The notes under the pieces were generated by a model. It saw only the letters and a list, made by a program, of their open reading frames with translations, was not told where the DNA came from and did no database searches. A DNA stretch of 64,000 bases from Modestobacter sp. VKM Ac-2984 (lineage in GTDB: Bacteria; Actinomycetota; Actinomycetes; Mycobacteriales; Geodermatophilaceae). Of this stretch, positions 1 through 64,000 are shown one piece after another; the stretch's first letter is position 1, and each line of letters opens with the position of its first letter. The DNA is taken from NCBI RefSeq assembly GCF_026967985.1, contig NZ_JAPVBJ010000008.1, forward strand, positions 62,001-126,000, given 5' to 3'. The position numbers and the translations under genes were made by a program.

Positions 1-1
1 C

Positions 2-1087
2 CGTGCCGGCGTCGTGCCGGCGTGGGTGGTCGCCGCCAGCCCGGGGCTCCGCGCCTCGGCGGCCGGCCTGGCCGTGCCCGGCCAGTCGCGGGCCACCGTC
101 TCCGGCCTGGACCTGCGGCACGGCCCCGGGGGGTGGGTGGCGGTCGCGGACGACACGTCGACGCCCTCGGGCATCGGCCACGCGATCAGCGACCGGGTCA
201 GCGGCCGGGCCGCGCTGCCGGAGCTGCACGCCGCGGCGGAGGTCGCGGGGCTCACCGACCCGGGCGAGGCGGTGTCGCTGCTGCACGCCGCGCTGGCCGA
301 GGCCGCCCCGCCGGCCTGCACCGGGACCCCACAGCTGGCCCTGCTCTCCGAGGGGCCGCACAGCAGCAGCTGGTTCGAGCACCGGTTGCTGGCCGCGGCG
401 ATGGACGTCCCGATCGCCACACCGGACACCCTCTGGCCGGCTCGCGGTGGGGGAGTGGCGGTCCAGGTGGGCGGGCAGCGGCTGCGGGTCGACGTCCTCC
501 ACCGTCAGCTGGACGAGGCCGGGCTGGCCGCGCACCTCACCCCCAGCGGCGCGCCGCTGGACGCGCTGCTCGGCGCCGCGGTGCGGGCCGGGGAGCTGGC
601 GCTGGCGAACGTCCCCGGCAACGGCGTGGCCGACGGCGAGGCCACCTACCGGTACCTGCCGGAGCTGATCCGGTTCTACCTCGGCGAGGAGCCGGTGCTG
701 GACACCGTGCGCACCTGGCTGCTGGCCGACGACGCCGACCTCGCGGAGGTGCGCGACCGGCTGCACGAGCTGGTCGTGCGGCCGGTCGACGGGTACGGCG
801 GTTTCGGGGTGGTGGTCGGGCCACGCTGCTCGGCGGCCGAGCTCGCCGAGCTGCAGGCGGAGGTGGCGGCCACCCCGCACCGCTTCATCGCCCAGGAGCC
901 GGTCGACGGCTCCACGGTGCCCACCGTCGTCGACGGGGCGCTGGTGCCGCGGGCCGCCGGGCTGCGGGTGTTCACCGTCGCCGGTGCCACCACCCGGGCA
1001 CTGCCCGCGCCGTGGACCCGGATGGCCCTGGCCGACGGATCAGCCGTGCTGGACGGCAGCAGCAAGGACACCTGGCTGCTGCCCTGA
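2..1087 (+). CDS. Circularly permuted ATP-grasp protein, C-terminal part (5' end outside window)
   Basis: The frame is open from the left window edge, so the true start lies upstream and only about 361 codons are visible. The C-terminal part shows the hallmarks of the circularly permuted type 2 ATP-grasp family: RPVDGYGGFGVVVGP (the family usually has KPVDGYGG), IAQEPV and a terminal SSKDTWLLP. These proteins are predicted ATP-dependent carboxylate-amine ligases. The usual partner, an alpha-E domain protein encoded just downstream, is absent: the next gene is serC on the opposite strand. The lysine-to-arginine change before PVDGYGG and the short SSKDTW tail are mild departures. Substrate unknown. 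The family call is fairly secure. Confidence 0.75.
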   Translation, partial: RAGVVPAWVVAASPGLRASAAGLAVPGQSRATVSGLDLRHGPGGWVAVADDTSTPSGIGHAISDRVSGRAALPELHAAAEVAGLTDPGEAVSLLHAALAEAAPPACTGTPQLALLSEGPHSSSWFEHRLLAAAMDVPIATPDTLWPARGGGVAVQVGGQRLRVDVLHRQLDEAGLAAHLTPSGAPLDALLGAAVRAGELALANVPGNGVADGEATYRYLPELIRFYLGEEPVLDTVRTWLLADDADLAEVRDRLHELVVRPVDGYGGFGVVVGPRCSAAELAELQAEVAATPHRFIAQEPVDGSTVPTVVDGALVPRAAGLRVFTVAGATTRALPAPWTRMALADGSAVLDGSSKDTWLLP

Positions 1088-1094
1088 CGGACCT

Positions 1095-1132
1095 CGTCCT
1101 CCGCACCCTGGCGAGCCGGGGCGCGGAGGACG
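1095..1132. terminator. Hairpin between convergent ATP-grasp gene and serC
   Basis: Arms CGTCCTCCGC (1095-1104) and GCGGAGGACG (1123-1132) pair perfectly over 10 bp around an 18-nt loop. The hairpin lies in the 50-bp gap between convergent stop codons, a position expected for a bidirectional terminator. No U-tract follows. Confidence 0.5.
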
Positions 1133-1138
1133 GGGCCG

Positions 1139-2338
<1,200 letters not shown>

Positions 2339-3457
2339 CTACTCGCTGATCGTCTTGGTCTGGATGGTGTCCCAGCCCTTGACGGCCTCGGGCTTGCGCG
2401 GGTCGGGCCCGATGTAGCGGGCCGACGGGCGCACCAGCCGGCCGGTGTTCTTCTGCTCCAGGATGTGGGCACACCAGCCGGCCGTGCGCGCGCAGGTGAA
2501 CATCGAGGTGAACATGTGGCTGGGCACCTCCGCGAAGTCCAGCACGATGGCCGCCCAGAACTCGACGTTGGTCTCGATCGGCCGGTCGGGACGACGCTCG
2601 CGCAGCTCCTGCAGCGCCGCCTTCTCCAGGGCCAGGGCGGCCTCGAAGCGGGGTGCGCCGAGCTCCTCGGCGGCACGGCGCAGCACCCGGGCGCGGGGGT
2701 CCTCGGCGCGGTAGACGCGGTGCCCGAAGCCCATCAGCCGGTCGCCCTTGTCGAGCAGGTCCTTGACGTACCGCGTCGCGTCACCGGAGGCCTCGACGCC
2801 GTCCAGCATGTGCAGCACCCGGGAGGGGGCGCCACCGTGCAGCGGGCCGGACATCGCCCCGATCGCCCCGGACAGCGAGGCGGCGACGTCGGCGCCGGTG
2901 GAGGCGATGACCCGGGCGGTGAACGTGGAGGCGTTCATGCCGTGCTCGGCGGCCGAGGTCCAGTAGGCGTCCACGGCGGCGACGTGCCGCGGGTCGGGCT
3001 CGCCGCGCCAGCGGACCATGAACCGCTCGACGATGCTCGAGGCCTCGTCGACCCGCTTCTGCGGCACGGCCGGGATCCCGATGCCGCGGGCGGACTGCGC
3101 CACGTAGGACAGCGCCATGACCGCGGCGCGGGCCAGCTCGTCGCGGGCCTCCTCGGCGGAGATGTCCAGCAGCGGGCGGTAGCCCCAGATCGGGGTCAGC
3201 ATCGCCAGCGCGGCCTGCACGTCGACCCGGACGTCGCCGGTGTGCACCGGGATCGGGAAGGGCTCGGCCGGGGGCAGGCCGGGGCCGAACTCCCCGTCGA
3301 CCAGCAGCGCCCAGACGTTGCCGAAGGTGACCTTCCCGACCAGGTCCTCGATGTCGACGCCGCGGTAGCGCAGCGCCCCACCGTCCTTGTCCGGCTCCGC
3401 GATGGTGGTCTCGAAGGCGATGACGCCCTCCAGGCCCGGTACGAAGTCGTCGGCCAT
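2339..3457 (-). CDS. citA: Citrate synthase 2
   Basis: 372-aa citrate synthase resembling the short mycobacterial CitA. It condenses acetyl-CoA and oxaloacetate to citrate at the entry of the TCA cycle. Active-site histidines appear in EHGMNAS (172), GPLHGGA (207) and GFGHRVYRAEDPR (246). The later NVEFWAAIVLDFAEVP carries Glu where many citrate synthases have Asp; I believe this Glu is normal for the CitA subgroup. The start at 3457 (ATG) is supported by GAGGAG about 8 nt upstream on the minus strand. It is divergent from pdxH across a 143-bp promoter region and precedes serC. Confidence 0.93.
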   Translation of the reverse strand: MADDFVPGLEGVIAFETTIAEPDKDGGALRYRGVDIEDLVGKVTFGNVWALLVDGEFGPGLPPAEPFPIPVHTGDVRVDVQAALAMLTPIWGYRPLLDISAEEARDELARAAVMALSYVAQSARGIGIPAVPQKRVDEASSIVERFMVRWRGEPDPRHVAAVDAYWTSAAEHGMNASTFTARVIASTGADVAASLSGAIGAMSGPLHGGAPSRVLHMLDGVEASGDATRYVKDLLDKGDRLMGFGHRVYRAEDPRARVLRRAAEELGAPRFEAALALEKAALQELRERRPDRPIETNVEFWAAIVLDFAEVPSHMFTSMFTCARTAGWCAHILEQKNTGRLVRPSARYIGPDPRKPEAVKGWDTIQTKTISE

Positions 3458-3600
3458 CTCGCATGCTCCTCTGCGCGCGGGTGGGGACGGACGCTGGTCA
3501 GCGCACGACGAGCCTCAACTTAGGGGCTGGCCGACCCCGGGGTGCACCCCGGCTCCCGGCCAGCGGGCGGTGCGCGCTGCAACGGTGACAGCATGGGCCG

Positions 3601-4248
3601 GTGGCCGACCTGATCCGCATGCGCAGGGACTACGACGACGGCGGCTTCGGCGAGGAGGGGCTCGCAGCCACCTGGGTCGAGCAGTTCGACCGCTGGTTCG
3701 CCGACGCCGTCACCGCCGAGCTGCCCGAGCCCAACGCCATGGTGGTGGCCACCGCGGACGCCGACGGCATGCCCGACGCCCGCGTCGTGCTGATGAAGGG
3801 CTACGACGTCGACGGGTTCGTCTTCGGCACCAACTACGCCTCGGCCAAGGCCGCCCAGCTCGCTGTCAACCCCCGGGCGGCGCTGGTCTTCCCCTGGCAC
3901 GCCCAGCAGCGGCAGGTCCGGGTCTCCGGTGCCGTCGAACGGATCGGGCCGACGGCCTCGGACCTGCTCTGGGACCCGCGGCCCCGCGGCTCGCAGCTGG
4001 CCGCCGCCGCCTCGATCCAGTCGACGGTGGTGGAGTCCCGCGACCTGCTGCGGACCCGGGTGGCCGAGCTGGACGCCCAGACCCCGCCCGGGCAGCTGCC
4101 GCGCCCGGAGAACTGGGGCGGCTACCGGGTGCTGCCCGAGCGGGTGGAGTTCTGGCAGGGCGGCCATGACCGCCTGCACGACCGGCTGGTGTTCGTGCGC
4201 GATGACGAGGAAGGCGGCGGCTGGTTCGTGCAGCGCCTCGCCCCGTGA
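3601..4248 (+). CDS. pdxH: Pyridoxamine 5'-phosphate oxidase PdxH
   Basis: 215-aa FMN-dependent oxidase that makes pyridoxal 5'-phosphate from PNP or PMP. It begins MADLIRMRRDYDDGGF and carries PDARVVLMKGYD, PRGSQLAAAASIQS and the C-terminal EFWQGGHDRLHDRL motif, all usual for PdxH. The GTG at 3601 is the start, because the only nearby ATG (3593) runs into a stop within seven codons. It is divergent from citA-serC, and SerC uses its product. Its stop overlaps the GTG of the downstream MFS gene (GTGA), suggesting coupling. Confidence 0.92.
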   Translation: MADLIRMRRDYDDGGFGEEGLAATWVEQFDRWFADAVTAELPEPNAMVVATADADGMPDARVVLMKGYDVDGFVFGTNYASAKAAQLAVNPRAALVFPWHAQQRQVRVSGAVERIGPTASDLLWDPRPRGSQLAAAASIQSTVVESRDLLRTRVAELDAQTPPGQLPRPENWGGYRVLPERVEFWQGGHDRLHDRLVFVRDDEEGGGWFVQRLAP

Positions 4249-5660
4249 CGGACCCGAACCACCCAGACCACCAAAATGGCCATTTTGGTGGTGGCGTGGA
4301 GCCGGTGGATCCGGTCGAGGGCGGACTGTCGGTGGAGCAGCCGCAGCCGGTGACCCGTCGGCGCGGCTGGGCGCTGGACACCACGCCGCTGCGCAACCGC
4401 GCCTACCGCCGGGTCTTCGGCGGCGTCGCGGTCACGATGCTCGGCCAGCAGATGACGCTGGTCGCCGTCCCGTACCAGGTCTACGAGCTGACCGGCTCCT
4501 CGCTGATGGTCGGGCTCACCTCGGTGGTCGCGCTGGTGCCGCTGGTCGTGTTCGGACTGCTCGGCGGGGCGATCGCCGACGCCATGGACCGCCGCGTGCT
4601 GATGCTGATCAGCTCGACGGGTGCCGCGGTCACCAGTGCGCTGCTGGCCGTGCAGGCGCTGCTGCCCGGGGACGGGCACATCAGCGTGCTGTGGCTGCTG
4701 GCCGCCGCCGTCTCCGCGTTCGCCGCGGTCAACCAGCCGGCGCGCAGTGCGGTGATCCCGGCGCTGGTCGGGCCGGAGCAGGTCGCCGCGGCCAACGCAC
4801 TGGCGATGACGGTGCGCCAGGCGGGCGTGGTCGTCGGGCCGCTGCTGGCCGGTCTGCTGATCGGCCTGGGCGACCTCTCGATCGTCTACACGATCGACGC
4901 GATCGGCTTCGTCGCCGCCGTCCTGCTGCTGCGCGGGCTGCCGCCGCTGCCGCCGGAGGGCGTCTCCGGCCCGCTGCGGCTCGGCGCAGCCGTGCGCGGG
5001 GTGGGGGAGGGCTTCGCCTTCCTGCGCACCCAGCCGGTGCTGCTGATGACCTTCGTCGTCGACCTCATCGCGATGCTGTTCGCCTGGCCGCAGGCGGTCT
5101 TCCCCGAGCTGTCCCAGACGGTCTACCGCGGCGACGCGAACAGTCTGGGCTGGCTGTTCGCCGGGGTGTCGATCGGCTCGCTGCTGATGGGGCTGACCTC
5201 CGGCTGGGTGAGCCGGGTCGACCGGCAGGGTGCCGTCGTGCTGGCCGCCATCGCCGTGTGGGGCGTGGCGATCATCGGGTTCGGACTCGCCTCGACGCTC
5301 TGGCTGGCGGTGCTCTGCCTCGCCGTCGCCGGCGCCGGCGACATGGTCAGCGCGGTGCTGCGCTCGGCGATGCTGCAGACGGCGGCACCGGACGAGATGC
5401 GCGGCCGGATGCAGGGCGTGTTCATCGTGGTCGTGGCCGGCGGGCCGCGGCTGGGCGACCTGCGCGCCGGCCTGATGGCCAGCAGCGTCGGGGTCACCGC
5501 GGCGATGGTCTCCGGCGGGGTGGTGATCGTGGTCGCCATGGCGGTCGTGGCCGTCGCGGTCCCGTCGTTCTGGCTGTTCCGGGCGTCCCGGGCCGACGAG
5601 GTGGCCCGGGCCGCCCGCCGCCGGCTGGCCGAGGAGCACGCCGCGCCGCCGGAGGGGTGA
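4245..5660 (+). CDS. MFS transporter, EntS/DHA3-type exporter
   Basis: 471-aa integral membrane protein with about 11-12 hydrophobic helices. TPLRNRAYRRVFGG, then TMLGQQMTLVAVPYQVYELTGSS and the inter-helix loop GAIADAMDRR are typical of the DHA3 family that includes the enterobactin exporter EntS and macrolide exporters. Substrate cannot be read from sequence. The GTG at 4245 overlaps the pdxH stop. The first ~45 residues are hydrophilic and contain a perfect DNA palindrome at 4267-4292, so a later GTG may be the real start. Confidence 0.82.
   Translation: MTDPNHPDHQNGHFGGGVEPVDPVEGGLSVEQPQPVTRRRGWALDTTPLRNRAYRRVFGGVAVTMLGQQMTLVAVPYQVYELTGSSLMVGLTSVVALVPLVVFGLLGGAIADAMDRRVLMLISSTGAAVTSALLAVQALLPGDGHISVLWLLAAAVSAFAAVNQPARSAVIPALVGPEQVAAANALAMTVRQAGVVVGPLLAGLLIGLGDLSIVYTIDAIGFVAAVLLLRGLPPLPPEGVSGPLRLGAAVRGVGEGFAFLRTQPVLLMTFVVDLIAMLFAWPQAVFPELSQTVYRGDANSLGWLFAGVSIGSLLMGLTSGWVSRVDRQGAVVLAAIAVWGVAIIGFGLASTLWLAVLCLAVAGAGDMVSAVLRSAMLQTAAPDEMRGRMQGVFIVVVAGGPRLGDLRAGLMASSVGVTAAMVSGGVVIVVAMAVVAVAVPSFWLFRASRADEVARAARRRLAEEHAAPPEG
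4267..4292. repeat. Perfect 26-bp palindrome, family A copy 1
   Basis: A perfect dyad with zero-length loop centred on AAAATGGCCATTTT. The half-site is ACCACCAAAATGG (4267-4279), mirrored at 4280-4292. It is conspicuously A/T-rich here and sits at the pdxH-MFS junction. A second perfect dyad with the same AAATGGCCATTT core lies at 59013-59036 in another gene junction. It could be a protein-binding dyad, a cruciform-forming repeat or an attenuator. The sequence does not decide. Confidence 0.8.
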
Positions 5661-5688
5661 GCCGCCGGCGGGCGGGTAGGTGCCGGGC

Positions 5689-6870
5689 ATGGCGCTCCCG
5701 CGGGTCCTCGTCCTCGTCCTCGCCGGTGGGAAGGGCAGCCGGCTGGAGCTGCTGACCGAGACCCGGGCCAAGCCCGCCGTCCCGTTCGCCGGCGTCTACC
5801 GGCTCATCGACTTCCCGCTGTCCAACTGCGAGCACTCCCAGATCCCCGACGTGTGGGTGTCCGAGCAGTACCAGCCGCAGTCGGTGAACGAGCACCTGGC
5901 CGGCGGCCGCCCGTGGGACCTGGACCGCACCACCGGCGGGCTGCTGATGCTGCCGCCGTTCCAGGGCAGCGAGCGCGGCGGCTTCACCATGGGCACCGCC
6001 GACGGGCTCTGGCGGCAGGCCGAGCTCATCCGGCAGTTCGGCGCCGACGCCCTCGTGGTGGTCAGCTCCGACGCCGTCTACAAGCTCGACTACCGCGCCG
6101 TCGTCGACGCCCACCTGGGCTCCGGCGCGGAGGTCACGATGGTGACCACCGAGGTCGAGCCGGACGACGCCGCCCGGTACGGCATCGTCCGGACCGCGGA
6201 CGACGGGAAGGTCACCGACTACGCCTACAAGCCCGACGAGCCGGCGACGACGACCGCCACCAACGAGGTCTTCGTGTTCTCCCCGGAGGAGACCCTCGAC
6301 CGGCTCGAGGCGATCCAGGACCAGGTGGGCGAGGACGGCCTGGAGGACCTGGGCACCCACCTGCTGCCGGCGCAGACGAAGGACGGCCTGGCCCGGGCGT
6401 ACCCACTGGACGGCTACTGGCGGGACGTCGGCACGGTCGAGTCCTACTGGGAGGCGCACCGGGAGTTCCGCTGCGAGGAGCCGCCGATCGACCTGGACGA
6501 GGCGAGCTGGCCGATCCACACCCGCGGCGGCCGGCACAGCGCCGCGCGACTGCTGCGCGGGGCGGTGGTCGAGGACACCCTGGTCTCCGGGGGCACCCGG
6601 GTGGCCGGGGAGGTCCGCGGCTCGGTGCTGTCGCCCGGGGTGATCGTCGAGGCGGGGGCGACCGTCATCGACTCGGTGCTGCTGCCGGGCGCCCGGGTGC
6701 GCGCCGGGGCCACCGTCACCCGCACCGTCCTGGACGACGGGGTGACGGTGGGGGAGCGGGCCACGGTCGGCGGGGACGGCGCGATCACCCTGGTCGGCCG
6801 GCGGGCGACGGTCGAGGCCGGGACCGAGCTCTCCGCCGGGGCCCGCCACCCCGAGCCCGAGGAGGACTGA
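5689..6870 (+). CDS. glgC: Glucose-1-phosphate adenylyltransferase (GlgC family)
   Basis: About 393-aa sugar-nucleotidyltransferase. VLVLVLAGGKGSRLELLTET is the nucleotide-binding loop. KPAVPFAGVYRLIDFPLSNC is the GlgC signature, and SDAVYKLDY and YWRDVGTVESYWEAH are further conserved blocks. A C-terminal left-handed beta-helix of hexapeptide-like repeats (VAGEVRGSVLSPGVIVEAGA) fits the family. It makes ADP-glucose for glycogen or maltodextrin synthesis. The ATG at 5689 is preferred over an upstream GTG (5680) because it gives the usual start next to the first strand. No other glycogen gene is adjacent. Confidence 0.88.
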   Translation: MALPRVLVLVLAGGKGSRLELLTETRAKPAVPFAGVYRLIDFPLSNCEHSQIPDVWVSEQYQPQSVNEHLAGGRPWDLDRTTGGLLMLPPFQGSERGGFTMGTADGLWRQAELIRQFGADALVVVSSDAVYKLDYRAVVDAHLGSGAEVTMVTTEVEPDDAARYGIVRTADDGKVTDYAYKPDEPATTTATNEVFVFSPEETLDRLEAIQDQVGEDGLEDLGTHLLPAQTKDGLARAYPLDGYWRDVGTVESYWEAHREFRCEEPPIDLDEASWPIHTRGGRHSAARLLRGAVVEDTLVSGGTRVAGEVRGSVLSPGVIVEAGATVIDSVLLPGARVRAGATVTRTVLDDGVTVGERATVGGDGAITLVGRRATVEAGTELSAGARHPEPEED

Positions 6871-6877
6871 CACCCGG

Positions 6878-6903
6878 GGGGCCAAGATCGCGACTCTGGC
6901 CCC
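6878..6903. repeat. Palindromic element family B copy 1 (glgC/udgX junction)
   Basis: 26-bp imperfect dyad with GGGGCC and GGCCCC ends and a central TCGCGA, seven bases past the glgC stop and ending nine bases before the udgX stop. The position between convergent genes suits a bidirectional terminator. There is no U-tract. Related copies occur at 17605-17638, 35408-35433 and 35449-35474. Confidence 0.75.
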
Positions 6904-6912
6904 GCTCGGATG

Positions 6913-7596
6913 TCAGGCGAGGGCGTGGGCGACGGTCCGGAGGTCGGTCACGAGGGCGTCGTAGGCGGCGGCCCGGGCGTCGTCCGGCGTCCGGAGCACG
7001 GCCGAGGGGTGCGTCGTGGCGAGCACCCAGGTCTGGTGCGGGGTGTCCTCGTCCTGGTCGGCGTCGGGGAGCGCCGCCTCCGCAGCGCGGACGCCCGGTG
7101 GGGTCCACGGGAGCAGTTGGCCGTGCTCGCGGGTGATCCGGAACGACGGTGAGATCAGCGCCTTGGCCGCCACCGCGCCCAGGCAGACCACCACCTCCGG
7201 CTGGAGGACGGCGAACTCCGCCTCCAGCCACGGGCGGCAGGCCATCAGGTGCTCGGCCCCCGGGGACTGGTGGATCCGGCGCTTGGGGGTCGGCTTGAAC
7301 CGGAAGTGCTTCACCGCGTTCGTCACGTAGGCGTCGCGCCGGTCGATGCCGGCATCGGTCAGCGCCCGGTCCAGCAGCTTCCCGGCCGGGCCGACGAACG
7401 GCTCGCCGGTGCGGTCCTCCTGGTCGCCGGGCTGCTCGCCGACGAAGACGACCCGCGCCGTCTCCGGGCCCTCGCCGAAGACCGTCTGGGTGGCCGGCTC
7501 ACCGAGCTCGCACGCCCGGCAGCCGGCCGCCGCTTCCCGCAGCCCGGCCAGGCCCACGCCGCTGGGCACCGGGGCGGGGTGGTTGCGTTCGCTCAT
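6913..7596 (-). CDS. udgX: UdgX-type uracil-DNA glycosylase
   Basis: 227-aa uracil-DNA glycosylase of the Fe-S superfamily. Motif A reads GEQPGDQED (residues 53-61). The R-loop reads KRRIH (105-109), followed later by the motif-B segment THPSAVLRTP. GCRACE near the N-terminus supplies two cysteines for the cluster. KRRIH is diagnostic of UdgX, whose histidine becomes covalently attached to the abasic site after uracil removal. With the ATG at 7596 as start, the histidine is residue 109, the number reported for M. smegmatis UdgX, which favours this start over an upstream one at 7626. Convergent with glgC. Confidence 0.92.
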   Translation of the reverse strand: MSERNHPAPVPSGVGLAGLREAAAGCRACELGEPATQTVFGEGPETARVVFVGEQPGDQEDRTGEPFVGPAGKLLDRALTDAGIDRRDAYVTNAVKHFRFKPTPKRRIHQSPGAEHLMACRPWLEAEFAVLQPEVVVCLGAVAAKALISPSFRITREHGQLLPWTPPGVRAAEAALPDADQDEDTPHQTWVLATTHPSAVLRTPDDARAAAYDALVTDLRTVAHALA

Positions 7597-7646
7597 GGGT
7601 CGATGACACCCGACCGGGGGCGCCACCGCAGCCCGAGATCAGCTGT

Positions 7647-7669
7647 TCACTTGACGATCTGGAAAGTGA
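7647..7669. promoter_or_regulatory. Inverted repeat upstream of ABC export operon
   Basis: TCACTT and AAGTGA arms lie 11 bp apart between udgX and the ABC operon, about 70-90 bp before the ABC start. A TTGACG (7651-7656) overlaps it. This is the geometry of a regulator operator on a promoter, but no convincing -10 element was found, so the call is tentative. Confidence 0.25.
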
Positions 7670-7736
7670 TGCGCCAGGCTCCCACTCGTTGCGGATGGCA
7701 AGTGGCTGCCCGCACACGACGGACACCGGAGGAGCA

Positions 7737-8645
7737 GTGCTCGAGTTCGACGGCCTGTACAAGGCCTACGGCAGCAACCAGGTGCTCGAGGGGGTGACCT
7801 TCACCGTGGCCCCGGGCCAGATGTTCGGCTTCTGCGGGTCCAACGGGGCGGGGAAGACCACCACGATGCGGATCGCCATGGGGCTCGCGCGCGCCGACGC
7901 CGGGGAGGTCCGCTGGTCGGGCCGGCCGGTCGACGAGATCGTCCGTCGCCGGATCGGCTACATGCCCGAGGAGCGGGGCCTCTACCCGAAGATGAAGGTC
8001 GGTGAGCAGCTGAGCTACTTCGCCCGGCTGCACGGTCTGGACGCCCGCGCCGCCGGTCGCGCCGCCGAGCACTGGGCCGAGCGGCTCGGTCTGGGGGAGC
8101 GGCGCGGCGACCGGGTGGAGAAGCTGTCGCTGGGCAACCAGCAGCGCGTGCAGCTGGCCGCGGCCCTGGTCAGCGAGCCCGACGTGCTGATCCTCGACGA
8201 GCCGTTCTCCGGGCTGGACCCGGTGGGCGTCGACTCGCTGGCCGAGGCGCTGCTCGAGCAGTGCCGGCGCGGGGTGCCCGTCGTCTTCTCCAGTCACCAG
8301 CTGGACCTGGTGGAGCGGCTGTGCGACGCGGTCGGCATCCTCGCCCGCGGCAAGATCGTCGCCAGCGGCACGGTCGACGAGCTGCGTTCCGCGGCCGCCG
8401 GCCGGCAGCTGCGCGTCGTCGCCCCGGACGCGCCGGCCGGCTGGGCCGCTGCCGTCCCCGGCGTGCGGGTGGTCTCCGAGCAGCGCGGCGACACCGTGCT
8501 GGAGCTCGCCCCCGGCGCCGACGACCAGCAGGTGCTCGCCGCCGCCCTGGCCACCGGCCGGGTCGCCCACTTCGCCTGGCGGGAGCCGACCCTGGTCGAG
8601 CTCTTCCGGCACGCCGTCACCGACACCCGGGAGGTGGCGGCATGA
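7737..8645 (+). CDS. ABC transporter ATP-binding protein (NatA-like)
   Basis: 302-aa ATPase. The Walker A is GSNGAGKTTT, the signature is LSLGNQQR and the Walker B is VLILDEPFSGLDP, followed by the switch SSHQLDLVERL. A C-terminal domain of about 80 aa is typical of the NatA/DrrA group of drug or sodium exporters. The GTG at 7737 is chosen because GGAGGAG precedes it at ideal spacing (7728-7734). An upstream in-frame ATG would add 16 unlikely residues. The stop overlaps the permease start (ATGA at 8642). Substrate unknown. Confidence 0.9.
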   Translation: MLEFDGLYKAYGSNQVLEGVTFTVAPGQMFGFCGSNGAGKTTTMRIAMGLARADAGEVRWSGRPVDEIVRRRIGYMPEERGLYPKMKVGEQLSYFARLHGLDARAAGRAAEHWAERLGLGERRGDRVEKLSLGNQQRVQLAAALVSEPDVLILDEPFSGLDPVGVDSLAEALLEQCRRGVPVVFSSHQLDLVERLCDAVGILARGKIVASGTVDELRSAAAGRQLRVVAPDAPAGWAAAVPGVRVVSEQRGDTVLELAPGADDQQVLAAALATGRVAHFAWREPTLVELFRHAVTDTREVAA

Positions 8646-9844
8646 CCGCCCCCGCGTCCAGCGACATCACGCCGCACAGCCCGGCCCAGCTGGTCCGGCT
8701 GGTGGCCGGCCGGGAGATCTCCACCCGGATCCGGGACAAGGGCTTCCTGATCAGCTCCGCGGTGCTGATCCTGCTGATCGTCGGCCTGATGGTCTTCCAG
8801 GTGCTCATCGGCGGCGGGGAGTCGACCAGCCGGATCGGCCTGGTCGGCGGCGACCAGGCCGTCGAGCAGGTGCTGCAGCAGCAGGGCCAGGCGCTGGACA
8901 CCGAGGTGACGGTCGTCCAGCTGGCCGACGAGGACGCCGCCCGCACCGCCGTGGCGGAGGAGGACGTCGACGCCGCGCTGCTGGACCCGACCGGCAGCCG
9001 CCCCGAGCTCCTGGTGCAGACCGCGGGCGGGAGCGCCGAGGACCTCGTGCAGAGCGCCCTGGCAGCCCTCTCGGTGGCCGACCAGCTCAGCGAGGCCGGG
9101 GTGCAGCTCGACCCCGCCCCGGAGGTCGACGTCGTCGCCCTGGAGGGCGCCGAGGACGACCGCTCGCAGGCCACGATCGTCGCCCTGCTCGGGGTGGGGC
9201 TGCTGTACTTCCTCTTCATCCTCTTCGGGCAGTTCGTCGCGCAGGGCGTCGTCGAGGAGAAGTCGAGCCGGGTGGTCGAGCTGCTCCTGGCCACCATGCG
9301 CCCGTGGCAGCTGCTCGCCGGGAAGATCATCGGCCTGGGGGCGCTCGGGCTGCTGCAGACCGCGGTGATCGCCGTGGTCGGGGTCGCCGGGGCGCTCGCC
9401 TTCGACGTCATCGACCTGCCGGGGCAGCTGATCGGCACCGTGCTCAACGTGCTGGCCTGGTTCGTGATCGGCTACGCCTTCTACGCCGCGGTGTTCGCCG
9501 TGGCCGCCTCGCTGGTCAGCCGGCAGGAGGACCTGGGCAGCGTGCTGACGCCGACGACCATCCTGCTGGTGGTCGGGTTCGTCATCGCCCTGCAGGCCGC
9601 CCAGGACCCGGGCAGCACGATGGCCACGGTGACCTCCTACGTCCCGGGCCTGTCCCCGATGGTGATGCCGGTGCGGCAGGCCGCGGGCGAGGCCGCGTGG
9701 TGGGAGGTCGGGCTCGCCGTCCTGCTGATGGTCCTGGCGATCGCCGTCATCGTCCGGATCGGTGGGCGGATCTACGCCGGTGCACTGCTCCGCACCGGTG
9801 GCCGGCTGAAGCTGCGCGAGGCCCTGGCCGCCGAGAAGGCCTGA
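8642..9844 (+). CDS. ABC transporter permease (NatB/ABC-2 type)
   Basis: 400-aa permease with one N-terminal membrane helix (KGFLISSAVLILLIVGLMVF), a ~150-aa extracytoplasmic domain and then about five helices, the ABC2_membrane_3 layout of NatB. The motif FVAQGVVEEKSSRVVELLLATMRPWQLLAGK is characteristic. It is translated from an ATG overlapping the stop of the ATPase gene, and the two form one exporter. Ends at a hairpin shared with the convergent SMP-30 gene. Confidence 0.88.
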   Translation: MTAPASSDITPHSPAQLVRLVAGREISTRIRDKGFLISSAVLILLIVGLMVFQVLIGGGESTSRIGLVGGDQAVEQVLQQQGQALDTEVTVVQLADEDAARTAVAEEDVDAALLDPTGSRPELLVQTAGGSAEDLVQSALAALSVADQLSEAGVQLDPAPEVDVVALEGAEDDRSQATIVALLGVGLLYFLFILFGQFVAQGVVEEKSSRVVELLLATMRPWQLLAGKIIGLGALGLLQTAVIAVVGVAGALAFDVIDLPGQLIGTVLNVLAWFVIGYAFYAAVFAVAASLVSRQEDLGSVLTPTTILLVVGFVIALQAAQDPGSTMATVTSYVPGLSPMVMPVRQAAGEAAWWEVGLAVLLMVLAIAVIVRIGGRIYAGALLRTGGRLKLREALAAEKA

Positions 9845-9855
9845 CGCCGCTGTCC

Positions 9856-9884
9856 GCCCCGGGTCAGCTCACCCGACCCGGGGC
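9856..9884. terminator. Bidirectional hairpin terminator
   Basis: GCCCCGGGTC (9856-9865) pairs with GACCCGGGGC (9875-9884) over a 9-nt loop, with further imperfect pairing outside (GTCC/GGGAC). It lies between convergent stops at 9844 and 9900. Confidence 0.6.
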
Positions 9885-9899
9885 GGGACGGCGGGGCGG

Positions 9900-10817
9900 T
9901 CAGCGCTGGCGCAGGCCGCTGAGCGGGCCGCGGTAGGCGTGCGCCGGCGGGCCGCTCACGCCGGGCCGCACGGTGAACAGCCGGCCGGCGTCGGGTTGGG
10001 CGGCCCGGGTGGCGTCGTCCATCCCGTGCACCGACGTGCTGATCGCCAGCAGGTCGCCGGCGAACGCGCAGCTGGTGGTGTTCTGCGCGTCCACCTCGAC
10101 GACCGTGAGCAACTCGCCCTCGGGGGACCAGCGCCGCACCTGCGCGCCGCCCCACAGCGCCGTCCAGAGGCAGCCCTCGTCGTCCACGGTGAGGCCGTCG
10201 GCGACGCCGTCGGGGTCCTCGCTGAAGTCCAGCAGCACCCGGCGCTGCCCGAAGGCGCCGGTGTCCAGGTCGTAGTCGAAGGCCCAGACGACCTGCTGCC
10301 CGGAGTCGGAGAGGTACACCGTGCGGTCGTCGGGCGACCAGCCCAGTCCGTTGGAGATGGTGAGACCGTCGAGCACGGTGCTGACCGTGCCGTCCAGGTC
10401 GAGCCGGTAGAGGCTGCCGGCCCCGGGCTGCTCGTCGAAGGCCATGGTGCCGGCGAAGAACCGGCCGGCCCGGTCGCAGGCGCCGTCGTTCATCCGGGTG
10501 CCGCCGGCGGACTCCGAGCCACCCTCCCCGGCCAGCTCGATGAGGACCTCCGCGGTGCCGTCGGCGGCCAGTCGGGTGAAGCCCGCCCCGGCGCCCAGCA
10601 GCCAGCCCCCGGCGGCCGCCGGGGCGACGAAGCCCACCGTCGCACCGCCGCGGTGCTCGGCCACCGGGACGACGTCGTCCCCGCTGACGGTGCCGCGGCG
10701 GACGAGCCCCGCGGTGATGTCCACCCAGAGCAGCTCCTGGGCGGCGGCGTCCCAGATCGGGCCCTCTCCGTGCTCGGCCGGGACGGGGCTGGTGGGTGTC
10801 GCCTGCAGTCGGATCAC
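9900..10817 (-). CDS. SMP-30/gluconolactonase/LRE family protein
   Basis: 305-aa six-bladed beta-propeller of the regucalcin family. Conserved metal-site segments are [10 protein letters not shown] near the N-terminus, [41 protein letters not shown] and [20 protein letters not shown]. Family members hydrolyse sugar lactones such as gluconolactone. The exact substrate is not inferable. The GTG at 10817 is chosen because GGGGAGG lies upstream and the first blade then starts a few residues in; longer frames run into non-coding sequence. Divergent from ppc. Confidence 0.85.
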
Positions 10818-10872
10818 CCGCCCATCCTCCCCGGGACACCGGGCCGTCACACCGGTTGCGGATACTGCCCCC

Positions 10873-13692
10873 GTGTCCGAAGCCACCGTCGACGTTGCCG
10901 ACCTGCGCCCCTCCGGGGGTCCCACCGACCCGGACGACCGCACCGACGAGCCCTTGCGGGCCGACATCCGACTGCTGGGCCGGGTCCTCGGGGAGGTGAT
11001 CGGGGAGCAGGCCGGCGCCGACGTGCTGGAACTGGTCGAGGCCACCAGGGTCGAGGCGTTCCGGATCCGGCGCTCCGAGGTGGGCCGCTCCGAGCTCGCC
11101 GACCGCCTGGCCCAGCTCGACCTGCACGAGGCCAACCACGTGGTGCGGGCGTTCAGCCACTTCTCGCTGCTGGCCAACATCGCCGAGGACGTGCACCACG
11201 AGCGCCGCCGCCGGCACCACCGGCGGGAGGGCTCACCCCCGCAGAAGGGGAGCCTGGCGGCGTCGCTGGACCTGCTGGACGAGGCAGGCCTCGACGGCGA
11301 CGTGGTGGCCCGGGAACTGGCCGGGGCGCTCGTCGTCCCGGTGGTCACCGCGCACCCGACCGAGGTGCGCCGCCGGACGATCTCCCAGGTGCAGCAGCAG
11401 GTGACCGACCTGATCCGACAGCGCGACGACGCCGGGCCGTACGGGATCGACGAGCGGGCCTGGGCGGCGCACCTGTCCCGCGAGGTGCTCACCCTCTGGC
11501 AGACGGCGCTGCTGAGGCTGTCCCGGCTGCGGCTGGCCGACGAGATCGACGAGGCGCTGCGCTACTACGACCTGTCGCTGTTCGAGGTCGTCCCGGCGAT
11601 CAACACCGAGCTCCGCCAGGCCCTGCGCGCGCGCTGGCCGGACGCCGACCTGCTCGCCACCCCGATGCTGCAGCCCGGTTCCTGGATCGGCGGTGACCGC
11701 GACGGCAACCCGTTCGTCACCGCCGACGCCGTCCGCCGGGCCACCACCCGGCAAGCGGAGACGGCGCTGCGCCACCACCTCGCCGAGCTGATCTGCCTGG
11801 CCGACGAGCTGTCGATGTCCGACCGGCTGGTGACGCCCACCGACGAGCTGTACGCCCTGGCCGAGGCCTCCGGCGACGACTCCCCGTTCCGCGGCGACGA
11901 GCCCTACCGGCGCGCGCTGCGCGGGGTCTACCGGCGGCTGGCTGCGACCGCGCGGCGGGTGCTCGGCGCGGTGCCGGGGGAGGAGCCGGACGTCGACCTG
12001 CCGCCCTACGCCCTCCCCGAGGAGCTGATCGCCGACCTCGCCACGGTCGACGCCTCGCTGCGCAGCCACGGGGCCGGTGCGCTGGCCGACGACCGGCTGG
12101 CCCGGCTGCGCGACGCGGTGGAGGTCTTCGGCTTCCACCTGTGCGGGCTGGACATGCGGCAGAACTCCGCGGTGCACGAAGAGGTGCTGGGCGAGCTGCT
12201 GGCCTGGGCCGGGGTGTGCGAGGACTACGCGGCGCTGGACGAGGCCGCCCGGGTCGAGCTGCTCACCGGCGAGTTGCAGCTGCGCCGGCCGCTGGTGCGC
12301 CCGGGCGCCGAGCTCTCCGAGCTGGCCCGCGGCGAGCTGGACCTGCTGGTGGCGGCCGCCGAGCAGGTGGCGCTGCTCGGCCCGCGGGCGATCCCGAACT
12401 ACGTGATCAGCATGTGCGAGTCGGTCAGCGACGTGCTGGAGGTCGCCGTCCTGCTCAAGGAGGTCGGGCTGCTCGACCCGGGCCCCCTGACTCCGGACGG
12501 TGGGGTCGGTCCCACCTGCTCGGTGGGCATCTCCCCGCTGTTCGAGACGATCGGTGACCTGCAGGCCGCCGGCACGATCCTGGCCGCGATGCTGGACCAG
12601 CCGCTGTACCGGGCGCTGGTGGCCAACCGCGGCGACGACCAGGAGGTGATGCTCGGTTACAGCGACAGCAACAAGGACGGTGGCTACCTGGCCGCCAACT
12701 GGGCGCTGTACCGGGCCGAGCTGGCGCTGGTCGAGGTCGCCCGCGCCAACGGGATCCGGCTGCGGCTGTTCCACGGCCGCGGCGGCACCGTCGGCCGGGG
12801 AGGCGGCCCCAGCTACGAGGCGATCCGGGCGCAGCCGCCCGGCTCGGTCGCCGGGGCGCTGCGGATCACCGAGCAGGGCGAGGTGATCGCGGCCAAGTAC
12901 GCCTCACCCGACCTGGCCCGCCGGAACCTGGAGGCGCTGGTCGCGGCCACCCTGGAGTCGACGCTGCTGGACATCGAGGGCCTCGGTGCGGACGCCGAGG
13001 AGGTCTACGCGCTGCTGGACGACCTGGCGGCGCGGGCGCAGGGCGCCTACCGGGCGCTGGTGCACGAGACGCCGGGCTTCGTCGAGTGGTTCCGCGCCGC
13101 GACCCCGATCCGGGAGCTGGCGGAGCTGAACATCGGCAGCCGGCCGCCGTCCCGCAAGGCCGGGGACAAGATCGCCGACCTGCGGGCGATCCCGTGGGTG
13201 TTCAGCTGGTCGCAGGCCCGGATCATGCTGCCCGGCTGGTACGGCACCGGGACGGCCCTGGAGTCGTGGGTCGACGGCTCGCCGGAGCGGCTGGCCCAGC
13301 TGCAGGACCTGCACACGCGGTGGCCGTTCTTCCGCACCGTGCTGTCCAACATGGGCATGGTGCTGGCCAAGACCGACCTGGAGCTGGCCGCCCGGTACGC
13401 CGAGCTCGTGCCCGACGCGGAGCTGCGCGACCGGGTGTTCAGCCAGATCACCGCCGAGCACGAGCGGACGGTGCGGATGCTGCTGGCGGTCACCGGCGAC
13501 GAGCAGCTGCTGGCCGACAACCCGTCGCTGGCCCGGTCGATCCGCAACCGGTTCCCCTACCTGGAGCCGCTGCACCACCTGCAGGTCGAGATGCTGTGCC
13601 GCCGCCGCGAGGGGGACGACGACGAGCTGGTGCGCCGCTGCATCCAGCTGAGCGTCAACGGCGTCGCCACCGCGCTGCGCAACTCCGGCTGA
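10873..13692 (+). CDS. ppc: Phosphoenolpyruvate carboxylase
   Basis: 939-aa enzyme that carboxylates PEP to oxaloacetate to refill the TCA cycle. Catalytic and signature segments are [13 protein letters not shown] (His161), [44 protein letters not shown] and [11 protein letters not shown]. The C-terminus RNSG matches the conserved RNTG tail. GTG at 10873 is the start. An open extension upstream is antisense to the SMP-30 gene and lacks PEPC similarity. It functionally complements citA in the same window. Confidence 0.96.
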
Positions 13693-13702
13693 GCTGGTCC
13701 GC

Positions 13703-13749
13703 GCACGCTTGTGCTCTGCTCACCACCAGTGAGCAGAGCACAAGCGTGC
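13703..13749. terminator. Long perfect hairpin, family C copy 1 (ppc end)
   Basis: Two perfect 21-bp arms (13703-13723 and 13729-13749) enclose a 5-nt loop, CACCA. The left arm runs through CTTGTGCTCTGCTCAC. Further CTGGTC/GACCAG pairing (13694-13699 and 13751-13756) extends the stem. It lies between the convergent ppc and aminotransferase genes. No U-tract follows. Its TTGTGCTCTG arm resembles the TTGTGCGCTG arms at 54168 and 55155. Confidence 0.8.
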
Positions 13750-13787
13750 CGACCAGGACATGCCTGCGCCCAGGGGCGCGGGCGGGC

Positions 13788-14918
13788 TCAGCTGCGGGCG
13801 GCCTCGATGGCGGCGGCCAGCCGGCGCACGCCCTCGTCGACGTCGCCGGGCTGCACCGCCGAGTAGGCCAGCCGGAAGCTGTTGTGCCCGCCCTCGAGCA
13901 GGAAGTCGGTGCCGGGCACGATCGCCACCCCGCGGGCGGCGGCCTCGGTGGTGATCCGGGCGACGTCGTGGCCCTCGTCCTCGGGCAGCGACACCCACAG
14001 GAAGTAGCCGCCCTCGGGACGGCGGAAGGTCGCCTGCGGCAGGTGCTCGCGCAGCGCGTCGTCCAGCAGCCCGACCCGCTCGGCCAGCGCCGACTTCACC
14101 CGCTCCAGCGCGGCCGGGAACCGGTCGCCCTGCAGGTAGGCGTGCACGGTGCCCTGGGCGACCATGTTCGGCGCGATGTAGGTGTTGGTGGCCCGCACCC
14201 GGATCTTCTCGATGATCGCCGGCGGCCCGACCAGGTAGCCCACCCGGATGCCCGGGCAGACGGTCTTGGAGAACGACGACGCGTAGACGACGTGCTCGCT
14301 GGCCGCACCGCCGTCCAGCTCCAGCATCCGCGGCAGCGGCTCGCCACTGAACCGGATGTCGACGTAGGGGTCGTCCTCGAACAGCACGAACCCGTGCTCG
14401 CGGGCCAGCTCCAGCAGCCGCTCGCGCTTGGCCAGCGAGAGCGTGTAGCCGGCCGGGTTCTGGAAGTTGGGGATGACGTGCGCCAGGGTCGGCGCCAGCC
14501 CGCCCTCGAGCAGGGCGGCGACCTCGTCGACGGCGATGCCGTCCTCCTCCAGCGTCACCAGGTGCACGTCGGCGCCGCGCGAGCGCAGCCCGAGCAGGGT
14601 GCGGTCGTAGGTGGGCCGCTCGGTGATCACCGCCGCGCCGGGGGTGGCCAGCTCGTCGAAGAGGAAGGCGTCGGCCTGCATCGAGCCGTTGGTCACCAGC
14701 ACGTGCTCGACCGGGACGCCGTGCTTCTCGGCGATCCACTTCCGCAGCGGCACGTAGCCGACCGCCGTCCCGTAGCCGGTCATCCCGGCCGGGTCGGAGT
14801 CGAACGCGGCGACCGCGGCCTGCTTGAGGCCCTCGACGTCGACGATGTCGGTCGACGGGGCCCCGCGGGCGAAGGAGATCATCGTGGTGGCGGGCGAGGT
14901 CTGTGCTGAGCCGGTCAC
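13788..14918 (-). CDS. PLP-dependent aminotransferase (class I/II, 2-aminoadipate aminotransferase-like)
   Basis: 376-aa fold-type I aminotransferase. It shows the substrate-binding PNFQNPAGYTLS, FEDDPYVDIRF and the PLP-lysine segment SSFSKTVCPGIRVGYLVG, ending in FRLAYSAV. It lacks the N-terminal winged helix of MocR regulators, so it is an enzyme related to LysN and valine-pyruvate-type transaminases. Specificity is uncertain. The GTG at 14918 is chosen because a longer frame would run into fprA, which lies 34 bp upstream on the same strand and is probably co-transcribed. Confidence 0.85.
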   Translation of the reverse strand: MTGSAQTSPATTMISFARGAPSTDIVDVEGLKQAAVAAFDSDPAGMTGYGTAVGYVPLRKWIAEKHGVPVEHVLVTNGSMQADAFLFDELATPGAAVITERPTYDRTLLGLRSRGADVHLVTLEEDGIAVDEVAALLEGGLAPTLAHVIPNFQNPAGYTLSLAKRERLLELAREHGFVLFEDDPYVDIRFSGEPLPRMLELDGGAASEHVVYASSFSKTVCPGIRVGYLVGPPAIIEKIRVRATNTYIAPNMVAQGTVHAYLQGDRFPAALERVKSALAERVGLLDDALREHLPQATFRRPEGGYFLWVSLPEDEGHDVARITTEAAARGVAIVPGTDFLLEGGHNSFRLAYSAVQPGDVDEGVRRLAAAIEAARS

Positions 14919-14952
14919 GAGACCGAGTCTGCCGTACCGCGCCAGCCCGAGC

Positions 14953-16335
14953 TCAGCCCTCCTGCGCCGCCGCGGCGGCCCGGACGGCGTCCAGCAGCTG
15001 CTGCCGGTCGTGGAGGGTGGTGCGGGCCCGGCCGTGCACGGCACCGAGCGCGATCTCGGCGGCGTCGATGGCCCGCCAGTCGGAGAGCAGCACCGGGTGC
15101 CCGCCCCGGGCACGCAGGGTGTCGACCCAGTCGTCGTCCCCGCCGGGCGCCAGCACCCCGGCGGCGACGTCGGCCAGCATCGAGGCGACGGTCTCCCGGG
15201 CGTCGTGCTTGTTGGTGCCGACGACGCCGGTCGGCCCCCGCTTGATCCACCCGGCCACGTACTCGCCCCGGCTGACCTCGCCGTCGCGGAGCACCCGGCC
15301 GGCGTCGTGCGGCACCGTGCCGCCGTCCAGCGGCAGCCCCGGCAGCGCGTGCCCGCGGTAGCCGACCGAGCGCACCACCAGGTCGGCCGGGACGACGTCG
15401 AGCTCCCCGGTGCCGACCGCCCGGCCGTCGGCGTCGACCCGGGTGCGCTCCACCTCCACCCCGATGACCCGGTCGGTGCCGAGCAGCCGCACCGGGCGGG
15501 CGTGGAAGCGCAGCCGCACGCTCACCGTGCCGGGGGCGGCCTCGTGGCCTGCGTAGTCGGCGAGTGCGGCGAGGTTGCGGGCGACGTGCCGGTCCTCGGC
15601 GGCCAGTGCCGCATCCCCGGCGTCGGTGAGGTCGGCCGGGTCGACGAGCACGGTGGCCGCAGCCAGGTGGCCCAGCTCGCGCAGCTCCTGGGTGGTGAAG
15701 CTGGCCTGCGCCGGGCCGCGGCGGCCGAGCACGGTGATCCGCTCGACCGGGGCGGCGGCCAGCGTGTCGAGCACGTGGTGCGGCATGTCGGTGGGGTGCA
15801 GTTCGGCAGGGGAGCGCGCGAGCACCCGGGCCACGTCGAGGGCCACGTTGCCCACCCCGACCACCACGACGTCCCGGGCCCCGGCCACCAGCTCCTCGAC
15901 CCGCGTCCGGTCGGCGTCGGGGTGCCCGCAGTACCAGGCGACGACGTCGGTGGCGGCCAGGCTGCCGGGCAGCTCCTCGCCGGGGATGCCCAGCGTGCGG
16001 TCACCGGCTGCGCCGTAGGTGTAGACGACGGCGTCGACGTGCCGGCGCAGCTCGTCCAGGGCCAGGTCGGTGCCGATCTCCACGTTGCCGACGAAGCGCA
16101 CCCGCTCGTGGTCCAGCGTGTGGTGCAGCGTCTCCCGCAGCGCCCGCATCTTCAGGTGGTCGGGGGCGATGCCGTGCCGCACCAGGCCGAACGGGGTGGG
16201 CAGCCGGTCGATCAGGTCGACCGCGACCGGGACGTCGTCCTGCCCGGCGAGTGCGTCGGCGGCGTAGATGCCGGCCGGCCCGGCACCGACGACGGCGACG
16301 CGCAGCGGGCGTCCGGGCACAGCGGGTTCGGCCAC
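14953..16335 (-). CDS. fprA: Ferredoxin/adrenodoxin-type NADP+ reductase FprA
   Basis: 460-aa FAD enzyme matching mycobacterial FprA in length. The FAD fingerprint VAVVGAGPAGIYAADAL is at the N-terminus, and PTPFGLVRHGIAPDH follows. The NADP-binding VVVVGVGNVALDVARVL lies mid-protein, and the C-terminal GWIKRGPTGVVGTNKHDARETV is the adrenodoxin-reductase signature. It moves electrons between NADPH and ferredoxins that feed P450s or other reductive enzymes. No ferredoxin or P450 gene is adjacent. GTG at 16335 is the start, since upstream sequence in the frame is antisense to the ABM gene. Confidence 0.93.
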   Translation of the reverse strand: MAEPAVPGRPLRVAVVGAGPAGIYAADALAGQDDVPVAVDLIDRLPTPFGLVRHGIAPDHLKMRALRETLHHTLDHERVRFVGNVEIGTDLALDELRRHVDAVVYTYGAAGDRTLGIPGEELPGSLAATDVVAWYCGHPDADRTRVEELVAGARDVVVVGVGNVALDVARVLARSPAELHPTDMPHHVLDTLAAAPVERITVLGRRGPAQASFTTQELRELGHLAAATVLVDPADLTDAGDAALAAEDRHVARNLAALADYAGHEAAPGTVSVRLRFHARPVRLLGTDRVIGVEVERTRVDADGRAVGTGELDVVPADLVVRSVGYRGHALPGLPLDGGTVPHDAGRVLRDGEVSRGEYVAGWIKRGPTGVVGTNKHDARETVASMLADVAAGVLAPGGDDDWVDTLRARGGHPVLLSDWRAIDAAEIALGAVHGRARTTLHDRQQLLDAVRAAAAAQEG

Positions 16336-16416
16336 GCCCGCATCGTCGTCCCGATGGCGGGTAGGCGCCAGGGTGAACCCGGGCAGCCGTGCCCGACCAC
16401 CGCTGAGGAGTCCTGC

Positions 16417-16725
16417 GTGTCCATCACGATCGTCGCCACCATCTCGCCCAAGCCCGGCCGCGCCGACGCCGTCCGGGAGGCGTTCACCGCCGCCATCCCG
16501 AAGGTGCACGAGGAGCCCGGCTGCGAGCTGTACGCCCTGCACGAGGACGGCTACGGGTTCGTGATGATCGAGCGCTGGGCCACCCAGGACGACGTCAAGG
16601 CGCACGGGGCCGGCGAGACGTTCAACCAGCTGACCGAGAGCGTGAAGGACGACCTGACCGAGCCGATCGGCGTCCGGCTGCTGCACGCCGTGCCCGCCGG
16701 CGACGAGGCCAAGGGCGCCCTCTAG
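16417..16725 (+). CDS. Antibiotic biosynthesis monooxygenase (ABM) domain protein
   Basis: 102-aa single-domain ferredoxin-like protein. It begins SITIVATISPKPGRADAVREAF and carries EEPGCELYALHED and FVMIERWATQDDVKAHGAGE, the usual ABM (YgiN-like) pattern. Such small dimeric proteins act as quinol or cofactor-free monooxygenases. The substrate here is unknown. GTG start with GAGGAG upstream. Its TAG stop shares the palindrome CTAG with the stop of the convergent nei gene. Confidence 0.85.
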   Translation: MSITIVATISPKPGRADAVREAFTAAIPKVHEEPGCELYALHEDGYGFVMIERWATQDDVKAHGAGETFNQLTESVKDDLTEPIGVRLLHAVPAGDEAKGAL

Positions 16726-17531
16726 ACCGCCTGGCAGGTGGGGCACCAGAAGAGGTTGCGGCCGGCCATGAGCTCGGTGCGCACCTCGGTGCCGCAGACC
16801 CGGCAGGGCAGCCCGGCGCGCCGGTAGACGTAGTGCGCGTCCTCCCGGAGCGCCGGGCCGCTCCGCCGTTCGCGGTCGGCGCGCTCGGTGGTGACGATCC
16901 GGCCGGCCTTGACCCCGGCCTTCATCAGCGTCGCCAGGTCGGCCCACAGCCGGTCCCAGAGCTCGGCGTCGACGTCCCTGCCCAGCCGGAAGGGGCTCAG
17001 CCGCTGCCGGAACAGGGCCTCGGCCCGGTAGACGTTCCCGACGCCGGCGAGCACGGCCTGGTCCATGAGCAGTTGGCCGATGGTGGTCCGGCTGCGGGAG
17101 ATGCGGGCGAACGCCTTCGCCGGGTCCGACCGCCGGCGCAGCGGGTCCGGGCCGAGCCGGTCGAGGATCAACTGCACCTCGCCGTCGGTGATCAGCTCGC
17201 AGGCGGTGGCGCCGCGCAGGTCGGTCCACACGCCCTCGCCGTCCTCGCCCGGCCCCTCCCAGCGCATCCGCAGCGCGCCGCGGGGCTCGGGCGGCAGGCC
17301 GGTGCCGGAGGTGAACTTGCCGTAGAGGCCCAGGTGGACGTGGACGACGTCCGGGCCGAAGAAGGCGAACAGGTGCTTGCCGTAGGAGGTCACCTCGTCG
17401 AGCACCCGGCCGTCGAGCAGCTCGGCTTGAGCGGCGAAGCGGCCCTGCGGGCTGGTCACGTGCACCTCGCGGCCGGCGAACGCGGCCTGCTGCTCGCGGG
17501 CCAGCCGGAACAGGGTGTGGCCCTCAGGCAC
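16722..17531 (-). CDS. nei: Fpg/Nei DNA glycosylase (endonuclease VIII type)
   Basis: 269-aa bifunctional DNA glycosylase and AP lyase that removes oxidised bases. The mature N-terminus PEGHT supplies the catalytic Pro2 and Glu3. The helix-two-turn-helix segment DQAVLAGVGNVYRAEALF follows at about 150-170, and a four-cysteine zinc finger (CRVC...CPTC) closes the protein. MPEGHTLFRLAREQ closely resembles actinobacterial Nei1. The stop overlaps the convergent ABM stop by three bases. It lies downstream of phr on the same strand. Confidence 0.94.
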   Translation of the reverse strand: MPEGHTLFRLAREQQAAFAGREVHVTSPQGRFAAQAELLDGRVLDEVTSYGKHLFAFFGPDVVHVHLGLYGKFTSGTGLPPEPRGALRMRWEGPGEDGEGVWTDLRGATACELITDGEVQLILDRLGPDPLRRRSDPAKAFARISRSRTTIGQLLMDQAVLAGVGNVYRAEALFRQRLSPFRLGRDVDAELWDRLWADLATLMKAGVKAGRIVTTERADRERRSGPALREDAHYVYRRAGLPCRVCGTEVRTELMAGRNLFWCPTCQAV

Positions 17532-17604
17532 GGACGATCACGCCGTCCAGCTTCACCCGCCGGGGCCCCGCTCGCCACGACAGGACCGGTGACCCAGCCG
17601 ACAC

Positions 17605-17638
17605 CCCTGGGGCCAAAGTCACGACTTTGGCCCCAGGG
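17605..17638. repeat. Palindromic element family B copy 2 (phr/nei gap)
   Basis: 16-bp perfect arms (17605-17620 and 17623-17638) separated by AC. The core is GGGGCCAAAGTC with its mirror, the most symmetrical of the four family B copies. It abuts the phr stop codon at 17639 and precedes nei on the minus strand. It may terminate phr or cap its mRNA. No U-tract. Confidence 0.8.
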
Positions 17639-19006
17639 TCAGCGGGCGCGGACGGCGGCGTAGCGGTCCAGGGCCACCTGGCGCTCGTGGGCGTGGTCGA
17701 CGACCGGCTCGGGGTAGCCGGCCGGGACGCCGCCGGGCGCCGTCCACGGCTCGTGCACGTGCTTCGGGTCCAGGTCGCGCAGCTCGGGCACCCAGCGCTT
17801 GACGTAGGCGCCGTCCGGGTCGAACTTCTTGCCCTGGGTGATCGGGTTGAAGACCCGGTAGTACGGCGAGGCGTCGGTGCCGGTGCCGGCGACCCACTGC
17901 CAGCCGTGGTTGTTGCTGGCCAGGTCGCCGTCGACCAGGTGCTGCATGAACCACCGCGCGCCGCGGGTCCACTCCTGGTGCAGGTCCTTGACCAGGAACG
18001 AGGCGACGATCATCCGCACCCGGTTGTGCACGTAGGCCTCACCGAGCAGCTGCCGCATCCCGGCGTCGACGATCGGGAAGCCGGTGCGGCCGGTCTCCCA
18101 GGCGCACACCAGCTCCTCGGCGTCCGGTCCGGAGTCGTAGCCCATGCCCTGCAGCTGGGGGTTGAGGTACTCCCGGGCGGAGTCGGGCCGGTGCCACAGG
18201 ACGTCGGCGTAGAAGTCCCGCCAGGCCAGTTCGTCGGTGTACCGGCGCACCGACTCCGAGCCCTGCTCGGCGGCGAGATCGGCGAGCAGCGTGCGCGGGT
18301 GGATGCAGCCGTACTTCAGGTACGCCGACAGCCGGCTCGTCCCGTTGGTGCCGGGGCGGTCGCGGCCCGCGTCGTAGCCGAGCAGCCGTTCGTCCCGGAA
18401 CCGGTGCCAGGCCTCCAGGGCCGCGGCCTCGCCGGCCGGGGGCAGCTGGACCTCACCCAGGTCGGGCCGCGGTGGGGGCTCGTCGGAGCGCACGCCCTGC
18501 TGCCACGGCACCGGGTCGGGGCGGACGGCGGGGGAGTGCCAGCCGTGCTCGCGCCAGGCGCGGGCGAACGGGGTGAACACCCGGAAGGGCGTGCCGTCGC
18601 GCTTCACCACCCGGCCGGGCGCCACCGCGTACGGCGAGCCGGTGCGCACCAGCGGGACCTCGCCCAGCGCCCGCTCCACCGCCTGGTCGCGCCGCCGGCC
18701 GTACGGGCCGGCGTCCGCGGTGACGTGCACGCTGACCGCGTCCAGCTCGGCGACGAGCCGGGGGAGGACGGCGGCCGGGTCGCCGGTGCGGGTGACCAGC
18801 GCGCCGCCGGTCGAGGCGCCGAGCTCGGCCAGGCAGTCGAGCAGGAACCGCCGGCGCGGCTCGCCGGAGGGTCCGTAGAGCCGGTCGTCGAAGACGAAGA
18901 CCGGGACGACGGTGCCCCCGGGCCCGGCGGCGTCGCCGGCGGCCAGCAGGGCCGGGTGGTCGTCCAGCCGCAGGTCGCGACGGAACCAGATCAGGGCGGT
19001 GGGCAC
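17639..19006 (-). CDS. phr: Deoxyribodipyrimidine photolyase
   Basis: 455-aa flavoenzyme that splits UV-induced pyrimidine dimers using light. The N-terminal antenna domain starts PTALIWFRRDLRLDDHPALL. The FAD-binding C-terminal half shows YLKYGCIHPRTLL, ELAWRDFYADVLW, GFPIVDAGMRQL and NNHGWQWVAGTGTDASPYYRVFNP, with tryptophans suitable for electron transfer. These favour a class I CPD photolyase rather than a cryptochrome or a 6-4 enzyme. It is upstream of nei on the same strand, and its 3' end coincides with a family B hairpin. Confidence 0.94.
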   Translation of the reverse strand: MPTALIWFRRDLRLDDHPALLAAGDAAGPGGTVVPVFVFDDRLYGPSGEPRRRFLLDCLAELGASTGGALVTRTGDPAAVLPRLVAELDAVSVHVTADAGPYGRRRDQAVERALGEVPLVRTGSPYAVAPGRVVKRDGTPFRVFTPFARAWREHGWHSPAVRPDPVPWQQGVRSDEPPPRPDLGEVQLPPAGEAAALEAWHRFRDERLLGYDAGRDRPGTNGTSRLSAYLKYGCIHPRTLLADLAAEQGSESVRRYTDELAWRDFYADVLWHRPDSAREYLNPQLQGMGYDSGPDAEELVCAWETGRTGFPIVDAGMRQLLGEAYVHNRVRMIVASFLVKDLHQEWTRGARWFMQHLVDGDLASNNHGWQWVAGTGTDASPYYRVFNPITQGKKFDPDGAYVKRWVPELRDLDPKHVHEPWTAPGGVPAGYPEPVVDHAHERQVALDRYAAVRAR

Positions 19007-19048
19007 CCGGCCGAGCCTAGGAAGGCCCCGCCGGTGCCGCTGGGTGGA

Positions 19049-19369
19049 TCAGCTGTGGGCCGGCGCCAGACCGAAGGTGGGCCGGTCGGCCTCGGCGACG
19101 AGGTCCAGCTGATCGGGGTGGTCGACCAGGTACTTCCGGATGAAGGAGCAGTAGGGGAGCACGTGCAGGCCCCGCTCGCGGGCGGCGCTGAGGACGGTGC
19201 CGACCAGTTGCGTCCCGAGGCCCCGGCCGCCCATCGCCGGGTCGATCTCGGTGTGCGGCAAGGTCATCACGCCCTGGTCGACGTGGTAGCTGGCCAGGCC
19301 GACGACTCGCTCGCCGTCCCGGATCTCGAAGCGGCCCCGCTCGGGGACGTCGACGACCGTGATCTCCAT
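19049..19369 (-). CDS. GNAT-family N-acetyltransferase, short form
   Basis: 106-aa protein of the small GNAT-like group (Acetyltransf_CG type). It contains MTLPHTEIDPAMGGRGLGTQLV, the acetyl-CoA pyrophosphate-binding loop, then PYCSFIRKYLVDHPD, typical of the YidJ-type family. Target unknown. The ATG at 19369 is followed by a continuous match, while longer frames are not supported. It is the last gene before a 680-bp gap. Confidence 0.8.
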   Translation of the reverse strand: MEITVVDVPERGRFEIRDGERVVGLASYHVDQGVMTLPHTEIDPAMGGRGLGTQLVGTVLSAARERGLHVLPYCSFIRKYLVDHPDQLDLVAEADRPTFGLAPAHS

Positions 19370-20049
19370 CTGTGCTCTCCACCTCCCGCGCCTCCGGCGC
19401 CGTTGCCGGGGCTCGTATGTGCTGACACAAGGTAACGGTTGCGACACGGTGCCGCCCGCATCTCCCTCACGCGTCGGCGACCCCGGAGGTTCCCCGACCC
19501 ACGCCCGTCGCAGTCGTCGATTCGGCGATCGACCGGGCTGGAATTGCTGTTCAGTTGTGCCACATGGAGATCTGATGACGATTCCATGACGAAGTGGCAA
19601 CACATTCTCGGTTGCTCTCCAGGGCGCGCTCTGGATTCCATACCCGCAGCTCAGTCGCGTGACACCTGTCGGGGAACGTCGATCTCGGCCGGGCGGTGGA
19701 ATTGTCATTGTGGTCTTCGACACCCCGGGCGTGTCACGACCACATAACGGAATTACCCGATGGGCTGAAAGCGCCATTTGTGTTCGCCATTCACTGTTAG
19801 CGTCCTGTCTCGAGATGGGAGCGGGCCCTGCCCGCCCCACCCCGGCCCGCTGACCGGCGCACCGCGACGTGCGTGCCGACGCCCTGGCGTCGTGGCCGGC
19901 GAGCCGCACCCGCGCCTCGTGGCGCCCGCCCCGAGGGGTGGTGCGCCCGGTGGCACGACACGGACAGGTGACGAGCGCTCTGCGGAGCTGCGCGCCTCTG
20001 CCCATCGTGCCGCCAGGCCGGGGTCCTGTCCGCCGACGAGAGGTTGCCC
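19370..20049. other. 680-bp intergenic region upstream of proV, partly A/T-richer
   Basis: No convincing gene is seen. Open frames here (for example 19439-19747) are arginine-rich shadows with no family features. The stretch about 19540-19800 is visibly less GC-rich than its surroundings. It separates two divergent units and must hold the proVWX promoter, but no clean -35/-10 pair or operator could be named. It could also hide a small RNA or a decayed gene. Confidence 0.5.
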
Positions 20050-21309
20050 GTGCCCGCAGTACATGCCGAGGGGTTGTTCAAGGTCTTCGGCCGGCGTACC
20101 GCCGAGGCGGTCGACCGGCTCCGGGACGGCGCCTCCGTGGCCGACGTGCGAGAGCGCGGCGCGACCCCGGCCGTCATCGACGTCAGCTTCACCGTCGAGC
20201 CGGGCGAGATCTTCGTGGTCATGGGGCTGTCCGGCTCGGGCAAGTCGACGCTGCTGCGGATGCTCAACGGGCTGCTGGAGGTCACTGCCGGCACCGTGCA
20301 CGTGGGTGAGGCCGAGCTGACCGCGCTGGACGACAAGGCGCTGCGCCGGCTCCGGCAGGAGCAGATGAGCATGGTGTTCCAGCACTTCGCGCTCTTCCCG
20401 CACCGCAGCGTGCTGGACAACGCCGCCTACGCCCTCGAGGTCCGCGGCGTCGACCGCGCCACCCGCCGGGCCAAGGCGCAGGAGGCCCTCGCGCTCGTCG
20501 GGCTCGACCAGTGGGCCGACCAGAAGCCCGGGCAGCTCTCCGGCGGCATGAAGCAGCGGGTCGGTCTGGCCCGCGCGCTCGCCGCCGACACCGACCTGCT
20601 GCTGATGGACGAGGCGTTCAGCGCGCTCGACCCGCTGATCCGCCGCGAGATGCAGGACCAGCTGCTGGAGCTGCAGGCCTCGCTGGGCAAGACGATCATC
20701 TTCATCACCCACGACCTGAACGAGGCCATGCGCCTCGGTGACCGGATCGCGATCATGCGCGACGGCCGGGTCGTGCAGATCGGCACGCCCGACCAGATCC
20801 TCGAGGCCCCCGCCGACGACTACGTCCAGCAGTTCCTCGCCGACGTCGACCGTGGGCGGGTGTTCACCGCGCGGCACGTGATGGTGGAGGCGCCCACCCT
20901 GGTCGCGCCGGCGGCTGCGCCGGCACACGTGCTCCAGGCGATGCAGGAGCACCGCTCCGGCTCCGTGCTCGTCGGGGACGGCGACGGCCGGGTGGCCGGG
21001 GTGGCCACCGAGGACGCCGTCCGGGCCGCCGTCGCGACGGGGGCGCCGTCGCTGGCCGGGCTCGCCCTGCTGCCCCCGGTCGACGTCCGGGAGACCACGA
21101 CGTTGAGCGACCTGCTCGCCCCCGCTGCCCAGGACGACGTGCCGGTGACCGTCGTGGACGACGACGGCCGGCTGCTGGGGGTGGTGCCCCGCGGGGCGGT
21201 CCTGGCTGCCCTCGGGGGCATCCCGCGCCCCGCGCCGTCCGCCGCGCCTGCACCGGCCGACCCGGTGGGCGCCACCGCCGTGGCGATGAAGGAGACCATC
21301 CGTGGCTGA
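20050..21309 (+). CDS. proV: Glycine betaine/proline ABC transporter ATP-binding protein with CBS domains
   Basis: 419-aa ProV/OpuAA-type ATPase. Walker A is GLSGSGKSTLLR, the Q-loop is MVFQHFALFPH, the signature is LSGGMKQR and the Walker B is LLLMDEAFSALDP. Residues from about 280 form a CBS-like pair (SVLVGDGDGRVAGV and VTVVDDDGRLLGVVPRG). In OpuA this region senses ionic strength and gates transport. The GTG at 20050 is preferred over a TTG at 20044 because GAGAGG sits 6-7 nt upstream. The end overlaps proW. Confidence 0.93.
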   Translation: MPAVHAEGLFKVFGRRTAEAVDRLRDGASVADVRERGATPAVIDVSFTVEPGEIFVVMGLSGSGKSTLLRMLNGLLEVTAGTVHVGEAELTALDDKALRRLRQEQMSMVFQHFALFPHRSVLDNAAYALEVRGVDRATRRAKAQEALALVGLDQWADQKPGQLSGGMKQRVGLARALAADTDLLLMDEAFSALDPLIRREMQDQLLELQASLGKTIIFITHDLNEAMRLGDRIAIMRDGRVVQIGTPDQILEAPADDYVQQFLADVDRGRVFTARHVMVEAPTLVAPAAAPAHVLQAMQEHRSGSVLVGDGDGRVAGVATEDAVRAAVATGAPSLAGLALLPPVDVRETTTLSDLLAPAAQDDVPVTVVDDDGRLLGVVPRGAVLAALGGIPRPAPSAAPAPADPVGATAVAMKETIRG

Positions 21310-22300
21310 GACCGTGTTCCGGGCCGCCGAGGACGCCGCCCTGCCGCAGATCCCGGTGGGCGACTGGATCGACAGCGGTTTCGACTGGGTCACCGAGAAC
21401 TTCGCCCCGGTCTTCGACGTGATCAGCGACGGGACCGAGGCCGGGGTGGAGGGACTGCGCGACGCGCTGCTCTTCCCCCCGTCGATCCTGCTGGCCGTGG
21501 CACTGGCCGTGCTCGGTGGCGTGGTCCGGTCGGTGCGCTTCGCCGTCGTCTCGCTGCTGGGCCTGCTGCTGCTGATCAGCATGCGGATGTGGGAGCCGGC
21601 CATGGCGACGCTGGCCCTGGTCCTGGTGTCCGCGGTGATCGCGGTGGCGATCGGCATCCCGATCGGCATCGCGGCCGCGAAGAGCGACCGGGTCAGTGCC
21701 GCCCTCCGACCGGTGCTCGACTTCATGCAGACGATGCCGGCCTTCGTCTACCTCGTGCCGGCGGTGACGTTCTTCGGCATCGGCCTCGTCCCGGGCGTCG
21801 TCACCACGATCATCTTCGCGATGCCGCCGGGCGTCCGGCTCACCGAGCTGGGCATCCGGCAGGTCGACCAGGAGCTGGTGGAGGCCGGGCATGCGTTCGG
21901 CAGCCCGCCCGGCCGGATCCTGCGCGGCATCCAGCTGCCCCTGGCCCTGCCGACGATCATGGCCGGGGTCAACCAGGTGATCATGCTGGCGCTGTCCATG
22001 GCCGTCATCGCCGGACTGATCGGGGCGGCCGGCCTCGGTGGCGTCGTCGTCACCAGCATCTCCCGGCTCGACGTCGGGCTGGGCTTCGAGGGCGGCCTGT
22101 CGGTCGTCATCCTCGCCATCTACCTCGACCGGTTGACCAGTGCGTTCGGCCAGCAGCGCGGTCGCCTCGGCGCGATCCCGAGCTTCCTGAGCCGCGGTGG
22201 TTCGGTCGGCAAGGGCGGCCTCGCCGCCAGCAGCCGGTCCGCCGATGCCGTCACGCCCGTCGGGGCCGACCAGAACTCACCGAACCGACCTGCCCGGTAG
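21302..22300 (+). CDS. proW: Glycine betaine/proline ABC transporter permease
   Basis: 332-aa ProW-type permease. An N-terminal amphipathic segment (VGDWIDSGFDWVTENFAPVFD) is followed by about six helices. The cytoplasmic EAA-like loop, QELVEAGHAFGSPPGRILRGIQLPLALPTIMAGVNQ, couples to ProV. The C-terminal ~45 residues are polar and low-complexity. It starts at GTG 21302, inside the last codons of proV, and proX follows after 99 bp. Confidence 0.93.
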   Translation: MAETVFRAAEDAALPQIPVGDWIDSGFDWVTENFAPVFDVISDGTEAGVEGLRDALLFPPSILLAVALAVLGGVVRSVRFAVVSLLGLLLLISMRMWEPAMATLALVLVSAVIAVAIGIPIGIAAAKSDRVSAALRPVLDFMQTMPAFVYLVPAVTFFGIGLVPGVVTTIIFAMPPGVRLTELGIRQVDQELVEAGHAFGSPPGRILRGIQLPLALPTIMAGVNQVIMLALSMAVIAGLIGAAGLGGVVVTSISRLDVGLGFEGGLSVVILAIYLDRLTSAFGQQRGRLGAIPSFLSRGGSVGKGGLAASSRSADAVTPVGADQNSPNRPAR

Positions 22301-22399
22301 CCGACCGGCGCGGCCCTCCCGGGCCGTCGCCGCGGAGCCGGAGCACCAACGGTGCGCGGGGCAGTCGACCGCCACCAGATGTAGGAGAGGAACGACCGC

Positions 22400-23326
22400 A
22401 TGAACAAGCACCTGACCACCCGAGGCGCACGCCTGGCCGCCGGCCTCGCCGCCGTCGCACTCACCGCCACCGCGTGTGGTGGGGACGCCGAGGAGGACAC
22501 CACCGCCGCCGGCGGAGCGTCGGCCGGCAGCGACTGCGAGACCGTCAACCTGGGCTTCATCCCCTCCTGGACCGACGGCCTGAGCATGGCCCACCTGTGG
22601 GACGGCGTCCTCGCCGAGCAGGGCATCGAGGTCGAGATGACCGAGATCTCCGAGGCGGCTCCGCTGTACGCCGGCCTGGCCGGGGGCGACGTCGACGTCT
22701 ACCCGTCCGCCTGGTCCGAGGTCACCCACGCGGCCTACATGGAGGAGTACGGCGACCAGCTCGAGGACCTCGGTGCCTGGTACGAGGGCGCCAAGCTGAC
22801 CTTCGCCGTCCCGGAGTACACCGACATCGAGTCGATCGCCGACCTGGCCGGCAACGCCGAGATGTTCGACGGCCGGATCGTCGGGATCGAGCCCGGCGCG
22901 GGCCTCACCGCCACCACCAAGGACAGCGTCATGCCGACCTACGGGCTGGAGGGGGACTACACGCTGGTCGAGTCCTCCACCACCGCGATGCTGGCCGAGC
23001 TGCAGGCGGCGACCGACGCCAACGAGGACATCGTCGTCACCCTGTGGCGCCCGTTCTGGGCCAACAGCGAGTTCCCGGTCAAGGACCTCGCCGACCCGGA
23101 AGGCGCCCTGGGCGACGCCGAGGGCCTGCACACGCTGGCCCGTGAGGGCTTCGCGGCCGACTGTGCCGACGTGGCGTCGATGATGGAGAACGCGACCCTC
23201 ACCGACGAGCAGTACGGCTCGCTGGAGAACATGGTCGTCAACGAGTACGGCGAGGGCCGCTACTCCGAGGCCGTCGACGCCTGGCTCGAGGAGAACCCGG
23301 ACTTCATGGAGTCCCTGCAGGCCTGA
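22400..23326 (+). CDS. proX: Glycine betaine-binding lipoprotein
   Basis: 308-aa periplasmic-type binding protein of the OpuAC family. A lipoprotein signal peptide ends at LTATAC, so the mature protein is anchored through Cys at about residue 26. LGFIPSWTDGLSMAHLWDGVL and the aromatic-rich DVYPSAWSEV and VTLWRPFWANSEF segments supply the tryptophan/tyrosine cage for the quaternary ammonium. AGGAGAGG precedes the ATG. It completes the proVWX operon and is followed by a strong hairpin. Confidence 0.93.
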   Translation: MNKHLTTRGARLAAGLAAVALTATACGGDAEEDTTAAGGASAGSDCETVNLGFIPSWTDGLSMAHLWDGVLAEQGIEVEMTEISEAAPLYAGLAGGDVDVYPSAWSEVTHAAYMEEYGDQLEDLGAWYEGAKLTFAVPEYTDIESIADLAGNAEMFDGRIVGIEPGAGLTATTKDSVMPTYGLEGDYTLVESSTTAMLAELQAATDANEDIVVTLWRPFWANSEFPVKDLADPEGALGDAEGLHTLAREGFAADCADVASMMENATLTDEQYGSLENMVVNEYGEGRYSEAVDAWLEENPDFMESLQA

Positions 23327-23366
23327 TCGGTGCAGCCGGCGCTCGCTGAGCGACCGGCGCACACAC

Positions 23367-23404
23367 CCGAGGGGCCCGACGGCGCATGCCGTCGGGCCCC
23401 TCGG
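23367..23404 (+). terminator. Rho-independent-like hairpin after proX
   Basis: Perfect 17-bp arms (23367-23383 and 23388-23404) flank a GCAT loop, 40 bp after the proX stop. There is no U-tract, as is usual in GC-rich actinobacteria. Confidence 0.8.
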
Positions 23405-23412
23405 TCGTCCGA

Positions 23413-23418
23413 TACCCT
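23413..23418 (+). promoter_or_regulatory. Possible -10 element for tRNA-Arg
   Basis: TACCCT fits the actinobacterial TANNNT -10 pattern and lies between the proX terminator and the tRNA, 62 nt before the mature 5' end. No clear -35 is present, partly because that position falls in the terminator stem. Confidence 0.3.
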
Positions 23419-23480
23419 CTCGTCGGCAACCGGCCCGCACGCAGCGGCCCGGTGGCGGTGCGGTCCGCCGTACCGCCGCA

Positions 23481-23556
23481 GCCCCCGTAGCTCAGGGGAT
23501 AGAGCATCGGTTTCCTAAACCGTGTGCCGCAGGTTCGAATCCTGCCGGGGGCACCA
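23481..23556 (+). tRNA. tRNA-Arg (anticodon CCT)
   Basis: 76-nt cloverleaf with acceptor GCCCCCG/CGGGGGC, D-arm GCTC/GAGC, anticodon loop TTCCTAA (anticodon CCT, reading AGG), T-arm GCAGG-TTCGAAT-CCTGC, discriminator A and an encoded CCA. The top pair of the anticodon stem is a T-T mismatch. Confidence 0.97.
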
Positions 23557-23561
23557 GCTGG

Positions 23562-24224
23562 TCACTGCAGTTCGACGAAGCGCTCCACGTCGGCCGGCCG
23601 GCCGGCGATGACGATCTCCGCGCCGTAGGTCAGCACGGTGTCGTAGTCGGCGTGGGTGTAGCTCGCCGTGTTCTCCGGTTTCACCGACACCACCGTGACG
23701 TGGTGCTTCTTCCGCAGGCCGGTCTGGCCGAGCGGGATGCCGACGATCTCCCTCGGTGGCTTGGTCTTGGCGAACACCCACTGCGGGTCCAGCTCCACCC
23801 AGTCCAGCAGCCGGCCGGCGACCAGGTGTGCGATCCGCTCGCCCATCTCCTGCTCGGGGAAGACCACGTGATGGGCGCCGATGCGGCTCAGGATCGTCGC
23901 CTGCTGGCGGGTCACGGCCTTGGCCCAGATGGTCGGGATCTCGAGCTCGGAGAGCAGTGCGGTGGTGAGGATGCTGGCTTCGAGGTGGCCGCCGATGGCC
24001 ACGACGACGCGGCTGAAGTCGGCGATGCCGATCTCTGCCAGCGCGTCGGGGTCGGTGGAGTCGGCGATGACGACCTGGCCCAGCTGCCCGGACAGGCGCT
24101 GGACGATGTCGGGCCGGTTGTCCACGGCGAGCACCTCGGTGCCGCCGCGGGCCAGTTCGAGGGCGAGCGCGGTGCCGAACCGACCCAGGCCGAGCACGGC
24201 GACGGGGTCCTTGTGGCTAGCCAA
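23562..24224 (-). CDS. trkA: Trk potassium uptake regulatory subunit TrkA
   Basis: 220-aa single RCK-unit protein. The N-terminal Rossmann domain VAVLGLGRFGTALALELA (GxGxxG) with DSTDPDALAEIGI binds NAD(H) or ATP. A C-terminal TrkA_C domain (REIVGIPLGQTGLRKKHHVTVVSV) follows. It gates the TrkH channel encoded just upstream. The TTG at 24224 is chosen as the start because GAGGAGAGGA lies upstream at a usable distance, giving an 8-bp overlap with trkH. Confidence 0.9.
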   Translation of the reverse strand: MASHKDPVAVLGLGRFGTALALELARGGTEVLAVDNRPDIVQRLSGQLGQVVIADSTDPDALAEIGIADFSRVVVAIGGHLEASILTTALLSELEIPTIWAKAVTRQQATILSRIGAHHVVFPEQEMGERIAHLVAGRLLDWVELDPQWVFAKTKPPREIVGIPLGQTGLRKKHHVTVVSVKPENTASYTHADYDTVLTYGAEIVIAGRPADVERFVELQ

Positions 24225-25587
24225 CGATGGTCCTCTCCTCGGGGAGCTGGTGCCGGCGGGCGCGATCGCGGAGCGCGAGCCCCGACGCCAGGGTGAGCGG
24301 CCCGATCCGGCCGATGTACATGAGCAGCACGAGCAGCACCTGCCCGGCTGGTGGGACGTCGGCGGTGATGCCGGTGGACAGGCCGACGGTGGAGAAGGCG
24401 GAGACGACCTCGAAGAGCACCACGTCGAAGCTGAAGTCGGTGAGGGCCTCCATGACGAAGGTGGAGACGGCGACCACGCCGATGCCGAGCAGTGCGATCG
24501 CCAGCGCCTGGCGCTGGTTGGTGCTCGGCACCCGGCGACGGCCGATCTCGACGTCCGGGTCACCGCGCATCTCCGCCCACAGGACGTAGGCCAGCAGGCC
24601 GAAGGTGGTCACCTTGATGCCGCCGGCGGTTCCGGCGCTGCCTCCGCCGATGAACATCAGCGCGTCGGTGAGCAGCAGCGTCTCGGGCTGGTAGGCGGCG
24701 ATGTCGAGGTTGTTGAACCCGGCGGTGCGCGGCATCACCGCCGCGGTGAACGCGGCCAGCACCGTCGCCCCGGCGCCCAGTGGGCCGAGGGTCCCGGGGT
24801 TGCCGCCCTCGGCGATCAGGAACAGCAGGGTCCCGCCGACGAGCAGGACGACGGTGACGATGACGGTGATCCGGGTGAGCACCGACCAGCTCTTCGGCGA
24901 CCGCCACTCGCGGGCCAGCTCGAAGACCACGGGGAAGCCCAGGCCGCCGACGATGATCGCGACGCTGATGGTCAGGCTGATCCACGGGTCGGCCACGTAC
25001 TGCACCAGGCTGTCGGCGTTGAGCCCGAAGCCGGCGTTGTTGAACGCCGAGATGGCGTGGAACACGCCCGAGTAGGCCGCCGACGACAGCGGCTGGTCGT
25101 AACCGGTGGCGAACCGGATCCCGAGCACGACGGCGACCACGGCCTCGATGCCGAGGCTGAAGAGCACCACCCTGCGGATGACCCGGCGGACGTCCGCGGC
25201 GGACAGCGCCTTGGTCTCCGCCTGGGCGATCAGCCGGGCCCGGAGCCCCAACCGGCGGGACAGCACGACCGCGAGCAGGGTGGCCAGCGTCATGATCCCG
25301 AGGCCGCCGGCCTGGATGAGCAGCAGGATCACGCCCTGGCCGAACCCTGACCAGTAGGTGCCGGTGTCCACGGTGACCAGCCCGGTGACGCAGACCGCGG
25401 ACGTGGCGTGGAACAGCGCGGTGAGGAGGTCGGCGCGCCCGGGGCCGGCGACGGCGACGGGCAGCGACAGCAGTGCGGTGCCGACGGCGATCGCCACGGC
25501 GAAGGCGCCGGCGATCACCCGCCCCGGGTGGTGGAACCCGCGGGCGGGGGCCGAGCGGCCGACCGGGTTGCGGATGCCCTGCGTCAT
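24217..25587 (-). CDS. trkH: Trk/Ktr potassium uptake channel protein TrkH
   Basis: 456-aa membrane protein with four pseudo-repeated pore units. Selectivity-filter-like loops include ATSAVCVTGLVTVDTGTY, FHAISAFNNAGFGLN, PRTAGFNNLD and VVSAFSTVGLSTGI. It imports K+ driven by the membrane potential or Na+. ATG at 25587 gives the normal short cytoplasmic N-terminus (MTQGIRNPVGRS). Much longer open frames upstream are antisense noise. It forms a two-gene operon with trkA. Next to proVWX it makes an osmoadaptation block. Confidence 0.93.
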   Translation of the reverse strand: MTQGIRNPVGRSAPARGFHHPGRVIAGAFAVAIAVGTALLSLPVAVAGPGRADLLTALFHATSAVCVTGLVTVDTGTYWSGFGQGVILLLIQAGGLGIMTLATLLAVVLSRRLGLRARLIAQAETKALSAADVRRVIRRVVLFSLGIEAVVAVVLGIRFATGYDQPLSSAAYSGVFHAISAFNNAGFGLNADSLVQYVADPWISLTISVAIIVGGLGFPVVFELAREWRSPKSWSVLTRITVIVTVVLLVGGTLLFLIAEGGNPGTLGPLGAGATVLAAFTAAVMPRTAGFNNLDIAAYQPETLLLTDALMFIGGGSAGTAGGIKVTTFGLLAYVLWAEMRGDPDVEIGRRRVPSTNQRQALAIALLGIGVVAVSTFVMEALTDFSFDVVLFEVVSAFSTVGLSTGITADVPPAGQVLLVLLMYIGRIGPLTLASGLALRDRARRHQLPEERTIVG

Positions 25588-25722
25588 CGCAGGTCCGTCG
25601 GGCGGACGCGGGCGGGCACCGCGACACCGTGCCACACCTCGCGGTCCCGGCAGCCCCGGACCGTGCGGCCACGCCGACCCGCCGGTCGCATCGCTCGTCA
25701 CGACACCCGCGACACTGGGGGC

Positions 25723-26166
25723 ATGACCGCTGCTGATCCCGGGCCGCGGGCCGGCCAGAGCCCCAGGCCCCTGGACGACGACGCGCGCGACCTGCTCGAC
25801 GCACTCCTCGCCCACGACTTCCTCGGCGTCGCCGAACTGCGCGCTCAGGTGGCGAGGGCCACCGCCACGGCGGGCTGTCGTTGTGGGTGCGGGACCCTCG
25901 ACCTGCAGGTCCCCGACGACGTCCCGGTCGCGCCGGCCAGCGGGCCGGCGCCGGTCGAGGGGACCGTCGTCGGCGCCGACGGGGCACCCGTGGGCGGGGT
26001 GCTCCTGTTCGTCGAGGACGGCCGGCTGAGCCGGCTGGACGTCACCTCCCACGGCGACCCGCTCCTGCTGCCCTCCCCGGACCGGGTCACCTGGGGACCC
26101 ACCCGCTGGGCCCGCGAGGACACGGTGCGGCGGCCCGCCCGGTTCCGGCGGGGCCGGTCGGACTGA
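25723..26166 (+). CDS. Hypothetical protein with CxCGC motif
   Basis: 147-aa protein not assigned to a family. Residues ~20-45 form an amphipathic helix (DARDLLDALLAHDFLGVAELRAQV). It is followed by AGCRCGCGTLDLQV, a compact three-cysteine motif. The middle reads GTVVGADGAPVGGVLLFVEDGRLSRLDV, a beta-rich stretch. The C-terminus is basic. The start ATG at 25723 lies 135 bp from the divergent trkH. Metal binding by the cysteines is only a possibility. Confidence 0.7.
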   Translation: MTAADPGPRAGQSPRPLDDDARDLLDALLAHDFLGVAELRAQVARATATAGCRCGCGTLDLQVPDDVPVAPASGPAPVEGTVVGADGAPVGGVLLFVEDGRLSRLDVTSHGDPLLLPSPDRVTWGPTRWAREDTVRRPARFRRGRSD

Positions 26167-26221
26167 GGGCGCGGCGACACCGGTCGCATCGCACCGCACC
26201 CCGGCGGGTAGCGGGCGGCGC

Positions 26222-26518
26222 GTGCCAGCACGCAGCGCGGCGGTCGCCGCCTCCGACCAGTGGACCGACCCCGACGACGGCGTCCGGTACCCCGCCGGGG
26301 AGGTGCACGCCTGGCGGCCGGGGCGCAACGAGACGGTCTGCGGCCTGTCGCTGAGCCGGTCGCGGCTGACCCGCTTCCCGCACGTCGGCTGGGTCGACGT
26401 GCAGCCCGAGTCCGGCCGGCACGCGGAGGGCGTGCAGGCCGTCTGCCGGCGTTGTCGCGCGGCCCAGGGCGCCCGCCGGGACGATCGCGGCTGGACACGG
26501 ACCGACCCCCGCCCCTGA
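26222..26518 (+). CDS. Small hypothetical protein, possible zinc site
   Basis: 98-aa polar protein, no family recognised. It has a WTDPDDGVRYPAGEVHAW segment, a single Cys in NETVCGLSLSRSRLTRFP and CRRC near the C-terminus, which could bind a metal. Codon use looks coding, and a GTG at 26222 begins the frame. It lies between the CxCGC protein and the arsR promoter. Confidence 0.6.
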   Translation: MPARSAAVAASDQWTDPDDGVRYPAGEVHAWRPGRNETVCGLSLSRSRLTRFPHVGWVDVQPESGRHAEGVQAVCRRCRAAQGARRDDRGWTRTDPRP

Positions 26519-26527
26519 GCGGAGGCA

Positions 26528-26559
26528 TTGACCCAGCCGACCGTAAGTCGTAGCTTACG
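26528..26559 (+). promoter_or_regulatory. arsR promoter with overlapping operator; probable leaderless transcript
   Basis: TTGACC (26528-26533) and TAGCTT (26551-26556) are separated by exactly 17 bp. The GTG start of arsR begins 7 nt after the -10, which predicts transcription starting at or next to the start codon. An inverted repeat, CGTAAG-N6-CTTACG (26542-26547 and 26554-26559), covers the -10, as expected for ArsR autorepression. Confidence 0.65.
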
Positions 26560-26562
26560 TTC

Positions 26563-26931
26563 GTGGCTGCTCACCAAGACCGCGACGGTTGGGAGGCGCT
26601 GGGTGACCCCACCCGGCGCGCCATCGTCGCCTCGCTGGCCGAGCGACCGCAGGCCGTGGGGGAGCTCGCCGACGAGCTCCCGATCAGCCGTCCGGCGGTC
26701 TCCCAGCACCTGAAGGTCCTCAAGGACGCCGGGCTCGTCATCGACCGCGCTGCCGGCACGCGCCGGGTCTACCGGCTCAGCCCCGAGGGCCTCGGCGCCC
26801 TGCGGGACCAGCTCGACACCTTCTGGCGCCGCGCGCTGGACGGCTATCAGGAGATCGCAGCTCAGGACGTCGCAGCTCAGGACGTCGTCGTGCACGACCC
26901 CGATGGACACCCGACGCAGGAGGACTCATGA
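26563..26931 (+). CDS. ArsR-family transcriptional regulator
   Basis: 122-aa winged-helix repressor of the SRPBCC-associated ArsR group. GWEALGDPTRRAIVASLAERPQAVGELADELPISRPAVSQHLKVLKDAGLV is the HTH, with RRVYRLSPEGLGAL as the wing. No metal-binding cysteine motif (CxC) is present, so it probably senses something other than metals. GTG at 26563 sits directly after the promoter/operator. Its 3' part holds a 15-bp perfect tandem duplication (26857-26886) encoding AAQDVAAQDV. It overlaps the next gene (ATGA). Confidence 0.88.
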   Translation: MAAHQDRDGWEALGDPTRRAIVASLAERPQAVGELADELPISRPAVSQHLKVLKDAGLVIDRAAGTRRVYRLSPEGLGALRDQLDTFWRRALDGYQEIAAQDVAAQDVVVHDPDGHPTQEDS

Positions 26932-27410
26932 CCGAGACGGCCGCCCTCGTGGTCCGCAGGCAGATCGTCGTCCAGGCCCCGATCGACCGGGCCTTCGCGA
27001 CGTTCACCGAGCGGCTCGGCGACTTCAAGCCACCGGAGCACAACCTGCTCGGCGTCCCGATCGCCGAGACCGTGTTCGACCCGGTCGTCGGCGGCCACGT
27101 CACCGACCGGGGCGTCGACGGCAGCGAGTGCCGCTGGGCGCGCGTCCTGGCCTTCGACCCGCCGGACCGCGTGGTCTTCAGCTGGGACATCAGCCCGCAG
27201 TGGCAGGTGGAGACGGACCCCGAGCACACCAGTGAGGTCGAGGTCCGGTTCCTCGCCGAGGGCCCGGCGCACACCCGGGTGGAGCTGGAGCACCGTCACC
27301 TCGACCGGCACGGCGACGGCTGGGAGGCCGTCCGCGACGGGGTCGCCGACGACGCCGGCTGGCCGCTGTACCTGGCGCGGTACGCCGACCTGGTCTCCCA
27401 GGGGAGCTGA
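26928..27410 (+). CDS. SRPBCC/AHSA1-like domain protein
   Basis: 160-aa START/Bet v1-fold protein of the AHSA1 type. It begins VVRRQIVVQAPIDRAFATFTERLGDFKP and contains CRWARVLAFDPPDRVVFSWDISPQW and TRVELEHRHLDRHGDGWEAV, standard for the family. Pairing with an ArsR repressor in one overlapping operon is common in actinobacteria. Such proteins bind hydrophobic ligands, but the ligand here is unknown. Confidence 0.88.
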   Translation: MTETAALVVRRQIVVQAPIDRAFATFTERLGDFKPPEHNLLGVPIAETVFDPVVGGHVTDRGVDGSECRWARVLAFDPPDRVVFSWDISPQWQVETDPEHTSEVEVRFLAEGPAHTRVELEHRHLDRHGDGWEAVRDGVADDAGWPLYLARYADLVSQGS

Positions 27411-27442
27411 CGAGCCGGGTCCAAGGCTCGGATGGGTCGCGG

Positions 27443-27461
27443 GTAGCTTAGGCAAGCCTCA
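27443..27461. promoter_or_regulatory. DtxR/IdeR-like iron box
   Basis: The 19-bp site GTAGCTTAGGCAAGCCTCA matches 14 of 19 positions of the consensus TTAGGTTAGGCTAACCTAA by direct comparison. It lies about 84 bp upstream of a siderophore-binding lipoprotein gene, as expected for iron repression. Confidence 0.65.
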
Positions 27462-27544
27462 GCACGCCTCCGGTGTGTGCGCAGCCTCCTGACGGCACGT
27501 CAGGTCAGGGCCGTGCACCCGGACCCATCGACAGGGACCCCAGC

Positions 27545-28594
27545 ATGCGCACGTCCTCCGGCCGGGTGGGCCGCACCGCCACCGCCATCGCCGCCGCCCT
27601 GGCGCTCGCCGCCTGCGGTGCCTCCGAGCCGGTCCCGGAGGCCGAGGTCGCGAGCGGGGGCGAGAACGCCACCGACTACCCGCTGGTGGTCGACAACTGC
27701 GGCGAGACGATGACGTTCGAGGCCGCGCCGCAGCGGGTCGTCTCGCTCGACCAGGGTTCGACGGAGATCCTGCTCGCGCTGGGTCTCGAGGACCGGGTGG
27801 TCGGCACCGCGTCCTGGACCGACCCGGTCCTGCCCGAGCTCGCCGAGGCGAACGCCGCGGTGCCGCGGCTGGCCGACAACGCGCCCAGCTACGAGGTCCT
27901 GCTCGACGCCGATCCCGACTTCGTGACCGCCTCCTTCGCTCGGCACTACCGCACCGGCGGCGTGGTCGAGCGGGAGCGGCTGGCGGAGACCGGCGTCGAC
28001 GCCTACCTGTCGCCGGCCGACTGCGAGGGCGAGCTGCTCATCAACGGGGGCGGCACCCGCACCCGGCCGCTGGAGATCGACTCCGTCTACCAGGAGATCC
28101 GTGAGCTGGCGGAGATCTTCGACGTCTCGTCCCGCGGGGACGAGCTCATCGCCGACCTGCAGGAGCGCGCGGAGGCCGCGACCGACCGGATCGAGGCCAG
28201 CGACCGCACGATCGCCTTCTGGTTCGCCGACACCAAGTCCCCCTACGTGGCCGGAGGCCTCGGCGGGGCTGACCTGCTGGCCACCACGGTGGGTGCGGAG
28301 AACGTCTTCGCCGACCTCGACGACGACTGGACCGCGGTCGGCTGGGAGACCGTGGTCGAGCGGGACCCGGACGTGCTGGTCCTGGGCGACCTGCAGCGCG
28401 ACCGGTTCCCCGGTGACCGGCTGGCGGACAAGGAGGCGTTCCTGGCCTCCGATCCGCTGACCAGCACGATGCAGGCCGTCCAGGGAGAGGACTACATCGC
28501 GCTGCACGGTGCCGAGATGAACCCGTCCATCCGCTTCGTCGACGCGCTGGAGAAGCTGGCCGACGGCCTGGACGAGATCGAGCAGGCACCCTGA
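27545..28594 (+). CDS. Iron-siderophore ABC transporter substrate-binding lipoprotein
   Basis: 349-aa FecB/FhuD-type (TroA superfamily) binding protein. The signal peptide ends in the lipobox LALAAC, anchoring it in the membrane. The N-lobe starts at PQRVVSLDQGSTEILLALGLEDRVVGT. Acidic surface residues needed for docking to the permease are visible in the C-lobe. Metal-siderophore specificity is unknown. The ATG at 27545 gives a normal signal peptide. First gene of a three-gene operon behind an iron box. Confidence 0.9.
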   Translation: MRTSSGRVGRTATAIAAALALAACGASEPVPEAEVASGGENATDYPLVVDNCGETMTFEAAPQRVVSLDQGSTEILLALGLEDRVVGTASWTDPVLPELAEANAAVPRLADNAPSYEVLLDADPDFVTASFARHYRTGGVVERERLAETGVDAYLSPADCEGELLINGGGTRTRPLEIDSVYQEIRELAEIFDVSSRGDELIADLQERAEAATDRIEASDRTIAFWFADTKSPYVAGGLGGADLLATTVGAENVFADLDDDWTAVGWETVVERDPDVLVLGDLQRDRFPGDRLADKEAFLASDPLTSTMQAVQGEDYIALHGAEMNPSIRFVDALEKLADGLDEIEQAP

Positions 28595-28599
28595 CCGCC

Positions 28600-29667
28600 G
28601 TGACCACCCCCGTCACGGACGGGGCCGGGAGCGAGTCCAGGACGTCGCCCGGGAACACGCTGCGGGTGGTGCTGCTGCTCGTCGGTGGGGTCGTCGCGGT
28701 GGCCCTGTCGGTGGGTGCCGCGATCACGCTCGGGCCGGCGGACGTCTCGCTGGTGAACGTCCGCGACGTGCTGCTCAACCACCTCGGGCTCGCCGACATC
28801 CCGGTCCGGGTGGTCAAGGACGCGATCGTCTGGGAGGAGCGACTGCCCCGCGCGCTCACCGCGGCGGCAGCCGGCGCCGGCCTGGGGATCTGCGGCGCGG
28901 TGATGCAGTCCCTGCTGCGCAACCCGCTGGCCGACCCGTTCCTGCTGGGGATCTCCTCCGGCGCCTCCACCGGCGCGGTGGTGATCGGCGTCCTCGGCGT
29001 CGGCGGTTCCGTGATCGGCCTGTCCGGCGGGGCGTTCATCGGGGCGCTGCTGGCCTTCGCCCTGGTCATGCTGTTGGCCCGGCTGGCCGGCGGCGGCACC
29101 GACCGGGTGATCCTGGCGGGCGTGGCGAGCACCCAGCTGTTCTCCGCGCTGACCTCCTTCGTGATCTTCGCCTTCGCCGACGCCGACGAGACCCGCGGCG
29201 TGATGTTCTGGCTGCTGGGGTCGCTGGAGGGCGTGCGCTGGGACGACGTGGTGCTGTGCGCCGTCGTCGTCGCCGTGGGCATCGCGCTGTGCCTGGCCTA
29301 CTCCCACGCGCTGGACGCCTTCTCCTTCGGCGACGAGATCGCCGCCTCGCTGGGCATCGCCGTGGCCCGGGTGCGGCTGGGCCTGCTGGTGCTCACCGCG
29401 CTGATCACCGCGACGCTGGTGAGCGTCACCGGCGCCATCGGCTTCGTCGGCCTGGTGCTCCCACACGCCGCCCGGTTCCTCTTCGGCCCCCGGCACGCCG
29501 CGCTGATCCCGGCCACGGCGCTCATCGGCGCCGTCTTCATGGTGTGGGTCGACGCCGTCTCCCGGGTGGCCTTCCAGCCCACACCGCTGCCGGTCGGGGT
29601 GGGGACGGCGCTGGTCGGGGTGCCGGCCTTCGTGCTGATCCTGGTGCGGAAGCGGCGGGCGCCGTGA
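28600..29667 (+). CDS. FecCD-type iron-siderophore permease
   Basis: 355-aa BtuC-like permease with about ten helices. Signature blocks are WEERLPRALTAAAAGAGLGICGAVMQSLLRNPLADPFLLGISSGAS and GAIGFVGLVLPHAARFLFGP, the latter being the loop that contacts the ATPase. It probably works as a homodimer. It begins six bases after the preceding stop region and overlaps the ATPase gene (GTGA). Confidence 0.93.
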   Translation: MTTPVTDGAGSESRTSPGNTLRVVLLLVGGVVAVALSVGAAITLGPADVSLVNVRDVLLNHLGLADIPVRVVKDAIVWEERLPRALTAAAAGAGLGICGAVMQSLLRNPLADPFLLGISSGASTGAVVIGVLGVGGSVIGLSGGAFIGALLAFALVMLLARLAGGGTDRVILAGVASTQLFSALTSFVIFAFADADETRGVMFWLLGSLEGVRWDDVVLCAVVVAVGIALCLAYSHALDAFSFGDEIAASLGIAVARVRLGLLVLTALITATLVSVTGAIGFVGLVLPHAARFLFGPRHAALIPATALIGAVFMVWVDAVSRVAFQPTPLPVGVGTALVGVPAFVLILVRKRRAP

Positions 29668-30479
29668 CGCTGCAGGCGGAGCGGGTCGTGTGGCACCGCG
29701 GCGGCGCGCTCGTCGTCGACGACGTGACGCTGCGCCCGGCGCCCGGGACGACGGTCGGCCTGCTGGGGCCGAACGGCTCGGGCAAGTCCTCGCTGCTGCG
29801 GCTGCTGGGTGGCACCGCCAAGCCGGACTCCGGGGTGGTCACCCTCGACGGTGCCGAGCTCCGCTCCCTCACCCGGCGCGACATCGCCCGCGCCGTGGCC
29901 GTGGTGAGCCAGCACGCCGACACCGACGTCGACATCCGCGTGCGGGACGTGGTGCGGCTCGGCCGGATCCCGCACCGCGACTCCTTCGGCACCGCCTCCG
30001 CGACCCGTGACGAGGAGGCTGTGGCCGAGGCGCTGCGGCACACCGGGCTGACCGACAAGGCCGACCAGCGCTGGGACACCCTCTCCGGAGGAGAGCGTCA
30101 GCGCGCCCACATCGCCCGTGCGCTCGCGCAGGAACCCCGCGAGCTGCTGCTGGACGAGCCGACCAACCACCTGGACATCCGCCACCAGCTGGAGCTGCTG
30201 TCGCTGGTCTCGCGGCTGCCCGTCACCAGCGTCATAGCCCTGCACGACCTCAACCTGGCGGCCACCTTCTGCGACGAGGTGATCGTCCTGGAGCGCGGCC
30301 GGGCGGTGGCCGGCGGGTCGCCGAGGGAGGTGCTCACCGCGGAGCTCATCGCCCGCGTGTACGGCGTCCGGGCCCGGGTGGGCGTGGACGACCGGGACCG
30401 GCTCACCGTGCTGTTCGAACCCGGCCCGCTCGACGAGTCGGCCGAGCTGACCCCGGAGGACGCGCCCCGGCCCTGGTGA
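29664..30479 (+). CDS. Iron-siderophore ABC transporter ATPase
   Basis: 271-aa FepC/FhuC-type ATPase. Walker A is GPNGSGKSSLLR, the signature is LSGGERQRAHIARAL, the Walker B is LLLDEPTNHLDI and the switch histidine is in ALHDLNLAA. The GTG start overlaps the permease stop. It closes the iron-uptake operon. No siderophore biosynthesis genes are nearby, so a foreign siderophore is a reasonable guess. Confidence 0.93.
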   Translation: MTLQAERVVWHRGGALVVDDVTLRPAPGTTVGLLGPNGSGKSSLLRLLGGTAKPDSGVVTLDGAELRSLTRRDIARAVAVVSQHADTDVDIRVRDVVRLGRIPHRDSFGTASATRDEEAVAEALRHTGLTDKADQRWDTLSGGERQRAHIARALAQEPRELLLDEPTNHLDIRHQLELLSLVSRLPVTSVIALHDLNLAATFCDEVIVLERGRAVAGGSPREVLTAELIARVYGVRARVGVDDRDRLTVLFEPGPLDESAELTPEDAPRPW

Positions 30480-30589
30480 CCCGGCGTCACCGCCCGGGAA
30501 GTCTCCTCTGCAGAAGTGCTCAAGCAGTCCGTTCACCCGGTCGATCTACTGCTCGTCAGTCGATGACCCACAGTGAGCGGAGACCGAAC

Positions 30590-31300
30590 GTGTCCACCCC
30601 GATGGCCAGCACCCCCCGCGGCGTCACCCGCGTCCTGATCCTCGCCGACGCCCCGGTCCTGCGCCGTGGGCTGGTCGGCATGATCAACGAGACCGCCGGC
30701 ATGCAGGCGGTGGGCACCCCCGGGGAGCCGCGTCGCGCGCTGACCCTGGCCGAGTCCGCCCGCCCGGACGCGGTGGTGGTGGAGCTGGGCACCGGCCGGG
30801 CGGCCACCCTGAACGCCGTTCGGGACCTGCGTCGCCGGTTCCCGCAGCTGGCCGTGGTGGCGCTGGCGACCTCGGAGGACCCGGGTGTGGTGAACGAGGC
30901 GCTGGCCGCCGGGGTCCGCAGCTACCTGCTGATGAACACCTCCCCGACCCTGCTGGGCTGGGCCGTGCTCGCCGCCCGCGCCGGGCGCACCGTGGTGGAC
31001 CCGCAGATCCGTCGCGGTGAGGGGGCGGCGGAGCCGGTGTCGCGGGAGCTGACCCCGGAGGTGCCGTTGACCCGCCGGGAGTCCGACGTGCTCGATGAGC
31101 TGATCCAGGGGCAGTCGAACCGGGCGATCGGGAAGAACCTGTTCATCTCCGAGGACACGGTGAAGTCCCACGTGAAGGCGATCCTGCGCAAGCTGGGTGC
31201 CCGGGACCGGGCGCACGCGGTCTCCCTGGTGCTCTCGGCGCGCAACCCGGGCTGCTCCTGCGGGGCACACCGGCTCACCGAGGCCACCGCCGACGTCTGA
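30590..31300 (+). CDS. Orphan NarL/LuxR-type regulator with degenerate receiver domain
   Basis: 236-aa protein with a receiver-like N-terminus and a C-terminal LuxR HTH (PLTRRESDVLDELIQGQSNRAIGKNLFISEDTVKSHVKAILRKLGA). The receiver lacks the phosphorylation machinery. The acidic pair is reduced to ADA (Asp20). The phosphoacceptor position reads VVVEL, with Glu65 instead of Asp, and the conserved lysine of the YLLK strand is Met115 (SYLLMN). No kinase gene is adjacent. GTG at 30590 has a GGAG-type RBS; an earlier ATG at 30563 is less favoured. Target genes unknown. Confidence 0.88.
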   Translation: MSTPMASTPRGVTRVLILADAPVLRRGLVGMINETAGMQAVGTPGEPRRALTLAESARPDAVVVELGTGRAATLNAVRDLRRRFPQLAVVALATSEDPGVVNEALAAGVRSYLLMNTSPTLLGWAVLAARAGRTVVDPQIRRGEGAAEPVSRELTPEVPLTRRESDVLDELIQGQSNRAIGKNLFISEDTVKSHVKAILRKLGARDRAHAVSLVLSARNPGCSCGAHRLTEATADV

Positions 31301-31358
31301 CCGGAGTCGTCCCGAGGTCGCCCAGCGGGGCGCCCGGGACCAGGGATAGGTTCCGGCG

Positions 31359-32180
31359 GTGCCCCCGACCACCGTCGCCAACCGGCTGTTCGTGGTCGGC
31401 TGCCCGCGGTCGGGCACCACGCTCCTGCAGTCCTTCCTGGCCGCCCACCCCGACGTCCACTCGTTCCCGGAGACGCACTTCTTCTACCGGCTGGAGGCGG
31501 CCGGCGACCGGCGCCACCAGGGGCTGATCAGCCCGTAGCTCGCCGCCGACCTCCCACAGGTCGCCCACTTCCTGGGCCGGCCGGAGCTGGCGTGGCCGGA
31601 GCCGGCGACGGTGCAGGAGACGGCCGGGGCCTTCGTCGCCGCCGCCGACGCGGTGACCGTGGCCGCGGGCGCGACGACCTGGGTGGAGAAGACCCCGGCC
31701 AACCTCTACGCCATCGACCTCATCGAGCGGCTGGTGCCCGGGGCACGCTTCCTGCACATCGTCCGGGACGGCGCCGACGTCGCGGCCAGCCTCTGCTCGG
31801 TCGCCCCCGGCTGGGGGAGCTCCTACACGGCCGACGACGCCGTCGACCTCTGGGCGGAGTGCGTGGGGATCACCGCAGCCCACCACGGGCGCCCCGGTCA
31901 TGCCGTGCTGAGCTACGCGGCGCTCGCGGAGGACCCCGACCGGGTGCTGGCCGCGGCGTGTGCCGTGGTCGGCCTCCCCTTCACCCCGGCGATGGTGACC
32001 GGGCGGGCCGCCGCTGCGCAGGGTCTGATCAAGGACTTCGAGGCGTGGAAGGGCGCCAACACCGGGCCGCTCCAGCACCGGCCCCGGGCGCGCTTCACCG
32101 AGGTGTTCGACGCCGCGACCCAGCGCCGGGTGGAGGAGCGGGTGGCCGAGGTCGCCGTCCCCGAGCTGCTGCCGGGCTGA
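31359..32180 (+). pseudogene. Sulfotransferase gene interrupted by in-frame TAG
   Basis: The frame reads VPPTTVANRLFVVGCPRSGTTLLQSFLAAHPD, a PAPS-binding 5'-phosphosulfate loop. It hits TAG at 31536-31538 (codon 60) and then continues in the same frame with WVEKTPANLYAIDLIERLVPG, HIVRDGADVAASL (3'-phosphate motif) and a normal C-terminus to 32180. Without the stop it would encode about 273 aa, a usual size for this family. The remaining codons look intact, so the nonsense change is recent, a sequencing error, or read through. A GTG at 31611 could restart a PAPS-loop-less fragment. Confidence 0.85.
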
Positions 32181-32219
32181 GCCCCGGCCGGCGGGCGGAT
32201 CCAGGACTACCGTTCGGAC

Positions 32220-32600
32220 ATGGTCGGCATCCTGGCGGCTGCGCTGCTGGTCCTCGTGCTGGCCGGGCTCGTGGCCTGGGCGATGTCGGTGCCGCAGACC
32301 ACGGTGACCGGCCCGGACGGCTGGCGGCTGCCCGCCCGCGACCGGGTGCGCCGGCAGTCGGCGATCGCCGCGGCCCGCTGGACGGCCGGCCACGACGAGG
32401 TCGACGGCGTCACCCGCGTGCTCCTGCAACGCACCTGCATCGGCCTGGACGGCCGGCCCGAGGTGCTGGAGGAACGGGTCTTCGACAGCTTCCCGGCCCG
32501 TGACCCGCTGTGGGAGGCCCGCTTCACCGAGGCGATGGCCAATGCCCGGTTCCGCTGCCGGTACCTCAACGCCGAGGAGGGGCACCCGGAGCAGCCGTAG
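32220..32600 (+). CDS. Small single-pass membrane protein, unknown
   Basis: 126 aa. One N-terminal transmembrane helix (GILAAALLVLVLAGLVAWAM) is followed by a soluble ~100-aa domain with WRLPARDRVRRQSAIAAARWTAGHDEV and CIGLDGRPEVLEERVFDSFPARDPLWEARFTEAM. No family recognised. ATG at 32220. It precedes the SRPBCC gene by 23 bp and may be co-transcribed. Confidence 0.7.
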   Translation: MVGILAAALLVLVLAGLVAWAMSVPQTTVTGPDGWRLPARDRVRRQSAIAAARWTAGHDEVDGVTRVLLQRTCIGLDGRPEVLEERVFDSFPARDPLWEARFTEAMANARFRCRYLNAEEGHPEQP

Positions 32601-32623
32601 CGCCCGGGGCGGAGGATGGGCCC

Positions 32624-33070
32624 ATGGGTCAGGTCGTCGCCACCGCAGAGCACGTCGTACACGCACCGGCGGACGTCGTCCGTGCGGCGCTCGCCGACTA
32701 CGAGGTCACCCGCCCGAAGGTGCTGCCGGAGCAGTACAGCCAGTACCGGGTCGACGCCGGCGGGCAGGGCGCGGGCACGAAGGTGCACTGGCGCCTGCAG
32801 GCCACCTCCAAGCGGGTGCGCGAGCAGGACGTCGTCGTCACCGCCGGGCCCGACGGCGCCCTGGTGGAGAGCGACACGAACTCCTCCATGGTCACCACCT
32901 GGACCGTGCACCCGGCCGACGCCGGTGCGAGCACCGTGCGTGCTCACACCACCTGGACCGGCGCGAGCGGCATCGGCGGCTTCTTCGAGCGCACCTTCGC
33001 GCCCAAGGGCCTCGCCCGCATCCAGGGCGCGATGCTGACGCGTCTGGACCAGGAGCTCGCCACCCGCTGA
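32624..33070 (+). CDS. SRPBCC family protein (polyketide cyclase-like)
   Basis: 148-aa Bet v1-fold protein. It starts VVATAEHVVHAPADVVRAALADYEVTRPKVLPEQYSQYRVDAGGQGAGTKVHW, typical of actinobacterial SRPBCC proteins, and ends in a long amphipathic helix (FAPKGLARIQGAMLTRLDQELA). The ATG at 32624 follows GGAGG at 8-nt spacing. Ligand unknown. Confidence 0.82.
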   Translation: MGQVVATAEHVVHAPADVVRAALADYEVTRPKVLPEQYSQYRVDAGGQGAGTKVHWRLQATSKRVREQDVVVTAGPDGALVESDTNSSMVTTWTVHPADAGASTVRAHTTWTGASGIGGFFERTFAPKGLARIQGAMLTRLDQELATR

Positions 33071-33082
33071 CGCGGGGCGCGC

Positions 33083-34087
33083 TCAGGACGGGGTGCCGGG
33101 CCAGTCGTAGCTGGCCGCCGTGATCCGCCGCGACAGCTCGTCGCGCAGCTCGGCACTCTCGGCCGTCTGCTCGGCGAGTCGAACGGGGTCCACCGTCAGC
33201 CCCTGGCGGCTGGTCTCCGCGGCGTCCAGCGCCGGCGCGGGGGGAGCCTGCTCGCCCCCGGCCGTGGGGGCATGGGTCACGTACTGCTGCACGGCGGAGA
33301 GCACCGATCGGCGCACCCCGGGCGGCAGCCGGTCGGCCGGGTCGGCCGCCGACGACAGCACCAACACCGCGTCGAGCACCACGGCGACCGCAGGCGCGGT
33401 GCCGAGTTCGGGCGTGCGTGGTCGGTAGGCGTGCAGCAGTGGGTAGGCCCGGTGCTGCTGGGCCACCGTCGTGAGTGTCGAGGACAGCGACGACAGGGAC
33501 ACCACCGCCGGGAACGCCGTGCCGGGCGAGGCCAGGCCAGCTGCCATCTCTGCGCCGGTGCTGCCGAACCCGGTGACCTGGGAGGCGAAGCTCCGCTTGC
33601 CGACGACCGCGGAGATCACCTGGGTCAGGTACGACACGGCCAGCGTGATCAGCAGCATCCCGCTGAGCGCGGAGGCCATGGTGGCCAGTTGGAAGCCCGC
33701 TCCGGCCGGTTGGTAACCGCCGTTGCCCAGGGTGGCGACGTTGTAGCCGGCGAAGTAGAAGCGCTCCCACACTGAGGCGGGCGCCCCGCTCGAGGAGCCG
33801 ACCACCGCATCTTCGCCGCCGAGGAAGACGAGTGACCAGCCCACCCAGAGCAGCGTGAACCAGGCGCCGAGGGTCGCGCCGATCAGGATGACCCCGGGGC
33901 CGCCCACGAAGCGCACCGGGGCCGAGTCCGCCACCGCGGGCCGCCGGGTCAGCCGCCACGCGACGCGGGTGAGCACCTGGGTCAGTGGCCCGGGGCCGCT
34001 GGCCACCGCCAGCGTGGTCCGCACCTCGTCGACCACGGCGAACGCCACGATGGCCACGCCGATGACGTCCCACCACCACCCGGTCAC
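33083..34087 (-). CDS. K+-channel-like membrane protein with unusual filter
   Basis: 334 aa. Four hydrophobic segments lie in the first ~190 residues. The pore-like segment YFAGYNVATLGNGGYQPAG sits between the second and third or fourth, where Ion_trans_2 channels carry TxGxGD. The filter reads TLGNGGY instead. A ~170-aa cytoplasmic tail, partly helical, follows. It may form a channel or a regulatory membrane protein. Convergent with the SRPBCC gene. Starts at GTG 34087 (VTGWWWDVIG). Confidence 0.65.
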   Translation of the reverse strand: MTGWWWDVIGVAIVAFAVVDEVRTTLAVASGPGPLTQVLTRVAWRLTRRPAVADSAPVRFVGGPGVILIGATLGAWFTLLWVGWSLVFLGGEDAVVGSSSGAPASVWERFYFAGYNVATLGNGGYQPAGAGFQLATMASALSGMLLITLAVSYLTQVISAVVGKRSFASQVTGFGSTGAEMAAGLASPGTAFPAVVSLSSLSSTLTTVAQQHRAYPLLHAYRPRTPELGTAPAVAVVLDAVLVLSSAADPADRLPPGVRRSVLSAVQQYVTHAPTAGGEQAPPAPALDAAETSRQGLTVDPVRLAEQTAESAELRDELSRRITAASYDWPGTPS

Positions 34088-34265
34088 CGGGCACCCGGTC
34101 GGTGGTCGGTGGTGCGGTCAGGCTGGGGCGCGAAGACGGTCGGCCTCCTCGGTCGGGCCCAGGGAGGCCGGGCGGACGGGAACTCTGGAGAAGAGTGACC
34201 GGGCAGGCGGCCGGCTACACACGCCGATCGCGGCGCGTCCGCCGTCGGGCAGGGACGATGGGGGA

Positions 34266-35111
34266 GTGACCGCAGCGACCCCCACCGTCGAGGGCCTCTC
34301 CGAGCTCGCCGACCTGCTCGCCCACGGTGGAGCCGTCGTCCTCTCCGGTGCCGGGCTGTCCACCGACTCCGGCATCCCCGACTACCGCGGCGCCACCGGC
34401 TCGCTGCGCCGGCACACGCCGATGACGTACCAGACCTTCACCCGTGACCCGCGGGGCCGGCACCGCTACTGGGCGCGCAGCTACGTCGGCTGGCGGCAGA
34501 TCGAGCGGGCCCGCCCCAACGCCGGGCACCGCGCGGTGGCGGCGCTGCAGCAGGCCGGGGCGGTCGGCGAGGTGATCACCCAGAACGTCGACGGGCTGCA
34601 CCAGGCCGGGGGTGCCCGCGACGTCCTGGAGCTGCACGGCGGGCTGGACCGCACCGTCTGCCTGGCCTGCGGTGACATGGCCTCCCGTGCCGACCTCGAC
34701 GTCCGGCTGCGGGCGGTCAACCCCGGGTTCCGGCCCGAGCCGACCGACGAGGTCAACCCCGACGGCGACGTCGAGCTGCCCGAGGAGGCGCTCGACGGGT
34801 TCGTGATGGTCGACTGCCTGGCCTGCGGCGGAGGGCCGCTCAAGCCCGACGTGGTCTTCTTCGGCGAGACCGTGCCCCGCGACCGCGTCGACGCCTGCTT
34901 CGCCCTGGTCGACGGCGCCCGGTCACTGCTGGTCCTCGGCTCGTCGTTGACCGTGATGAGCGGCTACCGGTTCGTCATCGCCGCCGCCAAGCGCGGCATC
35001 CCGGTCGCCATCGTCAACTCCGGGTCCACCCGCGGGGACGCGAAGGCCACGGTCAAGGTCGACGCGCCGCTGGGTGCGGTCCTGCCCGAGCTGGCCCGCC
35101 GACTGGGATGA
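34266..35111 (+). CDS. Sir2-family NAD-dependent protein deacylase
   Basis: 281-aa sirtuin. The NAD-binding VVLSGAGLSTDSGIPDYRG is at about residues 24-42, and ITQNVDGLHQAGG with the catalytic His in VLELHGGL follows. CLACGDM and CLACGGGP supply the four zinc cysteines, and LVLGSSLTVMSGYRFV completes the Rossmann fold. It removes acyl groups from protein lysines. The GTG at 34266 is used, as upstream frames are not supported. It overlaps the next gene by ATGA. Confidence 0.92.
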   Translation: MTAATPTVEGLSELADLLAHGGAVVLSGAGLSTDSGIPDYRGATGSLRRHTPMTYQTFTRDPRGRHRYWARSYVGWRQIERARPNAGHRAVAALQQAGAVGEVITQNVDGLHQAGGARDVLELHGGLDRTVCLACGDMASRADLDVRLRAVNPGFRPEPTDEVNPDGDVELPEEALDGFVMVDCLACGGGPLKPDVVFFGETVPRDRVDACFALVDGARSLLVLGSSLTVMSGYRFVIAAAKRGIPVAIVNSGSTRGDAKATVKVDAPLGAVLPELARRLG

Positions 35112-35407
35112 GCCGTGAGGTCGAGCGCACCGCGGACGGCCGCTGGGTCGTCGCCGACGGCCGGCGCTGGCGGACCGCCGACCCGGCGCTGCCGGACGAC
35201 GTCCGCGCCCGGCTGCTGCACCACCTGGGCGTGGCCCGCTCGGCGGTGCGCACGTCGCGCGGGGACGACGACGCGGTGGCCGCCGCCCGCGCCCGGGTGC
35301 AGCTGGCCAAGACCGGCCTCGGTGAACGCGGCCCCGCCTGGTGGGACCAGGACGATGCCGAGCGCCGGGCCCGCTGGGAGACCGCACTCCGCACGCTCGA
35401 CACCTGA
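35108..35407 (+). CDS. Small conserved-type protein of unknown function
   Basis: 99 aa, hydrophilic. It begins SREVERTADGRWVVADGRRWRTADPALPDD and ends in a helix (WWDQDDAERRARWETALRTL). Similar small actinobacterial proteins are, as far as I recall, often mislabelled Tol biopolymer transport proteins, but nothing in this sequence supports that function. Coupled to the sirtuin gene by ATGA. Its stop abuts the family B repeats. Confidence 0.7.
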   Translation: MSREVERTADGRWVVADGRRWRTADPALPDDVRARLLHHLGVARSAVRTSRGDDDAVAAARARVQLAKTGLGERGPAWWDQDDAERRARWETALRTLDT

Positions 35408-35474
35408 AGGGCCACAATCGCGACTTCGGCCCCTCAAGACCGTTGGGAGGGGCCGGACTCGCTACTTCGGCCCC
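35408..35474. repeat. Tandem pair of family B palindromes
   Basis: Two 26-bp copies, 35408-35433 and 35449-35474, recur at a 41-bp period. Flanking CGGCCCCTC and GTTGGGAGG / GCTGGGAGG sequences are also repeated. The ends are RGGGCC and GGCCCC with TCGC(G/T)A centres. They fill the gap between the small protein gene and the Pyr_excise-type gene, both on the plus strand. Confidence 0.75.
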
Positions 35475-35524
35475 TCGACGGCTGGGAGGTTGGCCGACGG
35501 TCGGCCCGGGCAGGAAGTCGGGCG

Positions 35525-36442
35525 ATGCAGACGTTCCTGCCGGTCGCCGACTTCACCGAGTCCGCCCGGCTCCTGGACAACCCTCGGCTGGGCAAGCAGC
35601 GGGTCGAGTGCCTGCAGGTGCTGCGCGCCCTCGAGCTCCCCGACTACGGCTGGGCCAACCACCCGGTCGTCACCATGTGGCGCGGGCACACCGCCGGGCT
35701 GGTCGTCTACTCCCTGGCCATGGTGCGGGTCTGGCGTGAGCGCGGGTTCGCCGACAGCACCGAGACGCTGATCTCCGAGTTCGCCCCGGACGCCGCGCGG
35801 CTGACCCAGACCGAGGCGGCTGCGGCCGGGCTGCTGCCCACCTGGGTGGGCGACGAGGAGCTGCACCGCTCGCACCGGTCGAACCTGCTGGCCAAGGACC
35901 CGGCGTTCTACCGGTCCCGGTTCCCCGGCGACCCCGACGACCTGCCGTACGTCTGGCCCGGGGCCGACGACGTCCCCCGGGCGCCCGAGCCCGAGGGGGT
36001 GCCGGTCTGGGTCGTGCGGCCACGGGCGCACAACGAGCTCGGCGCGGCGCTGGCCACCGGCGTGGTCGGGCTGGGCACCCAGTCCGGCATCGACGTCGAC
36101 GCGACCGGCCAGTCGCCGGCCGAGCTGCGCGCGCTGTCCAAGGAGCTCTCCGGCCGCCGCCCGGCCAAGGACCTGCGGCAGCTGTCGGCCTTCCTCGACG
36201 AGGTGGCTCCCGGCGACCTGGTCGGGCTGCCGGTCGAGCTCGGCGCCGGGCTGCTGCTCGGCGAGGTCGTGGGCGACTACGCCTTCGCCGCGAAGGAGCT
36301 GCTGCCGCACCGCCGTCCGGCCCGGTTCACCTCGGTGGTGCCGCGGTCGGCGGCGCGGCCGCCGGCCACCCTGCAGGACCCGCGGGCGCTGTTCCGCGTG
36401 GTCCTCGACCCCGCCGCCGTGCCGACGGGCCTCCGGCCCTGA
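35525..36442 (+). CDS. Pyrimidine-dimer DNA glycosylase-like protein (MSMEG_6728 type) with extra C-terminal domain
   Basis: 305 aa. The first ~145 residues (MQTFLPVADFTESARLLDNPRLGKQRVECLQVLRAL, then WANHPVVTMWRGH) match the Pyr_excise/MSMEG_6728 family, related to T4-type UV endonucleases. From about 155 a second domain begins WVVRPRAHNELGAALATG and continues with FLDEVAPGDLVGLPVE, LLLGEVVGDYAFA and SVVPRSAARP, resembling the PUA/EVE-like N-terminal domain of Mrr-type restriction proteins. The fusion suggests recognition of damaged or modified DNA. Function untested. Fold assignment of the C-terminus is moderate. Confidence 0.78.
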   Translation: MQTFLPVADFTESARLLDNPRLGKQRVECLQVLRALELPDYGWANHPVVTMWRGHTAGLVVYSLAMVRVWRERGFADSTETLISEFAPDAARLTQTEAAAAGLLPTWVGDEELHRSHRSNLLAKDPAFYRSRFPGDPDDLPYVWPGADDVPRAPEPEGVPVWVVRPRAHNELGAALATGVVGLGTQSGIDVDATGQSPAELRALSKELSGRRPAKDLRQLSAFLDEVAPGDLVGLPVELGAGLLLGEVVGDYAFAAKELLPHRRPARFTSVVPRSAARPPATLQDPRALFRVVLDPAAVPTGLRP

Positions 36443-36491
36443 CGTCGTCCCGAGAACTCGTCGGTCGCCGGCCGGGTTGACCCGGCCGAGC

Positions 36492-36527
36492 TGACGTCGA
36501 GCCACGCCGCGGCACGGCTCAACGTCA
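36492..36527. terminator. Hairpin between convergent genes
   Basis: TGACGTCGAGCC (36492-36503) pairs with GGCTCAACGTCA (36516-36527), with one mismatch (G-T in DNA, G-U in RNA). It lies in the 96-bp gap between convergent genes ending at 36442 and 36539. Confidence 0.55.
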
Positions 36528-36538
36528 GGTCAGGCGGC

Positions 36539-37429
36539 TCAAGCCAGGCCGGCGTGGACCTCCTCGACCGCGGCGGCCAGCCGGGCGCGGGCTTCGGGGA
36601 GGTCCGCCGGCTCCCGCGCCGCGTGCACGAACCACCAGGCGCCCGCGTAGAGCCGCCGCAGCCAGACGAAGGGCGCCAGCTCGGCATCGCCCACGGGATC
36701 GGGCATCGCGTCCAGCGCCGCCCGGCCGTCGAGGCGAGCAGAGGCGCGCAGACTGGCCAGGTCCCAGTGCCGCGGGCCACGGCTGGTGTCCTCGAGGTCG
36801 GTCCAGCGCAGCCCGTCGCCGGTGACCAGCAGGTTCCCCGGGTGCGTGTCGCCGTGCAGCGTCATCTCGGGGCCGGCGAGCCGGGGCCGCAGGGCGGTCA
36901 CCAGCTCCTCGACCTCGCCGAGCAGCGTGCGGTCCGCGCCCAGTCGGGTGCCGGAGGCGACGAAGACCGCCAGGTCCTCCAGCGGCCGGTCCAGCGGCGA
37001 GCCGGTCCACAGCGGCGGCAGCGTGTCGAGCACCTCGTGCAGCTCGGCCAGCGACCGGCCGGCCTGCGCCGCGGTCGGTCGATCCGGCGACACGTCGACA
37101 TGTCGCCAGAACGACACGGTGAGCCCGTCGTGCTCGTGCGGGCCGGGTGGCAGCAGGTCCGTCGGCGGCACGACGGCCGCCCCGGCTTCGGTCAGCGCCG
37201 CGGCGAGCGCCACCTCCCGGGTGAACGGCCGGTCGATCTCCGGGCGGAGCAGTGGTGTGTACACGGCCACCCGGGCCACCACGGGTGCCGGGCGCAGGTG
37301 CACCACGGCGTTGACGCCCCAGGACAGCAGCGCCGGGTCGTCGACGGGGAGGCCGTGCCGCCGGGCGACCGCGACCGCGGCGGCGACGGCCTGCTCGACC
37401 GTCGCCGTCGCCGTCGCCGTCGCCGTCAC
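36539..37429 (-). CDS. Aminoglycoside phosphotransferase-family (APH) kinase-like protein
   Basis: 296-aa protein-kinase-like fold. The catalytic loop LHGDTHPGNLLVTGDGLRWTDLEDTSRGP supplies the HGDxHxxN and D(L/F)ED motifs of APH/choline kinases. PPVARV-type ATP-lobe sequence (APVVARVAVYTPLL) is at the N-terminus. The substrate could be an antibiotic or a small metabolite. The first ten residues are MTATATATAT, encoded by a hexanucleotide repeat (37401-37427), so the exact start is uncertain. It overlaps the upstream thioesterase gene. Confidence 0.82.
   Translation of the reverse strand: MTATATATATVEQAVAAAVAVARRHGLPVDDPALLSWGVNAVVHLRPAPVVARVAVYTPLLRPEIDRPFTREVALAAALTEAGAAVVPPTDLLPPGPHEHDGLTVSFWRHVDVSPDRPTAAQAGRSLAELHEVLDTLPPLWTGSPLDRPLEDLAVFVASGTRLGADRTLLGEVEELVTALRPRLAGPEMTLHGDTHPGNLLVTGDGLRWTDLEDTSRGPRHWDLASLRASARLDGRAALDAMPDPVGDAELAPFVWLRRLYAGAWWFVHAAREPADLPEARARLAAAVEEVHAGLA
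37401..37427. repeat. Hexanucleotide microsatellite (GTCGCC)4.5
   Basis: Four and a half perfect GTCGCC units lie at the very start of the APH-like gene and encode alternating Ala-Thr. The 6-bp unit keeps the frame when copy number changes. Confidence 0.85.
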
Positions 37430-37827
37430 TGCGCGGGCAGCGGCACGTTCTGCAGTCGCACCTGCCCGCGGGCCACGATCTTGCCGTCGTCACGGGTGAG
37501 GGTGACCAGCCACAGCTGGAGCGTCTTGCCCTGCTGCACCGGCTCCGCGAGCACGTCGAGCCCGCCGGCGGTCATCGGGCGCAGGAAGTCGGTGCTGTTG
37601 TTCACTCCGACCGCGAACTGGCCGCGCTCGGCGACCGCGGCGCTCGCCCCGACGCTGGCGGCGCCCTCCACGATCGTGCAGTAGACGCCGCCGTGCACGA
37701 CGCCCCAGGGCGTGTGGTGCTCCGGCCCCACCTCGACGTGCCCGGTGACCCGGGTGCCGGTGACCTCGGCCAGGTCGAACCCGGTCGCCGCGACGAACGC
37801 GCTGGCGGCCGTCAGGTCCGGCGTCAC
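37426..37827 (-). CDS. PaaI-family hotdog thioesterase
   Basis: 133-aa hotdog-fold protein. PEHHTPWGVVHGGVYCTIVEGAASVGA is the PaaI-type catalytic region (HGG), and GVNNSTDFLRPMTAGGLDVLAEPVQQGKTLQLWLV forms the central strands. It hydrolyses acyl-CoA thioesters, substrate unknown. The GTG at 37827 overlaps the stop of the VOC gene (GTGA), and its own stop overlaps the APH start. Three genes are translationally coupled. Confidence 0.88.
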   Translation of the reverse strand: MTPDLTAASAFVAATGFDLAEVTGTRVTGHVEVGPEHHTPWGVVHGGVYCTIVEGAASVGASAAVAERGQFAVGVNNSTDFLRPMTAGGLDVLAEPVQQGKTLQLWLVTLTRDDGKIVARGQVRLQNVPLPAQ

Positions 37828-38183
37828 GCGGCGTCCCAGACGAGGCAGAACGGGTGCCCGACCGGATCGGCGTAGACCCGGAAGTCCCCACCGCCGCCGG
37901 GCAGCCGGCGGGCGCCCAGCTCGAGCACCTGCGGCTCGGCGACGTCGACGTCGACGACCCGGATGTCCAGGTGGAACTGCTGGGGGCGGTCCGGGTCCGG
38001 CCAGTCGGGCGGCTGCAGGTCGGGGGCCTGCTGGAAGGCGATCCGGTAGCCGGCGCCGGTGACCACCACCCAGTCGTCGCCGGGCTCGCCGTTGACCTCC
38101 ATGCCGAGCAGGCCGGCGTAGAACGTCGCCAGGGCGTGCGCATCGGGGGCGTCGATGACCACGGAGTGCAGCTGACCGATCAT
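37824..38183 (-). CDS. VOC/glyoxalase-like domain protein
   Basis: 119-aa single vicinal-oxygen-chelate domain. It starts IGQLHSVVIDAPDAHALATFYAGLLGMEV and ends DFRVYADPVGHPFCLVWD, with QFHLDIRV in the middle, as in glyoxalase-like (PF18029-type) proteins. The metal ligands are only partly conserved, so enzymatic function is doubtful. Two alternative ATGs (38183, 38192) are close. 38183 is preferred for its position next to strand one. Confidence 0.82.
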   Translation of the reverse strand: MIGQLHSVVIDAPDAHALATFYAGLLGMEVNGEPGDDWVVVTGAGYRIAFQQAPDLQPPDWPDPDRPQQFHLDIRVVDVDVAEPQVLELGARRLPGGGGDFRVYADPVGHPFCLVWDAA

Positions 38184-38283
38184 GCCGGCCATCCTCTCCC
38201 GCCCCGGTCGGCCACCACCAGCAGGCCTCCGGCAGCCGACCCCCGCGCGGCGGCGGCCTCGACCGTGTCGCACGATCAGGGGC

Positions 38284-38841
38284 ATGGCCACACCCGACTC
38301 CGCCCCGCAGCTCGGCACGTTGACCTGGCTCCCGGCCGCCGACCACCCGGAGCTGCTCGGGCAGCCGGTGGCCGCGGCGCTGCCCGCGCTGACCGGGCCA
38401 GCCTGGGTGGCGGCGATCGACGACGCCGCCGCCGACACCGCCGCGTTCACCGACGTCTACGAGGTCCCGGCCGCCGCCTCGGCCAACTGCGTGGTCGTCG
38501 CCGCACGCCGGTCGGGGGAGACGACGCTGGCCGCCTGCCTGGTGCTGGCCACCACCCGCGCCGACGTGAACGGCCTGGTGCGGCGGCACCTGGGTGCGCG
38601 GAAGGCCTCGTTCGCCCCGCAGGACGTCGCAGTCGCCGAGAGCGGGATGGCCTACGGCGGGATCACCCCGGTCGGGCTGCCGGCGTCCTGGCCGGTGCTG
38701 GTCGACGCCGCGGTGGCCGCCAGCGAGCTCGTGGTCATCGGTTCGGGCACCCGGGGGAGCAAGCTCGCCGTCCCCGGTGCGGTGCTGGCCGGGCTACCGG
38801 GCGCGGAGGTGCTCGAGGGGCTGGGCCAGCCGATCGGCTGA
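38284..38841 (+). CDS. YbaK/EbsC-type aminoacyl-tRNA deacylase domain protein
   Basis: 185-aa protein. Its C-terminal part, VRRHLGARKASFAPQDVAVAESGMAYGGITPVGLPASWPVLVDAAV, matches YbaK/prolyl-tRNA-editing folds, and ELVVIGSGTRGSKLAVPGAVL carries the conserved GSG motif. Family members hydrolyse mischarged Cys- or Ala-tRNAPro. The first ~60 residues are divergent. ATG at 38284. Confidence 0.82.
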   Translation: MATPDSAPQLGTLTWLPAADHPELLGQPVAAALPALTGPAWVAAIDDAAADTAAFTDVYEVPAAASANCVVVAARRSGETTLAACLVLATTRADVNGLVRRHLGARKASFAPQDVAVAESGMAYGGITPVGLPASWPVLVDAAVAASELVVIGSGTRGSKLAVPGAVLAGLPGAEVLEGLGQPIG

Positions 38842-38861
38842 CCGTGCCTACCCTCGGTGGC

Positions 38862-39020
38862 GTGTCAGAGTGCGAACAGCCACCCGGTGCGCCCGCCGCG
38901 CCGCGCCGCGAGCGGGCACCCGACGACAGCGACGTCGGTTGGGGTGACCGGCTGACCGACCCGGACGACGACGACCGCCGCTACCTGGAGGACCGCCCGC
39001 CGCACTGGGGCAGCGACTGA
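38862..39020 (+). CDS. Small acidic protein (DSDVGWGDR...RPPHW type)
   Basis: 52-aa reading frame starting at GTG 38862. The C-terminal half (DDSDVGWGDR, then RRYLEDRPPHWG) resembles a short, conserved actinobacterial protein of unknown function. A larger open frame contains it, but only this portion looks coding. It follows the YbaK gene by 20 bp and is convergent with mscL. Confidence 0.65.
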   Translation: MSECEQPPGAPAAPRRERAPDDSDVGWGDRLTDPDDDDRRYLEDRPPHWGSD

Positions 39021-39037
39021 AGGAGCCGCCTCGCGGG

Positions 39038-39466
39038 TCAGGCGCGGTGCCGGGCCTCGGAGTCGGCCGCCGGCGGCAGGCCGTGCTGGGCCTGGAGGAG
39101 GTCGCGGATCTCGACCAGGAGCTCGGTCTGGGTGGGCAGCACCGGCCCGGTCTGCTCGCCCCGCTCGCGGCGCTCGAACAGCGCCTTCATCGGGAGCACG
39201 ACCACGAAGTAGATGACCGCCGCGGTCAGCACGAAGGTGATCAGCTGGTTGACGAAGTCGCCCCAGCCGAAGGTCTGCCCGTTGACCTCGAACGTCCCGC
39301 CCTGCACGCCACCGCCCCCGACCAGGCCGATCAGCGGGCGCAGGAACGCCTCGGTGAACGAGCTGACCAGGGCGGTGAACGCGGCCCCGATGACCACCGC
39401 CACCGCGAGGTCGATGACGTTCCCGCGGAGCAGGAAGTCCTTGAAGCCCTTGAGCACGGGCAGCAC
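39038..39466 (-). CDS. mscL: Large-conductance mechanosensitive channel MscL
   Basis: 142-aa channel that opens under membrane tension to release solutes on hypo-osmotic shock. LKGFKDFLLRGNVIDLAVAVVIGAAFTALVSSF is the N-terminal helix plus TM1 pore. A periplasmic loop with GGGGVQGGTFEVNGQTFGWGDFVN follows. TM2 (ITFVLTAAVIYFVVVLPM) and the cytoplasmic helical bundle complete it. Length is normal. Downstream of the SAF gene, same strand. Confidence 0.95.
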   Translation of the reverse strand: MLPVLKGFKDFLLRGNVIDLAVAVVIGAAFTALVSSFTEAFLRPLIGLVGGGGVQGGTFEVNGQTFGWGDFVNQLITFVLTAAVIYFVVVLPMKALFERRERGEQTGPVLPTQTELLVEIRDLLQAQHGLPPAADSEARHRA

Positions 39467-39502
39467 CTCTCGGTCGCGGGAGCACCCGGCGTGGCCCCAT
39501 GA

Positions 39503-40162
39503 TCACGGCCGGCCGAGCGTAACGGTGAGCGTCGCGGTCGCCGCGGCAGCGGCCAACCGGGCCGCGGTGTCGGGGGAGACGGCCAGCACCAGCAGCCCGC
39601 CGCCGGCCGGTGCACCCGCGGCCGGGCCGTCGGCGACCGCCGGCGTCGGGGCGGTCAGCACGAGAGCGTCGGCGGCGACCACCTCGACGGCCGGCGACGG
39701 GGTCGGGCCGGCAGCGCCGGCGGCCAGCACGTCGACCCGGTCACCGGCGCGCAGCAGCGTCGCCACCGCGAGGTCGGCCAACCGCACCGGTGCCGCGACC
39801 TGGCCGGCGGGGACCGTGGACCACAGCCCCGGCCCGACCAGCCGGACGTCGGTCACCGGTTCCCCGGCGCGCACCGGCGCGGCCAGCAGCTGGCCGGTCA
39901 ACCTCTCGGCGTCGGCCGTGCCGCCGGACGGGAGCAGGCCGATCGGCAGCTCGGCCTCCGCCAGGTCGCCGGCGGTGAGCACCGTGCCGGCCGGGAGGTC
40001 GACCGTGGCGACGACGACCGGGGTGGTCGCCGCGGCCGGCCCGGCCGGGCCCGGCGGCGGGGGACGCAGCGCCAGGACCAGCGCCAGGCACACGAGCGCC
40101 GCCGCGGCCACCTGTCGCAGCAGCAGGTGCACGGGTGAGTGCGGACGGCGGAATCGGGGCAC
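39503..40162 (-). CDS. SAF-domain protein (CpaB/RcpC-like)
   Basis: 219 aa. An N-terminal membrane helix (VAAAALVCLALVLAL) precedes a proline-rich linker and a SAF domain (VVVATVDLPAGTVLTAGDLAEAELPIGLLPSG, then APVRAGEPVTDVRLVGPGL). A C-terminal ~90-aa region resembling RcpC follows. The domain resembles Flp-pilus CpaB and antifreeze-like folds. No pilus genes are adjacent, so the role is unknown. In mycobacteria a similar gene sits near mscL. Confidence 0.8.
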   Translation of the reverse strand: MPRFRRPHSPVHLLLRQVAAAALVCLALVLALRPPPPGPAGPAAATTPVVVATVDLPAGTVLTAGDLAEAELPIGLLPSGGTADAERLTGQLLAAPVRAGEPVTDVRLVGPGLWSTVPAGQVAAPVRLADLAVATLLRAGDRVDVLAAGAAGPTPSPAVEVVAADALVLTAPTPAVADGPAAGAPAGGGLLVLAVSPDTAARLAAAAATATLTVTLGRP

Positions 40163-40272
40163 ACGGCGACGCTAGGAGCGACGGGGGTGTCCCTCCCGTC
40201 GCGGCGTGGAGCTGTGGACTGCGGGCCCGGCTGTGGACCGGCGGCAGCGCGCCGCCGTCGTCCGTGCGCCGG

Positions 40273-40659
40273 TCAGTTCGCGGCCTTGCCCCCGCTGCCA
40301 CTGGACGAGGAGCTGCTCGACGACGACGCCGTGCTGCTGGCCTTGCTGCCGGACTCCTTGCTGCCGCTGGAGTCCTTGCTCCCGCCGGAGTCCTTGCTGC
40401 CGGACTCCTTGTTGCTGCTGGACTCCTTGCTCCCGCCGGAGTCCTTGGCGCCGGAGCTGGTGGACGCGCCCTCGCCCTTGCGGCTGTCGGTCCGGTAGAA
40501 GCCCGAGCCCTTGAAGACCACGCCGACCGAGCCGTAGACCTTGCGCACCGGCGCCTCGCACTCGGGGCAGGTGGCGACCGCGGGGTCGGTGAACGACTGC
40601 ACGACCTCGAACTCGTGCTTGACCTCGGGGTTGGTGCAGACGTACTGGTAGGTGGGCAC
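40273..40659 (-). CDS. FmdB-family zinc-ribbon protein, Rv0991c/Ruc-like, with Ser-rich repeat tail
   Basis: 128 aa. The N-terminal ribbon reads PTYQYVCTNPEVKHEFEVV, then ATCPECEAPVRKVYGSVGVVFKGSGFYRTDSR. This resembles mycobacterial Rv0991c (Ruc), reported as a redox-regulated chaperone with four zinc-binding cysteines. Only three cysteines remain here: position CTNPEVKH has Val where related proteins as I recall them have Cys. The ~65-residue tail is disordered Ser/Gly/Lys repeats (SKDSGGSK, SKESGSK). GTG at 40659. It lies in the conserved block near mscL and upstream of the SAF gene on its strand. Confidence 0.85.
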   Translation of the reverse strand: MPTYQYVCTNPEVKHEFEVVQSFTDPAVATCPECEAPVRKVYGSVGVVFKGSGFYRTDSRKGEGASTSSGAKDSGGSKESSSNKESGSKDSGGSKDSSGSKESGSKASSTASSSSSSSSSGSGGKAAN

Positions 40660-40809
40660 GGTGCTGGAGCTCCTCGTCCGATCCGAGCCGGGCTGGCACT
40701 CCGCCCCGGCGACTGCCAATGATGCGCCGCGCGGCCCGGTCACGTCCATGTCTGCCGGGCGAGTGTGATGTTCGCGTCGGAGTGCGCCTGCTCGATGGCC
40801 CCTGGACGA

Positions 40810-41763
40810 CTACGGCCCCGACTCCGCCAGCACCTCGTCCAGCCAGGCGTCGTACTCGTCCCCGGTCATGGGCCGGGCTCCGTCGAGCGCCGTGTCGAGC
40901 AGGCTCGAGGGCTCGTCCGGGGCTGCAGCGACCCACACCCAGGCGTCCTCCTCCTGACCGAGCAGGACCTGCGAGGCGTCGGTCGTGAAGGACCAGCGGT
41001 GCGCGGCCACCTGGCGGCAGGAGCGGAGCGTCTCGACGGCGAGGGTCCCCGGCGTGGTCCCTGCGGCGCACGGGTCGCCCTCGACGGCGGTCGCGGCGTC
41101 GCGGAACAGTCGGAACTCCCCGCCACGGATCCCGTCCACGGGCAGGTGAGGGGTCACGATCAGTTCGCCGCCGGTGTGCTGCGGCGACTCCCGCTGATAC
41201 CCGTCCACGGTGGTGACCCAGGGCCGCGACAGGGTGCCGACCTCGGTGAGCACCCGTTCGTCCTGCCAGCCCTGCCGCGCCCCGGGGTACCACGCGGCAA
41301 CGGAGGCGACCACGCACGTGACGATCACGAGCGTCGTCCCTCTCCGGACGGAACCGGGCCACTGGAGCGCGGCCACGAAGGGGAACGGCAGTGCCGCGGC
41401 GGCAAGGAGCAGGGCGTCGGGCAGCGCCGAGCGCAGGTCCGCCTGGACCACCACGAGGCCGAACAGGGCGGCGGCCCCCGTCCCCATGAGCCCGAGGGTG
41501 ACCCCGCGCGCGAAAGAGCCGAACGGATCCGGGTCGGGCGGGCCGGTCACCCGGTCGATGCCGGTGGCCAGCGCCACCGCGGCCACGGTCAGCAGCCCCA
41601 GGACCAGCAGCACGGCGGTCACCCCACTGAACGACGACGCGAGGACCGTCGGCGTGCCGATCAGCGTGGCGGCCACTCCGAGGACAGTCGCCGAGGCGAG
41701 GTGCCGGAGCGTTCGGGCGGGCACGCGCGAGGGCTTCGGGCGAGGAGCCGACGGGGCCTGCAC
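40810..41763 (-). CDS. Multi-pass membrane protein of unknown function
   Basis: 317 aa. A basic proline-rich N-terminus precedes about four helices (including ATVLGVAATLIGTPTVLA, VTAVLLVLGLLTVAAVALATGI, LGLMGTGAAALFGLVVV and TTLVIVTCVVASVAAW). A ~150-aa presumably extracytoplasmic domain follows, with two cysteines (DPCAAGTTPG and RSCRQVAAHRW) that could form a disulphide. No family recognised. Divergent from marR across 59 bp. Confidence 0.72.
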   Translation of the reverse strand: MQAPSAPRPKPSRVPARTLRHLASATVLGVAATLIGTPTVLASSFSGVTAVLLVLGLLTVAAVALATGIDRVTGPPDPDPFGSFARGVTLGLMGTGAAALFGLVVVQADLRSALPDALLLAAAALPFPFVAALQWPGSVRRGTTLVIVTCVVASVAAWYPGARQGWQDERVLTEVGTLSRPWVTTVDGYQRESPQHTGGELIVTPHLPVDGIRGGEFRLFRDAATAVEGDPCAAGTTPGTLAVETLRSCRQVAAHRWSFTTDASQVLLGQEEDAWVWVAAAPDEPSSLLDTALDGARPMTGDEYDAWLDEVLAESGP

Positions 41764-41822
41764 GCGCGGAGTCTGGCAGGCCGGCGGTCGGATGGGCGGC
41801 AGCCGCCGGATACCGTTCGACC

Positions 41823-42305
41823 GTGGCCTCCCCGTGGCTCGACGAGCAGCAGCAGCGCACCTGGCGGGCGTGGCTGGCCGTCGCGGAGCTGCTGCCGCGC
41901 ACCCTCGACGCCCAGCTCCAGCGGGACGCCGGCCTCACCCACCCGGCCTACGTGGTGCTGGCGATGCTGTCCGAGGCGCCGGGCGGGAGCCGCCGGATGA
42001 GCGACCTGGCCCGCACCGCCAACCAGTCGCAGAGCCGGCTCTCGCACACCGTGGCCCGGCTGGAGGATCGGGGCTGGGTGCGCCGCGAGAAGGCCGCCGA
42101 GGACCGCCGCGGGAACCTCGCCGTGCTCACCGACGCGGGCCGCGAGGTCGTGGAGCGGGTCGCCCCCGGACACGTGGCCGCGGTCCGGGAAGGGCTGTTC
42201 GCCGCGCTGACCCCCGCGCAGACGCAGGCGCTCGGAGAGGCGCTCGCCGCCGTCCTCGACCGGCTGGACCCCGACGCCACCCTGCGGGTGCACGAGCCCG
42301 ACTGA
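41823..42305 (+). CDS. MarR-family transcriptional regulator
   Basis: 160-aa dimeric winged-helix regulator. TLDAQLQRDAGLTHPAYVVLAMLSEAPGGSRRMSDLARTANQSQSRLSHTVARLEDRGWVRREKAAEDRRGNLAVLTDAG is the complete MarR HTH and wing (DRR). GTG at 41823. It is divergent from the membrane protein gene, which is its most likely target. The ligand is unknown. Confidence 0.9.
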   Translation: MASPWLDEQQQRTWRAWLAVAELLPRTLDAQLQRDAGLTHPAYVVLAMLSEAPGGSRRMSDLARTANQSQSRLSHTVARLEDRGWVRREKAAEDRRGNLAVLTDAGREVVERVAPGHVAAVREGLFAALTPAQTQALGEALAAVLDRLDPDATLRVHEPD

Positions 42306-42377
42306 GCACGGGGGCGGACCGGTCCCGACGACGTTGCCCGCGGTCCTCGTGGCGCACCCACCCCACCGGCTCGCTCG

Positions 42378-43103
42378 TCAGCGCAGATGGCGGAGGAACG
42401 CGGCCGGGTCGGTGAGGAACTGCCGCCAGTGGACGGTGAGCTCCAGCTCCTCCCAGTGCGTGGGTCGCAGCCCCCATCCGCCGACCTCCACCAGCTGGGC
42501 GCCCGGCAGTGCGGCGACGACGGGGGAGTGGGTGGCGACGACGACCTGCGCCCCCCGGTCCACCAGTGCGAGGAGATGCGAGACCAGGGCCAGGCTGCCG
42601 CCGAACGACAGGGCGGCGTCCGGCTCGTCGAGCAGGTAGGTGCCCTTCCCGGCCGCGCGGCTGGTGAGCACCTCGAGGAACGCCTCGCCGTGGGACAGCT
42701 CGTGGAAGAGGGGTTCCGGTCGGTCCGTCGGGTTGGCCTCGAGGTAGCTGTAGAGGCCGTGCAGCGTCTCGTCCCGGAGGAAGTACCCCCAGCGGGACGC
42801 GCCGGGGCTGCGCTCGACCACGAGCCCGAGCGACTCCGGCTCGCTGGCGCGGGTGCGGTGCCGGGCGCCGGTCGACCCGCCCTCGGGATTCAGCCCCAGG
42901 GTGGCAGCGATCAGCTCCATCACCGTCGACTTGCCCGAGCCGTTCTCGCCGACCAGCACGAGGGCGCCGGCCGGCAGCTCCAGCCCCTCGGTGAGCAGCT
43001 GCGCGACGGCCGGCACGGTCATCGGCCACCGCGTTCGCTGCTGGTCGCTCGGCGGTGGCGTACCGGGATCGGGCTTGAGACGGCGGATCGGTCGCAGGTC
43101 CAC
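42378..43103 (-). CDS. AAA/ABC-type predicted ATPase (COG3910-like), paralogue 1
   Basis: 241-aa soluble ATPase. Walker A is VGENGSGKSTVMEL, an ABC-like signature is HELSHGEAFLEVL, the Walker B is TYLLDEPDAALSFGG and the switch is VVATHSPVVAALPGAQLVEV. GLNPEGGS and the C-terminal WRQFLTDPAAFLRHLR are family traits. No coiled coil or membrane domain is present. Function of this family is unknown. It lies directly downstream of a close paralogue, 74 bp apart, on the same strand. Confidence 0.88.
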   Translation of the reverse strand: MDLRPIRRLKPDPGTPPPSDQQRTRWPMTVPAVAQLLTEGLELPAGALVLVGENGSGKSTVMELIAATLGLNPEGGSTGARHRTRASEPESLGLVVERSPGASRWGYFLRDETLHGLYSYLEANPTDRPEPLFHELSHGEAFLEVLTSRAAGKGTYLLDEPDAALSFGGSLALVSHLLALVDRGAQVVVATHSPVVAALPGAQLVEVGGWGLRPTHWEELELTVHWRQFLTDPAAFLRHLR

Positions 43104-43177
43104 CCGGCCATCCTGGCCCCGGGGTACGACCTCCCGACGTCCTCCGCCGATCGGTCCACCCCCGACCAGCCTCACAG

Positions 43178-43909
43178 TCAGCGCAGGTGGCGGAGGTAGC
43201 CGGCCGGGTCGGCGAGGAACTGCCGCCAGTTGACGGTGAGCTCCAGCTCGTCCCAGCGCGCCGGCCGTAGACCCCACTCACCGACCTCGACCAGCTGGGC
43301 GCCCGGCAGGGCCGCGACGACGGGGGAGTGGGTCGCGACGACGACCTGGGCGCCGGACGCCACCAGGTCCAGCAGCACCGTGACCAGCGCCAGGCTGCCG
43401 CCGAACGAGAGCGCCGCGTCGGGCTCGTCGAGCAGGTACGTGCCGCCCCCGCCGCCGGCCCGCCGGGTCAGGACCTCGAGGAACGCCTCCCCGTGCGAGA
43501 GCTCGTGGTAGTCGGGGTCGGGCCCGCCGAGACCCTCCAGGTGGCTGTACAGGCCGTGCAGCGTCTCGTCGCGGAGGAAACAGCCCCACCGGGAGGCGCC
43601 GGGGCTGCGCTCGACGACCAGCCCGAGCGACTCCGGCTCGCTGGGCCGGGTGCTGAACCGGGTGTTCACCGTGCCGCCCTCCGGGTTGAGGCCCAGCGTG
43701 ACGGCGAGCAGCTCCATCACCGTCGACTTGCCCGACCCGTTCTCACCGACCAGCACCAGGGCGCCGTGCGGCAGCTCCAGGCCGGTGTCGAGCAGCTGGG
43801 CGACCGCCGGCACGGTCAGCGGCCACCGTGCGCGCTCGTCGTCGGTCGGGGCGGCCCGGCCGGGATCGGGCCGGAAACGGCGGATGGGGCGGCTGTCCAC
43901 GCCGGACAT
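43178..43909 (-). CDS. AAA/ABC-type predicted ATPase (COG3910-like), paralogue 2
   Basis: 243 aa, nearly collinear with its neighbour. It shares GALVLVGENGSGKSTVMEL, the SEPESLGLVVERSPGASRWG block, LSHGEAFLEVL, YLLDEPDAALSFGGSLALV and WRQFLADPAGYLRHLR. Differences concentrate around the TVNTRFSTR and GLGGPDPDY loops and a Gly-rich insertion (RRAGGGGGTYLL). An ATG at 43909 gives MSGVDSRPIRRF; the GTG at 43900 would match the paralogue start. Clearly a tandem duplication. Confidence 0.88.
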   Translation of the reverse strand: MSGVDSRPIRRFRPDPGRAAPTDDERARWPLTVPAVAQLLDTGLELPHGALVLVGENGSGKSTVMELLAVTLGLNPEGGTVNTRFSTRPSEPESLGLVVERSPGASRWGCFLRDETLHGLYSHLEGLGGPDPDYHELSHGEAFLEVLTRRAGGGGGTYLLDEPDAALSFGGSLALVTVLLDLVASGAQVVVATHSPVVAALPGAQLVEVGEWGLRPARWDELELTVNWRQFLADPAGYLRHLR

Positions 43910-43977
43910 CCTGGCCCAGGGGTACGACGACCAGGAGGCCGTCCCCGGTCCGACGCTGGTGCGGGAGGACAGCGGCG

Positions 43978-45495
43978 TCAGCGGCCCAGGTGCCGCCAGC
44001 GGCGGGTGCGGGAGCGCATCCGCTCGACGTCGTCCCGGCCGAGCAGCCCGGCCAGCTCCTCGGCGAGCACCCGGCCCAGCCGCTGGCAGAACTCCACCGG
44101 CTCGTCGGCGGCGTCGGGCCGCTCGGGCACCACCCGGTCGACGATCCCGGCCCGCCACAGGTCGGTGGCCCGCACCCCCTGCGAGGCGGCCAGCTCGTCG
44201 GCCCGGTCGACGGTGCGGTGCACGATCGCCGAGGCGCCCTCCGGGGGCAGCGGGCCCAGCCAGCCGTTGGCCGCGGCCAGCACCCGGTCGGCCGGCACGA
44301 GGGCCAGCGCGCCGCCGCCGGTGCCCTGGCCGAGCAGCACGGCCAGCGTCGGCGCCTTCAGCACCACCATGTCCTGCAGGCAGCGGGCGATCTCCCCGGC
44401 CAGCCCGCCCTCCTCGGCGTCGACCGACAGCGCCGCGCCAGGGGTGTCGATCAGCGTGAGCAGCGGCAACCGCAGCTCCGCGGCCAGCCGCATGCCGCGC
44501 CGGGCCTCGCGCAGCGCACCCGGACCCAGCGGCGCCGACAGCGACTGCCCACGCCGGTCCTGGCCCAGCACGACGCAGGGCGCGCCGCCGAAGCGGGCCA
44601 GCGCCAGCAGCAGCCCCGGGTCGGACTCGCCGGCGCCGGTGCCGTTGAGGGTCACGACGTCGGTCGCCGCCGTCCGCAGCAGCTGGCGTGCCCCTGGGCG
44701 CGCCGTCCGCCGGGACGCGGTGACCACCTCCCAGGCGCTGCGGCCGTCCTCCGGGTCGTCGGCCTGCGTGCCGTCGCCGGAGACCGGGCCCTCGACCGAG
44801 GCGGCGCGGTGCCAGGTCTCCCGGGCGGCCAGCACCCGCAGTGCCCGGTCGGCGACGTCGGCCAGCTCGTCGACCGGGACGACGCCGTCGATCAGCCCAT
44901 GCGAGGCCATGTTCTCCGACGTCTGGACCCCCGCCGGGAAGGGCTCGCCGTACAGCGCCTCGTACACCCGGGGGCCGAGGAAGCCGATCGCGGCGCCCGG
45001 CTCGGCGATCGTGACGTGCCCCAGCGAGCCCCAGGAGGCGAGCACCCCGCCGAACGTCGGGCCGCGCAGGTAGACCAGGTAGGGCAGCCCGGCGTCCTTG
45101 TGCCGGGCGATCGCCGCGGTGATCCCGATCATCTGCAGGAAGGCGACGGTGCCCTCCTGCATCCGGGTGCCCCCGGAGACCGGGGCGGCCAGCAGCGGCA
45201 GCCCCTCGTCGGTGGCCCGCTCGACCGCCGCCATCAGCCGCTCCGCGGTGGCGACGCCGATCGACCCGGCCAGGAAGCCGAACTCCCCGGCCACGACGGC
45301 CACCCGCCGGCCGCGCAGCGTGCCCTCGCCGGTGACGACCGCCTCGTCCTGGCCGCTCTTCTCCGCCGCGCGGGCCAGCTCTCCGGCGTAGGCGTCGTCG
45401 ACCTCGCGCGGGGGCACGCTGGAGTCCCAGGACCGCCAGGACCCCGGGTCGAGCACGATGTCCCGCAGCGCCCGGGCGTCCAGCCGGGAGCTCAC
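43978..45495 (-). CDS. Fused acetyl/propionyl-CoA carboxylase carboxyltransferase (alpha and beta halves)
   Basis: 505-aa protein with both crotonase-fold halves of a biotin-dependent carboxyltransferase. The N-half shows GRRVAVVAGEFGFLAGSIG, GGTRMQEGTVAF and GPTFGGVLASWGSLGHVTIAEPGAAIGF. The C-half shows LIDTPGAALSVDAEEGGLAGEIA and GQGTGGGALALVPADRVLAAANGWL. No zinc finger precedes it, unlike E. coli AccD. It needs a biotin carrier, and none is encoded nearby. The GTG at 45495 overlaps the CaiB stop, so the two are coupled. The acyl-CoA substrate is unresolved. Confidence 0.85.
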   Translation of the reverse strand: MSSRLDARALRDIVLDPGSWRSWDSSVPPREVDDAYAGELARAAEKSGQDEAVVTGEGTLRGRRVAVVAGEFGFLAGSIGVATAERLMAAVERATDEGLPLLAAPVSGGTRMQEGTVAFLQMIGITAAIARHKDAGLPYLVYLRGPTFGGVLASWGSLGHVTIAEPGAAIGFLGPRVYEALYGEPFPAGVQTSENMASHGLIDGVVPVDELADVADRALRVLAARETWHRAASVEGPVSGDGTQADDPEDGRSAWEVVTASRRTARPGARQLLRTAATDVVTLNGTGAGESDPGLLLALARFGGAPCVVLGQDRRGQSLSAPLGPGALREARRGMRLAAELRLPLLTLIDTPGAALSVDAEEGGLAGEIARCLQDMVVLKAPTLAVLLGQGTGGGALALVPADRVLAAANGWLGPLPPEGASAIVHRTVDRADELAASQGVRATDLWRAGIVDRVVPERPDAADEPVEFCQRLGRVLAEELAGLLGRDDVERMRSRTRRWRHLGR

Positions 45496-46733
45496 GTGGC
45501 GTGCCCGTCCTCGACGTCGGCGCCCTCGCCGGCCGGCTGCGGCACGCCCTGGGCCGGGCCGGACAGCCAGGCCCGGATCGCCTCGCCGTCGGCGCCCAGC
45601 ACCGGGGGCGGGGTGTGGTCCCGGCGGGTCGTCTCGGTCTCGCCCTCGCTGCCCGGGGCGAAGAAGCGCAGCGGCGGGCCGGGCAGGGTGAGCGGCCCGG
45701 CGGTCGGGTGGTCGACGGAGATCGCCAGCCCCTGGGAGAGCGTCTGCTCCCAGGCGTAGACCTCGTCCAGGGTGCGCACCTTGCCGGCCGGCACCCCCGC
45801 CGCGGCCAGCCGGGCCAGCAGCTCCTCGGCCGGGATCTCGGCGAACGCGCTCTCCAGCAGCTCGATCACCCGCTCGCGGTTGCCCACCCGCTCGCCGTTG
45901 GTGGCCAGGCCGGGTGCCTCCGGGTCGAAGCCGAACTCGGTGCACAGCCGGCGCCACAGCCCCTCGCTGCCGCAGGAGAGCTGCACGCTCCCGCCCGCGC
46001 AGCGGAACAGCCCGTAGGGGGCGATCGAGGGGTGGTGGTTGCCCTGCCCGCGGTTGACCTGGCCGGCGACGGTGTACGCCGTCCCCTGGAAGGCGTGCAC
46101 GCCGACGACGGCGGCCAGCAGCGAGGTGCGCACCACCTGGCCCTGCCCGGTGCGCTCGCGCTCCAGGAGCGCGGCGAGCACCCCGTAGGCGCCGTACATG
46201 CCGGCCAGCAGGTCACCGATCGGGACGCCGACCTTCTGCGGGTCGTCCGGGCCGGAGCCGGTCAGCGACATCAGCCCGGCCTCGCCCTGGGCGATCTGGT
46301 CGTAGCCGGCGCGCTGCCCCTCGGGGCCGTCGTGGCCGAAGCCGCTGATCGACAGCTGGACCAGCCGGGGGTTCAGCTCGGCGAGCACGTCGGTGCCGAA
46401 GCCGAGGCGGGCCAGCGTGCCGGGCCGGAAGTTCTCCAGCAGCACGTCGGCGCGGCGCACCAGCTCGGTGAGCACCTGCTTGTCCGCGTCGTCCTTGAGG
46501 TCGAGGGTGATCGACTCCTTGTTGCGGTTGGCGGAGAAGAAGTACGTCGACTCCCGGCCGGCGCCCTCGGGCTGCACGAACGGCGGGCCCCAGCCGCGGC
46601 TGTCGTCACCACTGCCCGGGCTCTCCACCTTGATCACCCGGGCGCCGAGATCGCCGAGCATCATCCCGGCGTGCGGTCCGGCCAGGGCGCGGGTCAGGTC
46701 GACGACGAGGACGCCGTCCAGGGGGCCACTCAC
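45492..46733 (-). CDS. CaiB/BaiF-family CoA-transferase
   Basis: 413-aa class III CoA-transferase. It starts LDGVLVVDLTRALAGPHAGMMLGDLGARVIKVESPGSGDDSRGWGPPF and contains ENFRPGTLARLGFG, SGFGHDGP and PIGDLLAGMYGAYGVLAALLERERTGQGQ, where the catalytic Asp is the one in GDLLAG. It moves CoA between organic acids by a mixed-anhydride route. Translationally coupled to the carboxyltransferase downstream, which suggests both act on one CoA-thioester pathway. Confidence 0.92.
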   Translation of the reverse strand: MSGPLDGVLVVDLTRALAGPHAGMMLGDLGARVIKVESPGSGDDSRGWGPPFVQPEGAGRESTYFFSANRNKESITLDLKDDADKQVLTELVRRADVLLENFRPGTLARLGFGTDVLAELNPRLVQLSISGFGHDGPEGQRAGYDQIAQGEAGLMSLTGSGPDDPQKVGVPIGDLLAGMYGAYGVLAALLERERTGQGQVVRTSLLAAVVGVHAFQGTAYTVAGQVNRGQGNHHPSIAPYGLFRCAGGSVQLSCGSEGLWRRLCTEFGFDPEAPGLATNGERVGNRERVIELLESAFAEIPAEELLARLAAAGVPAGKVRTLDEVYAWEQTLSQGLAISVDHPTAGPLTLPGPPLRFFAPGSEGETETTRRDHTPPPVLGADGEAIRAWLSGPAQGVPQPAGEGADVEDGHAT

Positions 46734-46801
46734 GAGGGGGTTGGTCCTTCCAACGAGACGACGGAGACGTCCGTCACCCTCTCACCGCGCCGCCGGGCTC
46801 G

Positions 46802-47377
46802 TCAGGCGAGCTGCCACCAGCCGGCAGACGGGGTGACGACGGCGGTCACCCGGCGGTCGTGCGGCCCGGCCGGCAGCTGGTCCACGAACTCCTCGTCGAA
46901 CACCACCGCCACCAGCGTCGCCCCGGGTCGGGCGTGCGCCAGCGCCCGGTCGTAGTACCCGCCCCCGCGGCCCAGCCGAGTGCCATCGGCGGCCACGGCC
47001 AGCGCCGGGACGACGACCACGTCGGCCGCGGCCAGCGCACCCGGCGGCAGCCGCGGCCCGGTCGGCTCCTGCAGCCCGAAGCGGCCGGGGGTCAGCCGGC
47101 CGTCGTGCTCGGCCCAGGACAGCTCCCGCCCACGCGCCGGCACCACGGGGAGCAGCAGTCGTCCGGGCAGCGCGTCGGGCAGCCGGCCGGCGCCGGGCTC
47201 CTCGGTCGCGGGCACGTACGCGGCGGTCACCGACGTCCCGCCCAGCCGGTCGGCGAGCGCCGTGGCGAGCGCGTCGGCGGCCGCGGCACGGGCCGCGGGG
47301 GAGCGGGCCGCCCGCCCGGCCAGCAGGGTCGCGCGCAGCGTCGCCTTCGCCCTCACCACCTCGGGGGAGTCCGCCAT
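46802..47377 (-). CDS. 5-formyltetrahydrofolate cyclo-ligase
   Basis: 191-aa MTHFS-family enzyme that recycles 5-formyl-THF to 5,10-methenyl-THF using ATP. RAKATLRATLLAGRAARS opens the fold, AYVPATEEPG and LLPVV lie in the middle, and the diagnostic GRGGGYYDRALAHA with VVFDEEFVDQLP close it. Divergent from galU by 27 bp, the same arrangement as Rv0992c/galU in M. tuberculosis. Confidence 0.93.
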   Translation of the reverse strand: MADSPEVVRAKATLRATLLAGRAARSPAARAAAADALATALADRLGGTSVTAAYVPATEEPGAGRLPDALPGRLLLPVVPARGRELSWAEHDGRLTPGRFGLQEPTGPRLPPGALAAADVVVVPALAVAADGTRLGRGGGYYDRALAHARPGATLVAVVFDEEFVDQLPAGPHDRRVTAVVTPSAGWWQLA

Positions 47378-47404
47378 GCCGGCAGGCTAGCTACGCTGCC
47401 CGGC

Positions 47405-48349
47405 ATGTCGACTCCGTCCGCCCAGAGTCCGCGTCCGGCCAGGAAGTCCGTCATCCCGGTCGCCGGGATGGGCACCCGCTTCCTCCCCGCGACCAAGGCC
47501 GTCCCCAAGGAGCTGCTGCCGGTCGTGGACCGGCCGGCCCTGCAGTACATCGTCGAGGAGGCCGCCCGGGCCGGCGTCGGCGAGGTGCTGATGGTCACCG
47601 GGCGCAACAAGGGCAGCATCGAGGACTTCTTCGACCGCACGCCGGAGCTGGAGACCGCCCTGGAGGCCAAGGGCGACCAGAGCCGGCTCGACGCGGTGCA
47701 CGAGTCCACCGACGTCGCGCAGGTCTTCTTCGTGCGCCAGGGCGAGGCCAAGGGCCTGGGCCACGCCGTCCTGCAGGCCGCGGCCTTCGTCGGGGACGAG
47801 CCGTTCGCTGTGCTCCTCGGTGACGACATCATCGACGCCCGCGACCACCTGCTCGAGCAGATGCTGGCCGTGCAGGCCGAGCACGGCGGTGCGGTGGTCG
47901 CGCTCCTCGACGTGGGCGCCGACAACATCTCCAAGTACGGCGCGGTCGCCGTCGAGGAGGCGAAGGTCTCCGGGGACGCCGCCGGCGACGAGGTCTTCCG
48001 GGTCACCGGCATGGTGGAGAAGCCCCCGGCCGACGAGGCCCCCAGCACGCTGGCGATCATCGGCCGCTACGTGCTGCCCCCGGAGGTCTTCGCGGCCATC
48101 CGGGAGACCCCGCCCGGCCGCGGCGGGGAGATCCAGCTGACCGACGCGCTGCTCAAGCTGGTCGAGGACGGCATGCCCGTGCACGGCGTGGTCTTCTCCG
48201 GCCGCCGGTACGACACCGGCGACAAGCTGGACTACCTGAAGGCCGTCGTCCAGCTGGCCGTGGAGCGCGAGGACCTCGGTCCCACCTTCGGGCCGTGGCT
48301 GCGGAAGTTCGTCGCCGACCTGCCCGCCGAGGGCGCGTCGCCCGCCTGA
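47405..48349 (+). CDS. galU: UTP-glucose-1-phosphate uridylyltransferase GalU
   Basis: 314-aa nucleotidyltransferase that makes UDP-glucose for cell-envelope glycans. SVIPVAGMGTRFLPATKAVPKELLPVVDRPALQYIVEEA is the signature start. GEAKGLGHAVLQA, VLLGDDII and the active-site GMVEKPP and RRYDTGDKLDYLKA follow. The ATG at 47405 is 27 bp from the divergent cyclo-ligase gene. It heads the galU-glp-rimJ-sepX/glpR gene order. Confidence 0.95.
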   Translation: MSTPSAQSPRPARKSVIPVAGMGTRFLPATKAVPKELLPVVDRPALQYIVEEAARAGVGEVLMVTGRNKGSIEDFFDRTPELETALEAKGDQSRLDAVHESTDVAQVFFVRQGEAKGLGHAVLQAAAFVGDEPFAVLLGDDIIDARDHLLEQMLAVQAEHGGAVVALLDVGADNISKYGAVAVEEAKVSGDAAGDEVFRVTGMVEKPPADEAPSTLAIIGRYVLPPEVFAAIRETPPGRGGEIQLTDALLKLVEDGMPVHGVVFSGRRYDTGDKLDYLKAVVQLAVEREDLGPTFGPWLRKFVADLPAEGASPA

Positions 48350-48396
48350 GCGGACCCTCCAGAGGGCACCATCGGGCCCAGGTCCGTCATCGGCGG

Positions 48397-48420
48397 CCGT
48401 GCCCGGCGACCCGGGCACGG
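48397..48420 (+). terminator. Hairpin between galU and glp
   Basis: CCGTGCCCGG (48397-48406) pairs perfectly with CCGGGCACGG (48411-48420) around CGAC. It sits 48 bp after the galU stop and 36 bp before the glp start, so it may separate the two transcripts. No U-tract. Confidence 0.5.
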
Positions 48421-48455
48421 GGGAGGCCCGATGGCGGGAGACGACGGTGGTGGGG

Positions 48456-49943
48456 ATGAGCGACGACAGCACACGCGGGTGGATGTCCGGCGGAGGCCGG
48501 GACACGACGCAGCTGGACCCGGCGAGCGGCGGGCTGGTCCCGTCGCCACGGGACAACCAGCTGCTCTCCGGTCCGACGCCGGTGGTCACCCACGACACCG
48601 TGCAGGTCGACCGGTCGGTGTTCTCCTCCGACCGGGTGCCCTCCCCGGCCATCGCCACCGGCGACCGGTCACCGGACCCGATGGCCGACACCGGCTCGGT
48701 CGACGTGTCCGGGGTCCGGCTGCGCCCGGTCGAGCACCACCTGGACGAGATCCTCGGCGCCGTCCCGCAGCCGGACCCGATCGAGCTCGCCGTGCTCGAC
48801 GCCCAGGGGCTGCTCTGCGCCGAGCTCGTGACCAGCCAGCGGTCCTTGCCCGCGTTCGACCAGGCCGGCCTCGACGGGTACGCGGTCCGCGCGGAGGACA
48901 TCGCCACCGCGACCGTGGAGCAGCCCGTCGACCTCGCCGTCCTCGGTGAGACGGCCGCCGGTGCGGGGGAGCAGGCCTCGATCAGCGCCGGCCTCGCGCA
49001 GAAGGTCGCCGTGGGCGCGATGCTGCCGGCCGGCGCCGACGTCGTCGTCCCGGCCGCCTGGACCGACCAGGGCGTCGCCCGGGTGCAGGTCTTCGCCGCG
49101 CTCGCGCCGGGCAGCTACGTCCGCCGGATCGGCGACGACGTCGCGACCGGTGACATCGCGGTCGAGATCGGCACCCCGATCGGGCCGGCCCAGATCAGCC
49201 TGCTGGCCGCCGTCGGTCGGGAGCGCGTGGCGGTGCGCCCGCGCCCGCGGATCACGGTGCTGTGCGCCGGCAACGAGCTCGTCGACGTCGGAGCGGTGGC
49301 CGGCCCCGGCCAGCAGGTCGACGTGAACAGCTACGCACTCGCCGCCGCGGCCCGGGACGCCGGCGCCGAGGCCTACCGGGCGGGGATCATGCCCAACGAC
49401 CGGCGGCGGATGGTCGAGCTGCTGGAGGGCCAGATGCTCCGCAGCGACGTCGTCCTGGTCGCCGGCACCTTCGCCAACGGCGGTCACGACCTGCTCCAGG
49501 AGGCGCTGGACGAGCTGGGCGGGCTGACCTTCACCCAGGTGGCCATGCACCCCGGCCCGGTGCACGCCTTCGGCAAGCTGGGCCCCGACGCGGTCCCGGT
49601 GATCTGCGTGCCGGGCGAGCCGGTCGCCGCCCTGGTCGCCTTCGAGGTGTTCGTCCGTCCGGCGATCCGGCTGATGCTCGGCAAGCGCCAGCTCTTCCGG
49701 CGCACCGTGCAGGCGGTCTCCGCCCAGCAGCTGCTCTCGCCGCTGGGGTACCGGCAGTACCTGCACGGCCAGGTGATGCGCCACCCGGACGGCGGCTACG
49801 TCGTCGAGCCGATCGGCGACGGCGACCAGGCCATGCTCGCCCGGATGGCCCGCGCCAACTGCCTGATCGTGGTCGACGAGGACGTCACCGAGGTCTCCGC
49901 CGGTGGGCTGGTCACGGTCATGCCGATGCTGCTCGGGGGCTGA
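48456..49943 (+). CDS. glp: Gephyrin-like MoeA-family protein (Glp)
   Basis: 495 aa: an N-terminal ~80-residue polar, probably disordered extension, then a full MoeA/gephyrin-E core from VRLRPVEHHLDEIL. Core motifs include LPAFDQAGLDGYAV, VGAMLPAGADVVVPAAWT, ITVLCAGNELVDVG and VICVPGEPVAALVAFEVF. The usual MoeA TSGGVSVGDYD motif is replaced by VAGTFANGGHDLL, arguing against normal molybdenum insertion. Its neighbours fit the actinobacterial Glp that binds FtsZ with a membrane receptor (GlpR) in corynebacteria. Cell-division role is inferred. Confidence 0.85.
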   Translation: MSDDSTRGWMSGGGRDTTQLDPASGGLVPSPRDNQLLSGPTPVVTHDTVQVDRSVFSSDRVPSPAIATGDRSPDPMADTGSVDVSGVRLRPVEHHLDEILGAVPQPDPIELAVLDAQGLLCAELVTSQRSLPAFDQAGLDGYAVRAEDIATATVEQPVDLAVLGETAAGAGEQASISAGLAQKVAVGAMLPAGADVVVPAAWTDQGVARVQVFAALAPGSYVRRIGDDVATGDIAVEIGTPIGPAQISLLAAVGRERVAVRPRPRITVLCAGNELVDVGAVAGPGQQVDVNSYALAAAARDAGAEAYRAGIMPNDRRRMVELLEGQMLRSDVVLVAGTFANGGHDLLQEALDELGGLTFTQVAMHPGPVHAFGKLGPDAVPVICVPGEPVAALVAFEVFVRPAIRLMLGKRQLFRRTVQAVSAQQLLSPLGYRQYLHGQVMRHPDGGYVVEPIGDGDQAMLARMARANCLIVVDEDVTEVSAGGLVTVMPMLLGG

Positions 49944-49974
49944 GCTGGACCCGGCACCGCACCCGGGCTGGCCG

Positions 49975-50562
49975 GTGCGGCTGGCGTGGGGGCCGGTCGA
50001 GCTGCACCCGCTGCGCCGCGAGGACGCCCGCGAGTGGTCCCGGCTGCGCACCGAGAACGAGTCCTGGCTGCTGCCCTGGGAGCCCTCCACCGGGCTGAGC
50101 TGGGCTGCGCGGCACACGCCGGCGGCCTACCGGGCGATGCGCCGGGCGGCGACCCGGCGGGCCCGGGTCGGCACGTCGCTGCCCTTCGCCGTCCGGTACG
50201 AGGGGCGACTGGTCGGCCAGGTGACCGTCGACAACGTCGTCCGCGGGGCGCTGCGCTCCGGCAGCCTGGGCTACTGGGTCGACCGGGCGGTCGCCGGGCG
50301 GGGGGTGGCCTCGCTGGCGGTGGCGCTGGTCTGCGACCACGCCTTCGGCCCGGTGGGGCTGCACCGGCTGCAGGCCGACATCCGGCCGGAGAACCGGCCG
50401 AGCCGGCGGCTGGTCGAGCGGCTGGGCTTCCGGCAGGAGGCGCTCTTCCGGGACTACCTGGACATCGACGGGGCCTGGCGGGACCACCTGGGCTACGCCC
50501 TGCTGGCCGAGGAGACACCCGGCGGTGTGCTGGCCCGCTGGCGCGCCCGCGCACCGCGCTGA
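49975..50562 (+). CDS. rimJ: RimJ/RimL-type GNAT N-acetyltransferase
   Basis: About 195-aa GNAT enzyme. It contains VELHPLRREDAREWSRLRTENESWLLPWEPS, GSLGYWVDRAVAGRGVASLAVALVCDHAF and GLHRLQADIRPENRPSRRLVERLGFRQEALFRDYLDIDGAWRDH, the complete RimJ-type acetyltransferase. GTG 49975 is the first plausible start. A few more residues (LDPAPHPGWP) may belong to it through a CTG at 49945. It lies between glp and the sepX/glpR-like gene, as in M. tuberculosis Rv0994-Rv0996. Confidence 0.88.
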   Translation: MRLAWGPVELHPLRREDAREWSRLRTENESWLLPWEPSTGLSWAARHTPAAYRAMRRAATRRARVGTSLPFAVRYEGRLVGQVTVDNVVRGALRSGSLGYWVDRAVAGRGVASLAVALVCDHAFGPVGLHRLQADIRPENRPSRRLVERLGFRQEALFRDYLDIDGAWRDHLGYALLAEETPGGVLARWRARAPR

Positions 50563-50741
50563 GCCGCCGGGTGGGGACGCCGGCACGCCGATCTGCCGGC
50601 GACGCGCGCCGACACACCGGGAGACGTCCCGGGTATCGGCAGTCCCCGCCCTTACCTTGACTCCCGAGTGACGGATGTGACTCGTGTGGCCCCAGGGATG
50701 GGGTCGTTCCGCTGGGCCAGGGATGGATCGGGGTGTTCGAG

Positions 50742-51434
50742 ATGGGATCGGGCGTACTGCTGGCCGCTCTCGTCGTGCTGTGGTTCGTGGTCCTGGTGCC
50801 GATGGTGGTCACCCGGGGCGACACGCACACGGGGAACGGTGCAGCCAACTCAGGACGGACCCTGCAACGACGGCGGCCGGTCGACCCGGTGGTGCACGCC
50901 GAGACCGAGCGGGTGAGCATCGACCGGGCACAGCTGCGCAGCAGCGGAGAGCTGCACGTCGACGTGCACGCGCGGCGCCGCCGCACGCTGGCCGGGCTCG
51001 TCGCCCTGGCCGTGCTGGCGCTGGTCGGTGCGCTGGCCTACCGGTCGTGGCTGTGGGCTCCGCAGGTGCTGCTGGACGTCGCCGTCGTCGGTTACCTGAT
51101 GGTGACCGCTGCCGCGGCCAAGCGGGAGCGGCGGACCGCCGCTCGCCGTGCGGCCCGGGCCGCCCAGCGGGCGCCGCACGCCCGCCCGGCGCAGCAGCGC
51201 CCCGCGGCTGCGGACCCGGTGCCCGCGCCGGCCCCGGTGGCGGCCGAGACCGGCCCGGTGCACCCGAGCCTGCCGCTGGCCCCGGTGCACCCGCTGCGCC
51301 CCGGTCGGGTGGTCGCGGCCCGCACGCCGGCCCCGGCCGGCTGGCAGCAGAGCGCCGTGGTCGGGCTGGACGACGACGACATCGGCTTCGCCGACATCGA
51401 CGTCTACGCCCCGAAGCGCGTCGTCAACGGCTGA
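50742..51434 (+). CDS. SepX/GlpR-like single- to triple-pass membrane protein
   Basis: 230 aa. TM1 (GSGVLLAALVVLWFVVLVPMVVTRGD) closely follows the pattern of M. tuberculosis Rv0996. Two adjacent helices lie at about 85-125 (TLAGLVALAVLALVGALAY and VLLDVAVVGYLMVTA), then a basic and proline-rich cytoplasmic tail ending GFADIDVYAPKRVV. In Streptomyces SepX and in corynebacteria GlpR, proteins of this locus organise division or polar growth with Glp/DivIVA. ATG 50742 preferred; a GTG at 50733 is possible. Confidence 0.78.
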   Translation: MGSGVLLAALVVLWFVVLVPMVVTRGDTHTGNGAANSGRTLQRRRPVDPVVHAETERVSIDRAQLRSSGELHVDVHARRRRTLAGLVALAVLALVGALAYRSWLWAPQVLLDVAVVGYLMVTAAAAKRERRTAARRAARAAQRAPHARPAQQRPAAADPVPAPAPVAAETGPVHPSLPLAPVHPLRPGRVVAARTPAPAGWQQSAVVGLDDDDIGFADIDVYAPKRVVNG

Positions 51435-51501
51435 CGGACGGCGCTCCTGCCCCTCCCGGCAGGAGTGCCACCCCCGTGGCTGCACCGGAGCAGGCAGACG
51501 G

Positions 51502-51507
51502 TAAAGT
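51502..51507 (+). promoter_or_regulatory. Probable -10 element of tRNA-Ala
   Basis: TAAAGT fits TANNNT and lies 11 bp before the mature tRNA 5' end. The corresponding -35 position is weak. Confidence 0.45.
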
Positions 51508-51518
51508 CATCGGGGCAA

Positions 51519-51592
51519 GGGGCTGTGGCGCAGTCCGGTAGCGCACCTCGTTCGCATCGAGGGGGTCAGGGGTTCAATTCCCCTCAGCTCCA
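51519..51592 (+). tRNA. tRNA-Ala (anticodon CGC)
   Basis: 74-nt cloverleaf. Acceptor GGGGCTG/CAGCTCC contains the G3-U70 wobble that identifies alanine tRNAs. The anticodon stem-loop is CCTCG-TTCGCAT-CGAGG (anticodon CGC, reading GCG), the T-arm is AGGGG-TTCAATT-CCCCT and the discriminator is A. CCA is not encoded. Confidence 0.96.
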
Positions 51593-51597
51593 CCCCG

Positions 51598-51629
51598 GTC
51601 AGGCCGGGCCCACCAGGGCCCGGCCTGAC
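51598..51629 (+). terminator. Strong hairpin after tRNA-Ala
   Basis: Perfect 14-bp arms (51598-51611 and 51616-51629) around ACCA, five bases after the tRNA, followed by GCGTTT. Good position and strength for tRNA termination. Confidence 0.85.
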
Positions 51630-51690
51630 GCGTTTCCGCAGGCGTCAGCGCGTGGTCCCGGTCGCCGGCCCGAGGGGCTGACCTGTGCGG

Positions 51691-53214
51691 TCAGAACCAG
51701 GAGGGGAACCACATCCGCTGTAGCCACTCCGCCTGGGACAGTGGCTGCCCGGTGAGCACCGGGTGGAAGAAGACGAACGTCAGCACGACCACCGCCACGT
51801 ACAGGCAGACGACGCCCAGCCCCACCTGGCGGCGCAGCGCGGAGGCGCCCGGCGGGCCCAGCACGTCCTGCAGCACGAGCACGACCGCCAGCACGAAGAA
51901 CGGCAGGGCCGGGGCCATGTAGAAGAGGAACATCGTCCGGTCCAGGTTGATGAACCAGGTGCCCCAGCCGGCGACGATCGCGGTCGCGGCGACGATGGCC
52001 GCCGGGTCGCGGCGGGCCACGATCCGCCAGGCCAGCCACAGCAGCGCCGGGACGAAGAGGAACCACAGCGTCGGCGTGCCCAGCATGAGCATGTACCGGA
52101 CGACCTGGTCACCCGCAGCGTCGGTGAGCCCCTGCGGGTTCCACAGCAGGATCGGCCGGCCGCTCACCAGCCACGACCACGGCCCGGACTCCCACGGGTG
52201 CGGGCTGGACAGCCCGCTGTGGAACTCCAGCCACTCCCCGTGCATGTGCCACAGCGAGCGCAGCGCGTCGGGCACGAAGCCGAACGACGTGTCCGGGTTC
52301 CCCGACGCCCAGTGCCGGCCCTGGGCGTTCTCCCCGCGGAACCAGCCGGTGAACGAGGCCAGGTAGGTCAGCACCGGGACGACGGCGAGCGCCCAGGTCG
52401 CTCCGGGCAGGCCGCGGCGCAGCGCCGTCCAGGTGGGCCGGGCGACCCCCGCCTCCCGCCAGGCCGCCCGGTCCCAGACGAGCGAGAGCACCGCGAAGGC
52501 GGCGAGGAACCAGACCCCGCTCCACTTCACCGCGCAGGCGCAGCCGAACAGCACCCCGGCGGCGATCCGCCAGCCCCGCGGGCCGAGCCGGAAACCGGCC
52601 GCGGTCACCCGGTCGGCACCGTCCCGGACCCGTTGCCGCACCCGGTCCCGGTCGACCACCAGGCAGGCGACCGCGCTGACGACGAAGACCTGCAGGAAGA
52701 CGTCCAGCAGCCCGATCCGGCCGAGGGTGAAGGAGAACCCGTCCACCGCCAGGAGCAGGCCGGCGAGCAGACCCAGCAGCGTCGAGCCGGTCAGCCGGCG
52801 TGTCAGCCGGGTGAGGACGACGACCGCCACCGACCCGGCCACCGCGCTCGGCACCCGCCAGCCCAGCGGCCCGTACCCGAACAGCTGCTCGCCTGCCGCG
52901 ATCAGCCACTTGCCCAGCGGGGGGTGGACGATGAAGGTGTAGCCGCGGTTGTACTCGTAGCCGAGCTCCAGCAGCTCGGCCCCCTCGGGCGGGTAGTACG
53001 CCTCGTCGAACACCAGGTCGGTCGGGTAGCCGATGTCCCAGAGCCGGGCCGCCAGGGTCGCCAGACCGAGCACGGCGGTGAGCACCGCGGCCAGCACCCG
53101 GTCGGTCGGCAGCGGCGGGGTGCCCTGCCGGCGGCGTGGAGGGAGCGGCGGGAACCGGCGGGGAGCGGGTGCCTCGACCGCCGACTCCGCGCGTTCCGGG
53201 ACCAGCACCGCCAT
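51691..53214 (-). CDS. pmt: Protein O-mannosyltransferase (GT39 family)
   Basis: 507-aa polytopic glycosyltransferase that transfers mannose from polyprenyl-phospho-mannose to secreted proteins. After a cytoplasmic N-terminus, LWDIGYPTDLVFDEAYYPPEGAELL holds the catalytic DE of the first extracytoplasmic loop, followed by YTFIVHPPLGKWLIAAGE. About ten more helices end at LSQAEWLQRMWFPSWF. The M. tuberculosis counterpart (Rv1002c) is likewise divergent from rsmI. ATG at 53214. Confidence 0.93.
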   Translation of the reverse strand: MAVLVPERAESAVEAPAPRRFPPLPPRRRQGTPPLPTDRVLAAVLTAVLGLATLAARLWDIGYPTDLVFDEAYYPPEGAELLELGYEYNRGYTFIVHPPLGKWLIAAGEQLFGYGPLGWRVPSAVAGSVAVVVLTRLTRRLTGSTLLGLLAGLLLAVDGFSFTLGRIGLLDVFLQVFVVSAVACLVVDRDRVRQRVRDGADRVTAAGFRLGPRGWRIAAGVLFGCACAVKWSGVWFLAAFAVLSLVWDRAAWREAGVARPTWTALRRGLPGATWALAVVPVLTYLASFTGWFRGENAQGRHWASGNPDTSFGFVPDALRSLWHMHGEWLEFHSGLSSPHPWESGPWSWLVSGRPILLWNPQGLTDAAGDQVVRYMLMLGTPTLWFLFVPALLWLAWRIVARRDPAAIVAATAIVAGWGTWFINLDRTMFLFYMAPALPFFVLAVVLVLQDVLGPPGASALRRQVGLGVVCLYVAVVVLTFVFFHPVLTGQPLSQAEWLQRMWFPSWF

Positions 53215-53233
53215 GCCGGCCAGGGTAGTCAAA

Positions 53234-53289
53234 GGACCCCCCTGCCCCCCGGCACTCGCAGGCTCGCGCCGGGTCCCTGCAGGGGGGCC
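53234..53289. repeat. C-run/G-run inverted repeat between pmt and rsmI
   Basis: GGACCCCCCTGC (53234-53245) is mirrored by GCAGGGGGGCC (53279-53289), nine perfect pairs plus partial extension, spanning the divergent pmt/rsmI promoter gap. Both genes are transcribed away from it, so it is not a terminator. It may be an operator or a repeat. Confidence 0.5.
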
Positions 53290-53317
53290 ATCGGGCCGCC
53301 GTGACAGGCTCGGCCGC

Positions 53318-54157
53318 ATGACCGGACGACTCGTGCTGGGCGGCGCGCCGCTGGGACAACCCGGCGACGTCGGCCCGCGGCTGCGGCAGGCGATGGCCGA
53401 CGCCGACGTCCTGGCCGTGGAGGACACCCGGCGGCTGCACCGGCTGGCCAAGGACCTCGAGGTCACCCTCACCGGCAAGGTGGTCACCTTCCACGAGACG
53501 GTCGAGCGGTCACGGCTGCCCGGGCTGGTCGCGGCGATGACCGAGGGCCGCACCGTGCTGCTGATCACCGACGCGGGCATGCCGTCGGTGTCCGACCCCG
53601 GCTACACGCTGGTGCGGGCGGCGATCGAGGCGGGCATCGAGGTGACCTCGGTGCCCGGGCCGTCCGCCGTCGTCACGGCGCTGGCCGTCTCCGGGCTGCC
53701 GTGCGACCGGTTCACCTTCGAGGGGTTCCTGCCGCGCAAGGGCGGGGAGCGGCGGTCGGCTCTCGCGGCGCTGGCGGCGGAGCCGCGCACGATGGTGTTC
53801 TACGAGTCGCCGCACCGGCTGGCCGACGCCCTGACCGACGCGGCCGGGGCCCTCGGCGCCGACCGGCCCGCCGCGGTCTGCCGGGAGCTGACCAAGACCC
53901 ACGAGGAGGTCCGCCGCGGCTCGCTGGCGTCGCTGGCCGAGTGGGCTGCCGAGGGGGTGCGCGGCGAGATCACCCTGGTGGTCGCCGGCGCCGTCGCCGG
54001 GCCGGCCACGCTGACGCCGTCCGAACTGGCCGCCGAGGTCGCGGTCGAGGAGGCCGCCGGCGCCGACCGCAAGGAGGCGATCCGCACCGTCGTGGCCCGA
54101 ACCGGCCTGCCCCGCAGGACCGTCTACGACGCCGTGGTGGCCGCCAAGACCCCCTGA
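53318..54157 (+). CDS. rsmI: 16S rRNA 2'-O-ribose methyltransferase RsmI
   Basis: 279-aa TP-methylase-fold enzyme modifying C1402 of 16S rRNA. LVLGGAPLGQPGDVGPRLRQAMADADVLAVEDTRRLHRL, LLITDAGMPSVSDPGYTLVRAA, SVPGPSAVVTALAVSGLPCDRFTFEGFLPRK and FYESPHRLADAL are the standard RsmI blocks. The first loop reads LGGAPLGQPGD rather than ATPIGNLxD. Divergent from pmt, as in mycobacteria. Ends just before a family C hairpin. Confidence 0.94.
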   Translation: MTGRLVLGGAPLGQPGDVGPRLRQAMADADVLAVEDTRRLHRLAKDLEVTLTGKVVTFHETVERSRLPGLVAAMTEGRTVLLITDAGMPSVSDPGYTLVRAAIEAGIEVTSVPGPSAVVTALAVSGLPCDRFTFEGFLPRKGGERRSALAALAAEPRTMVFYESPHRLADALTDAAGALGADRPAAVCRELTKTHEEVRRGSLASLAEWAAEGVRGEITLVVAGAVAGPATLTPSELAAEVAVEEAAGADRKEAIRTVVARTGLPRRTVYDAVVAAKTP

Positions 54158-54167
54158 CCTCCCCGCC

Positions 54168-54220
54168 GTTGTGCGCTGACCGGGGTCAGACCCAGCCCGT
54201 CACCCCGATGAGCGCACAAC
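54168..54220. repeat. Hairpin, family C copy 2 (after rsmI)
   Basis: GTTGTGCGCTGACCGGGGT (54168-54186) pairs with CACCCCGATGAGCGCACAAC (54201-54220), with a short internal mismatch at GAC/ATG. It lies 10 bp after the rsmI stop and 62 bp before the endonuclease-like gene. A related hairpin lies at that gene's other end. Confidence 0.75.
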
Positions 54221-54281
54221 CGCCGCTGCTGCCTGTGGACGGCGTCAGCGGGAGGGTGCCCTTCTCGGGGACGGTGCTCCG

Positions 54282-55166
54282 GTGGCCCGCGCACCCCGCA
54301 TCCCGGATGAACTGCGTGGCCGGGTGTTCCGCGGATCTGTGGCGTTGCGGCGCGGGTGGCTGACCCCGGACGAACTCCGCGGGCCCACGTGGCGGGCGCT
54401 GTTCCACGACGTCTACGTCGAGGCGAGCCTGCCGGTGACCCACGCCCTCCGCGCGCACGCCGCTGCGGCCGTGCTCCGGCCGGGCGGGGTCGTGACCGGT
54501 CGCAGCGCCGCGGTGCTCTGGGGCGTCGACCTGGCTGCCGCGACCGACGACGTCGAGATCACGCTGCCGCCGGGCGCCCATCCGGTGCGGTTGCCCGGCC
54601 TCCGAGTCCGGCGGGCGTTGCTGGACGACGGGGATGTCTGCCTCCGTCGGGGAGTCCGGGTCACCGTGCCGGAGGCGACTGCGGTGGCGCTGGCCCGTTC
54701 ACTGCCCCTGGACGACGCCGTCATCGCCGTCGACCAGCTGACCAGCGGTGGGCTCGCTTCGCTGCCCCTGGTCCGGGAGCTGGCGGGACGCGCCACCGGT
54801 GCCGGTTCCCGTCGCGCGCGGCAGGCCTGCGCGCTCGCGGACGGGTTGGCCGAGTCGCCACAGGAGACCCGGCTGCGGCTGGTCATCGGCCGCGGCGGGC
54901 TGCCGGCGCCGGTCGCCCAGCTGCGGGTGGTGCACGAGGGCCGCTTCGTGGCGCGGGTCGACTTCGGTTGGCCAGCGCAGCGGGTAGCGGTCGAGTACGA
55001 CGGTCTGTGGCATGCAGAACCCGGTCAGTTCGCACGCGACCGTGCGCGGCTGAACCGGTTGCAGGCGGCCGGTTGGAGGGTGGTCTTCGTGACCGCCGCA
55101 GACCTGAAGGACCCGTCGCGGCTGATCGCCACGATCGCTGCGGCACTGACCGGGGTTGTGCGCTGA
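54282..55166 (+). CDS. DUF559/Vsr-like endonuclease-domain protein with AbiEi-like N-terminus
   Basis: 294 aa. The N-terminal ~60 residues (GSVALRRGWLTPDELRGPTWRALFHDVYV) resemble the winged-helix region of AbiEi-type antitoxins. The middle contains VTGRSAAVLWGVDL and DVEITLPPG. The C-terminal ~100 residues (VDFGWPAQRVAVEYDGLWH, then RDRARLNRLQAAGWRVVFVTAADL) match the PD-(D/E)xK fold of DUF559/Vsr proteins. Common actinobacterial family of unknown role. No toxin partner is adjacent. It is bracketed by two related hairpins, and its stop codon lies inside the second. Confidence 0.82.
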   Translation: MARAPRIPDELRGRVFRGSVALRRGWLTPDELRGPTWRALFHDVYVEASLPVTHALRAHAAAAVLRPGGVVTGRSAAVLWGVDLAAATDDVEITLPPGAHPVRLPGLRVRRALLDDGDVCLRRGVRVTVPEATAVALARSLPLDDAVIAVDQLTSGGLASLPLVRELAGRATGAGSRRARQACALADGLAESPQETRLRLVIGRGGLPAPVAQLRVVHEGRFVARVDFGWPAQRVAVEYDGLWHAEPGQFARDRARLNRLQAAGWRVVFVTAADLKDPSRLIATIAAALTGVVR

Positions 55167-55207
55167 GCGGGGTCTTCGGCGTCGCGAAGCCCCGCTCAGC
55201 GCACAAC
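55155..55207. repeat. Hairpin, family C copy 3 (bidirectional terminator)
   Basis: GTTGTGCGCTGAGCGGGG (55155-55172) pairs with CCCCGCTCAGCGCACAAC (55190-55207) perfectly, with further TCTTCG/CGAAG pairing across one bulge. The endonuclease-gene TGA (55164-55166) lies in the left arm. Convergent corA ends at 55226. Confidence 0.8.
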
Positions 55208-55225
55208 CGCGGCACGGGCAGGGGG

Positions 55226-56335
55226 TTACAGCCAGCCGGTGCGTTTGAAGCCGCGGTGCAGGGCGAGGCAGGCGACCAGCATCAGCAGCAGCACGGCGGG
55301 ATAGCCCCAGCGCTCGTCCAGTTCGGGCATGTACTCGAAGTTCATCCCGTAGACGCCGGCGATGGCGGTGGGCAGCGCGATGATGCCGGCCCACGCGGAG
55401 ATCTTGCGCATGTCCTCGTTGTCGGCCAGCGAGGTGCGGGCCAGCGAGGCCTGCAGGATCGAGGTCAGCAGCTCGTCCAGGCCGGTCACCTGGTCACGCA
55501 CCCGCAGTGCGTGGTCCTGGACGTCCCGGAAGTAGGACCGCATCGCCTCGGGCACCAGCTCGTTGGGCCGGTCGACCAGCGTGGCCAGCGGCAGCTCCAG
55601 CGGCAGCACCGCCCGGCGCAGCTGCATCAGCTCCCGCTTGAGCTGGTAGATGCGGCCGCTGTCGTCGGTGCGGCTCGGGCTGAACACCGAGGTCTCCACC
55701 TCCTCGACGTCCTCCTCGACCGCGTTGGCGACGTCGAGGAAGTCGTCGACGACGTGGTCGGCGATCGCGTAGAGGACGGCGGAGGGCCCGTTGCACAGCA
55801 GGTCCGGCTGCTCCTCCAGTTGGGTGCGCAGCTGCCCGAGCTCACCGTGCGTGCCGTGCCGGACCGTGATCACGTGGTCGCGGCCGACGAAGACCATGAT
55901 CTCGCCGGTGATCAGCACCTCGCTGGTGGCGGTCAGCTGGTCGTGCTCCAGGTAGCTGGCCGTCTTGAGCACCATGAACATCGCCTCGTCGTAGCGCTCC
56001 AGCTTGGGCCGCTGGTGGGCGTAGACGGCGTCCTCGACGGCGAGCGGGTGCAGGCCGTAGTGCTCCCCGATCGCGGTGAGCTCGGCCTCGGAGGGCTCGT
56101 AGAGCCCCAGCCAGACGAATCCGCCCTGGTCACGGGCCACCTGGAGCGCCTCCGACGGTGCCACGTCCAGCCGCTCGCCGCGGACGTAGACGGCGCAGTC
56201 GACGACGGGGTCGCCGGTGTCCCGCTCGGGCTGCTTCTCCCGGGGTGCGCCCGCCGGGCGGGGGCGCAGCGTCTGCGGGAGTTCGGCGGGCGGCCCGGGG
56301 GCGTGCTCGCTGGTCCTGCTGTCGGTGTCGGTCAC
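55226..56335 (-). CDS. corA: CorA-type magnesium/cobalt transporter
   Basis: 369-aa 2-TM-GxN channel. The N-terminal cytoplasmic funnel begins DPVVDCAVYVRGERL and has the long stalk helix NAVEEDVEEVETSVFSPSRTDDSGRIYQLKRELMQLRRAVLPLELP. The C-terminus carries LPTAIAGVYGMNFEYMPEL (YGMNF filter) and two helices. It imports Mg2+, possibly Co2+ or Ni2+. The GTG at 56335 is chosen because GAGGGAGGA precedes it. A further 35 in-frame residues lie upstream. Confidence 0.93.
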   Translation of the reverse strand: MTDTDSRTSEHAPGPPAELPQTLRPRPAGAPREKQPERDTGDPVVDCAVYVRGERLDVAPSEALQVARDQGGFVWLGLYEPSEAELTAIGEHYGLHPLAVEDAVYAHQRPKLERYDEAMFMVLKTASYLEHDQLTATSEVLITGEIMVFVGRDHVITVRHGTHGELGQLRTQLEEQPDLLCNGPSAVLYAIADHVVDDFLDVANAVEEDVEEVETSVFSPSRTDDSGRIYQLKRELMQLRRAVLPLELPLATLVDRPNELVPEAMRSYFRDVQDHALRVRDQVTGLDELLTSILQASLARTSLADNEDMRKISAWAGIIALPTAIAGVYGMNFEYMPELDERWGYPAVLLLMLVACLALHRGFKRTGWL

Positions 56336-56488
56336 CGGTCCTCCCTCGGGTCTGTCGGGGTCCAGCATCCCCGGCCCTCCGGTCCCGGGTCTCACCCAGG
56401 CGGGTGAGGCCCGGCCGGCGGCCCCTGCGGCCGGCCGCACGGACGCCCGACCTGATCAGGGACACCCGTTCCCGGTCAGGAGACCCCC

Positions 56489-57133
56489 GTGCCCAGCGCC
56501 GTCCTCGACGCCCCCCGCACCACCCCCGCCGCTGCCCGCCCGGTGCGGCTGCCGGTGACCGTGGCCGCAGCCGGTGGTCTCTCCGTGCTGGAGGCGCTCG
56601 GCCTGCTCGCCTTCGGGCTGACCAGCCTGGAGGGCGTCTTCGGCTCCGGGGTGCGCCCCTCCGGCTGGCTCGTGGCCGGCACGCTGCTGCTGCTCGCCGG
56701 CTGGGTCGTGCTGTGCGCCGGCGGTGGGGCCGGCCTGGTGGACGGCGCCGGCCGGCTGCTGCTGGTCGCCGTCGCCAGCGGGGAGATCGCCCTGCTGGTC
56801 GTGCTCTGCGCGGTCGGGCTGGTCGGTGCGGACGGGATCTGGCTGGTGGCGATCGGTCCGCTCGGCGGTCTGCCGGTGCCCGCGCTGGCGCTGCTGGCCC
56901 TCGCCGTCCCCACCGGGAAGCTGCTGCTGGCCAGCGCGCCGTCCGCGGTGGCCTGGGTGGCCGCCGGTGGGCGCCCCCGCCCGGCCCGCCGGGCTGCCGT
57001 GGTCGAGCACCGCGCGCTGCGGGGCGTCACCGTGGCCGGCATCGGGCTGGCGCTCACCGCCGTCGCACTGGTGGGCGTGCCCGCCGGCGACGTCCCCACA
57101 CCGAGCACGGTCGCGGTCACCGACGCCCCCTGA
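56489..57133 (+). CDS. Multi-pass membrane protein of unknown function
   Basis: 214 aa with about five hydrophobic helices: [85 protein letters not shown] and [19 protein letters not shown]. No family recognised. GTG at 56489 follows a TCAGGAGAC ribosome site. It lies 46 bp upstream of metG on the same strand and could share its promoter. Confidence 0.72.
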
Positions 57134-57179
57134 GGACGCGCCGGTCAACCGGGTCGACGCCGGTCACTACCCTCAGGCC

Positions 57180-59003
57180 GTGACAGATCGGCACATCCTC
57201 ACCGCCGTCGCCTGGCCCTACGCCAACGGCCCGCGGCACATCGGGCACGTCTCCGGGTTCGGCGTCCCCTCCGACGTCTTCAGCCGGTTCCACCGGATGT
57301 CCGGCGACCAGGTGCTGATGGTGAGCGGCACCGACGAGCACGGGACGCCGATCACGGTCGCCGCCGACGCCGAGGGCATCACCCCGCGGCAGATCGCCGA
57401 CCGCAACAACCGGGTCATCGTCGACGACCTGGCCAGCCTCGGGCTGAGCTACGACCTCTTCACCCGGACGACGACGGCCAACCACCGCGCGGTGAGCCAG
57501 GAGATCTTCCTGGGGCTGCTGAAGAACGGCTACGTCTTCCCGCAGACCACGCTCGGCGCGATCAGCCCGTCGACCGGCCGCACGCTGCCCGACCGCTACA
57601 TCGAGGGCACCTGCCCGATCTGCGGCTACGACGGCGCCCGCGGCGACCAGTGCGACAACTGCGGCAACCAGCTGGACCCGATCGACCTGGTGAACCCGGT
57701 CAGCCGGATCAACGGCGAGACGCCGAAGTTCGTCGAGGAGGAGCACTACTTCCTCGACCTGCCGGCGTTCACCCGGGCGCTCGGCGACTGGCTGGGCACC
57801 CGGAAGAGCTGGCGGCCCAACGTCCTGAACTTCAGCGTCAACCTCCTCGACGACCTCAAGCCGCGCAGCTACACCCGGGACATCGACTGGGGCGTGCCGG
57901 TGCCGCTGGACGGCTGGCGGGACCGGCCGGACAAGCGCATCTACGTCTGGTTCGACGCCGTCGTGGGCTACCTGTCGGCGTCGATCGAGTGGGCCCGCCG
58001 CTCCGGTGACCCCGAGGCCTGGCGGCAGTGGTGGCAGACCCCGGACTCCGACGCCTACTACTTCATGGGCAAGGACAACATCGTCTTCCACTCCGAGATC
58101 TGGCCGGCCCAGCTGCTCGGCTACAACGGGGCGGGCGACAAGGGCGGGACGCCGGGCTCCTACGGCCGGCTCAACCTGCCCACCGAGGTGGTGTCGAGCG
58201 AGTTCCTGACCATGGAGGGGCGGAAGTTCTCCTCCTCGCGCAACGTGGTCATCTACGTCCGCGACTTCCTGTCCCGCTACGACCCCGATGCGCTGCGCTA
58301 CTTCATCGCCGTGGCCGGCCCGGAGAACCAGGACACCGACTTCACCTGGGCGGAGTTCCTGCGCCGCAACAACGACGAGCTGGTCGCCGGGTGGGGCAAC
58401 CTGGTCAACCGCTCGGTGTCGATGGCCGCCAAGAACGTCGGCGCCGTCCCGACCCCCGGTGAGCTGACCGACGCCGACCGGGCCCTGCTGGCCACCACGT
58501 CCGGGGCCTTCGCGCCGATCGGTGACCTGCTGGCGCGCAACCGGCAGAAGGCGGCGGCCTCCGAGGCGATGCGGGTGGTCACCGAGGCCAACCGGTACCT
58601 GTCGGACCAGGCGCCGTGGAAGCTCAAGGAGGACCCGGCCCGCCGGGACACCGTGCTGCACACCGCGCTGCAGGCGATCAAGGACTGCAACGCGCTGCTC
58701 ACGCCGTTCCTGCCGCACTCCTCCCAGCAGGTGCACGAGCTGCTCGGCGGCACCGGCGTCTGGTCGGTCGCCCCACAGGTGGTCGAGACCGAAGACCTGG
58801 ACGACGGCTCGCCGTACCCGATCATCACCGGTGACTACGCGAGCGGGCAGGCCATCTGGGCCTCGACGCCGCTGCCGCCGCCGGGCACGCCGCTGGCCCC
58901 GCCGAAGCCGGTGTTCACCAAGCTCGACCCCTCGATCGTGGAGGAGGAGCTGGCCCGGCTGGAGGAGAAGGGGACGAGCGGCACGACGGACGGCGAGGCG
59001 TGA
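57180..59003 (+). CDS. metG: Methionyl-tRNA synthetase
   Basis: 607-aa class I aminoacyl-tRNA synthetase that charges tRNA-Met. [26 protein letters not shown] carries the HIGH motif, and [17 protein letters not shown] is the KMSKS equivalent (KFSSS). [18 protein letters not shown] is a four-cysteine zinc knuckle. The anticodon-binding helical domain follows. No C-terminal tRNA-binding (Tyr) appendix is present. GTG at 57180. Followed by a family A palindrome and tatD. Confidence 0.96.
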
Positions 59004-59012
59004 GCCCCGCAG

Positions 59013-59036
59013 CGACAGAAATGGCCATTTCTGTCG
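59013..59036. repeat. Perfect 24-bp palindrome, family A copy 2
   Basis: Half-site CGACAGAAATGG (59013-59024) is mirrored exactly at 59025-59036, with no loop. The core AAATGGCCATTT is shared with the copy at 4267-4292. It fills most of the 46-bp metG-tatD gap. Confidence 0.8.
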
Positions 59037-59049
59037 AACGGGGGCAGGG

Positions 59050-59919
59050 GTGAGCCGGTCGGCGTCCTCGCGGGCGAACCGGCGGGGGGAGCCGCCCCCG
59101 TCCCCGGAGCCGTTGCCGTCCCCGGCGGTCGACAGCCACACGCACTTCGACATCGCCGTGGGCGGTGAGGACCGGGAGCCCACCGACGCGGAGGTCGACG
59201 AGGCGATCGCGGCCGCCGTCGCCGTCGGCGTCCCGCGGCTGGTGCAGGTCGGCGTGGACGTGGCGTCCTCGCGCTGGTCGGCCGCGCTCGCCGATCGGCA
59301 CCCGAACGTGCTGGCTGCGGTGGCGCTGCACCCGAACGAGGCGGGCGCCGGCGGGGCGACCGAGGCGGCGCTGGCCGAGATCGACCGGCTCGCCGCGCTG
59401 CCCCGGGTGCGGGCGGTGGGGGAGACCGGCCTGGACCGCTACCGCACCGGCCCCGAGGGCTGGGCCGCCCAGGAGGCGTCCTTCCGGGCGCACATCGACA
59501 TCGCCAAGCGGCACGGGGTCGCGCTGGTCATCCACGACCGCGACGCCCACGACGAGGTGCTCCGGGTGCTGGACGACGAGGGTGCGCCCGAGCACACCGT
59601 CTTCCACTGCTTCTCCGGCGACGCCGGGTTCGCCCGGGCCTGCATCGAGCGCGGCCACGTGCTGTCCTTCGCCGGCACGGTGACCTTCTCCAGCGCCGGC
59701 GCGCTGCGCGAGGCGGCGGCGCTGACCCCGCTGGACCAGCTGCTGGTGGAGACCGACGCCCCCTTCCTGACCCCGGTCCCGCTGCGGGGGCGGCCCAACT
59801 CCGCCCGGCTGGTGCCGCACACCGTGCGGGCGCTGGCCGAGGTCACCGGCACCGACCTCGAGCAGCTGTGCGGTGTCCTCACCGCCACCGCGGAGCGCGT
59901 CTTCGGCCCCTGGGGCTGA
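59050..59919 (+). CDS. tatD: TatD-family metal-dependent hydrolase/DNase
   Basis: 289-aa TIM-barrel hydrolase. Metal ligands appear in AVDSHTHFDI, AVGETGLDRYR, VIHDRDAHDEV, VFHCFSGDAGF and LVETDAPFLTPVPLRGRPN. TatD proteins show 3'-5' DNase activity in repair and related roles. The first ~27 residues are Ser/Arg/Pro-rich. GTG at 59050 is the first start after the palindrome. The metG-tatD-rpfB-rsmA-ispE order matches other actinobacteria. Confidence 0.92.
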   Translation: MSRSASSRANRRGEPPPSPEPLPSPAVDSHTHFDIAVGGEDREPTDAEVDEAIAAAVAVGVPRLVQVGVDVASSRWSAALADRHPNVLAAVALHPNEAGAGGATEAALAEIDRLAALPRVRAVGETGLDRYRTGPEGWAAQEASFRAHIDIAKRHGVALVIHDRDAHDEVLRVLDDEGAPEHTVFHCFSGDAGFARACIERGHVLSFAGTVTFSSAGALREAAALTPLDQLLVETDAPFLTPVPLRGRPNSARLVPHTVRALAEVTGTDLEQLCGVLTATAERVFGPWG

Positions 59920-59967
59920 CCACCCGTCCGGAGCGGGGAGCGACTCACAGGAAGTGAGGGACCGCTC

Positions 59968-60840
59968 GTGGTGGCGTTGTCGTCGCAGAGGACGACAATC
60001 GACTCCGTGGGCCGCCTCATCGCCATCGTCCTCTTCATCGCCTTGATGGTCCCGGCCGCCATGCTGGCCCGGGGCTGGTCACTCGCGTCCGGTCGCCGGG
60101 CCGTCGCCTCCGCCGGGGTCGAGTTCGTCCCGGCGACGCCCGAGGCGACCGCCCAGCTGGCCCGCCAGGCCACCCACGCCCACCGGGTGCGCCTCCTCGG
60201 GCTGCTGCTCGGGGTGGCGCTGGTGGTCACCACGGTGGTGCTGTTCGCCGAGTCATCGGTCTTCCTCTGGGTGCCTGCGCTCGCCGTGGGCCTGCTGGGC
60301 GGGGTGCTGCTGGCCGAGGCCACCCGGCCGCGGCCGCGCTGGGCGACGTCCAGCCCGCCCCGCCGGCCCCGGCGGAGCGAGCAGATCTCGCTCGGGCTGC
60401 TGTGGACCATGCGCGCCGCGGTCGCCGGGGTGCTGCTCACCGCCCTGCTGCAGCTCGACGACCTGACGTCCCCGGTCGTCTCCACGGCGACGGCGGTGCC
60501 GCTGGCCGGCTGGCTGCTGGCCGAGGCGGCGCTCCTCCGGGTGCTGCTGCGCCCGCTGCCCGCCGCGGGCGCCGACGTGCCGGTCGACGAGGCGCAGCGC
60601 ACCTGGACCGCGCACCTGTCGGTCGCCGCGGCCAGCGTGCTGGCTCTGCTCCCGCTGGGGGCGCTGCTGCTCCGCGCCGCGATCGACCTCGGCGACCGGG
60701 TGAGCTCCGACGGCGCCGGGCTGCTCCCGGTGGCCCTGGTGGCGGGTGGCTTCTCCGCGATCATCGCGGGGCTGGTGGTGGCCGGCTTCCTGGTGACCTG
60801 GTTGCGCCCGGTGCGGCAGACCTCGCACGCCCTGGCCTGA
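59968..60840 (+). CDS. Multi-pass membrane protein of unknown function
   Basis: 290 aa with about seven hydrophobic segments, including RLIAIVLFIALMVPAAMLARG, LLGLLLGVALVVTTVVLFAES, LWVPALAVGLLGGVLLAEA and LVALVAGGF-type C-terminal helices. A basic loop (RPRPRWATSSPPRRPRRSEQ) lies on the cytoplasmic side. No family recognised. Either GTG 59968 or GTG 60007 (VGRLIAIVLF) may be the start. It interrupts the usual tatD-rpfB adjacency. Confidence 0.72.
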   Translation: MVALSSQRTTIDSVGRLIAIVLFIALMVPAAMLARGWSLASGRRAVASAGVEFVPATPEATAQLARQATHAHRVRLLGLLLGVALVVTTVVLFAESSVFLWVPALAVGLLGGVLLAEATRPRPRWATSSPPRRPRRSEQISLGLLWTMRAAVAGVLLTALLQLDDLTSPVVSTATAVPLAGWLLAEAALLRVLLRPLPAAGADVPVDEAQRTWTAHLSVAAASVLALLPLGALLLRAAIDLGDRVSSDGAGLLPVALVAGGFSAIIAGLVVAGFLVTWLRPVRQTSHALA

Positions 60841-61186
60841 CGCCGTCCGGCCCCCGGTGGCCGTGTGTCGTTGCCCACGGGAGCTCAGCGGGCCACGCGT
60901 CCGATGCGCGGCGCGTTGTTCACGGACCGTGTCGGCGCGCCTGCGGAGGGCTGAGTCGACATGGTGATTCCCTGCTCTTGCACCGTTCTCTTCCGTCAGG
61001 CGTTCGTTATCGTGCCGTGACCGACAAGCCGGGGTGGGGAACACCCGGGCGCACGTTCCTGCCCGGGTGACCGTTCCCGGGCCGGAGCTCGTCGGGCCGC
61101 GCGACGACGGACGCCGCCCTCCGGGTGGGGTCCGTCGGCTGTTGCCCTCGTTCCCCTGCCCGGGCCCCGTGACCCGTGGATGTGTT
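60841..61186 (+). other. 346-bp leader region upstream of rpfB
   Basis: No gene is seen. TATCGT (61008-61013) fits a -10 without a good -35. Downstream, CACCCGGGC (61042-61050) and GCCCGGGTG (61061-61069) form a perfect hairpin within a GGGGTGGGGAAC-rich leader of about 170 nt. Actinobacterial rpf genes are often preceded by c-di-AMP (ydaO-type) riboswitches. I could not match the consensus by eye, so only a structured leader is claimed. Confidence 0.45.
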
Positions 61187-62287
61187 GTGCACCGATCGCT
61201 GAAGTCGATTCTCTTCACCTTGGTCCTGTTGGGCCTGGTGGGCGGTTCCGCTGCCTACTTCGCTGCCCAGAAGACGGTGACCCTGACCGTCGACGGCCAG
61301 TCGCGGGAGGTGCGCACCTACGCCGGCACGGCCGCTGAGGTGCTGGCCGACGAGGGGCTGCGCCCGGCGTCGCAGGACGTCGTCCTGCCCGACCCGGAGG
61401 ACGCCATCGGTGACGGCGCCACCATCGTGCTCAACCGCGCCCGGCCGCTGACCCTGACCGTCGACGGGGTGCGCACCGACGTCTACACGACGGCCCTCTC
61501 GGTCGACGACGCGCTCGACGAGCTCGGGTACCGCACCGACGAGCTGGTGCTCTCGGCCAGCCGCAGCCAGCGTCTGCCGCTGGACGGCATGGACCTCGCC
61601 ATCACGACCAACAAGGACGTCACGCTGATCGCGGACGGCCAGCAGCGCGTGGTGACCACCACCGCGGCCACCGCCGGTGACCTGCTGGCCGAGTTGGGCA
61701 TCGTCCTGTCGGCCACCGACCGCACCTCGATCTACCCGGCGCAGCCCCTGCTGGACGCGATGGTGCTGCAGGTGACCCGGGTCGCCGTCACCGACGTGAC
61801 CGAGGTGCAGCCGCTGGACTACACGACCGTCGAGACCCCGGACCCGGACGCCTTCCAGGGGGAGCGCACCGTCACCCAGAAGGGTGTCGAGGGCGCGCAG
61901 ACGATCACCTGGCGGGTCACCGTCACCGACGGGGTGGAGACCGCCCGCGAGCAGCTCGGCGTCGTGGTCAGCACCCCGGCGGTCGACCAGCAGGTGGCGG
62001 TCGGCACCAAGGAGAAGCCGGCTGCACCGGCGCCCGTGGTCAGCGCCGACGGACTGAACTGGGCGGCCCTGGCCGCGTGCGAGTCCGGAGGCCGGCCCAC
62101 CGCGGTGAGCGGCACCGGCAAGTACCGCGGCATGTACCAGTTCTCCACGAGCACCTGGGCCGCCGTCGGGGGCAGCGGTGACCCGGCCGCCGCGTCGGCG
62201 GGGGAGCAGACCATGCGGGCGCAGATGCTGTACGCCCGTTCCGGTGCAGGGCAGTGGCCGCACTGCGGCCCCCGTCTCTTCGGCTGA
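61187..62287 (+). CDS. rpfB: Resuscitation-promoting factor RpfB
   Basis: About 366-aa secreted muralytic enzyme that stimulates regrowth of dormant cells. An N-terminal signal anchor ([22 protein letters not shown]) is followed by three DUF348 repeats ([28 protein letters not shown]-like), a G5 domain ([26 protein letters not shown]) and the Rpf transglycosylase domain. That domain shows [14 protein letters not shown] with the catalytic Glu, [12 protein letters not shown] and WPHCGP; the two Cys form the usual disulphide. GTG 61187 is chosen; GTG 61169 is possible. Overlaps rsmA. Confidence 0.93.
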
Positions 62288-63171
62288 GTCAGACGCTGAG
62301 CGACACCCCGGAGCAGGCCGACGCGCTGCTGGGCCCCGCGGCCATCCGCGAGCTGGCCCAGCAGCTGGACCTGCGACCGACCAAGACCCTCGGGCAGAAC
62401 TTCCTGCACGACGCCAACACGATCCGCAAGATCGTCCGGACGGCCGGCCTGCAGGACGACGACGTCGTCTGCGAGGTCGGCCCGGGCCTGGGGTCGCTCA
62501 CGCTCGGGCTGCTCCCGGTCTGCGCGCACGTGACCGCCGTGGAGATCGACCCCCGGCTGGCCGACCAGCTGCCGGTGACCGTGGCCCAGCGAGCCCCGGA
62601 CGTGGCCGGGCGGCTCACCGTGGTGACCGCGGACGCCCTGCGGGTCCGGGAGCTGCCCGGGCCGCCGCCCACGGCGCTGGTGGCCAACCTGCCGTACAAC
62701 ATCGCCGTCCCCGTGCTGCTGCACCTGCTGGAGCTGGTGCCCACGATCCGCACCTCGCTGGTGCTGGTGCAGGCCGAGGTCGCCGACCGGCTCGCCGCCG
62801 CACCGGGCACCCCCGCCTACGGGGTGCCCAGCGTCAAGGCCGCCTGGTACGCCGACGTCCGCCGGGCCGGCAACGTCCCGCGGCCGGTCTTCTGGCCGGT
62901 CCCCAACGTCGACTCCGGGCTGGTCGCGCTGACCCGCCGCCCGGCCCCGGCCGGCGACCGGGCGGCCACCTTCGCCGTCATCGACGCGGCCTTCGCCACC
63001 CGGCGCAAGGGCCTGCGTGCCGCGCTGGCCCGCTGGGCCGGCAGCCCCGCCGCCGCCGAGGTCCGGCTGCGCGCGGCCGGCATCGACCCGACCACGCGGG
63101 GAGAGCAGCTGTCGGTCACCGACTTCGCCCGGCTCGCGGCCACCGACCCGGTCGACCCGGAGGGGCGGTAG
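62254..63171 (+). CDS. rsmA: 16S rRNA dimethyladenosine transferase RsmA (KsgA)
   Basis: 305-aa SAM-dependent methyltransferase that dimethylates A1518/A1519 of 16S r[24 protein letters not shown] opens the core. [16 protein letters not shown] is the SAM motif, [18 protein letters not shown] holds the catalytic NLPY, and [15 protein letters not shown] closes the target-recognition region. The only standard start, GTG 62254, makes a 34-bp overlap with rpfB. A CTG near 62296 would avoid it. Confidence 0.93.
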
Positions 63172-63238
63172 CGCGTGCCGCGGCCGGCAGGCAGGCTGAG
63201 CCGGTGGACGACGGTGGACCGGCGGGCAGGATGACCGG

Positions 63239-64000
63239 GTGAGCAACGCGACCGCGGGCGGGCCCGGCCGGCTCGCCGGCAACGGCGCCGTCACGGCTCG
63301 GGCCCCGGCGAAGGTGAACGTGCACCTCGGGGTCGGGCCGCTGCGGGCCGACGGCTTCCACGAGCTGCAGACCGTCTTCCTCGCCGTGTCGCTGTTCGAC
63401 ACGGTCACCGTGCGCCGCGCCGACGGCCTGTCCCTCGCCGTCCGCGGGGAGGGGGCCGGGGACGGCGCCGGCCCGGCGAGCGTGCCCACCGACCAGCGCA
63501 ACCTGGTCTGGCAGGCCGCCGAGCTGCTCGCCCGGCACGCCGGGGTGCGCGCCGACGCCCACCTGGAGGTCGACAAGTCGATCCCGGCCGCGGCCGGGCT
63601 CGCCGGCGGCAGCGCGGATGCGGCGGCGACGCTGGTCGCGTTGGACGCGTTGTGGGGGACCCGGGCCACCCGTGGCGACCTGGCCACGCTCGCCGCGCAG
63701 CTGGGCAGCGACGTGCCCTTCAGCCTGCTCGGCGGGGTGGCGCTGGGCACCGGGCGCGGTGAGCGGCTCTCGCCCGTGCTGGCCCGCCGGCGCTGGGACT
63801 GGGTGCTCGGCATCGCCGGGGAGGGGCTGTCGACCCCCACGGTGTACGGCGAGCTGGACGCCCAGCGGGCGGCCGGGGCGCTCCCGGACGGCGAGCGGAT
63901 GGCCTCCACCGAGCCGGTGCTCGCCGCCCTGCGCAGCGGGCCGGCGTCGGCGCTGGCGGCCGCGCTGAGCAACGACCTCCAGGCGCCCGCGCTGCGGCTG
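63239..64000 (+). CDS. ispE: 4-diphosphocytidyl-2-C-methyl-D-erythritol kinase IspE (3' end outside window)
   Basis: 254 codons are visible and the frame runs off the right edge. TARAPAKVNVHLGVGPLRADGFHELQTVF is the GHMP-kinase start, and PAAAGLAGGSADAAATLVALDALWG is the ATP-binding glycine loop. LGSDVPFSLLGGVALGTGRGERLSPV follows. It phosphorylates CDP-methylerythritol in the MEP isoprenoid pathway. GTG at 63239. The end of the rpfB-rsmA-ispE block conserved in actinobacteria. Confidence 0.93.
   Translation, partial: MSNATAGGPGRLAGNGAVTARAPAKVNVHLGVGPLRADGFHELQTVFLAVSLFDTVTVRRADGLSLAVRGEGAGDGAGPASVPTDQRNLVWQAAELLARHAGVRADAHLEVDKSIPAAAGLAGGSADAAATLVALDALWGTRATRGDLATLAAQLGSDVPFSLLGGVALGTGRGERLSPVLARRRWDWVLGIAGEGLSTPTVYGELDAQRAAGALPDGERMASTEPVLAALRSGPASALAAALSNDLQAPALRL

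Follow-up and report, generated by a model that had tools for sequence, protein, structure and literature searches.

In T4 endonuclease V (DenV; Pyr_excise, PF03013), Thr2 is the N-terminal nucleophile once the initiator methionine has been removed, and Glu23 is catalytic. The MSMEG_6728 family (NF038085) carries a domain of this kind, and in the literature searched we found neither a known function for the family nor a published activity for any of its members. EVE domains, members of the PUA superfamily, are the modified-base sensors of EVE-HNH restriction enzymes such as VcaM4I (PMC7897488), and Mrr-type restriction enzymes and McrB-like AAA proteins carry a sensor domain (PADLOC PDC-S02) at their N terminus. 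Restriction glycosylases of the R.PabI type excise bases at unmethylated sites (PMC7806768, PMC4615327). Here we describe a gene in a 64,000-nucleotide stretch of the Modestobacter sp. VKM Ac-2984 genome (the window) that joins a glycosylase-like domain of the MSMEG_6728 family to a PUA-superfamily domain with kinship to the restriction sensors (Table 1). The join is real and old: Geodermatophilaceae and Kineosporiaceae conserve the fused protein over its whole length, so the fusion is not a chance event. It is also apparently undescribed. Searches of the open-licence literature for the family names returned incidental mentions only, and a description elsewhere is possible; the main text of the EVE/DCD survey contains neither 'glycosylase' nor 'Mrr' (PMC7641849).

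The N-terminal domain is matched over its full length by NCBIfam NF038085 (MSMEG_6728_fam; E = 7.9e-65, 217.4 bits against a cut-off of 100), and residues 1–79 are matched by Pfam PF03013 (E = 5.7e-20, 71.9 bits against a gathering score of 23). We aligned 32 MSMEG_6728-type sequences with DenV as encoded in the T4 genome record, with further DenV-type proteins of phages and with Pyr_excise proteins of other Actinomycetota. Compared as profiles, the MSMEG_6728-type set and the DenV/cellular Pyr_excise set align at an hhalign E value of 1.8e-5 (probability 78), and the N-domain profile gave no match to T4 DenV alone; judged by these comparisons, the sequence kinship to T4 endonuclease V is remote. 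Unlike the T4 enzyme, the fusion protein has an additional conserved part at the end of its N-terminal domain (HxSHRSxL...YxWP) and a fused PUA-like domain. The AlphaFold model of the full-length protein is of high confidence (mean pLDDT 93, pTM 0.87), which suggests a fixed predicted arrangement of the two domains. Foldseek matches in the PDB listed for this model all fall on the C-terminal domain, with no direct match of the N-terminal fold to a solved endonuclease V, and PDB sequence searches with either domain returned nothing convincing. Matches in BFVD to the full-length model fold were to the giant-virus proteins Pithovirus W5S5R3, Lausannevirus F2WLV7 and a Pithovirus LCPAC101 'putative endonuclease' (E values of 1e-5 to 4e-4).

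The catalytic positions of T4 endonuclease V have counterparts in the fusion protein. Pfam profile coordinates (obtained with short N-terminal pieces), MAFFT and hhalign alike pair T4 Glu23 with Glu28, with a one-residue ambiguity between Glu28 and Val27, and position 28 is glutamate in all 164 family members whose motif could be parsed. Of 167 distinct family members, 166 begin with MQTF and one with MQTY, and MAFFT places Met1 on Thr2 of the T4 enzyme. The position of the N-terminal residue is thus conserved but its identity is not: Met1 followed by Gln2 occupies it in all members, whereas T4 endonuclease V presents threonine after removal of its methionine. Cellular Pyr_excise proteins begin with Met-Arg rather than Met-Thr, indicating that the wider family is not defined by threonine as such and that keeping Met1 is usual outside the T4 group. 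Neither Met-Arg nor Met-Gln is a usual substrate of methionine aminopeptidase. An ungapped reading, in which both catalytic residues would be lost (Thr2 to Gln2 and Glu23 to Gly23), was ruled out by the Pfam coordinates and the profile alignments, which pair Glu23 with Glu28 and Thr2 with Met1. Glycosylase/AP-lyase activity of the N-terminal domain is plausible on this evidence, and we infer an active enzyme of the N-terminal-amine type in which the alpha-amine of Met1 would take part in catalysis. Standalone MSMEG_6728 proteins (L120, L205, L207, L208, L210 and similar ones) end in a basic tail, RRRSRAAKKAWxTRRxN, possibly a nucleic-acid-binding extension.

The C-terminal half has no match among all Pfam and NCBIfam models, YTH and EVE included. 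PADLOC PDC-S02 models match residues 161–276 at 1.7e-7; against a whole Mrr-type relative they score 1.5e-133. In four Geodermatophilaceae genomes, tblastn returned an additional and weaker match to the C-terminal half (E about 1e-8), and these matches belong to separate Mrr-type proteins that carry the homologous domain at their N terminus. In three of the four, those whose frame reads on, an Mrr-like nuclease part lies downstream of it, and the one that was scanned matches Mrr_cat at 1.6e-21. A profile of the fused C-terminal domains retrieved the same domain from other Mrr-type enzymes, from McrB-like AAA proteins, sometimes twice, and from CBS-like proteins; the McrB and CBS proteins and most of the Mrr ones were assigned by eye. 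By sequence comparison, then, the domain is homologous to the N-terminal sensor of Mrr-type restriction enzymes and McrB-like ATPases. It differs from these sensors in standing at the C terminus and in lacking a nuclease or AAA partner, Pyr_excise being the sole Pfam domain of the fusion protein. The source genome has one further sensor-domain match (G000:C21:46574-46999), within a 751-residue open frame that is possibly an McrB-like protein.

The predicted structure of the C-terminal domain (pLDDT 88, from a 21-row alignment) has a PUA-superfamily fold. Its best PDB matches are YTH domains, headed by YTHDF2 (Foldseek E = 2.4e-4, probability 1.00), although TM scores reach only 0.38–0.50. YTH rather than EVE thus heads the fold list, and the domain is, as modelled and aligned, both PUA-like and a sensor domain of the Mrr-like kind. 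The earlier note, made from the sequence alone, had taken the N-terminal half for an MSMEG_6728-type Pyr_excise domain and likened the C-terminal half to the N-terminal domain of Mrr-like restriction proteins with a PUA-like fold. The family profiles, the PDC-S02 and tblastn matches with their Mrr_cat relative, and the AlphaFold and Foldseek check bear out each of these assignments.

The fused domains have lost an aromatic residue that their sensor relatives carry after strand 2 (GIGW), at the position of Thr185. Among the 68 fused domains with a residue at this aligned position, none is aromatic (57 Thr, 4 Val, 4 Ala and one each of Leu, Glu and Ile), whereas 23 of 27 non-fused domains have an aromatic there (18 Trp, 4 Phe, 1 Tyr; the others 2 Ala and 2 Leu). 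Rows were sorted into fused and non-fused by a short text match, and two were reassigned by hand: L078, which is CBS-like and not fused, and L059, which is fused and cut by a contig end. Many fused rows are closely related, so these figures count sequences rather than events, and one loss in the ancestor of the clade would be enough to account for all fused rows. By analogy with its place in YTH and EVE domains, the aromatic residue probably lines the base pocket. This pocket is not uniform among EVE domains: it is formed by P24, W82 and Y130 in VcaM4I, which does not conserve one of the two residues W26 and Y82 of the P. syringae protein (PMC7897488).

The fused proteins share a motif near the C terminus that distinguishes them from the Mrr and McrB sensors. 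The pattern [LM]QD[PV][RQ]xxF, which reads LQDPR and then F290 in the Modestobacter protein, was found in 67 of the 68 fused proteins, and a contig end truncates the one without it; none of the 89 standalone proteins has it. The standalone proteins lack the region altogether, so the informative point is that LQDPR persists in lineages whose mid-domain has changed. This middle part shows strong divergence in families f6, f56, f104 and f106, and in some lineages the sensor part has diverged while the N-terminal domain stays conserved.

The fusion is nearly universal in its own family and is inherited vertically. Of 99 Geodermatophilaceae genomes, 90 contain a match (82 of the 88 of good quality); 86 matches are near full-length, another is divided between two contigs and the remaining three are short and unfused, which puts a single-copy fusion gene in about 87 genomes. 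The closest homologues, at 95% identity, are those of Modestobacter sp. VKM Ac-2985 and Ac-2982. The fusion is also found in Kineosporiaceae and relatives (Kineococcus, Pseudokineococcus and Quadrisphaera), and residues of the fused C-terminal domain are strongly conserved across Geodermatophilaceae and Kineosporiaceae. Divergent fusions occur in four families within the class (f6, f104, f106 and f114) and one outside it (f56). In a class-wide sample the N-terminal domain was present in 104 of 395 genomes; most of the proteins are short and standalone (about 150–215 residues), and, counted by hand, 5 have the PUA fusion and 17 another tail. Phages of Gordonia, Microbacterium and others also encode the N-terminal domain, without the PUA fusion in the phage loci read. 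Their genes adjoin genes for replication and repair (ligase-like, DNA helicase and DNA polymerase III alpha), and one lies beside an RNA ligase and a tRNA cluster. A comparison with plasmids covered six records, queried with the N-terminal domain.

In a maximum-likelihood tree of the N-terminal domain, built on 149 columns and with many inner forks unresolved, the standalone, PUA-fused and RecQ-like-fused groups each require one change (support 99/84, 98/76 and 100/96). A single origin of the PUA fusion therefore fits the tree best. In the sister clade the same glycosylase-like domain is joined to a RecQ-like helicase part, a fusion that likewise has one origin in the tree. Its members are L109, L111 and L223 (504–564 residues) and L098–L106, L108, L110, L115, L116 and L222 (312–331 residues). 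The tail of L111 gives weak RecQ matches (7.8e-6) and a match to PADLOC DpdF (5.4e-13). The Walker A lysine is apparently gone in this tail (GAGATATG, GTGGSTTG), which in most members is only about 170–190 residues long; from these two features the RecQ-like part seems to be a decayed motor.

Gene order around the fusion is conserved among the family loci compared. A Sir2-family gene, a conserved 99-residue ORF, the fusion gene and further shared genes follow one another in 10 of 10 Geodermatophilaceae loci compared. This order is not shared by the Kineosporiaceae and other loci compared, the Kineosporiaceae loci having no Sir2 gene at this place, and the convergent APH gene was seen, among the loci compared, in Modestobacter only. 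No recognised defence genes stand beside the fusion in the loci examined.

Upstream of the fusion gene, searches for LexA (SOS), RecA-NDp and SigF promoter patterns found none; a SigF-like pattern, which may be a chance match, precedes two standalone relatives only. By eye, an AGGAT-like element precedes the start codon by about 8–16 bases in the window (about 35500–35524) and in L037, L047, L062 and L063, and could be the -10 element of a leaderless transcript. An interspersed palindrome close to GGGGCCGAAGTCGCGACTTCGGCCCC occurs at four sites in the window (8 strand matches against 0.04 expected), including a tandem pair immediately 5′ of the fusion gene. The genome contains more copies elsewhere, and copies also precede the gene in L032 and L034.

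Table 1 Features of the fusion gene and its surroundings, in window positions
Feature	Position	Strand	Basis
Palindrome sites	6878-6903, 17609-17634, 35408-35433, 35449-35474		Pattern search of window
Sir2-family protein, conserved upstream neighbour (start approximate)	34275..35111	+	Pfam SIR2 1.5e-35
Conserved small upstream ORF, 99 aa, 4-base overlap with Sir2 gene	35108..35407	+	No Pfam match
Fusion gene, MSMEG_6728/Pyr_excise plus PUA-like domain, 305 aa	35525..36442	+	ORF and translation
Glycosylase-like N-terminal domain, residues 1-145	35525..35959	+	NF038085, PF03013, profile alignment with T4 DenV and cellular Pyr_excise proteins
Invariant N-terminus Met1-Gln2-Thr3-Phe4	35525..35536	+	MQTF count; MAFFT
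Glu28, counterpart of T4 endonuclease V catalytic Glu23	35606..35608	+	Pfam coordinates, MAFFT, hhalign
Pro/Ala-rich linker, residues 146-158	35960..35998	+	Lies between the two domain matches; aligned sequences vary here
PUA-superfamily (YTH/EVE-like) C-terminal domain, residues 159-305	35999..36439	+	Sequence homology and predicted fold
Thr185, aromatic (GIGW) in sensor relatives after strand 2	36077..36079	+	Sensor-profile alignment
Fusion-specific motif LQDPR, residues 283-287, then F290	36371..36385	+	Motif count
Aminoglycoside-phosphotransferase-fold (APH) protein, convergent neighbour	36539..37429	-	Pfam APH 6.2e-13

The reading that we consider most likely, and to which we give about an even chance, is that the fusion protein is a chromosomal repair enzyme of the T4 endonuclease V superfamily with its C-terminal domain as an accessory DNA-binding domain. 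The N-terminal domain would flip out and excise a damaged base, in a UV dimer or another lesion. The free alpha-amine of a retained Met1, whose removal Gln2 would block, may attack the sugar, with Glu28 as putative catalytic acid/base, and the strand would then be cut at the abasic site by beta-elimination. The C-terminal domain would have been captured once from a restriction-type modified-base sensor and would no longer read methylated bases through an aromatic pocket. It may instead pack on the N-terminal domain, perhaps through the LQDPR tail, and act as a further clamp on the DNA, positioning or stabilizing the lesion complex. A stress role is consistent with the M. smegmatis family member, which is listed in a sigF-mutant table (-5.57/-4.75) as part of the SigF-dependent, stationary-phase and stress regulon (PMC4694148).

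Within the literature searched, the earlier note's view that the fusion had not yet been described holds, and the fusion is neither universal, by our taxonomic survey, nor assigned a function. Its proposal of a defence or damage-signalling protein that reads a modified base fares less well. Defence genes are usually patchy and mobile. A single-copy gene that is syntenic in 10 of 10 loci and vertically inherited in about 87 of 99 family genomes is unlike one, shows no mobile or defence-island context in the loci compared, and looks like inherited repair machinery rather than phage defence. The loss of the pocket-side aromatic also weighs against the proposal. We regard it as distinctly unlikely that the protein is a modification-dependent restriction glycosylase, in which the C-terminal domain would recognise a modified base in phage or plasmid DNA and the N-terminal domain would excise bases and break the strand. 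The homology to Mrr and McrB sensors and the PDC-S02 matches speak for such an enzyme, and the R.PabI and HALFPIPE enzymes offer a precedent for attack on foreign DNA by base excision (PMC7806768, PMC4615327). Those enzymes, however, belong to another protein family and are encoded by restriction-modification genes, whereas the fusion is a conserved core gene, without recognised defence neighbours in the loci examined, whose sensor part has lost its aromatic and, in some lineages, diverged beside a conserved N-terminal domain.

That the C-terminal domain is a damage reader, recognising a specific lesion or an oxidised or deaminated base and delivering it to the glycosylase or licensing the enzyme, ranks second among the readings but seems doubtful. 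EVE domains do flip modified bases (PMC7897488), and the domain is kept across the whole clade with strong conservation in the two main families, but the aromatic on the pocket side has given way to Thr, Val, Ala, Ile, Leu or Glu, and the mid-domain divergence of f6, f56, f104 and f106 is hard to square with one conserved ligand. A two-step, reader-directed glycosylase, in which the YTH/EVE-like domain would read a damaged or modified base that the glycosylase then excises, whether to survey DNA for damage or to act against foreign DNA that is modified, we hold to be unlikely. That the entire protein works on RNA or nucleotides and not on lesions in DNA, its DNA-repair domain name being misleading, is in our estimate very unlikely. 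YTH and PUA domains often bind RNA, and the phage homologue next to an RNA ligase and tRNA cluster fits such a role, yet the superfamily precedent, T4 endonuclease V, works on DNA and other phage homologues adjoin DNA replication genes.

The bacteria that carry the fusion live in sun-exposed, dry habitats. The MSMEG_6728 family is common in Actinomycetota and present in phages, and the fusion ties it to DNA handling. On the repair-enzyme reading, a sensor domain of restriction systems would have become part of a process that is probably core DNA repair.
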